A DNA stretch of 46,178 nt from Chromatiaceae bacterium (GTDB taxonomy: Bacteria > Pseudomonadota > Gammaproteobacteria > Chromatiales > Chromatiaceae): the NCBI GenBank assembly GCA_024639005.1, contig JAHEJD010000001.1, forward strand, positions 72,450 through 118,627, written 5' to 3'. The notes below the pieces were generated by a model. It was not told the DNA's origin. It searched no databases and saw only the letters and a list, made by a program, of their open reading frames with translations. Shown here piece by piece: positions 1 to 46,178 of the stretch; position 1 is the stretch's first letter, and every line of letters starts with the position of its first letter. Position numbers and translations under genes: made by a program.

Positions 1-330
1 GGCGTGCGGCTGTCGCTGGATGACTTCGGCACCGGCTACTCGGCATTGAACTATCTGCAACGCTTTCCGTTCGACGCATTGAAGATCGATCGCAGCTTCA
101 CCAAACAGGTACCCGATAGCGCTGCCAACGCCTCTCTGATCCGGGCAATCATCGCCATGGCGCATGCGCTCGGGCTGGAGGTCATCGCCGAGGGCATCGA
201 GCGGCGCGAACAGGCGGGTTTTCTACTCGTCTATCACTGCGAGCTCGGCCAGGGTCACCTGTACAGCCAACCCATGTCGGCCGAGCAGCTGCGCCTACAC
301 ATGATCGACCCGCAGGCGATCTCAGCCTGA
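1..330 (+). CDS. EAL-domain protein, C-terminal part (cut by window start)
   Basis: The reading frame is open from the first base and ends with TGA at 328-330, so only about 109 C-terminal residues are present. Visible EAL signatures are LSLDDFGTGYSALNYLQRF, the KIDRSF motif and VIAEGIER. EAL domains hydrolyse cyclic di-GMP. The DDFGTG aspartates and the KIDRSF lysine, needed for metal binding and catalysis, are present. The EAL motif itself lies outside the window, so activity cannot be judged. The last block reads CELGQGHLYSQP where family members usually have C-D-x-x-Q-G-Y/F-L-F/Y-S-x-P, so the fold appears complete to its end. Any N-terminal sensory or GGDEF domain is not visible. Confidence 0.9.
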   Translation, partial: GVRLSLDDFGTGYSALNYLQRFPFDALKIDRSFTKQVPDSAANASLIRAIIAMAHALGLEVIAEGIERREQAGFLLVYHCELGQGHLYSQPMSAEQLRLHMIDPQAISA

Positions 331-411
331 CGGCCACGCCCGCAGGCGCTTGGCCTGCAGCGGCAAAAGTGTTGTGATGGCAGGCCTGCACAACGAGCCG
401 AACCCAGGGAC

Positions 412-771
412 ATGTCGAGAGACCATCTGGACGATCTTAATGCCAAGCTGCTCGCGTTCGCCCAGGAGCGCGACTGGGAACAGTTCCACTCACCGAAGAA
501 TTTGAGCATGGCCCTGGCTGGGGAAGCCGGTGAACTGCTCGAGCACTTCCAATGGCTGAGCGAACAACAGAGCGAAGACCTGGACGCTGCCAAAAAAGAC
601 CAGGTGGCCCTCGAAATGGCCGACATCCTGATCTATCTCATCCGCCTGGCGCAGCGTCTGGACATCGATGTCGTCGATGCCGCCTACCGTAAGGTGGCAA
701 TCAACCAGTCGCGCTATCCTGCCGCACGCGTGCGCGGTGATGCCCGCCGGGCCGAAGAGCATGGTAATTGA
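412..771 (+). CDS. MazG-like nucleotide pyrophosphohydrolase (dCTPase/iMazG type)
   Basis: This 119-residue protein belongs to the all-alpha NTP pyrophosphohydrolase group that includes MazG-like and dCTP pyrophosphatase proteins. These cleave non-canonical or excess (d)NTPs to the monophosphate and pyrophosphate. The metal-binding pattern is visible as EAGELLEHFQW (residues about 38-48) followed by EMADILIYLIRL (about 68-79), matching the family E-x-x-E...E-x-x-D arrangement. A single short domain fits the stand-alone family rather than tandem MazG. The ATG at 412 follows an AGGGAC ribosome-binding-like stretch. It is separated from the EAL gene by about 80 bp with no obvious terminator and is followed by repeat copy 1. 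The substrate cannot be read from sequence. Confidence 0.88.
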   Translation: MSRDHLDDLNAKLLAFAQERDWEQFHSPKNLSMALAGEAGELLEHFQWLSEQQSEDLDAAKKDQVALEMADILIYLIRLAQRLDIDVVDAAYRKVAINQSRYPAARVRGDARRAEEHGN

Positions 772-790
772 CCCGCGCCGGAGACGGTCT

Positions 791-972
791 TAGCCCGCTT
801 ATCTCACCGTTTTCCGTCGCGAGCGGTTCGAGACGCCGCTGTGGCGGGGCGCACGCAGCGGAGGGCGGCGAAGGCGTAGCCGACACTACGTCGAGCCGGC
901 CGCAACGAGTACGCACCGTCACAGCGAGGGTATCGGGCCGCGCAGTAGGTAATCGGTGAGATCAGCGGGTTA
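791..972 (+). repeat. Dispersed 182-bp intergenic repeat, copy 1
   Basis: First of three related copies in the window (others 2452-2632 and 10198-10378). Its ends form an imperfect terminal inverted repeat: the left end TAGCCCGCTTATCTCACC pairs with the right end GGTGAGATCAGCGGGTTA. A conserved core GGCGTAGCCGACACT is at 873-887. The element fills the space between the MazG-like gene and the minus-strand gene at 970-1431. Its last three bases (TTA on this strand) are the TAA stop codon of that gene. It has no credible protein of its own. The overall look is that of a small non-autonomous, MITE-like element or a structured intergenic repeat. Confidence 0.85.
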
Positions 973-1431
973 GCGCTGCGGACCTCGCAGCAGGCGCGTT
1001 GCGCGGCGCGACAGTCCGCGCAGGCGATGCCTCCAGGCGCTGTTACGTGGGCCGAAAGGTGCAATCGCGTGGACCACTCCTAGCTGGCCACCGACCAGAA
1101 GCGCTTCGGGAACCTGTTGGCGGATCGCCTGTGCGACGCGCCCGACCAGCCCCGGCTCAGCGGAGACACTGACCCACAAAATGTTGATGGCATAGTTGAC
1201 ATCAGCGAACGCAACCTGGTCGCCGTAGGATTCACAGACTTCACGGATCGATGCCGTCACGCGTTGGCGCCCCTGCGGTGGCCGCGTGCCGAGCCCGGGA
1301 ATGAGCATCATGAAATCGGCAAAACTGCGCCCGTCGTCCGCGCGCGTGGGCACCAGGCGCCACAAGGGCTCGGCCGGGCCCAGACGAGGCCCGGATCGTA
1401 CCGCTCGCGCGGCTGCTGGATCGTCTTTCAT
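970..1431 (-). CDS. Hypothetical protein, about 153 aa
   Basis: I do not recognise the family. The protein has a low-complexity polar N terminus, a central hydrophobic-to-mixed block (YAINILWVSVSAEPG, then VGRVAQAIRQQVPEALLVGGQLG) that looks like a folded alpha/beta core, and an Arg-rich tail. The ATG at 1431 is preferred over an in-frame TTG at 1440 because a GGA stretch lies just upstream. The TAA stop is formed by the terminal bases of repeat copy 1, so the present C terminus may have been set when the repeat arrived. No signal peptide or membrane segment is visible. It is oriented against the MazG-like gene and divergent from the PAS-GGDEF gene. Confidence 0.6.
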   Translation of the reverse strand: MKDDPAAARAVRSGPRLGPAEPLWRLVPTRADDGRSFADFMMLIPGLGTRPPQGRQRVTASIREVCESYGDQVAFADVNYAINILWVSVSAEPGLVGRVAQAIRQQVPEALLVGGQLGVVHAIAPFGPRNSAWRHRLRGLSRRATRLLRGPQR

Positions 1432-1492
1432 GATTTCCAATCCTAGCAGCCTATGCGAGTTAACACCGCTTGGCTGCAGATCCCTCGACAGG

Positions 1493-1531
1493 GGGTCAAA
1501 TCCGGCAGGCTGTTAGCCGCTGATTTGACCC
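1493..1531. promoter_or_regulatory. Long perfect inverted repeat upstream of PAS-GGDEF gene
   Basis: GGGTCAAATC at 1493-1502 is repeated inverted as GATTTGACCC at 1522-1531, a perfect 10-bp arm. A second nested pair, CGGC (1503-1506) and GCCG (1516-1519), extends the stem. There is no T-run, so a classical terminator is unlikely on either strand. It lies between the divergent genes at 970-1431 and 1633-2439, a suitable position for an operator or a leader hairpin. The function is inferred; the symmetry is seen directly. Confidence 0.55.
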
Positions 1532-1632
1532 ATTTCAGTGCATTCCCAACTAAAGATCGCGTGTGGTCGGCCGAACTAAAGGTTACCTGGAAGCAAACGA
1601 CTGCGCGGCGGCACTTCGGGGAGCCAATTGAC

Positions 1633-2439
1633 GTGAGCGATATCCAATCCATAGACCAGCAACTAGTGCAAGATGCCGAGTTCGGGCTTCTGCTGCTTGA
1701 CCAGGACGACCGTATCGTCTGGCTGAACCGCGCCATGGCAGAGATTCTGTCCGCATCGCCGGAGACCTTGCTCGGCAGGCGCCGCGTGCAGCTGGGGGAG
1801 GACGCTCAGCAGATGCTGTCGACAGCGCCCAAGCTATTCCAGGACAGCGAACATCAGCGCTGGGTGACACGTGCAATGCAGCGCGCCGCCTCAGGCGAGC
1901 GCCTGCTGATCGTTCAGGACGTCACCGCATCCGAGCAGCTGGCCGAGGAGAATGCCCGTCTGCGTCAGCAGGTCGCCGACCTGCAGGTGACCGATGAACT
2001 CACTGGAATGTCGAACAAGCGTGCCATCAGCCAGGCCCTGGATCTGCACGTGTCACGCAGCCGCCGCTACCAGAATCCTCTGAGCACGGTACTGGTGCAC
2101 GTTGACACCAACGACCTGAACAGCGTGCAGCCGCTATCGAGCGACCCGATAATTCTCGCCGTCTCGCGTTTTCTGCGCGACCGTCTGCGCTGGGTCGATC
2201 AGATCGCACGCTGGGAGGATAAGCTTTTCCTGCTGGTATTGCCGGAGACGGCCGAGCTCGACGCGCGCGGGCTGTTGGAAAAGATTCGTGCTGAGCAGGA
2301 TGCCCTGGAGCTGCCAGGGCCGTACGGGGATTTGCGGCCACGCCTTTTGTTCGGCCTCGGCTGTTGGCACAAGGGCGACGATATGCGCACGCTGCTGCGG
2401 CGCACCCTGGACGACCTGCGGGAAAATAGCGACGCCTGA
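1633..2439 (+). CDS. PAS plus degenerate GGDEF-domain protein
   Basis: A PAS-like segment (LLLLDQDDRIVWLNRAMAEIL) is followed by a short coiled linker and a diguanylate-cyclase-type domain recognised by DELTGMSNKRAI. The active-site loop, normally R-x-G-G-D/E-E-F, reads RWEDKLF (bases 2209-2229), so both glycines and the acidic pair are altered. The family synthesises cyclic di-GMP; here synthesis is unlikely and a binding or regulatory role is more plausible. I use GTG 1633 because GGGGAG lies nine bases upstream. The frame stays open back to ATG 1453, but that extension does not look like protein and covers the inverted repeat at 1493-1531. The stop is followed immediately by repeat copy 2. 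Confidence 0.8.
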   Translation: MSDIQSIDQQLVQDAEFGLLLLDQDDRIVWLNRAMAEILSASPETLLGRRRVQLGEDAQQMLSTAPKLFQDSEHQRWVTRAMQRAASGERLLIVQDVTASEQLAEENARLRQQVADLQVTDELTGMSNKRAISQALDLHVSRSRRYQNPLSTVLVHVDTNDLNSVQPLSSDPIILAVSRFLRDRLRWVDQIARWEDKLFLLVLPETAELDARGLLEKIRAEQDALELPGPYGDLRPRLLFGLGCWHKGDDMRTLLRRTLDDLRENSDA

Positions 2440-2451
2440 AAGCCACTGCCC

Positions 2452-2632
2452 AGCCTGCCTATCTCACCGGGTTTCGTTGCGAGGGCACCGGGATGCCGTT
2501 GTGACGGGGTGCACGCAGTGAAAGACGGTGCCGGCGTAGCCGACACTGCGTCAAACCGGCTGTAACGAGTACGCCTCGTCACAGCGAGCATAGCGGTGTC
2601 CGCAGTAGGAAGTTGGTGAGATATGCAGGCTA
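2452..2632 (+). repeat. Dispersed intergenic repeat, copy 2 (cyaA leader)
   Basis: Same element and orientation as copy 1. The left end AGCCTGCCTATCTCACC pairs with the right end GGTGAGATATGCAGGCT. Compared with copies 1 and 3, the outer arm carries CCTGC instead of CCCGC on the left and the matching GCAGG on the right, a compensatory change. The conserved core GGCGTAGCCGACACT is at 2533-2547. The element ends four bases before the cyaA ATG, so any ribosome-binding site for cyaA must lie in the repeat. Confidence 0.87.
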
Positions 2633-2636
2633 AGCC

Positions 2637-5435
2637 ATGAGCGAAACGGCGATCGACGCTGACGGTGGTTTGGGCCGCAAGCAGCTCAAACAGATCGTCG
2701 GCCGGTTCCTTTCTCTCGGCGATCAGCGTTTGCTGCGCATCCGCGCCACTCTGACCCATGAGCAACGCAGCTTCTTCGATCTGCTGCCATTGCTGTGGCA
2801 TGTCAACCATCCGATGCTGCCCGGATTCGTCTCCACGGACACACCCGCCGGGGTGATCGGCTATCGCCCGGACCGTGAACAGCTGCTGCTCGCGCGGCGC
2901 TATGCCCGCGGCCTCAAGGACGACAGGCGGCAACAGCGCGATTATCAGATTCTCGGTCTCTACCTGATGGGCAGCATGGGCAGCCTGGGGCAGACCGCCG
3001 GGAGTGATCTCGATTTCTGGCTATGCCACCGCGGCGACATCCAGACCGCCGGGCGCGATGCTCTAGGCATAAAGGCGCGCCTGCTCGAAGGACGTGCTGC
3101 CGAGGTCGGTCTGCACGCGCATTTCTTCCTTATGCACGCGGAGTCGTTTCGGGATGGTGCCGTGGAGCAGCTGTCGAAGGAGAGCAGCGGTCACACGCAG
3201 CACACCCTGTTGCTCGAGGAATTCTATCGCACAGGAATATTGCTGGCGGGCAACCCACTGCTGTGGTGGGCGGTGCCGCCCGAGCAGGAAGACGACTACA
3301 GTCGCTATACGCGGCAGTTAGTTACCAAGCGTTTCGTCCACCCTGATCAATGGCTCGATTTCGGCGGCCTGCAGGGCCTGCCGGCCGAGGAGTTCTTCGG
3401 TGTGGCCCACTGGCAGTTGTTCAAGGGGATCGACGCCCCCTACAAATCGCTGCTGAAACTGATGCTGCTCGAGGCCTACGCGGCAGAGTATCCGCGGGTC
3501 GACTGGTTGTGTCTGCGAACCAAGCGCGCGGTCTATCAGGGTGGAGAACTCGATGCAGACTTCGTCGACCCCTACCTGCTGATCCTGGAACGCATTACCG
3601 AATACCTTGGTGCGCGCAACGAACCCGAACGCCTGCAGCTCGCGAGGCGCGCCTTCTATTTCAAGACCGGTCAATCTGTGCAGAGCCTGGGCGGCCGTGG
3701 CGACTGGCGCCACCGGCAGATGCGCAGGCAGTGTACAAAATGGGGATGGCGTGACGCCGAAATTGCCCGGCTGGACACCCGCCCGGTGTGGAAGCTCGAA
3801 CGCGTCGCCAAGGAGCGCAACGCGCTTGTATCGGAGCTGTCACGCAGCTATCGTCTGCTGACAGACTTCGCCCGCGAACAGGGTGCGATGGCGCCCTCGG
3901 ACACCCGCGAACTCGCCCTGCTCGGCCGCAAACTGTATGCCGCCCTGGACAAACGGCCAGGCAAAATCGATCGGGTCAATCCAGGGATCTCGCGAGACCT
4001 CTCCGAGCGCACCCTCTGGATTCGGCGCGTCAATGACAAACCGGTGCGCTGGCAGCTCTTCGTTCAGCCGCCCGATTCGATGCTGCAGACGCCGCTGAAG
4101 TCCTGTATCAGCCTGGTCGAGATCCTGACCTGGTTGCACCTCAACGGCATATGCGACCGCAGCACGCAAATGCACTATCTGCCCAAACAGCCCGGCTATG
4201 GTGAGCCAGAGCCGGACAAAATCCTCAGGACCCTGCGCAAACGCCTGCGCCGCGGCATCGCGACAGATGGCAGTCTCGAGGCCTATGCTGAAATGGCCTA
4301 CGGAAGGCATTCGCTCTGGTTCGTCAATGTCGACCAGAATCCGCTCGCCGCGCTCGCCGACGCCGGCTACCAGTTGATCAGCGCACGGGTCGATGCACTC
4401 AGTTTCGGGGCCGCGCATGAGTGCCTGGTCGCCAATATAGAGCATCTGTATACGACCAGCTGGGGAGAGGTACGCATCGAACGTCATCCCGAGGGCGGCG
4501 AGGGGCTGTTGAACTGTCTGTGCCGCTATCTGGATCTGTTTTCGCCACACCAGCGATCTCCCGGTCCGATTTATGCCTACAGCTTTTCGTCAACACGCGG
4601 TAGTGCAATCGCGAATCGGGTGCTGCGGCTGGCACAATCGGTCAGCGACACTTTTCACCGACTGGGTTGCAACGCCCGCTATCTGCTGCGCATCGCGGAT
4701 CACTTTTTTCAGATTCATCGGCCAGGAGACCACTATGTCTGGGCACCGATCGGTGAACTCGACGATCTCGAGAATCACCTGGCCGAGTCGACGGCGAACT
4801 TTGTGCCGACCCGGATCGATCGTATGAGCATGCAAGGCTCGCCGCTACCCACATTGATGGTGCGCAATGAGCCGGGTGTGATCCAGATCTTTTACCAGGT
4901 ACGCGAACGCGGCGTCGAACTGTATGTGTTCGATGAAAACGGCGCGGTGTTCGTGCAGTGGGTAGCTGGCGCCGATGAATTCCACCTACTGATCCAACAG
5001 CAACGATTCTTGGATTCTTTCGCCAGCCGGCGCGTTCTCAACACGCTGGACGACGCGATGGCACCCCCACCTGAGTTCGCGCGAATTGCTCCCCAGGGGA
5101 CGCATGATTGGCAAGTCGCGATGATCAAGGTGCCGCGTACACGCATTACCGATCACACCGAGCTGACGCTGACGGTGAGCCCCGATGCCCGCCTCCAGGA
5201 GGGCTTCCGCCTGCAGCTCGGAAATCACGAGTTTGATTCCCTGCTACTCGGCGATGACCTCTATTCGGAGGTGGCCGCGCATCTGCGCCGACTGCGCCGT
5301 AGCGCCGAAGACTATCCTGTCTACCTGACCGGTGTGCTCAGCAGCGAGGGCGACAGCGGCGGGCCCTGTTCCTTGATCGATCTATTGCGCCTGAAACAAC
5401 AGGTCGAGCAACGCCTCGCCGAGGCCATGCGCTGA
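2637..5435 (+). CDS. cyaA: Class I adenylate cyclase
   Basis: Makes cyclic AMP from ATP in the cytoplasm, the signal read by CRP-type regulators. The 932-residue protein follows enterobacterial CyaA closely in the catalytic half: YLMGSMGSLGQTAGSDLDFW (the G-S...S-D-L-D-x-W nucleotidyltransferase motif), then FFLMHAESFRDG, HTLLLEEFYRTGILLAGNP, WLDFGGL and the FGVAHWQLFKGIDAPYKSLLK block. It is about 80 residues longer than E. coli CyaA, and the C-terminal regulatory half is diverged, as usual outside enterics. ATG 2637 is the first start after repeat copy 2 and has no strong Shine-Dalgarno, so translation may be weak or leader-controlled. The downstream order (lptM, lysA, dapF, DUF484, xerC) is a classic gammaproteobacterial neighbourhood; cyaY is absent here. 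Confidence 0.97.
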   Translation: MSETAIDADGGLGRKQLKQIVGRFLSLGDQRLLRIRATLTHEQRSFFDLLPLLWHVNHPMLPGFVSTDTPAGVIGYRPDREQLLLARRYARGLKDDRRQQRDYQILGLYLMGSMGSLGQTAGSDLDFWLCHRGDIQTAGRDALGIKARLLEGRAAEVGLHAHFFLMHAESFRDGAVEQLSKESSGHTQHTLLLEEFYRTGILLAGNPLLWWAVPPEQEDDYSRYTRQLVTKRFVHPDQWLDFGGLQGLPAEEFFGVAHWQLFKGIDAPYKSLLKLMLLEAYAAEYPRVDWLCLRTKRAVYQGGELDADFVDPYLLILERITEYLGARNEPERLQLARRAFYFKTGQSVQSLGGRGDWRHRQMRRQCTKWGWRDAEIARLDTRPVWKLERVAKERNALVSELSRSYRLLTDFAREQGAMAPSDTRELALLGRKLYAALDKRPGKIDRVNPGISRDLSERTLWIRRVNDKPVRWQLFVQPPDSMLQTPLKSCISLVEILTWLHLNGICDRSTQMHYLPKQPGYGEPEPDKILRTLRKRLRRGIATDGSLEAYAEMAYGRHSLWFVNVDQNPLAALADAGYQLISARVDALSFGAAHECLVANIEHLYTTSWGEVRIERHPEGGEGLLNCLCRYLDLFSPHQRSPGPIYAYSFSSTRGSAIANRVLRLAQSVSDTFHRLGCNARYLLRIADHFFQIHRPGDHYVWAPIGELDDLENHLAESTANFVPTRIDRMSMQGSPLPTLMVRNEPGVIQIFYQVRERGVELYVFDENGAVFVQWVAGADEFHLLIQQQRFLDSFASRRVLNTLDDAMAPPPEFARIAPQGTHDWQVAMIKVPRTRITDHTELTLTVSPDARLQEGFRLQLGNHEFDSLLLGDDLYSEVAAHLRRLRRSAEDYPVYLTGVLSSEGDSGGPCSLIDLLRLKQQVEQRLAEAMR

Positions 5436-5503
5436 AGGAGCCCCTGGCACCCGTCGTCTTCGGGCGGCCAAGGGTCACGCTGGGCCGCCGAGCGGCACAG
5501 GTT

Positions 5504-5509
5504 TATACT
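5504..5509 (+). promoter_or_regulatory. Candidate -10 box for lptM-lysA
   Basis: TATACT, 30 bases before the lptM ATG, matches a sigma-70 -10 element. No good -35 hexamer is visible 16-18 bases upstream. That stretch instead holds a GGCGGCC (5463-5469) and GGCCGCC (5483-5489) inverted pair, possibly the end of the cyaA transcript. Confidence 0.4.
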
Positions 5510-5538
5510 CTGATGCTTTGACTCGCGCGGAGACCCGC

Positions 5539-5673
5539 ATGACTCGCTGCCTCATTGCACTTTGCGGTGTGCTCGCGCTGCTGTCGATCCTCGGCTGTGG
5601 CAACAAGGGACCTCTCTATCTGCCGCGTGGTGATGCGGGGACCGAAGCAGCGCAGACGCACGCTGAAAACTAG
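5539..5673 (+). CDS. lptM: LptM-type small lipoprotein (LPS assembly factor)
   Basis: A 44-residue ORF. It starts MTRCLIALCGVLALLSILGC, a lipoprotein signal peptide with lipobox L-S-I-L-G-C, followed by GNKGPLYLP, the hallmark C-G-x-K-G-P-L-x-L-P of the YifL/LptM family. LptM is an outer-membrane lipoprotein that helps the LptD-LptE lipopolysaccharide translocon mature by assisting LptD disulfide exchange. GGAG lies six bases upstream of the ATG. Its place between cyaA and lysA, five bases before the lysA start, is the usual one in Pseudomonas-like genomes. The acidic tail after the motif is short and not conserved. Confidence 0.9.
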   Translation: MTRCLIALCGVLALLSILGCGNKGPLYLPRGDAGTEAAQTHAEN

Positions 5674-5678
5674 CCTGC

Positions 5679-6929
5679 ATGGATCACTTTCACTACCAAG
5701 ACGGCGAGCTGTACGCAGAAGACATTCCGTTGCGGGTCATTGCAGAACGCTACGGCACGCCATGCTATGTCTACTCGCGGGCCACCCTTGAGCGCCACTG
5801 GCGTGCCTTTGATAAGGCCTTCGATCAGCATCCACACCTGATCTGTTTTGCGGTCAAGGCAAACTCAAATCTTGGGGTAATCAACGCGCTGGCCCGCCTC
5901 GGCTCCGGTTTCGATATCGTCTCCGTGGGGGAGCTGGAACGTGTACTGGCGGCCGGCGGAGATCCGGCCAAGATCGTGTTTTCCGGCGTCGGCAAACGCG
6001 CCGCAGAGATGCGTCGCGCACTGGCGGTCGGAATTCGCTGCTTCAATGTCGAATCGGCCGCCGAACTCGATCGCCTGAATGACGTGGCGGGCGACCTGGG
6101 TCAGGTCGCACCTGTCGCACTGCGCGTGAATCCCGACGTCGATGCAGAGACCCATCCCTACATCTCCACCGGTCTCAAGGAGAACAAGTTTGGCATCGCC
6201 GTGGATGATGCGGCGGCGTTATATCGACGGGCACAAGATGCGCCCAATCTCGCGGTATCCGGCGTCGACTGCCACATCGGCTCGCAGCTTACCCGGCTGG
6301 CGCCCTTCCTGGACGCACTGGAGCGCGTGCTGGCGCTGGTCGCGCGGCTGGCCGATGACGGCATCAAGATAGACCATCTCGATCTCGGTGGTGGCCTGGG
6401 CGTCCGATATGACGACGAGAACCCACCGGAACCGGCCGCCTACGCGAGCGCCATGCTCCACCGCCTGCGCGATGTGCCCTATGAGATCCTTATCGAGCCG
6501 GGGCGGGCAATCGCCGCCAACGCCGGGATTCTGCTGACTCGCGTGGAGTACCTCAAACACGGCGAGGCCAAAGATTTTGCGGTCATCGATGCGGCGATGA
6601 ACGACCTCATCCGGCCAGCGCTCTATCAGTCCTGGCAGGCGATCGTCAGTGTCGACGAGCATCCCAGCGGGGCCGCCGGCACCTACGATATCGTCGGGCC
6701 GATCTGTGAAACCGGCGATTTTCTGGGTAAACAGCGCCGCCTGACGCTCGCGCAAGACTGCCTGCTGGCCATCCGCTCGTCTGGCGCCTATGGATTCACC
6801 ATGTCATCGAACTACAACAGCCGTCCGCGCGCCGCCGAGGTAATGGTCGACGGTGACCGGCTTCATCTGGTTCGCCGCCGCGAGACCCTGAGCGAACTGT
6901 TCGCCGGCGAGTCTGTCCTCCCGGACTGA
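5679..6929 (+). CDS. lysA: Diaminopimelate decarboxylase
   Basis: Catalyses the last step of lysine synthesis, decarboxylation of meso-diaminopimelate to L-lysine, with pyridoxal phosphate. The 416-residue length is normal. The PLP lysine is K60 in [15 protein letters not shown], the glycine-rich phosphate loop in [15 protein letters not shown], the CETGDF active-site cysteine motif and the terminal [14 protein letters not shown] block are all present. The ATG at 5679 follows lptM by five bases, suggesting one transcript. dapF, making the substrate of this enzyme, lies two genes downstream, so the locus supplies both lysine and peptidoglycan precursor. Nothing is truncated. Confidence 0.97.
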
Positions 6930-6936
6930 GATCCTT

Positions 6937-7623
6937 ATGCAGCGCATCCCGGAACCCGAAGAACTCATGGATGATGCGGCCCAGGCCCAAGCCTATGCCG
7001 AGGCCGATTTTTCCGAGGCCAACCAGTTGTTCGTCGAGCTACTCGAGCGCCTGACAAAGGCCGGCGCCCAGGCTCTTAGCCTCCAGGGTCGCCTGCTGGA
7101 TCTCGGCTGCGGGCCCGCAGATATTCCGCTGATGCTCGTCCGCCGGCACCCACAGCTGACCGTCGATGCCGTGGATGGGGCACCGGCGATGCTCGACCTC
7201 GCGCGGCAAAAACTCGCTGCGCATCCCGACGACGAGCCGCGCATTAGGTTGATGTGCGAGCATCTGCCGTGCCCAGGATTAGCGGCGCACGGGTATGACC
7301 TGATCGCCTCCAACAGTCTGTTGCATCATCTCGCTGACCCGGGCGTCTTGTGGCAGACGGTGGCAAGCTGCGCCCGACCAGGCGCCGAAATCCTGGTCAT
7401 GGACCTGGCGCGCCCAGACTCCGCGACTGCCGTCGATACACTGGTCGAGCGCTACGCCGATGGTGCACCGCCTGTGCTGCGCCGTGACTTTCGTAACTCC
7501 CTGTTCGCGTCCTATACCCCGACCGAAGTCGAGGACCAATTGCAGCGGGCCGGACTCAATCAGCTGGCGGTCACACAGGTAAGCGACCGTCACCTAGCTA
7601 TCGCCGGCAAAATGCCCTTTTGA
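6937..7623 (+). CDS. Class I SAM-dependent methyltransferase
   Basis: A 228-residue Rossmann-fold methyltransferase. Motif I, the AdoMet loop, is LLDLGCGPADIPL (about residues 49-61). An acidic strand end follows in VDAVDGA, then the post-motif SNSLLHHLADPGVLW typical of methyltransferase 11/25-type small-molecule enzymes. The substrate is unknown. It begins seven bases after lysA and ends about 43 bases before dapF, so it is probably in the operon, although it is not part of the ancestral lysA-dapF core. No membrane segment or partner domain is visible. Confidence 0.88.
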   Translation: MQRIPEPEELMDDAAQAQAYAEADFSEANQLFVELLERLTKAGAQALSLQGRLLDLGCGPADIPLMLVRRHPQLTVDAVDGAPAMLDLARQKLAAHPDDEPRIRLMCEHLPCPGLAAHGYDLIASNSLLHHLADPGVLWQTVASCARPGAEILVMDLARPDSATAVDTLVERYADGAPPVLRRDFRNSLFASYTPTEVEDQLQRAGLNQLAVTQVSDRHLAIAGKMPF

Positions 7624-7665
7624 CCCTGCTTCGCCGGATTGGCATGGCCTGCTATGCTGCGCGGC

Positions 7666-8532
7666 ATGATGCTCGAATTTACCAAGATGCACGGACTGGG
7701 CAACGATTTTGTCGTGTTCGACGCAATCAGCCAAAAGGTCGTGCTCGACGAGACGCAGGTGCGCGCCATCGCTGATCGGCGCTTCGGTATCGGCTGCGAT
7801 CAGATTCTGTTGGTTGAAGCGCCGCGCCATCCGGATACCGAGTTTCACTACCGGATCTTCAATGCCGATGGTAGTGAAGTCGAGCAGTGCGGGAATGGCG
7901 CTCGCTGTTTTGCGCACTATGTCTTTAACAAGGGATTGACGCGCAGTCGTGAGATTCCCGTCGGTACCGCGGCCGGCAACATACGCCTGATGATCGAGGA
8001 TGACGGCCAAGTGCGGGTTAACATGGGTTCGCCGCATCTGCGGCCTGATGAGATCCCTTTCGAGGCCGCAACACAGGCGGTGATCTATCCGCTTGAGGTC
8101 GATGGCGAGATCCTCGAGATCGGCGCGCTGTCGATGGGTAATCCACATGCGGTCCTGCTTGTCGAAGATACGGCCCAAAGTGCTGTGGATAGGCTCGGCC
8201 CGCTGATTCAGCGGCATAGCCGATTTCCGCGACACGCGAATGTTGGCTTTATGACGATCCGGGAGCGCAATGCCATCGACCTCCGCGTCTACGAACGCGG
8301 CGCCGGTGAGACCCTCGCCTGTGGCACCGGCGCCTGCGCGGCGGTCGTTCACGGGCATCTACGTGGGCTACTCGACGAACGGGTCGAGGTGCATCTGCGA
8401 GGGGGAACGCTTGTGGTAAGCTGGCTTGGGGATCAAGCGCCAGTCTGGATGACCGGTCCGGCGCAGCGAGTGTTCGACGGACGCGTCGACCTGCAAGGCC
8501 TGGTCGCGTCGCAAAGAGTCAGTGCCGAGTGA
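7666..8532 (+). CDS. dapF: Diaminopimelate epimerase
   Basis: Interconverts LL- and meso-diaminopimelate for lysine and murein synthesis, without a cofactor, using two cysteines. Both are visible: CGNGARC (first catalytic Cys) and ACGTGAC (second). The N terminus [18 protein letters not shown] is the family signature, so ATG 7666 or 7669 is the real start; an upstream in-frame ATG at 7639 adds residues unlike the family. At about 288 residues it is slightly longer than E. coli DapF, the excess being at the C terminus. TATGCT at 7653-7658 could serve as a weak -10 element. Confidence 0.96.
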
Positions 8533-8566
8533 CACAGTGCTCGCACACACAGGAGGACGGCTTCGC

Positions 8567-9253
8567 ATGAGTCTGAAGCACGACGACGTAGACCAGACGG
8601 TCGAGGATCGTGAACAACAGATCGCCAGTTATCTCGTCGCACATCCCGATTATTTTCAGCGTCATCCCGACGCGCTGGCGGCCATCGATATTCCCCATCC
8701 CACGGGTGATGCGGTGTCGCTGATCGAAAGACAGGTACGGACCCTGCGCGATCAGGCAAGCAATTACCGCCGCCAGCTCGAGAATCTGGTTAGCGTGGCG
8801 CGGGAGAACGACGCATTGGCGAAACGCCTGCATCGACTCACCCTGGCGCTGATCGAGACCCATTCCTTTGACGAGGTGCTCAACACGCTGCAGGACGAGT
8901 TGCGAGAACAGTTCAAGGCCGACGCAGTGGAGATGAAACTGTTTGCCTCGGAGCAACTCGAGGCACACGGACACGAGGCTGGCCCGGCGCTGTTTCGTGA
9001 TTTTCTCAAGCGCGCGCGCCCGAACTGCGGGCAGCTGGACAAGGCCAAACTGGAGTACTTGTTTGGACCACAGGCAGGCGAGACCGGGTCCGCAGCACTG
9101 ATTCCTCTGACCGCGCCACCGCTGGCCGGTGTGCTTGCGATTGGCAGTCGTGACCCGCAGCGCTTTCACGAAGGCAAGAGCGTCGACTTCCTGCAGCGAC
9201 TGGCCGAGGTGGTCAGCGCGAAACTGCAGTCGGCATCCAGCCCTGGGATCTAG
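8567..9253 (+). CDS. DUF484 family protein
   Basis: A 228-residue member of the DUF484 family (E. coli YigA relatives), nearly always encoded between dapF and xerC. The N-terminal part has the family sequence IASYLVAHPDYFQRHPD, a helical coiled region follows (about residues 60-110), and the C-terminal part resembles a GAF-like sensory fold (ending LQRLAEVVSAKLQ). The biochemical role is not established. ATG 8567 is chosen because AGGAGG lies ten bases upstream; the frame extends to 8522, overlapping dapF. The stop is eight bases before the proposed xerC start. Confidence 0.92.
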   Translation: MSLKHDDVDQTVEDREQQIASYLVAHPDYFQRHPDALAAIDIPHPTGDAVSLIERQVRTLRDQASNYRRQLENLVSVARENDALAKRLHRLTLALIETHSFDEVLNTLQDELREQFKADAVEMKLFASEQLEAHGHEAGPALFRDFLKRARPNCGQLDKAKLEYLFGPQAGETGSAALIPLTAPPLAGVLAIGSRDPQRFHEGKSVDFLQRLAEVVSAKLQSASSPGI

Positions 9254-9260
9254 CCCCCGT

Positions 9261-10172
9261 TTGTCACCGGCCGGCGATCAACACGCGCCCCTGCTGCGCG
9301 CGTTTCTCGACCACCTGCATTACGAACGCCGGCTTTCACCTCGTACACTCGCGGGCTATCGACACGACATCGAAGACCTCTTGGCCTGGCTGCACGATCA
9401 CGGCGACCTGGACCCGCTGACCGTTGACAGCCAGCAAATACGCGCCTACGCCGCTGACCGCCATCGCGGCGGACTGACGCCAAAGAGTCTGCAGCGTCAC
9501 CTCTCGGCCGTTCGCGCCTGGTACCGCTATCTACTTAGGGAGGGTCGGGTGCTGAATAACCCGGCCGACGGGATACGCGCACCCAAGGTGGCGCGCCGTC
9601 TGCCGCACACGCTGGATGCGGATCAGCTCGGACACTTGATGGCGCTGCCCGGGGACACGACACTCGACCGGCGCGATCGCGCAATCATGGAGCTTTTCTA
9701 TTCCTCGGGCCTGCGCCTGGCGGAGCTGGTGGCCTTGGATGTCGCCGATATGCACAGCAGTGACGGTCTGCTGCAGGTCACCGGCAAGGGCAGCAAGACC
9801 CGCCGGCTACCGGTCGGGCGCCTCGCGCGCCAGGCCGTCCAGCGCTGGCTGGAGGCACGTCCACGGGTGGCGCGGGCCGACGAGCCTGCATTGTTCGTCA
9901 GTCGGCGCGGCGGCCGTCTGAGCGCCCGCGCGATAGAGGCCCGCCTGCGCCAACGCGCCATCGAACAGGGAATGCCGCAGCATGTGCATCCACACATGCT
10001 GCGGCATTCCTTCGCCAGCCATCTGCTGGAATCCTCCGGGGACCTGCGTGCCGTCCAGGAGCTGCTCGGGCATGCCGACATCAGCACGACCCAGGTCTAC
10101 ACCCATCTCGACTTCCAGCACCTTGCGCAGGTCTACGACCAGGCCCACCCGCGGGCCAAGCGCCGCAAGTGA
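9261..10172 (+). CDS. xerC: Tyrosine recombinase XerC
   Basis: Resolves chromosome dimers at dif together with XerD. The N-terminal SAM-like core-binding domain (FLDHLHYERRLSPRTLAGYRHD) is followed by the catalytic domain with all key residues: Arg in GLRLAEL, Lys in GKGSKTR, H-x-x-R in HMLRHSFASH, His in LLGHADI and the nucleophile Tyr in TQVYTHLD. No ATG is suitably placed. TTG 9261 gives 303 residues, close to E. coli XerC (298). A longer frame from ATG 9129 lies inside the DUF484 gene and reads as shadow sequence. The gene is followed by repeat copy 3. Confidence 0.95.
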   Translation: MSPAGDQHAPLLRAFLDHLHYERRLSPRTLAGYRHDIEDLLAWLHDHGDLDPLTVDSQQIRAYAADRHRGGLTPKSLQRHLSAVRAWYRYLLREGRVLNNPADGIRAPKVARRLPHTLDADQLGHLMALPGDTTLDRRDRAIMELFYSSGLRLAELVALDVADMHSSDGLLQVTGKGSKTRRLPVGRLARQAVQRWLEARPRVARADEPALFVSRRGGRLSARAIEARLRQRAIEQGMPQHVHPHMLRHSFASHLLESSGDLRAVQELLGHADISTTQVYTHLDFQHLAQVYDQAHPRAKRRK

Positions 10173-10197
10173 ATGACACCTGCGGTCCGCACCCCTC

Positions 10198-10378
10198 AGC
10201 CCGCTTATCTCACCAACTTCCTACTGCGGACGCCGTTATGCTCGCTGTGTCGGGGCGTACTCGTTACAGCCGGCTTGACGTAGTGTCAGCTACGCCGGCA
10301 CCACCTTTCACTGCGTGCGCCCCGTCGCAGCGGCATCTCGCCGCCCTCGCAACGAAACCCGGCGAGATAAGCGGGCTA
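10198..10378 (-). repeat. Dispersed intergenic repeat, copy 3 (inverted)
   Basis: Same element as copies 1 and 2, in the opposite orientation. AGCCCGCTTATCTCACC at the left pairs with GGCGAGATAAGCGGGCT at the right. The core appears as AGTGTCAGCTACGCC (10282-10296), the reverse complement of the other copies with one change. By eye copies 2 and 3 are clearly closer to each other than either is to copy 1. It separates xerC from hslVU. Confidence 0.87.
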
Positions 10379-10385
10379 GCCGCGG

Positions 10386-10400
10386 GGCGGCGGTGCCGCC
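10386..10400 (+). terminator. Short GC hairpin after repeat copy 3
   Basis: GGCGGC and GCCGCC form a six-base stem with a three-base loop, followed by TTCCT. It could end xerC transcription, but the T-tract is poor and the call is weak. Confidence 0.3.
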
Positions 10401-10460
10401 TTCCTGCGCGAGCACGCAATCCGTTACACTTCCCGGTCCTTTCTGCCTTCAGGGCGTGCC

Positions 10461-11006
10461 GTGGACAAGATTCGAGGAACAACCATCCTGTCGGTCAGAC
10501 GTGCGGGGAAGGTCGTGATTGGCGGCGACGGCCAGGTGTCGCTGGGAAACACGGTAATGAAAGGCAATGCGCGCAAGGTGCGTCACCTTTACAAAGGGCA
10601 GGTGCTCGCCGGGTTTGCTGGTGCGACCGCCGATGCCTTCACACTGTTCGAACGCTTCGAGGGAAAGCTGGAGAAACACTCCGGCCACCTGACGCGGGCT
10701 GCGGTCGAGCTGGCCAAGGACTGGCGCACCGACCGCATGCTGCGCCGCCTCGAGGCGTTGCTGCTGGTCGCCGACAGACAGGCCTCGCTGATCCTCACCG
10801 GCACCGGCGACGTGGTCGAGCCGGAAGACAGCCTGATGGCGATCGGATCCGGCGGCTCTTTTGCCCAGGCGGCCGCACGCGCGATGCTGGACACCACCGA
10901 GCTGACGGCGCGTGAGATCGTCGAGCGTGGGCTGAAGATCGCCGCTGACATCTGCGTCTATACCAACCACAACCTTGTCATCGAAGAGCTGGACAGCGAT
11001 GCCTGA
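10461..11006 (+). CDS. hslV: ATP-dependent protease peptidase subunit HslV (ClpQ)
   Basis: Proteolytic core of the HslVU (ClpYQ) heat-shock protease, an N-terminal-threonine hydrolase forming two hexameric rings. The E. coli protein starts M-T-T-I-V-S-V-R-R; here the same block is [19 protein letters not shown] preceded by MDKIRG. A six-residue propeptide would therefore have to be removed to expose the catalytic Thr7. The family blocks [34 protein letters not shown] and [10 protein letters not shown] are intact. The GTG start at 10461 gives 181 residues. A TACACT at 10425-10430 could be a -10 element; no clear sigma-32 promoter is seen. The gene overlaps hslU by eight bases. Confidence 0.97.
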
Positions 11007-12339
11007 ATTTACTCCCGAAGCCATCGTACGCGAGCTTGACAAGCACATCATCGGCCAGCAGGCAGCAAAACGTGCGGTGGCCATTGCGCTGCGCAACCGC
11101 TGGCGGCGCACCCAGGTCGAAGAGGAGCTGCGCAATGAGATCACGCCGAAGAACATCCTGATGATCGGGCCGACTGGGGTCGGCAAGACCGAAATCGCTC
11201 GCCGACTGGCCAAGCTCGCGAATGCGCCATTCATCAAGGTGGAGGCGACCAAGTTCACCGAGGTCGGCTATGTCGGACGGGAAGTCGACTCCATCATCCG
11301 CGACCTCGCCGATTCCGCCGTCAAGATGGTCCGCGTGCAAGAGATGGAGAAGGTTCAGGACGTGGCCGCTGAGGCGGCCGAAGAGCGTATCCTCGACGCA
11401 CTGCTGCCGCCTGCGCGCACCACCAGCTGGGACGAGGAGGCGGTACCGGTGCGCACCGACGGCGGCGGCACGCGGGAAAAGTTCCGCACCAAGCTGCGCA
11501 GCGGCGAACTCGATGACAAAGAGATCGAGATCGAGACCAGCGGTACCAGTCTAGGCGTGGAGATCATGGCGCCGCCGGGGATGGAAGAGATGACCAGCCA
11601 GCTACAAGGGCTGTTTCAGAACCTCGGCGGACAACGCACGAAACGCCGCAAGCTGCGGATCAAAGACGCCATCGCGCAGATTCGCGACGAAGAGGCAGCC
11701 AAGCGGGTCGACGAGGAAGACCTGAAACTGCGCGCGCTCGAGATGGTCGAGCAGCATGGCATCGTATTCCTCGACGAACTCGACAAAGTGGCCAGCCGCA
11801 GCGAGCACCAGGGCGCCGATGTCTCGCGCGAGGGAGTGCAGCGCGACCTGCTGCCTCTCGTCGAAGGCTGCACCATTTCGACCAAGCACGGCATGGTGAA
11901 GACCGATCACATACTTTTTATCGCGTCCGGCGCCTTCCATCTCAGCCGACCGTCCGATCTAATCCCGGAACTGCAGGGCCGTCTCCCGATCCGCGTGGAG
12001 CTGGACGCGCTGTCGACCGCCGACTTCATCCGCATCCTCACCGAGCCAGACGCCTCATTGACCGAGCAGTATCAAGCCTTGCTGCGCACCGAAGGCGTAG
12101 ACATCCAGTTTACCCAAGACGGTATCCAACGCGTCGCCGAGATCGCCTGGCAGGTCAACGAGAAGACCGAGAATATTGGTGCGCGGCGCCTGCACACTGT
12201 GATGGAGCGCCTGCTGGAGGAGGTGTCCTTCATGGCCCCGACTTATGCCGGACAAACCATCACCGTGGATGCCGAGTATGTCAAACGCAGCCTCGCCGAT
12301 CTGGCCGACGACGAGGACCTCACAAGATACATCCTTTAA
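10999..12339 (+). CDS. hslU: HslU (ClpY) unfoldase ATPase
   Basis: AAA+ partner that unfolds substrates and feeds them to HslV. Walker A is GPTGVGKTE (about residues 57-65), Walker B with the DE pair is IVFLDELDK, the family block [17 protein letters not shown] is present, and the C terminus LTRYIL matches the activating tail that inserts into HslV. The intermediate domain between the Walker motifs is complete. The 446 residues match E. coli (443). ATG 10999 lies inside the end of hslV (ATGCCTGA overlap), which implies translational coupling; a longer frame to 10975 is just hslV sequence out of frame. Confidence 0.97.
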
Positions 12340-12381
12340 ATCGGCTGGATCCTGGTGACGGACTGGGTGCCACGTGTGGGC

Positions 12382-12395
12382 TTGACATGCGTCAA
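12382..12395 (+). promoter_or_regulatory. FNR/CRP-family-like palindrome upstream of nifJ
   Basis: TTGACATGCGTCAA is a perfect inverted repeat with a four-base spacer (extended to CTTGAC...GTCAAG at 12381-12396). The layout TTGAC-N4-GTCAA resembles the FNR-type TTGAT-N4-ATCAA consensus with one change per half. It is centred about 86 bases before the nifJ start. Binding is inferred. Confidence 0.45.
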
Positions 12396-12474
12396 GCAAT
12401 AAGTCGCCGACAGTTGCCGCCAGGGTCGACCGTGGTCACTCTTGAATCCACGACCACCAAAATCGGGTGCCCGA

Positions 12475-15400
12475 ATGTCTCCCAGACAGGTCACGGTCGA
12501 CGGCAACGAGGCCGCTGCGCGCATCGCCCACCTGACCAATGAGGTGATCGCGATCTATCCGATCACCCCGGCGTCGCCGATGGGTGAGTGGGCAGATGAC
12601 TGGTCGGCTACCGGGGTGAAGAACCTCTGGGATACGGTCCCTCAGGTAATCGAGATGCAGAGTGAAGGCGGTGCTGCAGGCGCGATCCACGGCGCCCTGC
12701 AGACCGGTGCACTCGCGACCAGCTTCACCGCGTCGCAGGGTCTGCTGCTGATGATCCCCAATATGTATAAAATCGCTGGCGAGCTGACGTCAACGGTGCT
12801 GCATGTAGCGGCCCGCTCGCTGGCCGTGCAGGCATTGTCGATATTCGGCGACCATTCCGATGTGATGGCCTGCCGGGCCACCGGTTATGCGATGTTGTGT
12901 TCGGCCAGCGTGCAGGAGGTGCAGGATTTCGCGCTGATTGCGCAGGCCGCGACGCTCGTTGGCCGGATACCCTTCCTGCACTTCTTTGACGGATTTCGCA
13001 CCTCGCATGAGATCGACAAGATCTATCAAGTCGACCACGATACCGCACGCGCGATGCTCGATGAGGATCTGGTGGTCGCCCATCGCCGGCGTGCACTAAC
13101 CCCCGATAGACCGGTGCTGCGCGGGAGTTCGCAGAACCCGGACGTCTACTTTCAGGGACGTGAGTCGACGAATCGCTACTATGCCGAATTGCCCGATCTT
13201 ATTGCGCAGGTGATGGCCAGATTCGGCAGACTGAGCGGTAGACACTACGGCCTGTTCGAATATGTCGGCGCACCCGACGCCGAGCGCGTCGTCATGTTGA
13301 TGGGCTCCGGGATTGGCGCCGCCGAAGAGACGGTGGATACCTTGGTGACGCGCGGCGAGCAGGTGGGACTGATCAAGGTCCGTCTATTCCGGCCGTTTTC
13401 ACCGCGCCATCTGCTCGCCGCGCTGCCCGAGAGCGTCAAATCCATTGCCGTGCTGGACCGTACCAAGGAACCGGGCGCCGACGGTGAGCCACTGTACAAA
13501 GATGTCGTCACCGCGCTGGCGCAGGCCTTCGCCGCCGGCGAGCGCACGCCGATGCCGCAGATTATCGGCGGTCGCTTCGGTCTGTCGTCCAAAGAGTTCA
13601 CGCCTGGCATGGTCGCCCGCGTTCTCGCCGAGTTGACGCAAGAGCGGCCGAAGAACCCCTTCACTATTGGCATTCACGACGATGTGAACTATCTCAGCCT
13701 GGACTGGGACGCCAAGTTCCGCCCAGACGCCGCGCACGCGGTAACCCGCTGCATCTTCTATGGCCTGGGCTCGGACGGCACCGTGTCGGCGAACAAGAAC
13801 GCCATCAGGATCATCGGTGAAGCTACCGATCAGCAGGTGCAGGGCTATTTCCAATACGACTCGAAGAAGGCCGGCGCGATCACCGTTTCCCACCTGCGAT
13901 ACGGCATGCAGGCTATACGCTCGACCTACCTTATCGGTGATGGCGAGGCCGACTTTGTCGCCTGTCACCAACCCAACTTCCTTGCCCGCCAAGACGTGCT
14001 GGGCAAGGCGACACCCGAGGGCACTTTTCTGCTCAACAGCCCAGTCGCCCCGGATGCGGTCTGGGACAGCCTGCCGCGCCACGTGCAACAGCAGATAGTC
14101 GATAAGCGGCTGACAATGCATGTGATCGACGCCTACGACATTGCCGGGCGCAACAACCTGGGGCGACGCATCAACACCATCATGCAAGTCTGTTTCTTTG
14201 CGATCACTGGCGTGCTCGACATCGGGGAGGCGATCGCCAGGATCAAGGCGATGGTGGAGAAGACCTATGGCCGCAAGGGGCGGCGCCTGCTCGAGCGGAA
14301 CTTCGCCGCCATCGATGCGGCACTCGCTGGCCTGCACGCCGTCGCCGTGCCCGCACAGGTCAGCAGCCAGATCGAGATGCCGCCGGTAGTCGCCGCCAAT
14401 GCACCGGCCTTCGTGCGCGATGTCACGGCAAAGCTGATTGCGGGGCGGGGCGACAGTCTGCCGGTCAGTGCAATCAGCGCCGATGGGACCTGGCCGCTGG
14501 GGACTGCTGCGTACGAAAAACGCCAGCTGGCGCTGGAGATCCCACGCTGGGAGATGGACCTGTGCACCCACTGCGGCAAGTGCCCGCTGGTCTGCCCGCA
14601 TGCGGCAATCCGCGCCAAGGCCTTCGACGCGGAATTGGCCGCAGGCGCACCAGCGGGCTTTCTGCATACTCAGATCAAGGGCGGCAAGGATTTCCCGCCG
14701 GGCACGCATATCAGCTATCAGGTCGCGCCGGATGACTGCACGGGCTGCGGTCTATGCGTCGAGATCTGCCCTATCCGTGACAGACAGAACCCGCAGCGCA
14801 AGGCACTGAACATGGTGCCTATCGCGGCACACCGCGAGGTCGAACAGGCCAACTGGGACTTCTTTCTGGGCCTGCCCGAGTTCGACCGAACCACGCTCAA
14901 GGAGACCACACTCAAGGGCGCAATGATCATGCAGCCGCTGTTCGAGTTCTCGGGCGCCTGCGTCGGCTGCGGGGAGACGCCCTACATCAAGCTCGCTACC
15001 CAGTTGTTCGGCGACCGCATGCTGATCGCAAACGCGACCGGCTGCTCGTCGATCTACGGTGGCAATCTGCCGACTACACCCTACACCACGAATCCGGATG
15101 GCCGCGGTCCGGCCTGGAATAACTCGCTGTTCGAGGACAACGCCGAGTTCGGCATGGGCATGCGCGTGGCGGTCGACACGCAGGCCGAGCATGCGCGTGA
15201 GCTGCTGCGCAAACTGGCCGGTGAAGTCGACGAGGCTCTGGTTGAGGCAACCCTTAGCGCCGAACAACAGAGCGAGGCCGAGATCGTCGAACAGCGTGAC
15301 CGCGTCGAGTCACTCAAGGCCAAACTGGCCACGAGCTCGCACCCGGCGGCGCGCACCCTGGAAGGCATCGCCGATTACCTGGTCAAGAAGAGCGTTTGGC

Positions 15401-16053
15401 TGATCGGTGGCGACGGCTGGGCCTATGATATCGGCTACGGTGGCGTCGATCATGTGCTGGCCTCGGGGCGCGATGTGAACATCCTGGTACTGGATACCGA
15501 GGTGTACTCCAATACCGGTGGCCAGACATCGAAGGCCACCCCGCTCGGCGCCGTGGCCAAGTTTTCGGCCGGCGGCAAGCCGGTTGTGAAGAAAGATCTG
15601 GCGATGATGGCCATGGCATACGGGAATGTGTATGTCGCACAGGTCGCTTATGGCGCCAAGGACGTGCAGGTACTGCGCGCATTCCTCGACGCCGAGAGCT
15701 ATCCCGGTCCATCATTGATCATCGCCTACTCTCCCTGTATAGCACACGGTATCGACCTGTCCGACAATCTGCGCCAGCAGGGCCTGGCGGTAAATGCCGG
15801 ACACTGGGGACTGTTCCGTTACGACCCGCGCAAGACCGCCTCGGGCGACAATCCGCTGCACCTGGACTCCCCGGAACCGAACATTCCGTATCGTGACTTC
15901 GCCCTCAGCGAGACGCGCTTTGCAATGTTGGAGCGGACCCGCCCGCAGGTCGCAGAGCACTTCATGAAAGCGGCACAGCGACAGATCAAGAACAGGTTTC
16001 ACTTCTATGAGCAGCTGGCTCACCTCGCCGTGGGTAACAACAAAGACGAATGA
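12475..16053 (+). CDS. nifJ: Pyruvate:ferredoxin (flavodoxin) oxidoreductase
   Basis: A single-chain, 1192-residue enzyme interconverting pyruvate plus CoA with acetyl-CoA, CO2 and reduced ferredoxin or flavodoxin. Domain order: N-terminal alpha domain with YPITPASPMGEW, the transketolase-C-like domain (IKVRLFRPFSPRHL), the gamma domain, two 4Fe-4S motifs (CTHCGKCPLVCPH and CTGCGLCVEICPI), then the thiamine-pyrophosphate domain with GACVGCGETPYIK and GDGWAYDIGYGG, and DTEVYSNTGGQTSKATP. All cluster cysteines appear intact. ATG 12475 starts the conserved sequence; an upstream in-frame ATG at 12442 adds a Pro/Arg-rich stretch. An FNR-like palindrome upstream would fit oxygen control. It could work in fermentation, nitrogen fixation electron supply or reductive CO2 fixation. 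Confidence 0.97.
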   Translation: MSPRQVTVDGNEAAARIAHLTNEVIAIYPITPASPMGEWADDWSATGVKNLWDTVPQVIEMQSEGGAAGAIHGALQTGALATSFTASQGLLLMIPNMYKIAGELTSTVLHVAARSLAVQALSIFGDHSDVMACRATGYAMLCSASVQEVQDFALIAQAATLVGRIPFLHFFDGFRTSHEIDKIYQVDHDTARAMLDEDLVVAHRRRALTPDRPVLRGSSQNPDVYFQGRESTNRYYAELPDLIAQVMARFGRLSGRHYGLFEYVGAPDAERVVMLMGSGIGAAEETVDTLVTRGEQVGLIKVRLFRPFSPRHLLAALPESVKSIAVLDRTKEPGADGEPLYKDVVTALAQAFAAGERTPMPQIIGGRFGLSSKEFTPGMVARVLAELTQERPKNPFTIGIHDDVNYLSLDWDAKFRPDAAHAVTRCIFYGLGSDGTVSANKNAIRIIGEATDQQVQGYFQYDSKKAGAITVSHLRYGMQAIRSTYLIGDGEADFVACHQPNFLARQDVLGKATPEGTFLLNSPVAPDAVWDSLPRHVQQQIVDKRLTMHVIDAYDIAGRNNLGRRINTIMQVCFFAITGVLDIGEAIARIKAMVEKTYGRKGRRLLERNFAAIDAALAGLHAVAVPAQVSSQIEMPPVVAANAPAFVRDVTAKLIAGRGDSLPVSAISADGTWPLGTAAYEKRQLALEIPRWEMDLCTHCGKCPLVCPHAAIRAKAFDAELAAGAPAGFLHTQIKGGKDFPPGTHISYQVAPDDCTGCGLCVEICPIRDRQNPQRKALNMVPIAAHREVEQANWDFFLGLPEFDRTTLKETTLKGAMIMQPLFEFSGACVGCGETPYIKLATQLFGDRMLIANATGCSSIYGGNLPTTPYTTNPDGRGPAWNNSLFEDNAEFGMGMRVAVDTQAEHARELLRKLAGEVDEALVEATLSAEQQSEAEIVEQRDRVESLKAKLATSSHPAARTLEGIADYLVKKSVWLIGGDGWAYDIGYGGVDHVLASGRDVNILVLDTEVYSNTGGQTSKATPLGAVAKFSAGGKPVVKKDLAMMAMAYGNVYVAQVAYGAKDVQVLRAFLDAESYPGPSLIIAYSPCIAHGIDLSDNLRQQGLAVNAGHWGLFRYDPRKTASGDNPLHLDSPEPNIPYRDFALSETRFAMLERTRPQVAEHFMKAAQRQIKNRFHFYEQLAHLAVGNNKDE

Positions 16054-16163
16054 GGTTCGGGCACGAAACTGGTGCGGCACCGGTGCACGATGGCCCCGGA
16101 TCGTGTTACAAGAAGATGGGGTACCAGGCGTCAATATGCCAATATCCTCGGAGGACTCACTAG

Positions 16164-17174
16164 ATGAACCTGACCACAAATTGGCTCGGTCTCGAGCTCC
16201 AGAACCCATTGGTGCCGTCCGCTTCGCCATTGTCCCGCAGCCTTGATTCCGCCAAGGCGCTGGAGGATGCCGGTGCCGGCGCCATCGTAATGTACTCTCT
16301 GTTCGAGGAAGCGGTGCGCGCCGAAGAGGAAGGCATGTCGCGTTTTATGCACGAGCAGGAGACCGGGAGTGCTGAGGCAGAGAGTTTTCTGCCCAGCCAT
16401 CAGGACTTTCCCGGTGAACTCGATCGCTATCTGGAGCAGATCGCATCGTTGAAGGCGACCCTAGACATCCCGATCGTCGCCAGCCTCAATGGGGTCACCG
16501 CAAGCGGCTGGATGACACATGCGAAGGAGATCGCGGATGCGGGTGCAGATGCGCTGGAGCTCAACGCCTACTACGTCGCCGCCGATATCTGGGAGGAAGG
16601 CCACTATGTGGAGCAGCGCTACATCACGCTGCTCAATGAACTGCAGCAACAGGTTTCCATTCCAATCAATATGAAGCTTTCGCCGTTCTTCAGTTCGATC
16701 GGCAATATGGTCAAGAAGCTCGAGATGGCCGGTGCCTCGGGCGTCTCGTTGTTCAATCGCTTCTATCAGCCGGATATCGATATCGGCGGCATGCGACTAC
16801 AGCATGTCTTGACGCCCACTCACTCGGCTGACGCCCTGCTGACCATGCGCTGGATAGCGATGCTGCATGGACGAGTGGAGTGTTCACTGGGCGCGACCGG
16901 CGGTGTACACGCCGCAGAAGATGCCATCAAGGTCCTGTTGGCCGGCAGCGACGTGGTGCATCTCTGTTATGCGCTGCTTAACAACGGTCCGGAAGAGATC
17001 GGCCGGATAAAAAAAGGCATCGGCGAGTGGATGGAGCAACACGGCTTCGAACAGCTGAGCGATTTTCGTGGAAGCCTGAGCCAGGTCAACGTACAGGATC
17101 CCGCGGAGTATGAGCGCCTCAACTATATCCGGGTGCTCGGCAGCTACGACAGCCCGGGCGGCGTATGGCGCTGA
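16164..17174 (+). CDS. Dihydroorotate dehydrogenase-like flavoprotein
   Basis: A 336-residue TIM-barrel protein of the DHOD-like family. N-terminal LGLELQNPLVPSASPLSRSL and the barrel strands IVASLNGVTASGW, ALELNAYYV, INMKLSPFFSSI and SLGATGGVHAAEDAIKVLLAGSD (phosphate/FMN-binding end) are visible. Family members of this subtype often neighbour pyruvate:ferredoxin oxidoreductase and are probably not the pyrimidine-pathway PyrD, whose catalytic Cys/Ser loop is not obvious here. A GGAGGA site precedes the ATG by nine bases. It follows nifJ by 110 bp. An oxidoreductase coupled to ferredoxin metabolism is likely, but the substrate is unknown. Confidence 0.85.
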   Translation: MNLTTNWLGLELQNPLVPSASPLSRSLDSAKALEDAGAGAIVMYSLFEEAVRAEEEGMSRFMHEQETGSAEAESFLPSHQDFPGELDRYLEQIASLKATLDIPIVASLNGVTASGWMTHAKEIADAGADALELNAYYVAADIWEEGHYVEQRYITLLNELQQQVSIPINMKLSPFFSSIGNMVKKLEMAGASGVSLFNRFYQPDIDIGGMRLQHVLTPTHSADALLTMRWIAMLHGRVECSLGATGGVHAAEDAIKVLLAGSDVVHLCYALLNNGPEEIGRIKKGIGEWMEQHGFEQLSDFRGSLSQVNVQDPAEYERLNYIRVLGSYDSPGGVWR

Positions 17175-17198
17175 CGCTCACCCATGGTCAGGTCAGCG
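17169..17198. terminator. Possible bidirectional hairpin between convergent genes
   Basis: CGCTGAC (17169-17175) and GTCAGCG (17192-17198) pair across the stop of the DHOD-like gene and the end of the small minus-strand gene. No T-run follows, so it is only a tentative terminator. Confidence 0.3.
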
Positions 17199-17445
17199 GG
17201 CTCTTGCGCAAACCGACAGCGTTTACGACCTTGTCCATGCCGACCACCAGCACCCAAAAGACCTCCACGAAGGTGATCACGCCGAGCAGCAGCGCCAGCA
17301 TGATGGCCGGCGATATGGCCATTGCGATCATGGCGTGGACATCCAGAAGGTGAATCGTTGCGCCCGCGATTAGCGCGTATAGAACCGAGAGTTCAACCAG
17401 CGATTGATTCCATCCGGATTCGGCAAAGGTTTTCGGTTTGTGCAT
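17188..17445 (-). CDS. Small membrane protein, 85 aa, unknown
   Basis: I do not recognise the family. The N terminus is polar (MHKPKTFAESGWNQSLVE) and followed by two to three hydrophobic stretches (VLYALIAGATIHLLD, IAMAISPAIMLALLLGVITFV, EVFWVLVVGM), so a small inner-membrane protein is likely. The hydrophobic pattern and the short charged tail argue for a real gene. The start ATG at 17445 has only a weak purine-rich upstream stretch. It is convergent with the DHOD-like gene and divergent from the YjdF-like gene. The 190 bp upstream hold no other gene I can support. Confidence 0.6.
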   Translation of the reverse strand: MHKPKTFAESGWNQSLVELSVLYALIAGATIHLLDVHAMIAMAISPAIMLALLLGVITFVEVFWVLVVGMDKVVNAVGLRKSPLT

Positions 17446-17636
17446 GTCTCGTTCTCATAACGGGGTTGGTGTTGGAGACTGTAGTGCCATGTCGCAGGAC
17501 GGTGAATGGAACTGATTCGCATTTTCGACAGCGCTGGTGACCGGCAACACGCGTCAATGCGCAGCAGTACGCACTTGTGCAGGAGATTGATTCTGTCCTC
17601 GACTTCTGACCCGGATTCGATGGCATAGGTACCGCC

Positions 17637-18281
17637 GTGCAGCCTGTGGTTCGCCCCTATTTTCCCGCCACTGTCGCAGTCGTGTTCGTCGTATATTTCG
17701 CCGTGCTGGCGATCGACCCCAGATCACGCGAGGTGTGGATCGCAGAGATAATTCCGATCGTCCTGGTGTTCACCGGTTTGGTGATTTCCTATCGCCATTT
17801 CCGCTTTAGCAACCTTGCTTATGGATTCATGGCTGTGTGGATGTTCTGGCACACGCTTGGCGCGCACTTTACCTTTGCCCACGTTCCCTTCGACTGGCTA
17901 AACGCCCTGGTCGGCGGCACTCGCAACCACTTCGATCGCATCAGTCATTTCACCGTCGGTTTCTATGCTTTCCCGACCACGGAGTGGCTGTTGCGACGCG
18001 GTCACTGCCGGCTGATACCAGCGACGGTGTTCGGCCTGTTACTGGTGATGAGCATCGCGGCGGCCTATGAGATTGTCGAATGGTGGTTCGCCGTGTTGGC
18101 CGACGCCGATGCCGGTCTGGAGTTTCTTGGCTCCCAGGGCGACGTCTGGGATGCACAGAAGGACATGCTGGCGGACACGCTTGGCGCAGTCTTTGCGCTG
18201 ACGGTATATCTCTTGATTAGACCGGATCGCGACCCGGCGCTCACCGGCAGGACGGCACAAACAGACCACCGTCAGCCTTAG
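17637..18281 (+). CDS. DUF2238 / YjdF-family inner-membrane protein
   Basis: A 214-residue polytopic membrane protein similar to E. coli YjdF. The family-specific features are RNHFDRISHFTVGF in the middle and AAYEIVEWWFAVL followed by LGSQGDVWDAQKDMLADTLGA near the C terminus. Five to six membrane segments are visible. The function of the family is unknown. The GTG at 17637 is the only suitable start. A strong 12-base hairpin directly after the stop (18283-18313) probably ends the transcript. Confidence 0.85.
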   Translation: MQPVVRPYFPATVAVVFVVYFAVLAIDPRSREVWIAEIIPIVLVFTGLVISYRHFRFSNLAYGFMAVWMFWHTLGAHFTFAHVPFDWLNALVGGTRNHFDRISHFTVGFYAFPTTEWLLRRGHCRLIPATVFGLLLVMSIAAAYEIVEWWFAVLADADAGLEFLGSQGDVWDAQKDMLADTLGAVFALTVYLLIRPDRDPALTGRTAQTDHRQP

Positions 18282-18282
18282 A

Positions 18283-18313
18283 CGATGTGACAGCCCCCAA
18301 TGCTGTCACATCG
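18283..18313 (+). terminator. 12-bp perfect hairpin after the YjdF-like gene
   Basis: CGATGTGACAGC (18283-18294) pairs perfectly with GCTGTCACATCG (18302-18313) around a seven-base loop, starting one base after the TAG stop. There is no T-run, so it may be a rho-assisted stop or mRNA-stabilising stem. The remaining 165 bp to the FIST gene hold nothing I can support. Confidence 0.5.
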
Positions 18314-18478
18314 AACATTGAAAAGGCATTCCGGAGAACGAGATTCGCGCTGGTCGTCGGCCCTTCGCGGAGATCGGTCCAGTAAGCCTGCACATACTTC
18401 AGTCACCGCCGTTTCGGCCGACCTAACTTACTGATAAACAACCGTTGGCCTGGAACGGACTGCCCGGAGTAGCGTGGC

Positions 18479-19624
18479 ATGGAAATCTCATTACATCGGT
18501 TCAACGCCGACAGCGGCTGGGATAGCACGCCGAACGGAGGCCTGGACTCAGACCAGACCCTGTTGATCGTCTTTGCAACGTCGCAGCCGACGCCAACGGT
18601 AGCGCATCAGCTGGCCGAGCTGCGGCAGACCTTCCCAAGCGCAACCCTCATCGGGTGCTCTTCCTCCGGCGAGATCTATGGCGAGGATCTGCACGATGAC
18701 GGTATCGTGCTGGCAGCCATGCGTTTCGCCCACACACGCATCAGGCTGGCCCATACGAGGGTCGACTCCGCCCAGGAATCCGCCGCAGCCGGCAGGGCCA
18801 TGGCCGAACAACTCCGAGCCGATGACCTGACCGCGGTATTCACGCTGACCGACGGCCTGCTGCTCAACGGCTCGGCCTATGTGGAGGCCCTCGGCGAGGC
18901 GCTGCCTGAAGATGTCGTGGTGACCGGTGGACTGGCCGGGGACGCCGACCGGTTTGAGCGGACATGGATTCTGTATGACGGCGAAATCGCCACCGGCGAG
19001 GTTGCGGCCGTTGGCCTGTATGGTGACGCACTACGTGTCGCCCATGGCTCGCGCGGCGGCTGGGACCTACTGGGGCGCGAGCGAGAGGTAACGCGCTCAC
19101 AGGATAACGTGCTCTATTCGCTGGACGGCCAACCGGCGCTGCAGGTGTACAAGAAATATCTCGGCGAACGCGCCTCGGGCCTACCGGCCACCGGTCTGTT
19201 GTTCCCACTCGCGATTCGCAACCTGGAAGACATGGATGGCGTCACTGTTCGGAGCATTGTCGGGGTGGACGAAGAGAGACAATCCATTACCTTTGCCGGG
19301 GATGTCCCGGAGGGGCGTATGGTCAAACTGATGCGCGCCAATTTCGACCGCCTCGTAGACGGCGCAGCGAGTGCCGCAGAGCGAATTCAACTCGCAGATT
19401 ATCCTGGCGGTCCTGCGCTGTGTGTCGCCATCAGTTGCGTGGGGCGACGCCTGGTGCTGGGGCCACGTGTCGAAGAAGAAATCGAGGCGGTAAAGGAAAG
19501 CCTGCCCGTCGAGGTGGGTCAGATCGGTTATTACTCGTACGGAGAGATCTCGCCGCTCGCCAGCGGGCGCTGCGATCTGCACAACCAGACCATGACGCTG
19601 ACGATGATCTGGGAGACTGCGTGA
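18479..19624 (+). CDS. FIST-domain sensor protein
   Basis: A 381-residue protein made of FIST_N (about residues 25-215, with [25 protein letters not shown] and [14 protein letters not shown]) and FIST_C (about 220-360, ending [13 protein letters not shown]). FIST is a proposed small-ligand sensory domain found with bacterial signal-transduction outputs. No transmembrane segment or signal peptide is visible, so it is probably cytoplasmic. The TGA stop shares its A with the ATG of the GGDEF-EAL gene, strongly suggesting that the two are co-translated and that FIST supplies the input to cyclic di-GMP turnover. The ligand is unknown. Confidence 0.9.
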
Positions 19625-21507
19625 TGCATCGCCTGTTGGCGCGTCAGGTCAGAAAGCTGGGTATGAAAGCGCACACCCCGCCGGACGCAAGTCAATGGGC
19701 AGTCCTGTTGGACAAGATCTCAGACGCCTATCAGCAGGCAGACAACGATCGCTACACCCTCGAGCGTTCGCTGCAGATCTCCTCGGACGAAATGCAGGAG
19801 CTGTTTCAGCGCCAGAAGGCAACCACCGAAGGGCGTCTGCAGGCGCTGGTGAACGCGTTGCCCGATCTTGTTTTCATGTTGGACGAGGACGGCCGCCACG
19901 TCGAGGTCATCGGCGGTGACGAAAAGAAGCTCTTTCGCCCGATCGCCGAGATCAAGGGGCATCTGCTGTCGGAACTCCTGCCGGCCAACACAGCCGCATT
20001 CTTTCGGCAGGCCATACGTCGATCGCTTCAAAACAGTTGCCTCGAGCTCCTCGAATACACGCTGACGGTGCCCGTGGGAAGGCGCACATTCGAGGGCCGC
20101 ATCATGCCCACCGGCCTCAAGGTGGGCGGCCGTCAGACGGTGGTGTTCGTCGCGCGCGACATCACCGAACTGGCACGTTCCCGCGACGAACTCGAACATA
20201 TCGCGACGCATGACGCGCTGACCGGCCTGCCGAATCGCACCCTGCTCGACGAACGCCTCAGACAGGCGGTCGCCCGCGCTCGTCGTCGACGCAACTATGG
20301 TGCGCTGTTGGTCCTGGACCTCGACCGCTTCAAACAGATCAACGACAGTCTGGGCCATCAGATCGGTGACGAGCTCTTACAGGAAGTGGCCGAGCGGCTC
20401 CGTCGGGCGTGCCGCCAGGAGGATACGATCGTCCGTTTTGGCGGTGATGAATTCGTCATTATCCTCGAGGATCTGCAAGTAGAATCCGCTGCCGCTGGTG
20501 CTGCGCAGCACATCCTTGATGCCTTCGGCGAACCCTTCCGCCTGGCCGGGTTCGAACTCGAGGTCACGGCGAGTGCCGGCATCTGCATGTTCCCTGAGAA
20601 CACGCCCAGGGACGACGAACTGTTGCGACATGCGGACAACGCCATGTATGCGGCAAAGGATGCCGGACGCAACCGCTACGCCTTCTACACCGAAGAGCTG
20701 GGCGGGAATGCCCTTGCCTTTCTGGCCCTGGAGTCCCGTCTGCGCAAGGCCATCGACGACGCAGAGCTGCGTCTGTTCTACCAGCCGCAGTTCAGATTGC
20801 GCGACGGAGCGCTGGTCGGCGTTGAGGCCCTGGTGCGATGGCCGGGTGCGCAACCTGAACATCGCAGCCCCGCGGTCTTCATCCCCGTGGCTGAGATGTC
20901 GGGCCTGATCGAACCGCTGGGTCTCTGGGTGCTCGAGGAGGCCTGCGGCCAAATCGTTCGATGGCAACAAGCCGGCTTTGACTTCGGGCAGGTCGCAATC
21001 AATCTGTCCTGCCGTCAGCTAAACAATCCACTGCTGGCCGAACGCGTCAAACACATCCTCGCTCGCCATCGGGTCGACGGCAGCCTGCTGGAGTTTGAGA
21101 TAACCGAGAGCATGGTGGTTAAAGAAGGGGGCATCGCACACGCCAATCTTGAGGCATTCAATGGCATGGGCATCCGCCTGGCGATCGACGATTTCGGTAC
21201 CGGGCATTCGTCGCTGGTGAATCTAAAGCGCTTCCCCTTGCGTCGCCTGAAGATCGACCGCTCATTCATCGATGGACTGGGCGAGGACTCAAACGACGAG
21301 GCGATAACGTCCGCGAGCATCGCGCTGGCCAAGCAGTTGAAGCTGGAGGTAGTGGCAGAGGGTGTAGAAACCGAAACCCAGGCCGCGTTCCTGCGACGCC
21401 ATGACTGCGAGGTCGTACAGGGCTTTCTATACGCCAAACCCATGCCTGCTGCAGAGATCGATTGGCGCTTTGCGCCAAATGCGACGCTGGGGCGGGGTTC
21501 CGCCTAG
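19624..21507 (+). CDS. PAS-GGDEF-EAL cyclic di-GMP protein
   Basis: A 627-residue protein. Order: helical N terminus (1-70), a PAS-like domain (about 70-190, [21 protein letters not shown]), GGDEF (about 195-350) with intact RFGGDEF and a preceding RQED inhibitory-site motif, then EAL (about 370-615) with [32 protein letters not shown] and AEGVETETQ. Both synthesis and hydrolysis of cyclic di-GMP are therefore possible, in contrast to the degenerate GGDEF gene at 1633-2439. No membrane segment is seen. ATG 19624 overlaps the FIST stop by one base; a longer open frame to 19420 lies inside the FIST gene. It ends head-on against the permease gene with no spacer. Confidence 0.93.
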
Positions 21508-21515
21508 CTAGGCGG
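21500..21515. terminator. Perfect 16-bp palindrome holding both stop codons
   Basis: CCGCCTAGCTAGGCGG is exactly self-complementary. Its centre consists of the TAG stop of the GGDEF-EAL gene (21505-21507) directly joined to the TAG stop of the convergent permease gene (read from 21510 to 21508). It could act as a minimal bidirectional end signal. Function is inferred. Confidence 0.35.
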
Positions 21516-22818
21516 CCAGCGCCTGATAGCCATGCAGCACCAGGGTATCGACGGCCAGCATGAACAGCGTGAAACCGCCGTTCCAGCGCAGGAAACCGCG
21601 CGGATCGATGCCGTAGCGCCCGTACATTGCCAGGTGCATGCCGGAAAGCGGCGAACTCGATACGCCCGCGGCCCAGGCCATCAGGTAGGTGATGCCCATT
21701 AGGTTGGGATCAGGGGCCAGCGGGGCCAGCAGACCGTGCGCCGTAGCGATGCTGATCACCGGATGCACCCCCGCGGCCGACAGTCCAACCATCAAAGTCA
21801 ACAACAGACTGGCCTCGGTGGCGCCGAACTCGATGATATCCAGCGTAAAGCCGCTGCTGCGCACTGCACTGGAGATACCCGCCGCGAGCACGCCGGCGGC
21901 CAGGAACAGCACCAATTCTCCGGACATCCGCGGCAGCCCGGTGCGGATATGGTCGATCATCCGTGTCCACCCCGCTGCACCGTACCGCAGGCTCAACACC
22001 CCCAGCGTCATCGCCAGGGCCAGTGAGCTGATCAGTGAGAGGATGGGTACTGTCGGCAGGATTACGTGCGCGCTCAGCACCAGAATCGCGAGCAGGGCGG
22101 GAATCCACAGGGCGGCGAAATGCATCGGATAACCGACGAACGTCGGCGCATCTGGCCAACGCGACAGCTGCCAGGCGCTGACCGCCAGGCCCACTGCGGC
22201 CAGCGGCAGGCCGATGCTGGACAGCGTCAGCAGCTGCGCGCCGGGGGCATTGGTCAACGAAATGCCCATCGCAGCAAAGAACGGTGACCAGTGTGCCGCC
22301 AGCGCAAAACCGCGCGACAACACGCTGGCCTGCAGCGGGGTCAGGGGCGCGTTGCGGGACTGACGGTCGCCCAAGATCATTACCGCCGAGAGGTTGATCA
22401 CCGAACCGAACAGGTGCACTCCGAGCAGCGTCCGCCACAGCGCCGCGCGACCGCGCGGATCGGCCTCGTCGGCCTGGGTCTCGGGAAGGGCGATCAACCG
22501 CAGAAAAGTGACGCCGGCCAGCATCGCCAGCATCGCCTGGTTGGTCGCCAGGGCCTTTCCCCACTCAGGCGCCTGGCCCTGGGACCATGCATATCCGAGG
22601 CCGACCGCGCCGACCAGCAGCATGAGCAGCGTCTGCACACGCTGCAGCCCGGTCACCTGCGCAAACAACAGCAGCCCGGCGATCCAGAACGCCGCCCCCG
22701 GCGCCGCCGGCGGCAGCCCACTGTCCAGGCCATGCATCACCGACAGCACAATGGCGACAAGCAGCAACCAGCCGGCCAGCTCGGTGCGGCCCTGTGCGAG
22801 ACGCCGCGTCGATTCCAT
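21508..22818 (-). CDS. Polytopic membrane permease, ion-transporter-like
   Basis: A 436-residue protein with roughly eleven or twelve hydrophobic segments. The late block GVHPVISIATAHGLLAPLAPDP followed by YLMAWAAGVSSSPLSG resembles the paired re-entrant Gly/Ser/Pro-rich loops of ion-transporter-superfamily permeases (the DctM, ArsB and CitM groups). I cannot name the substrate or a precise family. Its start at 22818 precedes a positively charged, short cytoplasmic N terminus (MESTRRLAQGRTELAG). There is no adjacent periplasmic binding protein or small subunit, so it is not a classical TRAP system. Confidence 0.7.
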   Translation of the reverse strand: MESTRRLAQGRTELAGWLLLVAIVLSVMHGLDSGLPPAAPGAAFWIAGLLLFAQVTGLQRVQTLLMLLVGAVGLGYAWSQGQAPEWGKALATNQAMLAMLAGVTFLRLIALPETQADEADPRGRAALWRTLLGVHLFGSVINLSAVMILGDRQSRNAPLTPLQASVLSRGFALAAHWSPFFAAMGISLTNAPGAQLLTLSSIGLPLAAVGLAVSAWQLSRWPDAPTFVGYPMHFAALWIPALLAILVLSAHVILPTVPILSLISSLALAMTLGVLSLRYGAAGWTRMIDHIRTGLPRMSGELVLFLAAGVLAAGISSAVRSSGFTLDIIEFGATEASLLLTLMVGLSAAGVHPVISIATAHGLLAPLAPDPNLMGITYLMAWAAGVSSSPLSGMHLAMYGRYGIDPRGFLRWNGGFTLFMLAVDTLVLHGYQALAA

Positions 22819-22853
22819 CCATCAAGCATACCCGTTGACCGCGCCTTAGGTGG

Positions 22854-23006
22854 AATGGCACTTGGCCGTGAGGAATGTGGGGCGCTCCGGGGGTTCGGGC
22901 CGAGGGCGTCTGCAGCAAGGATGCTGCAGTCGAGTCTCCAGGGACGGATTCACGGCGCCCATCGGAGCGAATCCGCCGGGGCGCAAGCCCTTGACTGAGT
23001 GCCATT
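22854..23006. repeat. 153-bp structured element with inverted ends
   Basis: AATGGCACT (22854-22862) is matched by AGTGCCATT (22998-23006), a perfect nine-base terminal inverted repeat. Inside are two further stems: CTGCAGCA-AGGA-TGCTGCAG (22910-22929) and CGGATTC...GAATCCG (22945-22951 with 22969-22975). It lies in the 357-bp gap between the permease and DUF971 genes, with no convincing ORF. It could be a non-autonomous mobile repeat or a structured RNA. The rest of the gap (23007-23175) shows no gene. Confidence 0.55.
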
Positions 23007-23175
23007 GGGCTTATCCCGCGTAATCGCCGACAATTTTTGGGCGAACAGCGTACCCCGGGGACGTTAAACTCATCGTGGATGAGAGGGCAGGCATCCCCTG
23101 GATTGTGCAGGCCGAGGACTGTGCCGGTCTCTCCCCGTCACCGTTGAAACAGATCCGCCTGCCGAGGTCAGCAGC

Positions 23176-23544
23176 ATGAACATTCCCACACCCACTGAAC
23201 TGAACCTGCATCGTATGTCGCGCGTGCTCGAGGTCAGCTTCGCGGACGGTGCCAATTTCAAGCTGCCGGCCGAATACCTTCGGGTTTATTCACCCTCTGC
23301 CGAGGTTGCCGGTCACGGCCCCGGCCAGCGCAAGGTACCGTTGGGCAAAGAGGGCGTGAATATCGATCGCATTGAGCCGGTCGGTAATTATGCCGTGGTT
23401 CTGCACTTCGACGACGATCACAACACGGGGATCTACTCCTGGGAAACGCTGTACAATCTCGGCAAGCATTACGATGACCTTTGGGCGCAGTACCTCGAGG
23501 AGCTGAAGGAAAAAGGCTATACGCGGAAAGAGCCCGCCGCCTGA
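23176..23544 (+). CDS. DUF971 family protein (GBBH-like N-terminal domain)
   Basis: A 122-residue protein of the DUF971 group, related to the N-terminal domain of gamma-butyrobetaine hydroxylase. Typical sequence: RVLEVSFADGANFKLPAEYLRVYSPSAEV followed by GNYAVVLHFDDDHNTGIYSWETLY. The isolated domain is common in proteobacteria and often encoded next to ubiE or hslU; a cluster-related role is suspected for relatives but is not established. The start ATG at 23176 is preceded by GAGG. It is 39 bases before ubiE and probably co-transcribed. Confidence 0.92.
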   Translation: MNIPTPTELNLHRMSRVLEVSFADGANFKLPAEYLRVYSPSAEVAGHGPGQRKVPLGKEGVNIDRIEPVGNYAVVLHFDDDHNTGIYSWETLYNLGKHYDDLWAQYLEELKEKGYTRKEPAA

Positions 23545-23583
23545 TCTCTCGCCTGGGTCCACGAAGACGCAGGACCTGCAGCA

Positions 23584-24336
23584 ATGGCAGACAAAGACGA
23601 CAGCACGCATTTCGGTTACCGCGCGGTCGGAGCGGACGAAAAGGCCGGCCTTGTGCGCGGCGTATTCGACTCAGTCGCCAGCCGCTACGATCTGATGAAC
23701 GACCTGATGTCGTTCGGGGCCCATCGCCTCTGGAAACGCTTTGCGATAGAGCTGACCGGGGTGCGCGCCGGCCAGCGGATCCTGGACCTCGCCTCCGGCA
23801 CGGGTGATCTAGCCGACCGCATGGCCGACCTGGTCGGCCCCGAGGGCTGGGTGTTGATGACCGACATCAATGCGGCGATGCTGGCCGTCGGTCGAGATCG
23901 CATGATCGATCGGGGTCACGTGGGCAATCTTTGCTACGCCCAGGTGGATGCCGAGGCGCTGCCGTTCCCCGAAGACAGCTTCGATCTAGTCACCGTCGCG
24001 TTCGGCCTGCGCAACGTCACGCACAAGGGCAAGGCCTTACGCGCGATGTACCAGGTGCTCAAACCCGGTGGCAGGGCGCTGATCCTGGAGTTTTCCAAGC
24101 CGGTGAACAGGCCTCTTGAAAGACTCTACGATCTGTATTCCTTCAGCATACTGCCCCGCATGGGTAGTTTGGTGGCCAAGGACGCCGACAGTTATCGCTA
24201 CCTGGCCGAGTCGATCCGCATGCACCCGGATCAGGAGACCCTGAAAGGCATGCTGGAAGAGGTCGGTTTCGAGCGCTGCGACGTGCATAACCTGACCGGT
24301 GGCATCGTCGCAGTGCACCGCGGTTTCAAACTTTAG
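23584..24336 (+). CDS. ubiE: Ubiquinone/menaquinone C-methyltransferase UbiE
   Basis: Adds the C2 methyl group to the benzoquinol ring in ubiquinone synthesis (and to demethylmenaquinol where present). The 250-residue protein shows [25 protein letters not shown], AdoMet motif [14 protein letters not shown], and the UbiE-specific C-terminal blocks [44 protein letters not shown] (read here as [10 protein letters not shown]...) and [11 protein letters not shown]. Length and motifs are standard. It is followed six bases later by ubiJ and then ubiB, the usual ubiE-ubiJ-ubiB operon order of gammaproteobacteria, so aerobic respiration through ubiquinone is expected. Confidence 0.97.
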
Positions 24337-24342
24337 CTCGGA

Positions 24343-24969
24343 ATGACGATCCGCGACCTTGCGCTGGAGGGCCTGGAGCAGGTACTCAACCGGGTAATCG
24401 GCCTCGATCCTGATGCCGGCGAGCGCCTGGCCGCGCTGCATGGACGAAGTATCCGCATCGACCTGCGCGGCACCGGGATTCAGTGGATCTTTGTCCCTGC
24501 CCATGACGGCCGCCTGCGCGTCCTCGGGAGTCTGGAGGACGAGCCGGACTGCACCTTAGCCGGCAGCCCGCTCGATCTGCTGCGCGCCAGCGCCAAAGAC
24601 GCGGGGGCGAAGCAGCTGTTTGCCGGCCGCGTGCAGATCGAGGGCGACACCGGCCTGGCGCAGCGCTTCAGCGAGCTCTTGGCCGATCTCGATATCGACT
24701 GGGAGGAGCAGCTGTCTCACCTCACCGGTGATATCGCCGCACATGAGATCGGGCGCGGCATACGCGCCGCATCGCGGGAAGGCGCGCGTATGCGCCGTAG
24801 CAGCGAGCAGATCCTGTCGGAATACCTGACTGAAGAGGCGCGCCTGCTGCCGCACCGCTTTGAGGTCGAGGATTTCATCGCCGATGTCGATATCCTGCGC
24901 GATGACGCCGAGCGACTGGCCGCGCGTATCGCCCTGCTGGAAAAACGACGCCACGGCGGCCGGGCGTGA
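24343..24969 (+). CDS. ubiJ: Ubiquinone biosynthesis accessory factor UbiJ
   Basis: A 208-residue UbiJ homologue: an N-terminal SCP2-type lipid-binding domain (about 15-115, including VLGSLEDEPDCTLAGSPLDLL and LFAGRVQIEGDTGLAQRFSELL) and a C-terminal helical/coiled part (about 130-205). UbiJ binds ubiquinone intermediates and organises the soluble Ubi complex. The ATG at 24343 is six bases past ubiE. Its stop overlaps the ubiB GTG (GTGA), a four-base overlap that implies translational coupling. Confidence 0.93.
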   Translation: MTIRDLALEGLEQVLNRVIGLDPDAGERLAALHGRSIRIDLRGTGIQWIFVPAHDGRLRVLGSLEDEPDCTLAGSPLDLLRASAKDAGAKQLFAGRVQIEGDTGLAQRFSELLADLDIDWEEQLSHLTGDIAAHEIGRGIRAASREGARMRRSSEQILSEYLTEEARLLPHRFEVEDFIADVDILRDDAERLAARIALLEKRRHGGRA

Positions 24970-26606
24970 TCCCGGTAGGTGAAAGCCTGCGGGTCGCCCA
25001 TATCGCCTGGGTGCTGATGCGCCACGGCCTGGACGATATCGTCCTCGAGGCGCACCTGTTTCGACCCATTCGATTCTTTCGCTTCCTATCGCCGTTCTAT
25101 TGGGGCCCGAAACCGCCTCGCGCCGTCCGTATCCGGCGCGCACTCGAGGATCTCGGCCCGATCTATGTGAAATTCGGTCAGATCGTCTCCACGCGGCGCG
25201 ACCTGCTGCCCGATGACATCGCACTGGAACTGAACAAGCTGCGCGACCAGGTGCCGCCATTCCCTGGCGAACAGGCCCGCGCAATCATCGAAAAGGCACT
25301 CGGCCGGCCCGTCGGGGATCTGTTTGCCGCGTTCGACAGCCAGCCACTGGCCTCAGCGTCGATCGCCCAGGTACACGCCGCCACACTGCACAATGGGCGC
25401 AAGGTCGTGATCAAGGTAGTGCGCCCAGGGATCGAAAAGACGATCCAGCGCGACATTGATCTATTGTTCACCATCGCGCGTCTGGCCCGCAAATATTCGC
25501 GCCAGGCCAGGCGCCTGCGCCCTGTCGAGGTGGTCGAGGAATACGACAAGACGATCCACGACGAACTCGACCTGATGCGCGAAGCCGCCAACGCCGCCTT
25601 GCTGCGACGCAACTTTGCCGACGGCAAGCTGCTGTATGTCCCCGAGACCTACTGGGACTACACGCGCGAAAACGTGATGGTGCAGGAGCGCATCTACGGC
25701 ATTCCCGTCGACCATGTCGATGAACTCAGGGCCGCCGGGGTCGATATGCGGACGCTCGGCGAGCGTGGCGTGGAGATCTTTTTCACCCAGGTATTCCGCG
25801 ACAACTTCTTTCACGCAGACATGCATCCGGGGAATATCTTCGTCCGCGCCGACGGCACCTACATCGGAGTGGATTTCGGCATCATGGGCACCCTGACCGC
25901 GGCCGATCAACGCTACCTCGCCGAAAACCTGCTGGCCTTTTTCCATCGTGACTATCGCAGGGTGGCCGAGTTGCATGTCGAGTCGGGCTGGGTGCCGCGC
26001 GATACCCGCGTGGAAGACTTCGAGGCCGCGATCCGCACGGTATCGGAACCGATCTGGGAAAAACCGATCAGCGAGATCTCGTTTGGGCATTTTTTGCTGC
26101 GCCTGTTTCAGGTCGCACGGCGCTTCAATATGGAGATACAGCCGCAGCTGGTGCTGCTGCAGAAGACACTGCTGAATATTGAGGGCCTGGGACGCACCTT
26201 GTATCCGGAGCTCGACCTGTGGACTACCGCAAAACCGTTCATGGAGCGCTGGATGTCCGAGCAGGTCGGCCCAAAGGCCTTCCTGCGGCGCGTGAGCGCA
26301 TCCTTTCCGCAGCTGTCCGAGGACCTGCCTGAGGTCCCGTTGCTGATGCACCGCCTGCTGCGCCAAGCGGTCGACGGAGGCCTCAAGGTGGAGTCGCAGT
26401 CCGCACAGCTGGAAGAGGTCCGGCATGCCATCCGCGGCAGCAGCCGATTGACCCGATTGGGCATTGCGGGCGGCACGCTGATACTCGCCGGTGTACTGGC
26501 TATCGGTATACTCGACCCCGCACTGCTGGGCTTCTCACCGCTGTGGCCCGGCATCGGTGCCAGCGGCCTTGGGCTGTTGCTACTGGCCTGGTCACTGCTG
26601 GGCTGA
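24966..26606 (+). CDS. ubiB: UbiB atypical kinase-like protein
   Basis: An ABC1/ADCK-type ATPase needed for ubiquinone synthesis, probably extracting or handling intermediates at the membrane. 546 residues. The family K-x-G-Q motif is in YVKFGQIVSTRRDLLP (about residue 72), the alanine-rich loop in ASASIAQVHAATL, the catalytic-type block in HADMHPGNIFVR and the metal-binding D-F-G in VDFGIMG. Two C-terminal transmembrane helices (LGIAGGTLILAGVLAIGIL and IGASGLGLLLLAWSLLG) anchor it. The start is GTG 24966, overlapping the ubiJ stop. It ends convergent with the secreted-protein gene on the opposite strand. Confidence 0.96.
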   Translation: MIPVGESLRVAHIAWVLMRHGLDDIVLEAHLFRPIRFFRFLSPFYWGPKPPRAVRIRRALEDLGPIYVKFGQIVSTRRDLLPDDIALELNKLRDQVPPFPGEQARAIIEKALGRPVGDLFAAFDSQPLASASIAQVHAATLHNGRKVVIKVVRPGIEKTIQRDIDLLFTIARLARKYSRQARRLRPVEVVEEYDKTIHDELDLMREAANAALLRRNFADGKLLYVPETYWDYTRENVMVQERIYGIPVDHVDELRAAGVDMRTLGERGVEIFFTQVFRDNFFHADMHPGNIFVRADGTYIGVDFGIMGTLTAADQRYLAENLLAFFHRDYRRVAELHVESGWVPRDTRVEDFEAAIRTVSEPIWEKPISEISFGHFLLRLFQVARRFNMEIQPQLVLLQKTLLNIEGLGRTLYPELDLWTTAKPFMERWMSEQVGPKAFLRRVSASFPQLSEDLPEVPLLMHRLLRQAVDGGLKVESQSAQLEEVRHAIRGSSRLTRLGIAGGTLILAGVLAIGILDPALLGFSPLWPGIGASGLGLLLLAWSLLG

Positions 26607-26639
26607 TCGAGCTCCGGGCGGACGGGGGGCGGGCGAGGT

Positions 26640-26996
26640 TTAGAACTCCAGACGCAACAGCGTGTTCGGCCTTGGCTGCCTCAGGTTGGTTTGCCGGGTG
26701 GAATACTTATCATAGTCGCGTGCCTGCAGCTCCTCGTACGCCGAGTCGTAACCGAAGCGGATGCGGCTTTGCTCCTGCGGCTTCGGCGCGCGCCATTCGC
26801 TCTCGAACATCGGCGGCGCCCGCCAGCCCTCCGCCTGTTCGTAGATCTCGTCGGACAGCAGCTCGCCATAGGTCGGCGAGATCTCCAGCCGCGGATCGTC
26901 CTGGGCGATCACCATGGCCGACGCCAGCAGGGCCGCACTCAGCAGGACAGGGCCGTTGGCCCTGCCGCCGCCCGGAAAAAAGGGCGCAACGATCAT
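26640..26996 (-). CDS. Small secreted protein, 118 aa, unknown
   Basis: I do not recognise the family. A signal peptide is likely (hydrophobic VLLSAALLASAMVIA, possible cut after AMVIAQ), giving a mature part of about 87 residues that is acidic to polar and rich in Tyr, Arg and Glu (RLEISPTYGELLSDEIYEQAEGW, then IRFGYDSAYEELQARDYDKY), ending LLRLEF. Its ATG overlaps the stop of the solute-binding-protein gene by four bases (ATGA), so both are made from one message and may act together in the periplasm or cell envelope. The terminal aromatic residue F resembles an outer-membrane-type ending, but no beta-barrel is evident. Confidence 0.65.
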   Translation of the reverse strand: MIVAPFFPGGGRANGPVLLSAALLASAMVIAQDDPRLEISPTYGELLSDEIYEQAEGWRAPPMFESEWRAPKPQEQSRIRFGYDSAYEELQARDYDKYSTRQTNLRQPRPNTLLRLEF

Positions 26997-27799
26997 TGCG
27001 GCGCCACTCGGTCACGCCACTTGAGGCTGCTGAACCAGTGCTTCTGCGTCGCCGCCAGCCACTTGTCGGCGGCGCGTGCGGTAATCCAGGCATTGAGAAA
27101 ATTGAGCAGCTCCTGGTCGCCCTTCTTTACACCCATGCCCGCCACGGAGACCAGCAGCGGCTTGCTCAGCGGGGTGTCGACCTTGTCCGGATGCTGCAAC
27201 GAGAGAAAGGTCGTCTCGACCAAACCGCCGACATAGGCGTGTGCCTTGCCGTCCAGCACTGCCCGCTCCGCCTCCGCACCGGTCGCGAGTATGCGCAGAT
27301 CGGCGGCGTCGAACACCAGCTTGGCGACGTCCGAGCCGAGCGTCTTGGCCGCGGCCGCGACAATGATCTGCGGCCGGTTGAGTTCGCGCAGGTCCTTGAT
27401 GCCCTCGGTCATCCTGGTATTGGTCGCCAGGCCGACGCCCGACTCGGCATAGGGCAGCGTGAAGTTCAGCTGCAGCGCCCGCTGAGGCGTGATCGCCATG
27501 CCGGCGATGATGACGTCGATGTCGCCGCGATTGAGCGCGGGGATGATGTCCGTCCAGGCATACACCTTGAACTCTGGGTCAACCCCCATCTCCCCGGCCA
27601 GTTTTTTTGAGACGTCGATCTCGAAACCGATCAGCTCACCGGCCTTGTCTCGCATCGCCCAGGGCGCAAAGAGCGAGACGCCCACCCGGATCTTGCCGCG
27701 GTCGAGGATATCGTTGAGGACGTCCGCGTGGACGCACAGGGGCAGGACCAGAACCAGTACCAGGGAGATCCGCGCGATCGCGTTGCCGAAAACCTTCAT
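26993..27799 (-). CDS. Periplasmic solute-binding protein, family 3
   Basis: An amino-acid-type binding protein of 268 residues. The signal peptide MKVFGNAIARISLVLVLVLP is followed by the start of the mature domain DVLNDILDRGKIRVGVSLFAPWAM, then FEIDVSKKLAGEMGV and IDVIIAGMAITPQRALQLNFTLPY, all characteristic of SBP_bac_3. ATG 27799 begins the signal peptide; an upstream in-frame start at 27907 is rejected because the added residues are not signal-like. There is no ABC permease or ATPase nearby, so it is an orphan; it may serve a distant transporter or act as a sensor. It is coupled to the small secreted protein downstream. Confidence 0.88.
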   Translation of the reverse strand: MKVFGNAIARISLVLVLVLPLCVHADVLNDILDRGKIRVGVSLFAPWAMRDKAGELIGFEIDVSKKLAGEMGVDPEFKVYAWTDIIPALNRGDIDVIIAGMAITPQRALQLNFTLPYAESGVGLATNTRMTEGIKDLRELNRPQIIVAAAAKTLGSDVAKLVFDAADLRILATGAEAERAVLDGKAHAYVGGLVETTFLSLQHPDKVDTPLSKPLLVSVAGMGVKKGDQELLNFLNAWITARAADKWLAATQKHWFSSLKWRDRVAPQ

Positions 27800-27841
27800 G
27801 AGCCATTTACACCATCGGTAAGCCGTTTGAACTGGCCGCAA

Positions 27842-27870
27842 AGTATACATGGGGGGGGCGGAAGCTGATT
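27842..27870 (-). promoter_or_regulatory. Candidate promoter with G8 tract in the spacer
   Basis: On the minus strand TATACT (from 27847 to 27842) is a good -10 hexamer, 43 bases before the solute-binding-protein ATG. With a 17-base spacer the -35 hexamer would be AATCAG (27870-27865), a poor match. The spacer includes a run of eight G on the plus strand (27851-27858), i.e. eight C in the transcribed direction. Confidence 0.35.
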
Positions 27871-27946
27871 CCGCGGATTTCTTGGTATCGTCGACGCCTC
27901 GGGGCACATAGTGCTTCGGTCATTGCCCGTCCTTGCGCGGGGCTCA

Positions 27947-28093
27947 TCAGCCAAGAGACAATGCGAGTGTCGTTGTCGGCCCCGTTTTCCACGCCCCGCA
28001 GGTGCCCACCTGTATTGCGTGCTCCTGCGAGGTCTTTTCGTCCATGCCTTTGCCCTCGTGACCCGGGATGCCGATGATCTGCAGCTGCGACAT
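27947..28093 (-). CDS. Possible small ORF, 48 aa, unknown
   Basis: An open frame starting ATG at 28093 and ending TGA at 27947-27949, reading MSQLQIIGIPGHEGKGMDEK and onward. Its codons favour G or C in the third position, as in neighbouring genes, and the composition is protein-like. No family is recognised and no clear ribosome-binding site is seen. It sits in the 369-bp gap between the divergent solute-binding-protein and MscK-like genes. Treat it as a candidate only. Confidence 0.25.
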   Translation of the reverse strand: MSQLQIIGIPGHEGKGMDEKTSQEHAIQVGTCGAWKTGPTTTLALSLG

Positions 28094-28168
28094 CCGTTCA
28101 TTCAGCCGCCGCGGCCTTGCCGGAAAAAGACTGCTCCGTCGCCGGGCTCACAACATATCTCTCAACAA

Positions 28169-31100
28169 GTGCAGATAGATCTCGCGGATCTGATCGGGCG
28201 GCTGGCCCGCACGCTTGCGACAACCCTGCTGGCGGCCAGTCTGGTGTGCACCGGAACCTTGGTGCACGCGGCCGGGGCCGCGGAGGTGTCAAAGTCGCCG
28301 CTATTGTCCAGCGCATTAAACCTCCAGCGGGCGGACATCGAGCGCGCACACAACCTCAGCGACGAGCAGAAAAAAAAGGCGCTGGCCAAGGTCGACGAGG
28401 CGCAGGCATTACTTGAGCAGGCTGAGGGGTTCGAGCGCCGTAAGGAGGCGCTGCTTACGCTGATTCGCCAGGGACCCGAGACGCTGGCCAAGGTGGCAGG
28501 GCAGGATGCAAGCAACGAGCTGAAGCTCGACCTCAAGGCAATCGAACCCTGGACGAACGCTCAGCTAGAGGTCGTATTGGGCGAGCGCCAGCGCCAGCTG
28601 GAGGACATGCAGAAAACGCTGGTCGAAAAGGACGAGGCGCTGGACGCCTATCTCGCACAGACCCGGAGCGGCGGTGGCGAAATCGCCGAACTCGAACTGC
28701 GGCTCAAAGAGGTACAAGGGCCTTCGGCAACAGATGGCCCTGAGGGTGGAAACCCGCTAGCTGCTGCCGAAAAGGCCTGGCGCGACGCACGCGCGCGGCT
28801 GCTACAGGCGCGCATCGATCTTCTGCGACTGCAGCAGGGCAATCTGAGCCTGCTGACCGATCTGGCGCGCGCCGATCTGGACAGCACCGCCTCGCAGGTC
28901 GAGGTCTTCCAGGCGCATGTATCGGCCTTTCGCGATTACTTGTTGCAACGCCGCCAGGCGGCTGCCGAGGCCGTCAAACAAAAGGCGGAGGACAACTTGT
29001 CGGACGCCCCTGCCGGGATTCGCGGTCTGGAGCAGGCGATCTCCAGGCTTGCCGCCGAAAACGCCGGGTTGGTCACCCAAGAGGCGGAGTTCGAGCGACA
29101 GAGCGAGCGAATCACCCGTACCCAGGACCAAGTCAAGCGCGATTACGAGCGTATACAGCAGATCGTGGAACTGGGCGGGGCAAGCGCCCAGGTCTCGTCA
29201 CTGTTGCAGAAACGTCTCGCCCTGGTGCCTTTACCCAAGGCCCTGAACAGGCAGGCGATCGAATACCAAGAGCGGCTCAGCGACGCGGGCCTGCGCCAGC
29301 TGGAACTCGACGAGGTATTGCAGGAGTCGGTCGACGGCACCGCGCAGATAGATCGACTGTTGGGCAAAATCGGCGAGGGCGCGAACGCGCCCGAGCTGGC
29401 CGCCCTCCGTCAATCCGCTCGCGAGGCCTGGGGCCGTTATCGCGATGCCACGCTGGACCTGTGGAAGACCTATAACCGCTACATCGGCAAGCTGTCGAAG
29501 CTGGAGGCCGATACGCGGTCCCTGGCAAAGGAGGCCGGCGCCTACCGACGATTCATCAATGACCGTCTGCTCTGGGTTCCCAGTACCGAGCTCGCCCCGC
29601 TCGCGCAGCCAGCTCAGCTGATTGCGGGTCTAACCTGGTTGGTGGAACCTTCGCATCTCGAGCAGCTGTTGCACGACAGCCTGTCGCTGCCGCGTCAGCG
29701 CGGCCCGGCGACCGCCTTCTGGATGATCGGCCTCGTAGCCTTGTTCGGCCTGCGCAGACGGGCTGTGCACGGCCTGGATGCCGCCGCGGAGGCGACCGCG
29801 AAGGTGCGCACCGACAGCTTCGCGGTGACCTTGGCCGCGTTGGGCCACACGCTGGCGCTGATCCTGCCCCTGCCCTGGTTCTTCATCGGTACCGGACTGC
29901 TGCTGGGCGGTCTGGCGTCTGCCGAGGAGTACACCCTGGTGGTCGCCGCCGGGCTGCAGAGTGTCGGCCACGTAGTGCTGTTTTTGGGCATGCTGCGCCA
30001 GCTGTGCCGATCGAAGGGTCTGGCGGTTGCGCATCTGCTCTGGCAACCCGAGCTCTCTGCCCAGCTCGGCAGGCAGGCCGGGTGGCTGGTGCCGCTGCTC
30101 GCTCCATTGGGCTTCCTCGCTGGCGCCGGGGCGGCGGGCGTGCCTTCGGGCTTTGTCCGGCTGGCCAGTGCAGTGCAGGATGTCCAGCCAGGCCTGCTAT
30201 CGCTGGGGCGGTTGGCGCTGATTGCGCAGATGTTGCTCCTTGGCATCGCGATCCACCGGATCTGGCGCAGCAAGGGACCGGTAATGCGGGCGTTCGCCAG
30301 CACCCCGGAGCGCTTCAAATGGAGCAGCTACCACATCGCGTGGTTCGGCCCCGCGCTGATGATCCCGACGCTGCTCGCACTGGCCGCACTGATCGGGTTC
30401 TTTTACACGGCCGCATTTCTGACCGCCATCGCAGCCGAAACGCTGTGGTTCATCGTGGCCCTGGTCCTGTTCAGGGATCTGTTAATGCGGGGGCTGTACG
30501 TAACGCAGCGGCGCCTGCGCTTCGAAGAGGCCCTGCGTTACCGGGAAGAGGCGCTGGCGCAGCGGGCCACCAGCGGCGAATCGGGCGACCCTGCCCCGAC
30601 CGACGGCGCACCGCCCCAGGACGAGAAGCTCAATTACCTGCAGCTCGGTGACCAGGCCCGGCAGCTGATCAACCTCGGCTATACGATCGCGCTGTTGACC
30701 GGGTTGTGGTGGATCTGGTCCGACATCGTGCCTGCGTTCGGTTTTCTCAACCAGGTCGAGTTGCCGATAAGCACCTCGAAGCTGGTCGACGGCGTCAGCA
30801 AGGACGTGCCGCTGACGCTCGGCGATATGGTTGCCGGCCTGCTGCTCGGTGGATTGGCGTTGTTTGCGGCGCGCAATGTCCCCGCGCTGCTGGAACTGAC
30901 GTTGTTGCGCCGCCTGCCCATGAGCCGCGCCTCGCGCTATGCGGTCACGACCCTGACCCAATATCTCGTGGCGATGCTGGGGCTGGTGATCACCTTCAAG
31001 GCCCTGGGCCTGCAGTGGTCGAGTATCCAGTGGCTGGTGGCGGCATTGTCGGTCGGTCTTGGTTTCGGCCTGCAGGAGATCGTCGCCAACTTCGTCAGCG

Positions 31101-31654
31101 GCATTATCCTGTTGTTCGAGCAGCCCATCCGGGTCGGCGATATCGTCACCGTCGACGACACCACGGGTACGGTAACCCGTATTCGCATACGCGCGACCAC
31201 GATCGTCAACTGGGAGCGGCAGGAGCTGATCGTACCGAACAAGTCCTTTATCACCGGCCGCCTGATCAACTGGACCCTGTCGGACACGGTCAACCGAGTG
31301 CTGATCACCGTCGGTGTCGACTACAAGGCCGATACGCGGCACGCCATGCAACTCATGATGCAGGCCGCGGCCGAGCATCCCAAGGTACTGGGCGACCCGC
31401 CACCGAGAATCACGTTCGAGGGCTTCGGCGACAATGCGCTGACGCTGAACATGCGCGCCTACTTGAGCGACATCGATGCCCGGCTGGACACCATCACAGA
31501 GCTGCATCAATCGATCCTGGACAAGTTTCGTGCCGCAAAGATCGGGATCGCCTTCCCGCAGCGCGATGTGCATCTCGATACCAACGGGCCGATCGAACTG
31601 CTGTTGCGGCGCGGCGCGAAGGACGCCCCCGGCGGCATGCCGCCTGCCGACTAG
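28169..31654 (+). CDS. Large mechanosensitive channel, MscK/KefA type
   Basis: A tension-gated channel of the inner membrane with a long periplasmic head. From GTG 28169 it has about 1161 residues (E. coli MscK 1120): signal peptide (LARTLATTLLAASLVCTGTL), a long helical coiled-coil periplasmic region (about 50-490, many Gln/Glu/Lys/Arg heptads), eight or more membrane helices (about 500-860), and the C-terminal MscS core with pore helix LSVGLGFGLQEIVANFVSGI, then FEQPIRVGDIV and PNKSFITGRLINWTL. The frame stays open upstream to 27911, but those residues are not protein-like and precede the signal peptide. No Shine-Dalgarno is visible. It converges with the second channel gene, 20 bp away. 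Confidence 0.9.
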   Translation: MQIDLADLIGRLARTLATTLLAASLVCTGTLVHAAGAAEVSKSPLLSSALNLQRADIERAHNLSDEQKKKALAKVDEAQALLEQAEGFERRKEALLTLIRQGPETLAKVAGQDASNELKLDLKAIEPWTNAQLEVVLGERQRQLEDMQKTLVEKDEALDAYLAQTRSGGGEIAELELRLKEVQGPSATDGPEGGNPLAAAEKAWRDARARLLQARIDLLRLQQGNLSLLTDLARADLDSTASQVEVFQAHVSAFRDYLLQRRQAAAEAVKQKAEDNLSDAPAGIRGLEQAISRLAAENAGLVTQEAEFERQSERITRTQDQVKRDYERIQQIVELGGASAQVSSLLQKRLALVPLPKALNRQAIEYQERLSDAGLRQLELDEVLQESVDGTAQIDRLLGKIGEGANAPELAALRQSAREAWGRYRDATLDLWKTYNRYIGKLSKLEADTRSLAKEAGAYRRFINDRLLWVPSTELAPLAQPAQLIAGLTWLVEPSHLEQLLHDSLSLPRQRGPATAFWMIGLVALFGLRRRAVHGLDAAAEATAKVRTDSFAVTLAALGHTLALILPLPWFFIGTGLLLGGLASAEEYTLVVAAGLQSVGHVVLFLGMLRQLCRSKGLAVAHLLWQPELSAQLGRQAGWLVPLLAPLGFLAGAGAAGVPSGFVRLASAVQDVQPGLLSLGRLALIAQMLLLGIAIHRIWRSKGPVMRAFASTPERFKWSSYHIAWFGPALMIPTLLALAALIGFFYTAAFLTAIAAETLWFIVALVLFRDLLMRGLYVTQRRLRFEEALRYREEALAQRATSGESGDPAPTDGAPPQDEKLNYLQLGDQARQLINLGYTIALLTGLWWIWSDIVPAFGFLNQVELPISTSKLVDGVSKDVPLTLGDMVAGLLLGGLALFAARNVPALLELTLLRRLPMSRASRYAVTTLTQYLVAMLGLVITFKALGLQWSSIQWLVAALSVGLGFGLQEIVANFVSGIILLFEQPIRVGDIVTVDDTTGTVTRIRIRATTIVNWERQELIVPNKSFITGRLINWTLSDTVNRVLITVGVDYKADTRHAMQLMMQAAAEHPKVLGDPPPRITFEGFGDNALTLNMRAYLSDIDARLDTITELHQSILDKFRAAKIGIAFPQRDVHLDTNGPIELLLRRGAKDAPGGMPPAD

Positions 31655-31674
31655 CCTGGAGCGCGACACACAGC

Positions 31675-33813
31675 TCAGTTCGCCTTTGAATTTACCGCCG
31701 TGTGCAGATCTGGTCCCAACGGATTGAAACCGCTGCGCAGGTGCAGATCGCGCTGCGGAAACGGGACCTCGATCCGATACTCATGCAACTTGCTTTCGAT
31801 CTCCCAAAGATAGGCGGCCTGCACCGCAGACGGCCGCTTGACCGCCTCGGGAATCAGCCACACGACCAGCTCGAAATCGAGGCTGCTGTCACCAAAGTTC
31901 ACGAACCACACCTGGGGCGCCCGTCCCTTGACGTCCTTTAGCGTCCAGCGCACCGAGTCTGCCGCCTCGAGCACGGCCTTACTCACACGCTCCTTGTCTG
32001 TGCCGTAGGCAACACCGAAGGGCACATGGATGCGACGACTGGCCTCACGCAGGGTCCAGTTGGTCACTTCCTGATTGATGAAGTCTGAGTTCGGCACCAG
32101 GATGTCGACATTGTCGTTGGTCGTGACCAGGGTGCTGCGCATATTGATCTCTTTCACTTCGCCGGTGATGCCCGACTGCAGTTCCACGAAGTCGCCCACC
32201 TTGAGGCTCTTCTCGAACAGGATGATCAGCCCGGCGACGAAGTTGCTGACCAATGCCTGCATCCCAAAACCGATGCCGATACCAAGCGCACTGGCCAGCA
32301 ATGCGAACTTGGTGAAGTCGATCCCGATCGACGACAGACCGATCACGATTCCGATCCCCAGGATCACGTAATGAAATACGCGGCCGAGGGCATAGAGGGA
32401 ACTCTGGCTGACCGTCGCACTGCGCTCGGCCAGGCGCTCCAGGCCGCGGCGCACGCCCTTGGAAAGCATCCAGGCCAGCGTCAGAAAGAATACGACGCGT
32501 AGCAAGCCGAACAGGGTCACCGGCGTCTCGTTGATCTCGAACATCGAGGCGCCGAACATCGCGTGCGCCCCTTCCAGGCTGGCGCCGAAGAAATCGATGG
32601 TCTCTCCCCAGCCACGCTCGACCACCGACTCGCCGGCGCGCATGCGGCGCTCGGCGAGTCGGGCGGCGAATGCGAGGCGATCACTCTCCAATCCCACTGC
32701 AGCGTTCAATTTCTGCACCGCGTCGATCAGTCTCCGCGACTCCTCGGCGATTGTGCGATCGGCCGCCGGTGGCGCAGTCTCGGCGTCAGCGCCTACCAAG
32801 GTCTCCTGGACGCGGTTGGCCGCGTTCTTCCAATACTCCCGTCGCATTGTCAGCGCCTTGAGCGAGTCCTCGGCCTTATCTATCAATTCGCGCAAGGCGT
32901 CCGGCGAGCCGCCCTCCGTGGTCGCAAAACGGATCAATTCCTCGATAAGTTCCGCACGGGCCGCGAGCAACTCGGCCTTTTTTACGCGCAGGTCGCGTTG
33001 CAGAATGCGCAGCGCGTCAACCTGAGCCTGGCGGGCATCGGTGACACTGTCGGATGCGCCAGCGTCCGGCGCGACGGCCTCATCGTCCTGCAGGCTTATC
33101 GCCTCGGTCAGGGCCGTTTCGCGCACCCGCCCCCAGACCTCAATCTCATCCGATTTCATCGCCAGGCGGCCGGCGATGGCCTCGACCTCCTTTTTCAGAT
33201 CCGACTGCTGCGCCGACAGTTGGTCCAATACCGCCTGCCGGCGCTCGAGGCTGAGCGCTTCCAGCTCTAGTTGGACCCGTGAGGCCATGAGCGCCAGGCC
33301 CGCCTGTAGCCGCCCTGGGTCCGCCTCCGGTCTCTCCAGATAGGCCACCTTGTTGCGCGAATGCTGTTTTCGCTCGACCACCAACAGGTCCCGCTGCCAA
33401 TTGGCCTCATCCTGCTGGTTGCGAATCTCGGCCGTCCGACTGGTAAGCGCCTGGTGACGATCAAAGGCCTGTTCCAATGAATATTGCTCGAGCGGGGGCG
33501 GCAGCGCCTCGGGAAGCACTGCCTTTTGCCCGCGGCTCGCCGGATAACTCGCGAGTAGGTCCCGCAGGCGCACGATGCCCGTAAGCACCTCGGCACGCCG
33601 TTCCGCGTCCGGCTCGGTCGGTAGTTTCTCCAGCAGACGGTCGGCATCCGAGACGCGCTGCTGCAGCATCGCGTCGTCCAGCGCCTCAGTCGGCGCGAAA
33701 TAGGTCCACCAGTCCGCGTCCAGGCGGGCCGGATCCGGCGCACCCACGGTGGCATATGCCGGCCCGATCAGCAGTATCGCGAACACCGCAAGGCAGGCCG
33801 AGGGACACCGCAT
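31675..33813 (-). CDS. Mechanosensitive channel, MscS family with long N terminus
   Basis: A 712-residue MscS-superfamily protein. The signal peptide (MRCPSACLAVFAILLIGPAYA) is followed by a periplasmic helical region (about 25-400) and fewer membrane helices than in the MscK-like gene. The C-terminal MscS core has ALGIGIGFGMQALVSNFVAG, IILFEKSLKVGDFVEL, STLVTTNDNVDILVPNSDFI and VPFPQRDLHL. ATG 33813 shares its A with the corA stop (TGATG), so it is coupled to corA; a GTG nine bases earlier is possible. It is arranged tail-to-tail with the first channel. The two differ strongly in sequence, so they are not recent duplicates. Confidence 0.9.
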   Translation of the reverse strand: MRCPSACLAVFAILLIGPAYATVGAPDPARLDADWWTYFAPTEALDDAMLQQRVSDADRLLEKLPTEPDAERRAEVLTGIVRLRDLLASYPASRGQKAVLPEALPPPLEQYSLEQAFDRHQALTSRTAEIRNQQDEANWQRDLLVVERKQHSRNKVAYLERPEADPGRLQAGLALMASRVQLELEALSLERRQAVLDQLSAQQSDLKKEVEAIAGRLAMKSDEIEVWGRVRETALTEAISLQDDEAVAPDAGASDSVTDARQAQVDALRILQRDLRVKKAELLAARAELIEELIRFATTEGGSPDALRELIDKAEDSLKALTMRREYWKNAANRVQETLVGADAETAPPAADRTIAEESRRLIDAVQKLNAAVGLESDRLAFAARLAERRMRAGESVVERGWGETIDFFGASLEGAHAMFGASMFEINETPVTLFGLLRVVFFLTLAWMLSKGVRRGLERLAERSATVSQSSLYALGRVFHYVILGIGIVIGLSSIGIDFTKFALLASALGIGIGFGMQALVSNFVAGLIILFEKSLKVGDFVELQSGITGEVKEINMRSTLVTTNDNVDILVPNSDFINQEVTNWTLREASRRIHVPFGVAYGTDKERVSKAVLEAADSVRWTLKDVKGRAPQVWFVNFGDSSLDFELVVWLIPEAVKRPSAVQAAYLWEIESKLHEYRIEVPFPQRDLHLRSGFNPLGPDLHTAVNSKAN

Positions 33814-34784
33814 CACAGCCACTTCTTGTGCCGGAAGGTCAGCAGCAGCGTCGCCGCAACCAATCCCATGACGCCGAGCAGCGTGAAATACCCCCAGCGC
33901 GAATGCAGCTCCGGCATGTTCTCGAAGTTCATCCCGTAGATGCCGGCCAGAAAACTCAGCGGCACGAACACCGCGGTGATGATCGTCAGGATTCGCATGA
34001 TCTGGTTCAGGCGATGGGAGGACACCGAGATATAACCATCGATCAAATCGGCGGCCTGCTGGTAGTAGAGATCCCCAAGGCTGGCGGCCCGTTCCTGCTG
34101 CTCGAAGACGTCTCTGATTTCGTGCTGCAGATCGGTATCGAAGCCCGGATTCTCCCCATCTTGCAGGTCACGGATCACATCGACGTGATAATGCAAGAAG
34201 CGCCGCAACCGTGTGAGGTCGGTCTTGTAGCCGATCAGTTCTGCGAGCACCGCATCGTCGCCGGTGGTCAACAGCGTACCCTCGAGTTCCTCGAGGCGGG
34301 GCTCGAGGGCGAGCAGCACGTTCAGGTAGCGTTCGACGATCAGGCGGGACAGGCGCACCGCCATCGCGCCCGCACTCCGCGACCAGCGCGCGTCTCCGCC
34401 ACGCAGCTCGCGGGCGAGGCGTTGGACGCTCGGTGATTCGCCCGAGTGGCGCGTCACCAGAAAGCGCTCACCCGCGAAGACGGCCAGTTGGATCGTTCCG
34501 CAGTCGATGCTCTGCGAGGCCGCAGACAGGCCCTTGAACAGCAGGAAGCTGTGGTCGTTGAAGGCCTCGAACTTGGGCGGATGGCGGTCGCGGGCGGCAT
34601 CCTGCAGCGCGAGCGGATGCAGTCCGAATCTCGCCTCCAGTTGCTCCTGATCGCTGGCGGACAATGCCCCGTCGATGTCCACCCAGACCACGGTCCCGGG
34701 CTGCTCACGCCAGATATCCAGCAATTCCCAGCCGCCGCTGAGCACTTCGCGATCGGCCAGCTTAATAAGACGAATCTCAAACAC
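33813..34784 (-). CDS. CorA-family divalent cation transporter
   Basis: A CorA/ZntB-type transporter of about 323 residues. The large cytoplasmic N-terminal funnel domain is followed by two C-terminal helices with the signature YGMNFENMPEL at the pore mouth and a basic tail (RHKKWL). The acidic loop normally read as M-P-E-L is present, which suits Mg2+ (or another divalent ion such as Zn2+ or Co2+). I choose GTG 34784 because GAGG lies five bases upstream; in-frame starts at 34814 (ATG) and 34829 (GTG) also exist. It is first in a two-gene operon with the mscS-type gene and divergent from the CNNM-type gene. Confidence 0.93.
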   Translation of the reverse strand: MFEIRLIKLADREVLSGGWELLDIWREQPGTVVWVDIDGALSASDQEQLEARFGLHPLALQDAARDRHPPKFEAFNDHSFLLFKGLSAASQSIDCGTIQLAVFAGERFLVTRHSGESPSVQRLARELRGGDARWSRSAGAMAVRLSRLIVERYLNVLLALEPRLEELEGTLLTTGDDAVLAELIGYKTDLTRLRRFLHYHVDVIRDLQDGENPGFDTDLQHEIRDVFEQQERAASLGDLYYQQAADLIDGYISVSSHRLNQIMRILTIITAVFVPLSFLAGIYGMNFENMPELHSRWGYFTLLGVMGLVAATLLLTFRHKKWL

Positions 34785-35065
34785 GATCACCTCGCAGATC
34801 TGATGCCTGACCATACCCCTTAGACCCACTGCACGCGGCCAGGGTCACAGGGCCTCCGCCCGCTGTTCCATCACGCTTGGCTTGATCCCCCGCGCGTCGA
34901 CGTTAACGCGTAGCACCAAGGAAGTCGAAGGCATCTCGCTACCGGCCTACCCACCCAGCGGATCGCTAGCCTAGAGGTGAACGTCGATCGAAATGTGACT
35001 CGGCAAGCCACGGCCATGTCCAAAGAATCAGGTACGTCGCATTAACGTAACCGAGTTCTCAAAAC

Positions 35066-36442
35066 GTGGATACTTCCGCCAGCCTAGTCGCCGTCGTCTT
35101 GCTGCTGATCACCAACGGCTTCTTCGTGGCCGCCGAGTTCGCCTTGGTCAAGGCCCGCAGCTTCCGCATCGAGGCGCTGGCCAATGAAGGCAGCGCCTCG
35201 GCGCGACTGACAATGCGCATCCAGGGTCATCTCGAGGCCTACCTGGCCGCCTGCCAGCTCGGGATCACCATGGCCTCCCTGGGTCTCGGCTGGGTGGGTG
35301 AACCCGCGGTCGCAGCCCTGCTGGAGCCGCTTTTCCATAGCTTAGGGGTACCCGAGCCCGTGCTCCACACGGCGGCATTTGCTGTGGGCTTTTTGATTTT
35401 CTCTTCTCTGCACATTGTAATCGGCGAGCAAGTGCCGAAGACGTTCGCCATCCGCAAGGCCGAACCGGTTTCCCTGTGGGTCGCCTACCCGCTACATTTC
35501 TCTTACCTGGCGGTATGGCCGCTGAACTGGCTGCTGAACAAGGCCGCTGGCTCGCTGCTCGCGCTGTTCGGCGTGCAGGAGGTCACCCATGCGGATGTCT
35601 TCAGCGGCGACGAGCTCAAGGGCCTGGTCACGACCTCCAAGGAGCATGGCGAGCTTGGGGGCGACCATGCCGATATGCTGCATAATCTCTTCGATTTTGA
35701 TCAGCGCCAGGTCGGTCGGGTAATGATCCCGCGCAGCGCCGCCCACTGTCTGGATATCAACGCGACGCCGGAGGCCAATCTCGCAATCATCAAAGCAAAT
35801 GGGCACTCGCGTTTTCCGGTCATCGACGGGGCCAACAACGACGCCATCGTCGGCATCCTGCTCACCAAGGATCTGCATCGGGCGCTGCTGGAGGGCGATC
35901 CCGAACCGTGGCGCGACCTGCAGCGCTTTTGTCGGGAACCGCTGATGGTGCCGAGGGCACAACGCGTGCCCAAGCTGTTCGAGCTGATGCAGAAGAAGCG
36001 GGCACATATGGCGTTGGTCATCGACGAGTACGGTGCGTACGTCGGCTTGATCACACTCGAGGATCTCCTCGAGGAGATCGTCGGGGAGATCCATGATGAA
36101 ACCGACGACGAGGAATCCATGATCGGCGTCCGGCAGGTCGAGACCGACCTCTGGGAGGCCGACGGCCTGGTTTCTCTCGACGACGTGGCCCGCGCCACCG
36201 GTCTTATCTTGCCGCCTGAAGTTGATGCCAACACCCTGTCGGGGCTAATCATGGACCGTCTGGCACGTATGCCGGAGCCGGGTGATGCGCTTGTCGAGGG
36301 CGGCTACCAAATTAAAGTAATCAGCATAGATGCACGGCGGGTCGGGCTCACGTCAATCCAGCGCATCGCGCCGACCGATCCTTCGACCGAGGCCACCGCG
36401 GCGCCCGCACGAGAAGATAGTGGCGATTCGCTCGACCAGTGA
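35066..36442 (+). CDS. CNNM/HlyC-CorC family transporter with CBS domains
   Basis: A 458-residue member of the DUF21-CBS-CorC_HlyC family, implicated in Mg2+ or cobalt efflux and tolerance. Order: DUF21 membrane domain with about four helices (1-190, LVAVVLLLITNGFFVAAEFALV and ACQLGITMASLGLGWVGEP), a CBS pair (about 205-335, NGHSRFPVIDG and RAHMALVIDEYGAYVGLITLEDLLEEIVGEI), then the CorC_HlyC domain (about 350-430). The GTG at 35066 is the start. Lying divergent from corA suggests joint Mg2+ homeostasis. The 236 bp between corA and this gene show no gene I can support. Confidence 0.93.
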   Translation: MDTSASLVAVVLLLITNGFFVAAEFALVKARSFRIEALANEGSASARLTMRIQGHLEAYLAACQLGITMASLGLGWVGEPAVAALLEPLFHSLGVPEPVLHTAAFAVGFLIFSSLHIVIGEQVPKTFAIRKAEPVSLWVAYPLHFSYLAVWPLNWLLNKAAGSLLALFGVQEVTHADVFSGDELKGLVTTSKEHGELGGDHADMLHNLFDFDQRQVGRVMIPRSAAHCLDINATPEANLAIIKANGHSRFPVIDGANNDAIVGILLTKDLHRALLEGDPEPWRDLQRFCREPLMVPRAQRVPKLFELMQKKRAHMALVIDEYGAYVGLITLEDLLEEIVGEIHDETDDEESMIGVRQVETDLWEADGLVSLDDVARATGLILPPEVDANTLSGLIMDRLARMPEPGDALVEGGYQIKVISIDARRVGLTSIQRIAPTDPSTEATAAPAREDSGDSLDQ

Positions 36443-36481
36443 GATTCGGCAGGCCCATCACGCCGTGCGGCTCGGAGGCTC

Positions 36482-37324
36482 CTAGGTGACCTCTTGGGTC
36501 GTTGGCAGGATCTGGGCAATGAGTTCAGCGCGCGGCCCACGTACCGGATAGACGGCATAGGCAGGGTATTCGATCGTAGGCGCACCGTGGACCCGGTGCA
36601 TTCTACCGACAGCTATCTCGCTCTCCAGCAGATGCAGCGGCAGGTAGGCGCTGCCGCCGAGTGCGAGCAGGTAGGACGCCGCCATTCTAGCCGTGGACAG
36701 GCGAGTGAGGGGTTCGGGCGCATCCGGAAACAGGCGGCGGTGGGTCACGGCGTGTGCCAGGCCCCAATCGACCATCAGATAGCCGTCGCCGAGGGCTTCG
36801 TCGACATTCAGATCCGGCCGGCTGGACACCATCGTCAGCCGGATGGTGGCGACCTGCTGCACATTCAAGACATCGATCTGCGACGGCTCCAGCATGAAGG
36901 CCAGATCGAGGACGCCGTCCAACAGGCGACGAGTCAGCACATTCGGCGTTGCCGATTCCGCGATCACCGCGAGCGTCGGACGCTGACTGCGCAGTTGCTG
37001 CAGCCAGTCCTGTAGAAACACGTCCCACAGGCGCAGGCTACCGCCGAACGACAGCTGCAGATTCGCGTTGCCGGCGCTGACCTCCTGGCGAGCCTTGCGC
37101 CACCCGGAGATCAGGAGGTCCGCATGGCGCAGCAGGCGGTTGCCCTCGGGCGTCAGGCGAATGTCCCGTTTGAAGCGATCGAACAGGCGCGCCCCCAGGG
37201 TCGATTCGAGGAGCTTGATACGGGCGCTGACGGCGGCCTGGGTAAGGTGCAGGGCCTCGGCCGCACGACCGAAGTGGCGCAGCCGAGCGACCTCGAGAAA
37301 GGTTCGGAGGAGTTCCAGATCCAT
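36482..37324 (-). CDS. LysR-type transcriptional regulator (HdfR-like N terminus)
   Basis: A 280-residue regulator. The N-terminal helix-turn-helix [33 protein letters not shown] resembles E. coli HdfR ([25 protein letters not shown]). The C-terminal effector-binding domain (about 90-280) is less conserved and shorter than usual, with no assignable ligand. Lying divergent from the ECF sigma gene across a 107-bp AT-rich gap, it could control that gene and itself. It ends convergent with the CNNM gene. Target genes cannot be deduced from the sequence. Confidence 0.9.
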   Translation of the reverse strand: [280 protein letters not shown]

Positions 37325-37431
37325 AGAGGAACAATAGAAATATTTTTAGCAATCGACAAACAATAATAGTTTTATTTTTGATTCTGCACGCTCCAGGCTG
37401 CGTGACCTTGCACAACCGAGGTGCGGCAGAA
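37325..37431. promoter_or_regulatory. AT-rich divergent promoter region
   Basis: A 107-bp gap between the LysR gene and the ECF sigma gene whose LysR-proximal half (37325-37385) is strikingly AT-rich compared with the GC-rich surroundings. It contains runs such as ATATTTTTAG and TAGTTTTATTTTTG. A divergent promoter and LysR operator are expected here; no single -35/-10 pair can be assigned with confidence. An AGGTG site nine bases before the sigma ATG is a ribosome-binding site. Confidence 0.5.
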
Positions 37432-38031
37432 ATGAAGAACATTGCGCAGGAACGGGCGCTTCGCGTGCTTAGCGACGAGCAGCTGGTGGACCTCTTCCAT
37501 GCCGGAGGCCATCGGGCGCGGGCGGTCTATTCAGAGCTGGCGCGGCGTCATCGTCCCGATCTCTTGCGCCGCTGCCGAGCGCGCCTGGGCAACACGGCCG
37601 ACGCCGAAGAGGCGGTTCAGGAATCGCTGCTGCGGGCCTATCGCGGACTACTGCGGTTTCGCCGCGATGCCTGTCTGCGCACCTGGCTGTTCGCGATTGT
37701 CGACAATCAGTGCAACACCCTCTATGTGAGGCGTGCCCGATCCATGCTGAGCGATCATCTGCGCGCCTTGATCACGCTCCACGAGGAGCCCCCCCGTGAT
37801 CCAGGTGACGAAGAGGTCCCCGAACAGCACAGCTTGGTACATGAGGCGCTGGCCAAACTGCCAAATCCATCGCGCGATGTGCTGATGCTGCGCTTCTACC
37901 GCGATCTGTCGCTGGAAGAGATCGCGGTGACGCTGGGCATTGGCTTGAGCGCAGCGAAGATGCGCCTATACCGCGCCATGGCCGAGTTCAAGGTCAAGTA
38001 CCCGGATGCGCTATCACAAGGGGCGGTTTGA
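37432..38031 (+). CDS. ECF-type RNA polymerase sigma factor
   Basis: A 199-residue sigma-70 family member of the extracytoplasmic-function class. Region 2 is NTADAEEAVQESLLRAYRGL plus the promoter-melting stretch FRRDACLRTWLFAIVDNQC; region 4 is LPNPSRDVLMLRFYRDLSLEEIAVTLGIGLSAAKMRLYRA, a helix-turn-helix for the -35 element. No region 3 or C-terminal extension is seen. ATG 37432 is used (AGGTG upstream); the frame extends to 37378. No anti-sigma gene follows; the next genes are rimK and an aspartoacylase-like enzyme, an unusual neighbourhood for such a factor. Confidence 0.92.
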   Translation: MKNIAQERALRVLSDEQLVDLFHAGGHRARAVYSELARRHRPDLLRRCRARLGNTADAEEAVQESLLRAYRGLLRFRRDACLRTWLFAIVDNQCNTLYVRRARSMLSDHLRALITLHEEPPRDPGDEEVPEQHSLVHEALAKLPNPSRDVLMLRFYRDLSLEEIAVTLGIGLSAAKMRLYRAMAEFKVKYPDALSQGAV

Positions 38032-38105
38032 GACTGCCGCGAGCGATGTGACCCGGAGACACGGAGCGAAGTCAAAAGACGGAGCAACAACAGAGGATAC
38101 GCCAA

Positions 38106-39026
38106 ATGAAAATTGCCATACTCTCGCGCAACCCGAAGCTATATTCGACCCACCGCCTGGTCGAGGCCGCCACGGGGCGCGGCCACGAGGTGCGCGTGCT
38201 CGACGTGCTGCGCTGCTACATGGATATCACATCCAACAGGCCCGGCGTGCACTACAAGGGGGAGGTGCTGGCGCGGTTCGATGCGGTAATCCCGCGTATC
38301 GGCGCGTCGGTGACCTTCTACGGCACCGCGGTGTTGCGACAGTTCGAGATGATGGGGACTTACCCCTTGAACGAATCGGTCGCCATCACCCGATCTCGCG
38401 ACAAACTGCGGTCGCTGCAGCTTTTGTCGCGCAAGGGTATTGGTCTGCCGGTTACCGGCTTTGCGCACAAACCCGATGATGTGAAGGACTTGATCAAGAT
38501 GGTCAACGGCGCACCATTGGTCATTAAGCTGCTGGAGGGCACCCAGGGGATCGGCGTGGTGCTGGCGGAGACCGCAAAGGCCGCGGAGAGCGTGATAGAG
38601 GCGTTCATGGGGCTGAAGGCGAATATCCTGGTACAGGAGTTCATCAAGGAGGCGGGTGGTGCGGATATCCGCTGCTTTGTGATCGGAGACAAGGTCGTAG
38701 CCGCGATGAAGCGCCAAGGGAAAGAGGGCGAGTTTCGCTCCAACCTGCACCGCGGCGGCTCGGCCAGTCTGATACGCATCACCCCCGAGGAGCGTTCTAC
38801 TGCGGTGCGCGCGGCCAAGACCATGGGCCTGAACGTCGCCGGTGTCGATCTATTGCGTTCGAATCACGGACCAGTCGTGTTGGAGGTCAACTCGTCGCCC
38901 GGTCTCGAGGGGATCGAGAATGCAACCAGCAAGGATATCGCCGGTATGCAGATCCAGTTCATCGAAAAGCGCCTTGCCGAAAACAGCTCGGCTGCCAGTC
39001 TCACCAAGACCCGGGGCAGGGGTTAA
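38106..39026 (+). CDS. rimK: RimK: ATP-grasp ligase for ribosomal protein S6
   Basis: Adds glutamate residues to the C terminus of ribosomal protein S6 using ATP; linked in other bacteria to ribosome remodelling and cyclic di-GMP. The 306-residue protein is full length, with [22 protein letters not shown] at the start, the ATP-grasp core ([17 protein letters not shown]), the glutamate/Mg site [16 protein letters not shown] and the C-terminal metal-binding end [21 protein letters not shown] 38106 follows a GAGGA site. It comes 74 bp after the sigma factor gene and 53 bp before the aspartoacylase-like gene. Confidence 0.95.
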
Positions 39027-39079
39027 CAGGCGATGTCACCCGCTGTCGGGATGCCGGCGAGATTTTCAGGCTAGCTGCG

Positions 39080-40108
39080 ATGCTCGGAGCATTTCAGATC
39101 TCAGGTCAGGAGATCGCACCCGGTCAGCGGGCGCTTATCGATCTACCGATGCCGAAGCTGAGCTCGCACACCAGCCTCAGCATGCCGGTGCACGTAGTCC
39201 ACGGCAGGGTCGACGGCCCGATACTCTTCGTCAGCGCCGCCATTCACGGCGACGAGCTGAATGGCGTGGAGATCATCCGCCGAGTGCTGGACGCCAAGGC
39301 GCTGAACAAAATCAGGGGCACGCTCGTCGCGGTCCCCGTGGTCAACGCCTACGGCCTGATAAATGAAAGCCGTTATCTGCCGGACCGACGCGACCTGAAT
39401 CGATCGTTCCCTGGTACTGATCGCGGCTCGCTGGCCGCGCGCCTGGCCAATCTTTTTATGCAGGAGATCGTCAGGCGCTGCACCCATGGCATCGACCTGC
39501 ATACTGGGGCGATCCATCGCAACAATCTGCCACAGATACGCGCCAATCTCGACGATCCGGAGACGGCTCGGCTGGCGCGCAGCTTTGGCGTGCCGGTGCT
39601 GCTCAATGCCTCTCTGCGCGACGGTTCGCTGCGCGCCGCAGCCGGAGACCTCGGCATCCCGACGCTGTTGTACGAGGCCGGCGAGGCGCTGCGCTTCGAC
39701 GAGATCTCGATCCGTGCCGGTGTCGCTGGCGTGATCAACGTGATGCGTGCGCTCGGGATGCTGGCCTCGTCGAAACGTCGCAGCGGCACCCAGCGCGAGC
39801 CCTTTATCGCACGTCGCAGCGGCTGGGTCCGCGCGACCGAAAGTGGCATGCTGAGCACCGTCGTGCCCTTGGGTGCCCGCGTGGCAAAGGGCGAGACGCT
39901 GGGCTATATCGACGACCCCTATGGCGGTGCGCGACATTTGATCGCGTCGGACGCCGATGGAGTTATGATCGGCCGCCTGGAATTGCCACTGGTGCACGAG
40001 GGAGATGCGGTCTGCCATATCGCGCGCTTCAAGGACGCCGCCGGCGATGTCGCCGACGAGGTCGAGTATTTCCAGGCCGACCACGCCGAAGACATCCTGA
40101 ACAACTGA
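39080..40108 (+). CDS. Succinylglutamate desuccinylase/aspartoacylase-family protein
   Basis: A 342-residue zinc amidohydrolase of the AstE/AspA group (M14-like). The metal ligands appear in SAAIHGDELNGVEI (His and Glu) and in CTHGIDLHTG (third His); RRDLNRSFPG is the substrate-arginine loop. The C-terminal part (about 240-340) is a biotinyl-like barrel, common in this subgroup. The substrate is probably an N-acyl amino acid or peptide; the frequent pairing with rimK suggests trimming of added glutamates. The RimB-type zinc protease gene that often accompanies this pair is not in the window. Confidence 0.9.
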   Translation: MLGAFQISGQEIAPGQRALIDLPMPKLSSHTSLSMPVHVVHGRVDGPILFVSAAIHGDELNGVEIIRRVLDAKALNKIRGTLVAVPVVNAYGLINESRYLPDRRDLNRSFPGTDRGSLAARLANLFMQEIVRRCTHGIDLHTGAIHRNNLPQIRANLDDPETARLARSFGVPVLLNASLRDGSLRAAAGDLGIPTLLYEAGEALRFDEISIRAGVAGVINVMRALGMLASSKRRSGTQREPFIARRSGWVRATESGMLSTVVPLGARVAKGETLGYIDDPYGGARHLIASDADGVMIGRLELPLVHEGDAVCHIARFKDAAGDVADEVEYFQADHAEDILNN

Positions 40109-40165
40109 AGGACGCGCGCCCCCGCCACTCAAACGCCGCACCACCCCAGCCCAACGCCACGAGGC

Positions 40166-40433
40166 GTGCTACCGCTTATCCTCGTAACCGACCGCACCCT
40201 CGCGATAGACGACCGACTGTACCGCTGCCTCGCCGAGCAGTCGCTGCGCGAGACTCCGCTGATGCGCAGCCAGCGTGAGTTGACACAAAAGCACGCGATG
40301 GCCGATCCCGAAGATCAGGCGGCAGATACGCTGGCACTGCGAGAGCTCAACCACCGGCTGCTGGGAGACGAGAGGGGTCAGCCTCAGCCTGGTCCCCATC
40401 GGGGACGGTCTCACCTTGGTCCGCAAGCGCTAT
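40166..40433 (+). pseudogene. Relic of an O-methyltransferase (ends only)
   Basis: In one frame from GTG 40166 the translation reads AIDDRLYRCLAEQSLRETPL then RSQRELTQKHAMA, which resembles the N terminus of the caffeoyl-CoA O-methyltransferase-like family (D-x-R-L-Y-x-Y-L...S-L-R-E-x-x-x-L...). From about 40377, one frame over, it reads VSLSLVPIGDGLTLVRKR, the family's usual C-terminal ending. The roughly 130-140 central residues, including the AdoMet site, are missing and the usual stop after RKR is replaced by TAT. This looks like an internal deletion plus frameshift. Family recognition is from memory of the motifs, not from a search. An opposing frame at 40169-40426 is considered a shadow. 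Confidence 0.6.
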
Positions 40434-40454
40434 CGCACGCTCGCTGTCCGGGCG

Positions 40455-40898
40455 TCAGCCTCGGCTGGCGTGCATCGCTGCCTCGATCATTGCTGCCGGC
40501 CCGTCACCGATCGCCACGTCCAGGGTGGTACGCGCGCGACCCTTGGCGGCAAGATCGTCGACGAACGCCTGTGCCACCTCGTCGGTCAACGAACAGCGAC
40601 AGACGATGTCACCGCGGACCGGGGCGCGGTAGCGGATGGTCGCCTCGGCGACCACCAGGTCCGCATCCAGACCGGCGCGCGCGATGACGTGCGCACACAG
40701 ACCCCAGGCCGTCAGTATCCCCAGCGCATACAGGCTGCCGGCGAACCCGGTGTCATGAATGTTGCGATTGGGCGCCAGCGGCGCGGCGACGCTGATGCGC
40801 GTATCCGCAAGCTCCGTGATCCGATAGCCCATCGCCTGGCTCAGCGGGATGCCATGGAGGATCTTGTCTTCCAGGTCCTTGGAGGCCGCGGCGTTCAA
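40455..40898 (-). CDS. Hotdog-fold thioesterase-like protein (YiiD C-terminal type)
   Basis: A 147-residue single-domain hotdog protein. Features: GIPLSQAMGYRITELADTRISVAAPLAPNRN, then HDTGFAGSLYALGILTAWGL (the helix with family Gly-Ser) and ATIRYRAPVRGDIVCRC. Such proteins are acyl-CoA or acyl-ACP thioesterases or related binding proteins; the substrate here is not known. The start is TTG 40898, overlapping the matB stop as TTGA, so it is translated with the malonate operon. It may release CoA from a dead-end or excess malonyl/acyl-CoA, which is inferred from position only. Confidence 0.75.
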   Translation of the reverse strand: MNAAASKDLEDKILHGIPLSQAMGYRITELADTRISVAAPLAPNRNIHDTGFAGSLYALGILTAWGLCAHVIARAGLDADLVVAEATIRYRAPVRGDIVCRCSLTDEVAQAFVDDLAAKGRARTTLDVAIGDGPAAMIEAAMHASRG

Positions 40899-42412
40899 GT
40901 GAAAATATCTCTGTAGGTGTCGCGCAGGATATTCTTCTGCACCTTGCCCATGGTGTTCCTCGGCAAGGCATCGACGATGAACACCCGCTTCGGCTGTTTG
41001 AAACGTGCCAGGCGGTCTTTGAGGGCCGCAATCACCGACGGCTCACTGAGCTCGGTGCTGCCATCCGGGACCACGACGGCGGTCACGCCCTCGCCGAAGT
41101 CCGGGTGCGGTATGCCGATCACTGCCGACTCCTTGATCCCCGGCAGGTCATCGATCGCTGACTCGATCTCTTTCGGATAGACGTTGAAGCCGCCGGAGAT
41201 GATCAGGTCCTTGGCGCGCCCGACGATAGTCACCCGCTCATCGTCCGCCATTACCGCGATGTCGCCTGTAATGAACCAGCCGTCGGGCCGGAATTCCTCG
41301 GCGGTCTTCTCCGGCATCTGCCAATAGCCCTGGAACACATTCGGGCCGGTGATCTCCAGTACCCCGGCCTCGCCGCGCGGCAACGCCCGGCCGTAGTCGT
41401 CAGCGACGCGCACGCTGATGCCCGGCAGCGCATAGCCGACGGTCCCGGCGAGCCGTTCGCCCGCATAGGGATTGGAGGTGATCATACCGGTCTCGGTCAT
41501 GCCGTAGCGCTCGAGAATCCGGTGTCCGGTTCTGGCCTCGAACTCCCGGTGCGTCTCGGCCAGCAACGGTGCCGACCCCGAAACAAACAGGCGCATGTTG
41601 GCACAGGTCTCGCGGCCGAACTCCTCGTGCTCGAGCAGGCGCGTGTAGAAGGTCGGCACGCCCATCATCACGGTGGCCTCCGGCAGCTTGCGCATGACGG
41701 TCGCGACATCGTAGCGCGGCAGGAAGATCACCCGCGAACCCCCCAGCAAGGCGCAGTGCAGGGCGACGAACAGGCCATGCACATGGAAGATCGGCAGCGC
41801 ATGCAACAACACATCGTCGTTTTGCCACTGCCAGGTATTGAAAAGCACCCGAGCATTGGAGGCGAGGTTGGCATGGCTGAGCATCGCGCCCTTGGAGCGA
41901 CCGGTAGTGCCCGAGGTATACAGGATCGACGCCAGCTCGTCCGCTTCGACCTGAACGACCTCATTGCTCGCCGGCTGCGATTCCAGCGCGTCGATCAACT
42001 CGCCGTCAGCGGCACCGCCGAGGCTCAGCACCGAGGCCACGCCGCGATCCTTCGCAACCGCTTCGAGGTCGACCTTTTTGGCGGGTGTGCAGACGAATAG
42101 CCGCGGGGTCGCGTCGCCGAGGAAATAGCCGACCTCGGCCGGTGTGTAGGCGGTGTTTAGCGGGATGTAGATCGCGCCGGCGCGCAGACAGGCCAGATAG
42201 AGCAGCACGGCCTCGATCGATTTGTCGACCTGGACTACAACCCGATCGCCCTTTTTTACCCCATGCTGTTGCAGCAGGCTGAGCATCTGGCCACTGCGCG
42301 ACGGTATCTCGCTGTACCGCAGCTGGCGGCCATCGATTCCGTCGAGGAAAACGGCGTCGGGATCGTTCGGGATGCGTTGTTCAAAGAGACGGTAGAGATT
42401 TGCATTCTGCAT
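40895..42412 (-). CDS. matB: Malonyl-CoA synthetase
   Basis: Activates malonate with ATP and CoA to malonyl-CoA. The 505-residue AMP-forming ligase has the core motifs YTSGTTGRSKGAMLSH (P-loop), RYGMTETGM, GWFITGDIA and the C-terminal catalytic Lys in PRNTMGKVQKN. Wide stretches match alphaproteobacterial MatB (ATVMMGVPTFYTRLLEHEEF, MRLFVSGSAPLLAETHREFE, GGFNVYPKEIES), which makes the substrate call firmer than for a generic acyl-CoA ligase. ATG 42412 has AAGGA upstream; a GTG at 42430 overlapping the TauE stop (GTGA) is an alternative. It lies in the same tightly coupled operon as malonyl-CoA decarboxylase. Confidence 0.93.
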   Translation of the reverse strand: MQNANLYRLFEQRIPNDPDAVFLDGIDGRQLRYSEIPSRSGQMLSLLQQHGVKKGDRVVVQVDKSIEAVLLYLACLRAGAIYIPLNTAYTPAEVGYFLGDATPRLFVCTPAKKVDLEAVAKDRGVASVLSLGGAADGELIDALESQPASNEVVQVEADELASILYTSGTTGRSKGAMLSHANLASNARVLFNTWQWQNDDVLLHALPIFHVHGLFVALHCALLGGSRVIFLPRYDVATVMRKLPEATVMMGVPTFYTRLLEHEEFGRETCANMRLFVSGSAPLLAETHREFEARTGHRILERYGMTETGMITSNPYAGERLAGTVGYALPGISVRVADDYGRALPRGEAGVLEITGPNVFQGYWQMPEKTAEEFRPDGWFITGDIAVMADDERVTIVGRAKDLIISGGFNVYPKEIESAIDDLPGIKESAVIGIPHPDFGEGVTAVVVPDGSTELSEPSVIAALKDRLARFKQPKRVFIVDALPRNTMGKVQKNILRDTYRDIFT

Positions 42413-42426
42413 GCTTGTCGGGTCCT

Positions 42427-43215
42427 TCACAGGAAATTGAGGCTCATGCGGCTGGCCAGAACGAAAAGGAAGATCGCGAACAGGCGCCGCAGCAACTGGT
42501 CCGGCAGCTTGTGTGCGAGCGTGGCGCCCAGCGGGGCAAACAGCAGGCTGGCGGCGACCACGCCGCCGAACACCGGCAGATTCACATAGCCGAGACTGAT
42601 CGGCGGTAGCCCGGCCTCATTCAGTCCGCCGACGATGTAACCGATGGTTGCGCTGACGGCGATCGGCAGGCCTATCGCCGCGGCCGTGGCGATCGACCGC
42701 TTGATCGGCACGCCACAAAAGCTCAGATAGGGTACGTTGAGAGAGCCACCGCCGATCCCCATCAGTGCCGAGATCATGCCCACGCCGGTCGACACACCGG
42801 TGAGCACGAGGTTGCCGGGCAGGGTTCCGTGAGCCGAAACGCGGCTCAACGCCATCTGTGCCGACACCAGGTACATGAACAAGACGAAGGCCACATAAAG
42901 CGTCTCGCCGGGGATGATATCGGCAAGCCCCGCGCCGATCAGCGAACCGACCAACACGCCGGGCGCCATGATCTTGAATAGGGTCCAGTCCACCGCGGCC
43001 TTGCGGTGGTGTGTATAGATGCTCGAGACAGCGGTCACGATGATGGTCGCCAGCGATGTCCCCAGCGCCATTTTGATCGCCAGACCGTGCGCCAGGCCCT
43101 GGGTCTCGAACAGCAGGGTCACGATGGGCACGATGATGATGCCGCCGCCTATCCCCAACAGGCCTGCCAGGGTCCCGGCGACCGCGCCGGAGACCAGCAA
43201 CATCGGCAGATCCAT
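42427..43215 (-). CDS. TauE/SafE-family membrane permease
   Basis: A 262-residue permease with about eight membrane segments. Both family repeats are visible: GAVAGTLAGLLGIGGGIIIVP near the N terminus and GVGMISALMGIGGGSLNVPY in the middle. TauE/SafE members export or import sulfite, sulfonates or small organic anions. Its ATG shares a base with the stop of malonyl-CoA decarboxylase and its stop overlaps the alternative start of matB, so it is a built-in member of the operon. Transport of malonate, acetate or a related anion is the simplest guess. Confidence 0.92.
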   Translation of the reverse strand: MDLPMLLVSGAVAGTLAGLLGIGGGIIIVPIVTLLFETQGLAHGLAIKMALGTSLATIIVTAVSSIYTHHRKAAVDWTLFKIMAPGVLVGSLIGAGLADIIPGETLYVAFVLFMYLVSAQMALSRVSAHGTLPGNLVLTGVSTGVGMISALMGIGGGSLNVPYLSFCGVPIKRSIATAAAIGLPIAVSATIGYIVGGLNEAGLPPISLGYVNLPVFGGVVAASLLFAPLGATLAHKLPDQLLRRLFAIFLFVLASRMSLNFL

Positions 43216-44597
43216 CAGCGCTCCGCCTTGATGTGCTTGTCATGCTCTCGTCGTAGCGAACGGGACATGGCGATTCGGCCATCGCGTACGAATGCCTCGT
43301 GGTTGGCGACCACCTGTTCTGGGTCGTAGCGATAATTCACCATCACCGAGTGCGACTGGGCCTCGCCATGCGCCGACACGTCTGCGTAGACGTTGATGCG
43401 CTCGAGGATGGCGCCGTTTGCCAGGTGAAAAGCGGCTACGGGGTCAAAGCAGGTTTCTCCCTGTTTCAACTCTGCCAGATACAACAGCGCGATCCGGGCA
43501 AGCGGTTCCGCCAATATCGACGCATCCTCGGCCGAGCGATGTTGCAGCAGATGAACGATCGCCGCACATGGGCTGGCGTGGCCGCTGTGCGCTTGCAGTG
43601 CGTCCTGGTATTCATCGAGCACATTATCGATCTTCTCGACAGGCCAGTCGGCGACCTCGCCGACGCACAGCCTCTGTAGCCCGCGCGCGAAGCGCGGCAA
43701 GGGCGACAGCGTGGCGAAATGACGCAGGTTGGGCAACTCGGCGCCGAGTTCGCTGAGCACCTGCTTGAGCAGAAAGTTTCCGAAGCTGATGCCGCGCAGC
43801 CCCCGCAGCGCATTGTTGATCGAATAGAACATCGCGGTGTCGGCGAAGTAAGGGTCGGCGATCGCTGCCTCGGGGTCGATCAGTGGCGCGATCTCTGCCG
43901 CCATGCCCTGGGTGAGCGCGACTTCGACGAAGATCAGCGGCTCTTCCGGGAGCGCCGGATGAAAGAAACCAAAACAGCGCCGGTCTTCGCTGAGGCGCCG
44001 GCGCAGGTCGTCCCAGCCGGTAATCGGGTGCACCGCCTCGTAGCGCATCAGCTTCTCGAGGACCACCGCCGGGCTGCGCCAGTCGATGGCCTGCAGGCGA
44101 AGAAAGCCACGGTTGAACCATGAGGCCAGCAGGTGTTTCAGGTCCGCATCCACTGAACCCAGCAGCGGCAGGTCCGGCAGACGATCGAGCAGCTGCTCAC
44201 GCATCTTCACCAAGGCCGACGTGCCGTGCGGCGCCATATTGAGACGCCGAAAGAGATCCTGGCGTGGCGGTTCTACCACCTTCAGCAGTTCGACCAGCGT
44301 GGCCGGCTGGTCGTTGCGGAAGGCATTGGCGGCGGCTCGGATCGTTTCAGGGTCGGGGCCGAATTCCTCGGCCAGGGTGAGAAAGAACGCCGTCTTGTCA
44401 CTTTCGTCGAGACCCTCGAAGCGCTGCAGGATCTCGCGCGCCAGCGCGATATTGGAGGCCTCGCCTCGGCTGGCGATCAGCCGCCTGCACAGCCCGGCCA
44501 ACGAGTCCTGCGCCTCATCGTCACGCAGGCGCAGTAGTTCACGACCGCGATCCGCGACCGTATCCATGATGCGCTCTAGCCAGGTTACCCCAGGCAT
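43215..44597 (-). CDS. matA: Malonyl-CoA decarboxylase
   Basis: Converts malonyl-CoA to acetyl-CoA and CO2. The 460-residue protein has the N-terminal helical domain and the C-terminal acetyltransferase-like catalytic domain. Family motifs: AVHPITGWDDLRRRL, DRRCFGFFHPALPEEPLIFV, YSINNALRGLRGISFGNFLL and LRHFATLSPLPRFARGL, with the catalytic Ser/His region intact. ATG 44597 has GGAG seven bases upstream. It is preceded by the TRAP genes (41 bp gap) and followed, with a one-base overlap, by the TauE gene. With MatB it makes a two-step path from malonate to acetyl-CoA. Confidence 0.94.
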   Translation of the reverse strand: MPGVTWLERIMDTVADRGRELLRLRDDEAQDSLAGLCRRLIASRGEASNIALAREILQRFEGLDESDKTAFFLTLAEEFGPDPETIRAAANAFRNDQPATLVELLKVVEPPRQDLFRRLNMAPHGTSALVKMREQLLDRLPDLPLLGSVDADLKHLLASWFNRGFLRLQAIDWRSPAVVLEKLMRYEAVHPITGWDDLRRRLSEDRRCFGFFHPALPEEPLIFVEVALTQGMAAEIAPLIDPEAAIADPYFADTAMFYSINNALRGLRGISFGNFLLKQVLSELGAELPNLRHFATLSPLPRFARGLQRLCVGEVADWPVEKIDNVLDEYQDALQAHSGHASPCAAIVHLLQHRSAEDASILAEPLARIALLYLAELKQGETCFDPVAAFHLANGAILERINVYADVSAHGEAQSHSVMVNYRYDPEQVVANHEAFVRDGRIAMSRSLRREHDKHIKAER

Positions 44598-44638
44598 TGC
44601 GGCGCTCCGGACGACAGCTTATGGCGCATCGACCTGAG

Positions 44639-45958
44639 TCATTGCGCCGCACCCATCAGGTAATCCGGAAGCCATGTCGCCAAGCCAGGAAACACCGACA
44701 GGATCACGATCGCCAGGACCATGCAGACGACGAACGGCATGGAACCGCGCAGGATAGTCTTCAACGGGATGTCTGGCGCGATGCCATTGATCACATAGAG
44801 GTTGAGGCCGACCGGCGGTGTAATGAGGCCAATCTCCATGTTGATGGTCAGGACGACCGCGAACCAATAAGGATCGAAACCCGCGGAGATAATGATCGGA
44901 AACAGAATCGGCGCCGCCATCAGGATGACCGCGACGGGCGGAAGGAAAAATCCGGCGATCAGCAGGAACACGTTGATCGCGCCCATGAGCACCCATCGGT
45001 TCACGTCCAGCGTGGCAATCCACTCTGCGATCGCCTGGGTAACGAAAAGATTCGACAGCATGAACGAGAACACGCCGGCGGCACCGATGATGAACAGTAT
45101 CATCACGCTCTCGCGGGTCGAATCACGCAGCACTGCCCACAGTGCGTCGAATCGGAACAATCGATAGATCAATACCGCTGCCAATACGCACATCAGGGCG
45201 CCCACGGCCGCGGTCTCCGACGGTGTCGCGATGCCGCCATAGAGGGCATAGAGAACACCGAGGATGATCAACAAAAAGGGCACGACGCGCGGCAGGACCT
45301 CGAGCTTCTCGGCCCAGCTGTAATGGGTCGCGCCCAGTGCCGAATGGGCGCCTCCCTGGCGCCAGGTGCTATAGATGGACCAGACCATGAACAGCCCCAC
45401 CAACAGCAGGCCCGGGATCACGCCGGCAAGGAACAACCGGCCTATGGACGTCTCGGTCGCAATCCCATAGACGATCATCGTGACCGACGGCGGTATCAGG
45501 ATGCCCAGGGTGCCGCCGGCGGCAATCGATCCTGCCGCGACCCCATCGGGATAACCACGCTTGCGCATCTCCGGGATGCCCATCTTGCCGATTGCCGCAC
45601 AGGTCGCCGGGGACGAACCCGACATCGCCGAGAACAGCGCGCAGGCGCCGAGGTTCGAGACGACCAGCCCCCCGGGGATGCGGGTCATCCAACGCTCCAG
45701 CGCCTCGTAGAGGTCGGCGCCGGCGCGCGTGGAGGAAATGGCCGCACCCATAATGATGAACATGGGTATGGACAACAGTGCGAAGTTGTCCAACTTACCG
45801 AAGAAGATCTCCGGCAGAAGCTCGAAAGAGGCGGCTCCGTCGAAGACCAGCAGGAATCCAGCGGAGACGATCAGCAGGCCAATCGCCACCGATACTCCCG
45901 AAAACAGTACCAGGACCGTGATCAGCGCGACCAGCCCGCCGAGGGCAAGTGGGTCCAT
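44639..45958 (-). CDS. TRAP transporter large permease (DctM type)
   Basis: The 12-helix membrane subunit of a tripartite ATP-independent periplasmic transporter, 439 residues. Diagnostic blocks are FALLSIPMFIIMGAAISST, ALFSAMSGSSPATCAAIGKMGIPEM, AAGGTLGILIPPSVTMIVYGI and NMEIGLITPPVGLNLYVINGI. The transporter uses ion gradients with a separate binding protein. GAGGAGG precedes the ATG, and the start shares its A with the stop of the small subunit. From its operon with matA and matB, malonate is the likely substrate, as for the TRAP-type malonate system (MatPQM) of Sinorhizobium. Confidence 0.94.
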   Translation of the reverse strand: MDPLALGGLVALITVLVLFSGVSVAIGLLIVSAGFLLVFDGAASFELLPEIFFGKLDNFALLSIPMFIIMGAAISSTRAGADLYEALERWMTRIPGGLVVSNLGACALFSAMSGSSPATCAAIGKMGIPEMRKRGYPDGVAAGSIAAGGTLGILIPPSVTMIVYGIATETSIGRLFLAGVIPGLLLVGLFMVWSIYSTWRQGGAHSALGATHYSWAEKLEVLPRVVPFLLIILGVLYALYGGIATPSETAAVGALMCVLAAVLIYRLFRFDALWAVLRDSTRESVMILFIIGAAGVFSFMLSNLFVTQAIAEWIATLDVNRWVLMGAINVFLLIAGFFLPPVAVILMAAPILFPIIISAGFDPYWFAVVLTINMEIGLITPPVGLNLYVINGIAPDIPLKTILRGSMPFVVCMVLAIVILSVFPGLATWLPDYLMGAAQ

Positions 45959-46178
45959 CAGTAGTCCTCCTCGAAACCGCCGTGGCCGAGAACCTCGGCA
46001 TCACAGCGCCACGACGCGATCAAGTCAGCGATCATCTGCAGCACGAACAGCCCTAACCCCAGCGGCAACGCCAGATAGGGTATCCATAGACTTACGCCCC
46101 AGACGCTCTCTGACCGCCAGTTGCGCTCCCAGGCGATGTGAAACATCTCATAGCCGTAAAAGGCCATGATCGAGATCA
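45958..46178 (-). CDS. TRAP transporter small permease (DctQ type), partial
   Basis: The gene runs off the window end; about 73 C-terminal residues are visible, ending WRCDAEVLGHGGFEEDY. The segment SIMAFYGYEMFHIAW followed by SVWGVSLWIPYLALPLGLGLFVLQMIADL is typical of the last two helices of DctQ subunits. Its stop overlaps the DctM start by one base. The binding-protein gene is expected upstream, outside the window. Confidence 0.85.
   Translation of the reverse strand, partial: ISIMAFYGYEMFHIAWERNWRSESVWGVSLWIPYLALPLGLGLFVLQMIADLIASWRCDAEVLGHGGFEEDY

Follow-up and report, generated by a model that had tools for sequence, protein, structure and literature searches.

The genes considered here lie at one end of the window, that is, the whole 46,178-nucleotide stretch of a Chromatiaceae bacterium that was analysed, and are read from its minus strand in the order TRAP permease, malonyl-CoA decarboxylase (MCD), TauE, MatB and hotdog protein. 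In a profile search all five (dctM, MCD, TauE, MatB and hotdog) exceed the curated Pfam cut-offs, and these matches, together with the coordinates, confirm the order given by an earlier sequence-only reading, which had placed TauE between matA and matB and the hotdog gene after matB. The window stops where its contig does, inside dctQ. A further contig (C149, locus L076), whose 121-bp end is identical to that of the window, carries the operon onward; the dctQ frame runs to 186 aa across the join, and beyond it lie dctP and a gene for an FCD-type GntR regulator. Thus, the neighbouring carrier and GntR-type regulator that characterise mat-type loci are both present, as the TRAP genes and the FCD-type GntR.

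Table 1. Genes of the malonate operon and the evidence used to assign them (positions are those of the window unless a contig is named).
Feature	Position	Strand	Evidence
dctQ 3' part (TRAP small permease)	45958..46178	-	186-aa frame across contig join; tblastn to relatives' DctQ
dctQ 5' part	contig C149, L076:122-461		
dctM (TRAP large permease)	44639..45958	-	PF06808, TIGR00786
MCD, matA-type malonyl-CoA decarboxylase	43215..44597	-	PF05292, PF17408
tauE, TauE/SafE (TSUP) permease, 262 aa	42427..43215	-	PF01925, 177 bits
matB, malonyl-CoA synthetase	40895..42412 (ATG preferred; GTG 42430 possible)	-	PRK07514
hotdog gene, YiiD_C family, TTG start	40455..40898	-	PF09500

The same reading held that stop and start codons overlap at almost all junctions, and this is true of a part of the operon: dctQ and dctM overlap by 1 nt, as do MCD and tauE, and matB and the hotdog gene share 4 nt (TTGA), but dctM and MCD are separated by a 41-nt gap. 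At the tauE/matB junction, the GTG start of matB would give a 4-nt overlap and the ATG start a distance of 14 nt; the ATG matches the N-terminus of the MatB of locus L262 (M..NLY.LF) and is preferred, and the two genes probably stand 14 nt apart.

With the TRAP, MCD and MatB genes present together, each over its profile cut-off, the assignment of the locus to the malonate type is upheld. MCD scores 301.4 bits against PF05292 (cut-off 23.2), and the solved bacterial decarboxylases 4ksa and 4ksf can each be aligned with two stretches of it, the match to 4ksa (1.3e-110) including the LSP and FHL.NGA blocks. MatB reaches 805.5 bits against the NCBIfam malonyl-CoA synthase model PRK07514 (cut-off 558), while dctM is 62-63% identical to the MCD-adjoining TRAP permeases of Mesorhizobium and Pseudaminobacter loci and 90-93% identical to its counterparts in G192 and G193. 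The operon is best read as a gammaproteobacterial form of malonate import and activation of the matA/matB type. In the available part of one account of such systems (PMC5237526), Sinorhizobium meliloti matPQMAB likewise brings together TRAP, malonyl-CoA decarboxylase and malonyl-CoA synthetase genes, and Rhizobium leguminosarum matRABC a GntR regulator, MCD, MatB and a carrier. The window operon adds TauE and the hotdog gene to the content of matPQMAB, and where matRABC has the carrier MatC it has TRAP and TauE, plus a Mad-type gene. Among the alphaproteobacterial members of a set of 71 named loci, some of which are cut by contig ends, no match to TauE or the hotdog protein was found beside MCD.

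The two additional genes are not peculiar to one genome, as they would be if the equivalent operons of close relatives lacked them. MCD occurs in six of the nine genomes of the genus and is followed by TauE in five of these six, the contig of the sixth (G186) stopping at MCD. The hotdog gene comes after matB in the window, G187, G189 and G192 and, on fragments of contigs, in G186 and G188, which makes six genomes of the genus; in G193 it lies away from the operon. G187, G189 and G192 share the whole order MCD-TauE-MatB-hotdog, at protein identities of 66-78%, and a chance arrangement is therefore excluded. Across the Gammaproteobacteria, TauE adjoins MCD in 13 of 47 MCD loci, the window included, and was not seen next to it in 34, some of which reach contig ends. 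The hotdog gene also follows matB in several families, with or without MCD (G224, G506, G533; G266, G575, G577), the operon of G533 having the hotdog gene and no TauE; in G472 and G567 it stands separate from the malonate genes.

That TauE and the hotdog protein are devoted to malonate breakdown only is not supported, given three species that lack MCD, a matching TRAP and most of matB. There, both genes remain under purifying selection, strong in the case of TauE (dN/dS about 0.07-0.09), unlike the matB remnant of the same species, which drifts. The hotdog gene survives without an intact matB in G134, G138 and G142, and TauE is retained in G191, where MCD, MatB and a matching TRAP are all missing. 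Given this selection in the three species and the retention in G191, catabolic import cannot be the only role of TauE.

The hotdog protein had been taken for a thioesterase acting on CoA esters; it is most likely, judging from its family and residues, a Mad-type malonyl-ACP decarboxylase. It scores 124.7 bits against the Mad family profile PF09500 (cut-off 27, E 3.6e-36) and aligns without gaps to 1T82, the standalone MadB of Shewanella oneidensis, with N43, N45, H47, T49, F51, S54 and D79 all conserved (numbers counted from this alignment and the residue list of PMC8666670); N45 of MadB corresponds to Asn46 of the window protein. The catalytic loop of Mad proteins, Asn45 with Asn43, His47, Thr49 and Phe51 (N-x-N-x-H-x-T-x-F), is hence intact. 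In the portion of the MadB study available (PMC8666670), the tested PF09500 members decarboxylate malonyl-ACP, the activity of MadB falls more than 100-fold in N45A and 10-fold in N43A, H47A and T49A, and is almost normal in S54A and D79A. The same source reports that Mad proteins are poor on malonyl-CoA, with a Km above 5 mM, and the hotdog protein is therefore unlikely to act as a second enzyme of malonate breakdown. What sets it apart from MadB is its coupling to matB through the overlap. The words 'operon' and 'malonate' are absent from PMC8666670, and none of the papers listed in a search of the open-licence PMC literature deals with MatB combined with MadB.

A thioesterase freeing CoA from malonyl-CoA or acetyl-CoA when the pathway is overloaded, with TauE exporting or importing the malonate anion, was the original proposal and is now improbable. 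Membership among the acyl-CoA thioesterases has as its sole support the database name 'putative thioesterase', and the hotdog fold is tied to thioesterases, hydratases and dehydratases (PMC8666670, as far as available), but every residue mutated in that study is conserved here, the tested relatives decarboxylate, and hydrolysis of malonyl-CoA would reverse the MatB step at the cost of ATP. Better placed, though still unlikely, is the idea that the gene encodes the sole housekeeping Mad enzyme of the cell, parked after matB and co-transcribed with it without any connection to malonate. This would fit the single copy of PF09500 in each of the genomes that have the family, 20 out of 30 (in the window genome, the hotdog gene is the sole copy found), its persistence without intact matB and its location away from the malonate genes in G193, G472 and G567. 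Against it, the operon-type hotdog proteins form a single clade (support 99/96, in a tree with several long branches that left out the G266, G575, G577, G472 and G567 proteins), the gene stands behind matB across several families whether or not MCD is present, and in the fab clusters described below it accompanies TRAP, TauE and matB. For this tree and the first TauE tree, frames that were too long were cut back at their N-terminal ends.

TauE is a full-length TSUP protein, its residues 6-257 covering positions 1-237 of the 237 in the PF01925 profile, and no solved transporter is related to it by sequence at E up to 1. Matches at 1e-20 occur in 159 of 210 genomes of the order. In a first tree, whose outsiders were the best 20 remaining matches in the order, the malonate TauEs make up one side of a 99/96 branch. 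In a second tree of 55 sequences, with 20 class-wide matches added and 16 order matches, all 15 malonate-locus TauEs and four remnant or lone ones again fall on one side (99/97), which also includes four TauEs of the class (G251, G391, G341, G542) that lack malonate genes nearby, to a distance of about 1.5 kb; the surroundings in G251 and G391, about 6-9 kb, hold no malonate gene, only a weak GntR. Both trees left out the G449 TauE, which is cut, and the near-copy in G394. Malonate genes are found in 3 of 12 class-wide TauE contexts (G266, G394, G466) and in the other nine there are none beyond MatB-like or GntR-like matches at 26-34%. The group to which the window TauE belongs within the TSUP permeases is, by the two trees, mostly tied to malonate genes, and TauE is probably a malonate permease. 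No paper tying TauE or 'sulfite exporter' to malonate was found in the open-licence PMC literature. A Mdc-type malonate decarboxylase was also considered as the partner of TauE and rejected, only partial matches (about 65-90 of 546 positions; six over the cut-off) being found in 8 of the 210 genomes of the order, none of them a TauE genome discussed here.

The substrate of TauE may nevertheless differ from malonate. Transport of another anion, be it a sulfur compound or another short carboxylate, with the operon shared for regulation or by history, would account for the retention of TauE in G191 and, with the hotdog gene, in the three species without the malonate enzymes, and PF01925 is named after sulfite export. 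The four TauEs nested on the malonate side without malonate genes nearby point the same way, and on their account our confidence in the preferred reading was lowered slightly and that in another anion raised slightly. This alternative is still rather unlikely, as the malonate-locus TauEs of several families cluster together, including those of MCD-less dctPQM-tauE-matB cassettes. Characterised TSUP proteins are mostly exporters, and TauE might only export malonate, as a guard against inhibition of succinate dehydrogenase, leaving import to TRAP. Its conservation where MatB, MCD and the matching TRAP are missing agrees with such a role, but G187 and G362 have TauE, MatB and MCD while their best TRAP permease (matches at 1e-50 or better) is at most 38% identical, so malonate needs another entry there; an exporter-only TauE is somewhat doubtful.

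The reading we prefer, with modest confidence, is that of a malonate import and activation operon in which a Mad enzyme turning malonyl-ACP into acetyl-ACP would link malonate to fatty-acid synthesis and TauE would serve as a second malonate permease. From its position and kinship, TRAP would import malonate; by close homology, MatB would convert it to malonyl-CoA and MCD would convert malonyl-CoA to acetyl-CoA. FabD passes malonyl groups to ACP and would move surplus ones there, and the hotdog protein, if it acts as the studied MadB does, would decarboxylate malonyl-ACP to acetyl-ACP. Malonate could in this way supply both the extender and the primer of fatty-acid synthesis while a build-up of malonyl-ACP is avoided. 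TauE would work independently of TRAP, as the entry route where the operon has no TRAP; malonate being an inhibitor of succinate dehydrogenase, it may be a relief valve where MatB and MCD are absent. The step assigned to TauE is the least certain.

Relatives furnish the strongest lead. In one genus, dctPQM-tauE-matB-hotdog sits between pabB and pabC, in full in two species and part-seen in a third. G266 and G575 have the order fabH-fabD-fabG-acpP-fabF-pabB-dctPQM-tauE-matB-hotdog-pabC-mltG-tmk, with MCD absent from the stretch, and G577 shows the 3' side only (matB-hotdog-pabC-mltG-tmk). Such siting hints at a direct use of scavenged malonate for lipid synthesis. It is possible, and offered tentatively, that the conserved core is a 'malonate-to-lipid' module and not one for malonate breakdown, with TRAP and TauE for import, and with MatB providing malonyl-CoA as extender and Mad acetyl-ACP as primer, so that fatty-acid synthesis could run on scavenged malonate and depend less on acetyl-CoA carboxylase and FabH, MCD being optional; the MCD-less fab-cluster cassette of G266, G575 and partly G577 would be its clearest form. 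The idea that genomes with a fab-cluster cassette have lost acetyl-CoA carboxylase was rejected for G266, in which the alpha subunit is present, as in all eight genomes examined (G575 and G577 not among them). G266 also retains FabH, and with both kept there is no forced bypass. There is a precedent: according to the available part of a report on an engineered E. coli that cannot make biotin (PMC12303837), that strain grows with malonate as its sole source of malonyl-CoA via MatC and MatB, and likewise makes fatty acids from malonate by means of a transporter and MatB. In contrast, the cassette of the relatives is natural, includes a Mad-type gene and is embedded in the fab cluster, and acetyl-CoA carboxylase is retained.

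Malonate is usually seen as a carbon source for decarboxylation or as a respiratory poison. If the proposal is true, malonate from the environment would have a natural path into membrane lipid, the 'thioesterase' label of the hotdog gene in malonate operons would be corrected, and the TauE/SafE family would gain a testable carboxylate substrate.

The malonate genes of the window lie at the end of contig C11, in a genome of 3.2 Mb assembled in 155 contigs, and the operon is completed on contig C149, whose first 121 bases are identical to the window end; the dctQ frame continues across the join and is followed by dctP and a GntR/FCD regulator. The sequence-only reading had placed stop-start overlaps at nearly all junctions. 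The spacing is indeed tight and several genes overlap, by 1 nt at dctQ-dctM and at MCD-tauE and by 4 nt at matB-hotdog, but dctM and MCD are separated by 41 nt, and the tauE-matB junction is a 14-nt gap or a 4-nt overlap depending on the choice of matB start. We have filed the locus as a variant form of the mat-type malonate operon.

Genes of the malonate operon located in the window
Feature	Coordinates	Strand	Source
dctM	45958-44639	minus	sequence and profile searches
MCD, PF05292 malonyl-CoA decarboxylase	44597-43215	minus	profile search
tauE, TauE/SafE permease	43215-42427	minus	profile search
matB	end at 40895	minus	profile search
hotdog, YiiD_C	40898-40455	minus	profile search

MatB clears the curated malonyl-CoA synthase model by a wide margin in profile searches, and MCD can be aligned to the solved bacterial enzymes 4ksa and 4ksf; the alignment covers the LSP and FHL.NGA blocks, which presumably carry the catalytic Ser and His. 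The TRAP permeases immediately preceding MCD in Mesorhizobium/Pseudaminobacter loci (L045, L046 and L048) share 62-63% identity with DctM, and a malonate TRAP (matPQM) of S. meliloti is described in PMC5237526; we infer that malonate is the substrate of the operon's TRAP. Protein identities point to a mosaic operon whose TRAP cassette has apparently been swapped. The window TRAP (44639-46178 and, on a piece of C149, L076:3-2314) is close to that of G192/G193 (DctM 90-93%, DctP 84-90%), and DctM is 82-83% identical to those of G560 and a Rhodobacteraceae MAG (L050). GntR (76%) and MCD (75%) resemble those of G189, whose own TRAP is merely 45-62% alike. The DNA upstream of the operon encodes a methylmalonate-semialdehyde dehydrogenase of the CoA-acylating type (TIGR01722, 714.8 bits; L076:3097-4656, plus strand), whose chemistry is akin to that of malonate semialdehyde metabolism. 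A further TRAP set (L076:5634-8992) and an amidase-like gene lie there as well. Elsewhere, window 12442-16053 encodes a full-length pyruvate:ferredoxin (flavodoxin) oxidoreductase (TIGR02176, 1702.6 bits).

The hotdog protein, the only PF09500 copy in its genome, matches that family at 3.6e-36 in a profile search and is predicted to be a Mad-type protein. PMC8666670 identifies YiiD of E. coli and MadB of S. oneidensis (1T82) as malonyl-ACP decarboxylases; in MadB Asn45 is critical, Asn43, His47 and Thr49 are important, and Ser54 and Asp79 are not. A gapless alignment to 1T82, from which the numbering is read, shows N43, N45, H47, T49, F51, S54 and D79 all kept. The thioesterase role proposed earlier for this gene, also the Pfam and NCBIfam label of the family ('putative thioesterase'), is therefore unlikely, since the PF09500 proteins tested in that paper decarboxylate malonyl-ACP and the loop residues are kept here. 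Given the Km for malonyl-CoA of >5 mM reported there, the natural substrate should be malonyl-ACP. In a tree of 23 PF09500 proteins, which has several long branches, ten operon-type copies, three from the remnant form described below and the G193 copy form one clade (99/96), and nine other standalone copies fall outside it. Upstream of the standalone G193 gene (L218:4391-7885), nearly identical proline-rich frames recur every 729 bases; the repetition is evident in the DNA itself, but the frames may be spurious.

With the own genome counted, a search for PF05292 found it in 10 of 210 genomes from the order and in 35 of 369 from the class. Scanning 46 regions from 43 other PF05292 genomes with the window proteins gave, with the own locus, 47 loci: TauE adjoins MCD in at least 13 (downstream in 12, upstream in G362), MatB (at least 51% identity) lies within the region in at least 22 and hotdog in at least 8, these being lower bounds because several regions stop at contig ends. 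Within the genus, six of nine genomes have MCD, and TauE follows it in five, the G186 contig stopping at MCD. Hotdog lies immediately 3' of matB in the window, G187, G189, G192 and contig pieces of G186 and G188; that of G193 is located away from the operon. More distant genomes carry MCD-TauE with matB divergent (G043, G264, G335, G518) or in line (G224, G506). Among 71 named loci retrieved with the MCD query, mostly alphaproteobacterial by title and some stopping at contig ends, TauE adjoins MCD in one (L006, a gammaproteobacterium) and hotdog in none; L005 and L006 appear to duplicate the G186 and G335 records, and are thus not independent of them. In G190, of the same genus, MatB (60-62% identical; L310:9277-10788) stands alone: the 19.9 kb read there revealed no related TRAP and none of MCD, TauE and hotdog.

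A first TauE tree set 12 operon and four remnant or lone TauEs apart from 20 further TSUP matches of the order on a 99/96 branch. A wider tree (n=55) placed 15 malonate-locus, four remnant or lone and four class TauEs together, with 32 others across a 99/97 branch; as those four class TauEs have no malonate genes nearby, the link to malonate is strong, not exclusive. G187 and G362 combine MCD, MatB and TauE without any TRAP permease >38% identical among matches at 1e-50 or better, which favours malonate entry via TauE. Three genomes of another genus of the family (G134, G138, G142) speak for a role outside catabolism, for instance inhibitor efflux. They carry tauE (78-79%), a matB remnant of ~76 codons and hotdog (50-51%); genome searches found no MCD (PF05292), no MatB at 1e-90 and no TRAP permease >34% identical among matches at 1e-50. 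Between them, TauE (dN 0.013-0.020, dS 0.20-0.24) and hotdog (dN 0.046-0.077, dS 0.20-0.42) show low dN over dS compared with the remnant (dN 0.133, dS 0.162 in one pair, G138-G142), which is also frameshifted in G134, so that tauE and hotdog are retained for their own sake. The G138/G142 remnant (L213:3979-4225, L214, L215) is an open frame whose end overlaps the hotdog start, and is possibly retained only for translational coupling. In G191 TauE (69%) is retained next to a GntR gene of divergent orientation; searches for MCD, MatB and hotdog found none there. Overall, a malonate permease whose direction depends on the setting is the likeliest role of TauE, a claim rated weaker than that for Mad. 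A literature search, missing most subscription journals, found nothing linking TauE or Mad to malonate operons.

That malonate activation and Mad cooperate with fatty-acid synthesis is indicated most strongly by a cassette inside the fab cluster. In a class-wide TauE search, two matches at 74-75% came from G266 and G394, which lack MCD and are not among the 35 PF05292 genomes; the 4.8-kb G394 contig is near-identical to that of G266 and may be contamination. The order in G266 is fabH-fabD-fabG-acpP-fabF-pabB-dctP-dctQ-dctM-tauE-matB-hotdog-pabC-mltG-tmk (fab, pab, mltG, tmk and hotdog named by NCBIfam); matB and hotdog overlap by 4 nt, and so do hotdog and pabC. G575 repeats this entire order, and G577 shows matB-hotdog-pabC-mltG-tmk as far as its contig end; MCD is missing genome-wide in G266, and within the stretch read in G575 and G577. 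Misassembly is unlikely, as the three are clearly diverged (FabH 87% and hotdog 61% between G266 and G575; hotdog 73% between G266 and G577). In this family hotdog occurs in four of eight genomes: G266, G575, G577 and G506, where the operon includes MCD; it was not found in the other four, three of them 60-81% complete and G402 97%. G466 (L264) has GntR-dctPQM-tauE with matB divergent and no MCD. A tie to lipid synthesis is made plausible by E. coli engineered with a MatB route from malonate through malonyl-CoA to fatty acids (PMC12303837). Acetyl-CoA carboxylase alpha is retained in all eight genomes tested, and a malonate-to-lipid route would therefore be a supplement.
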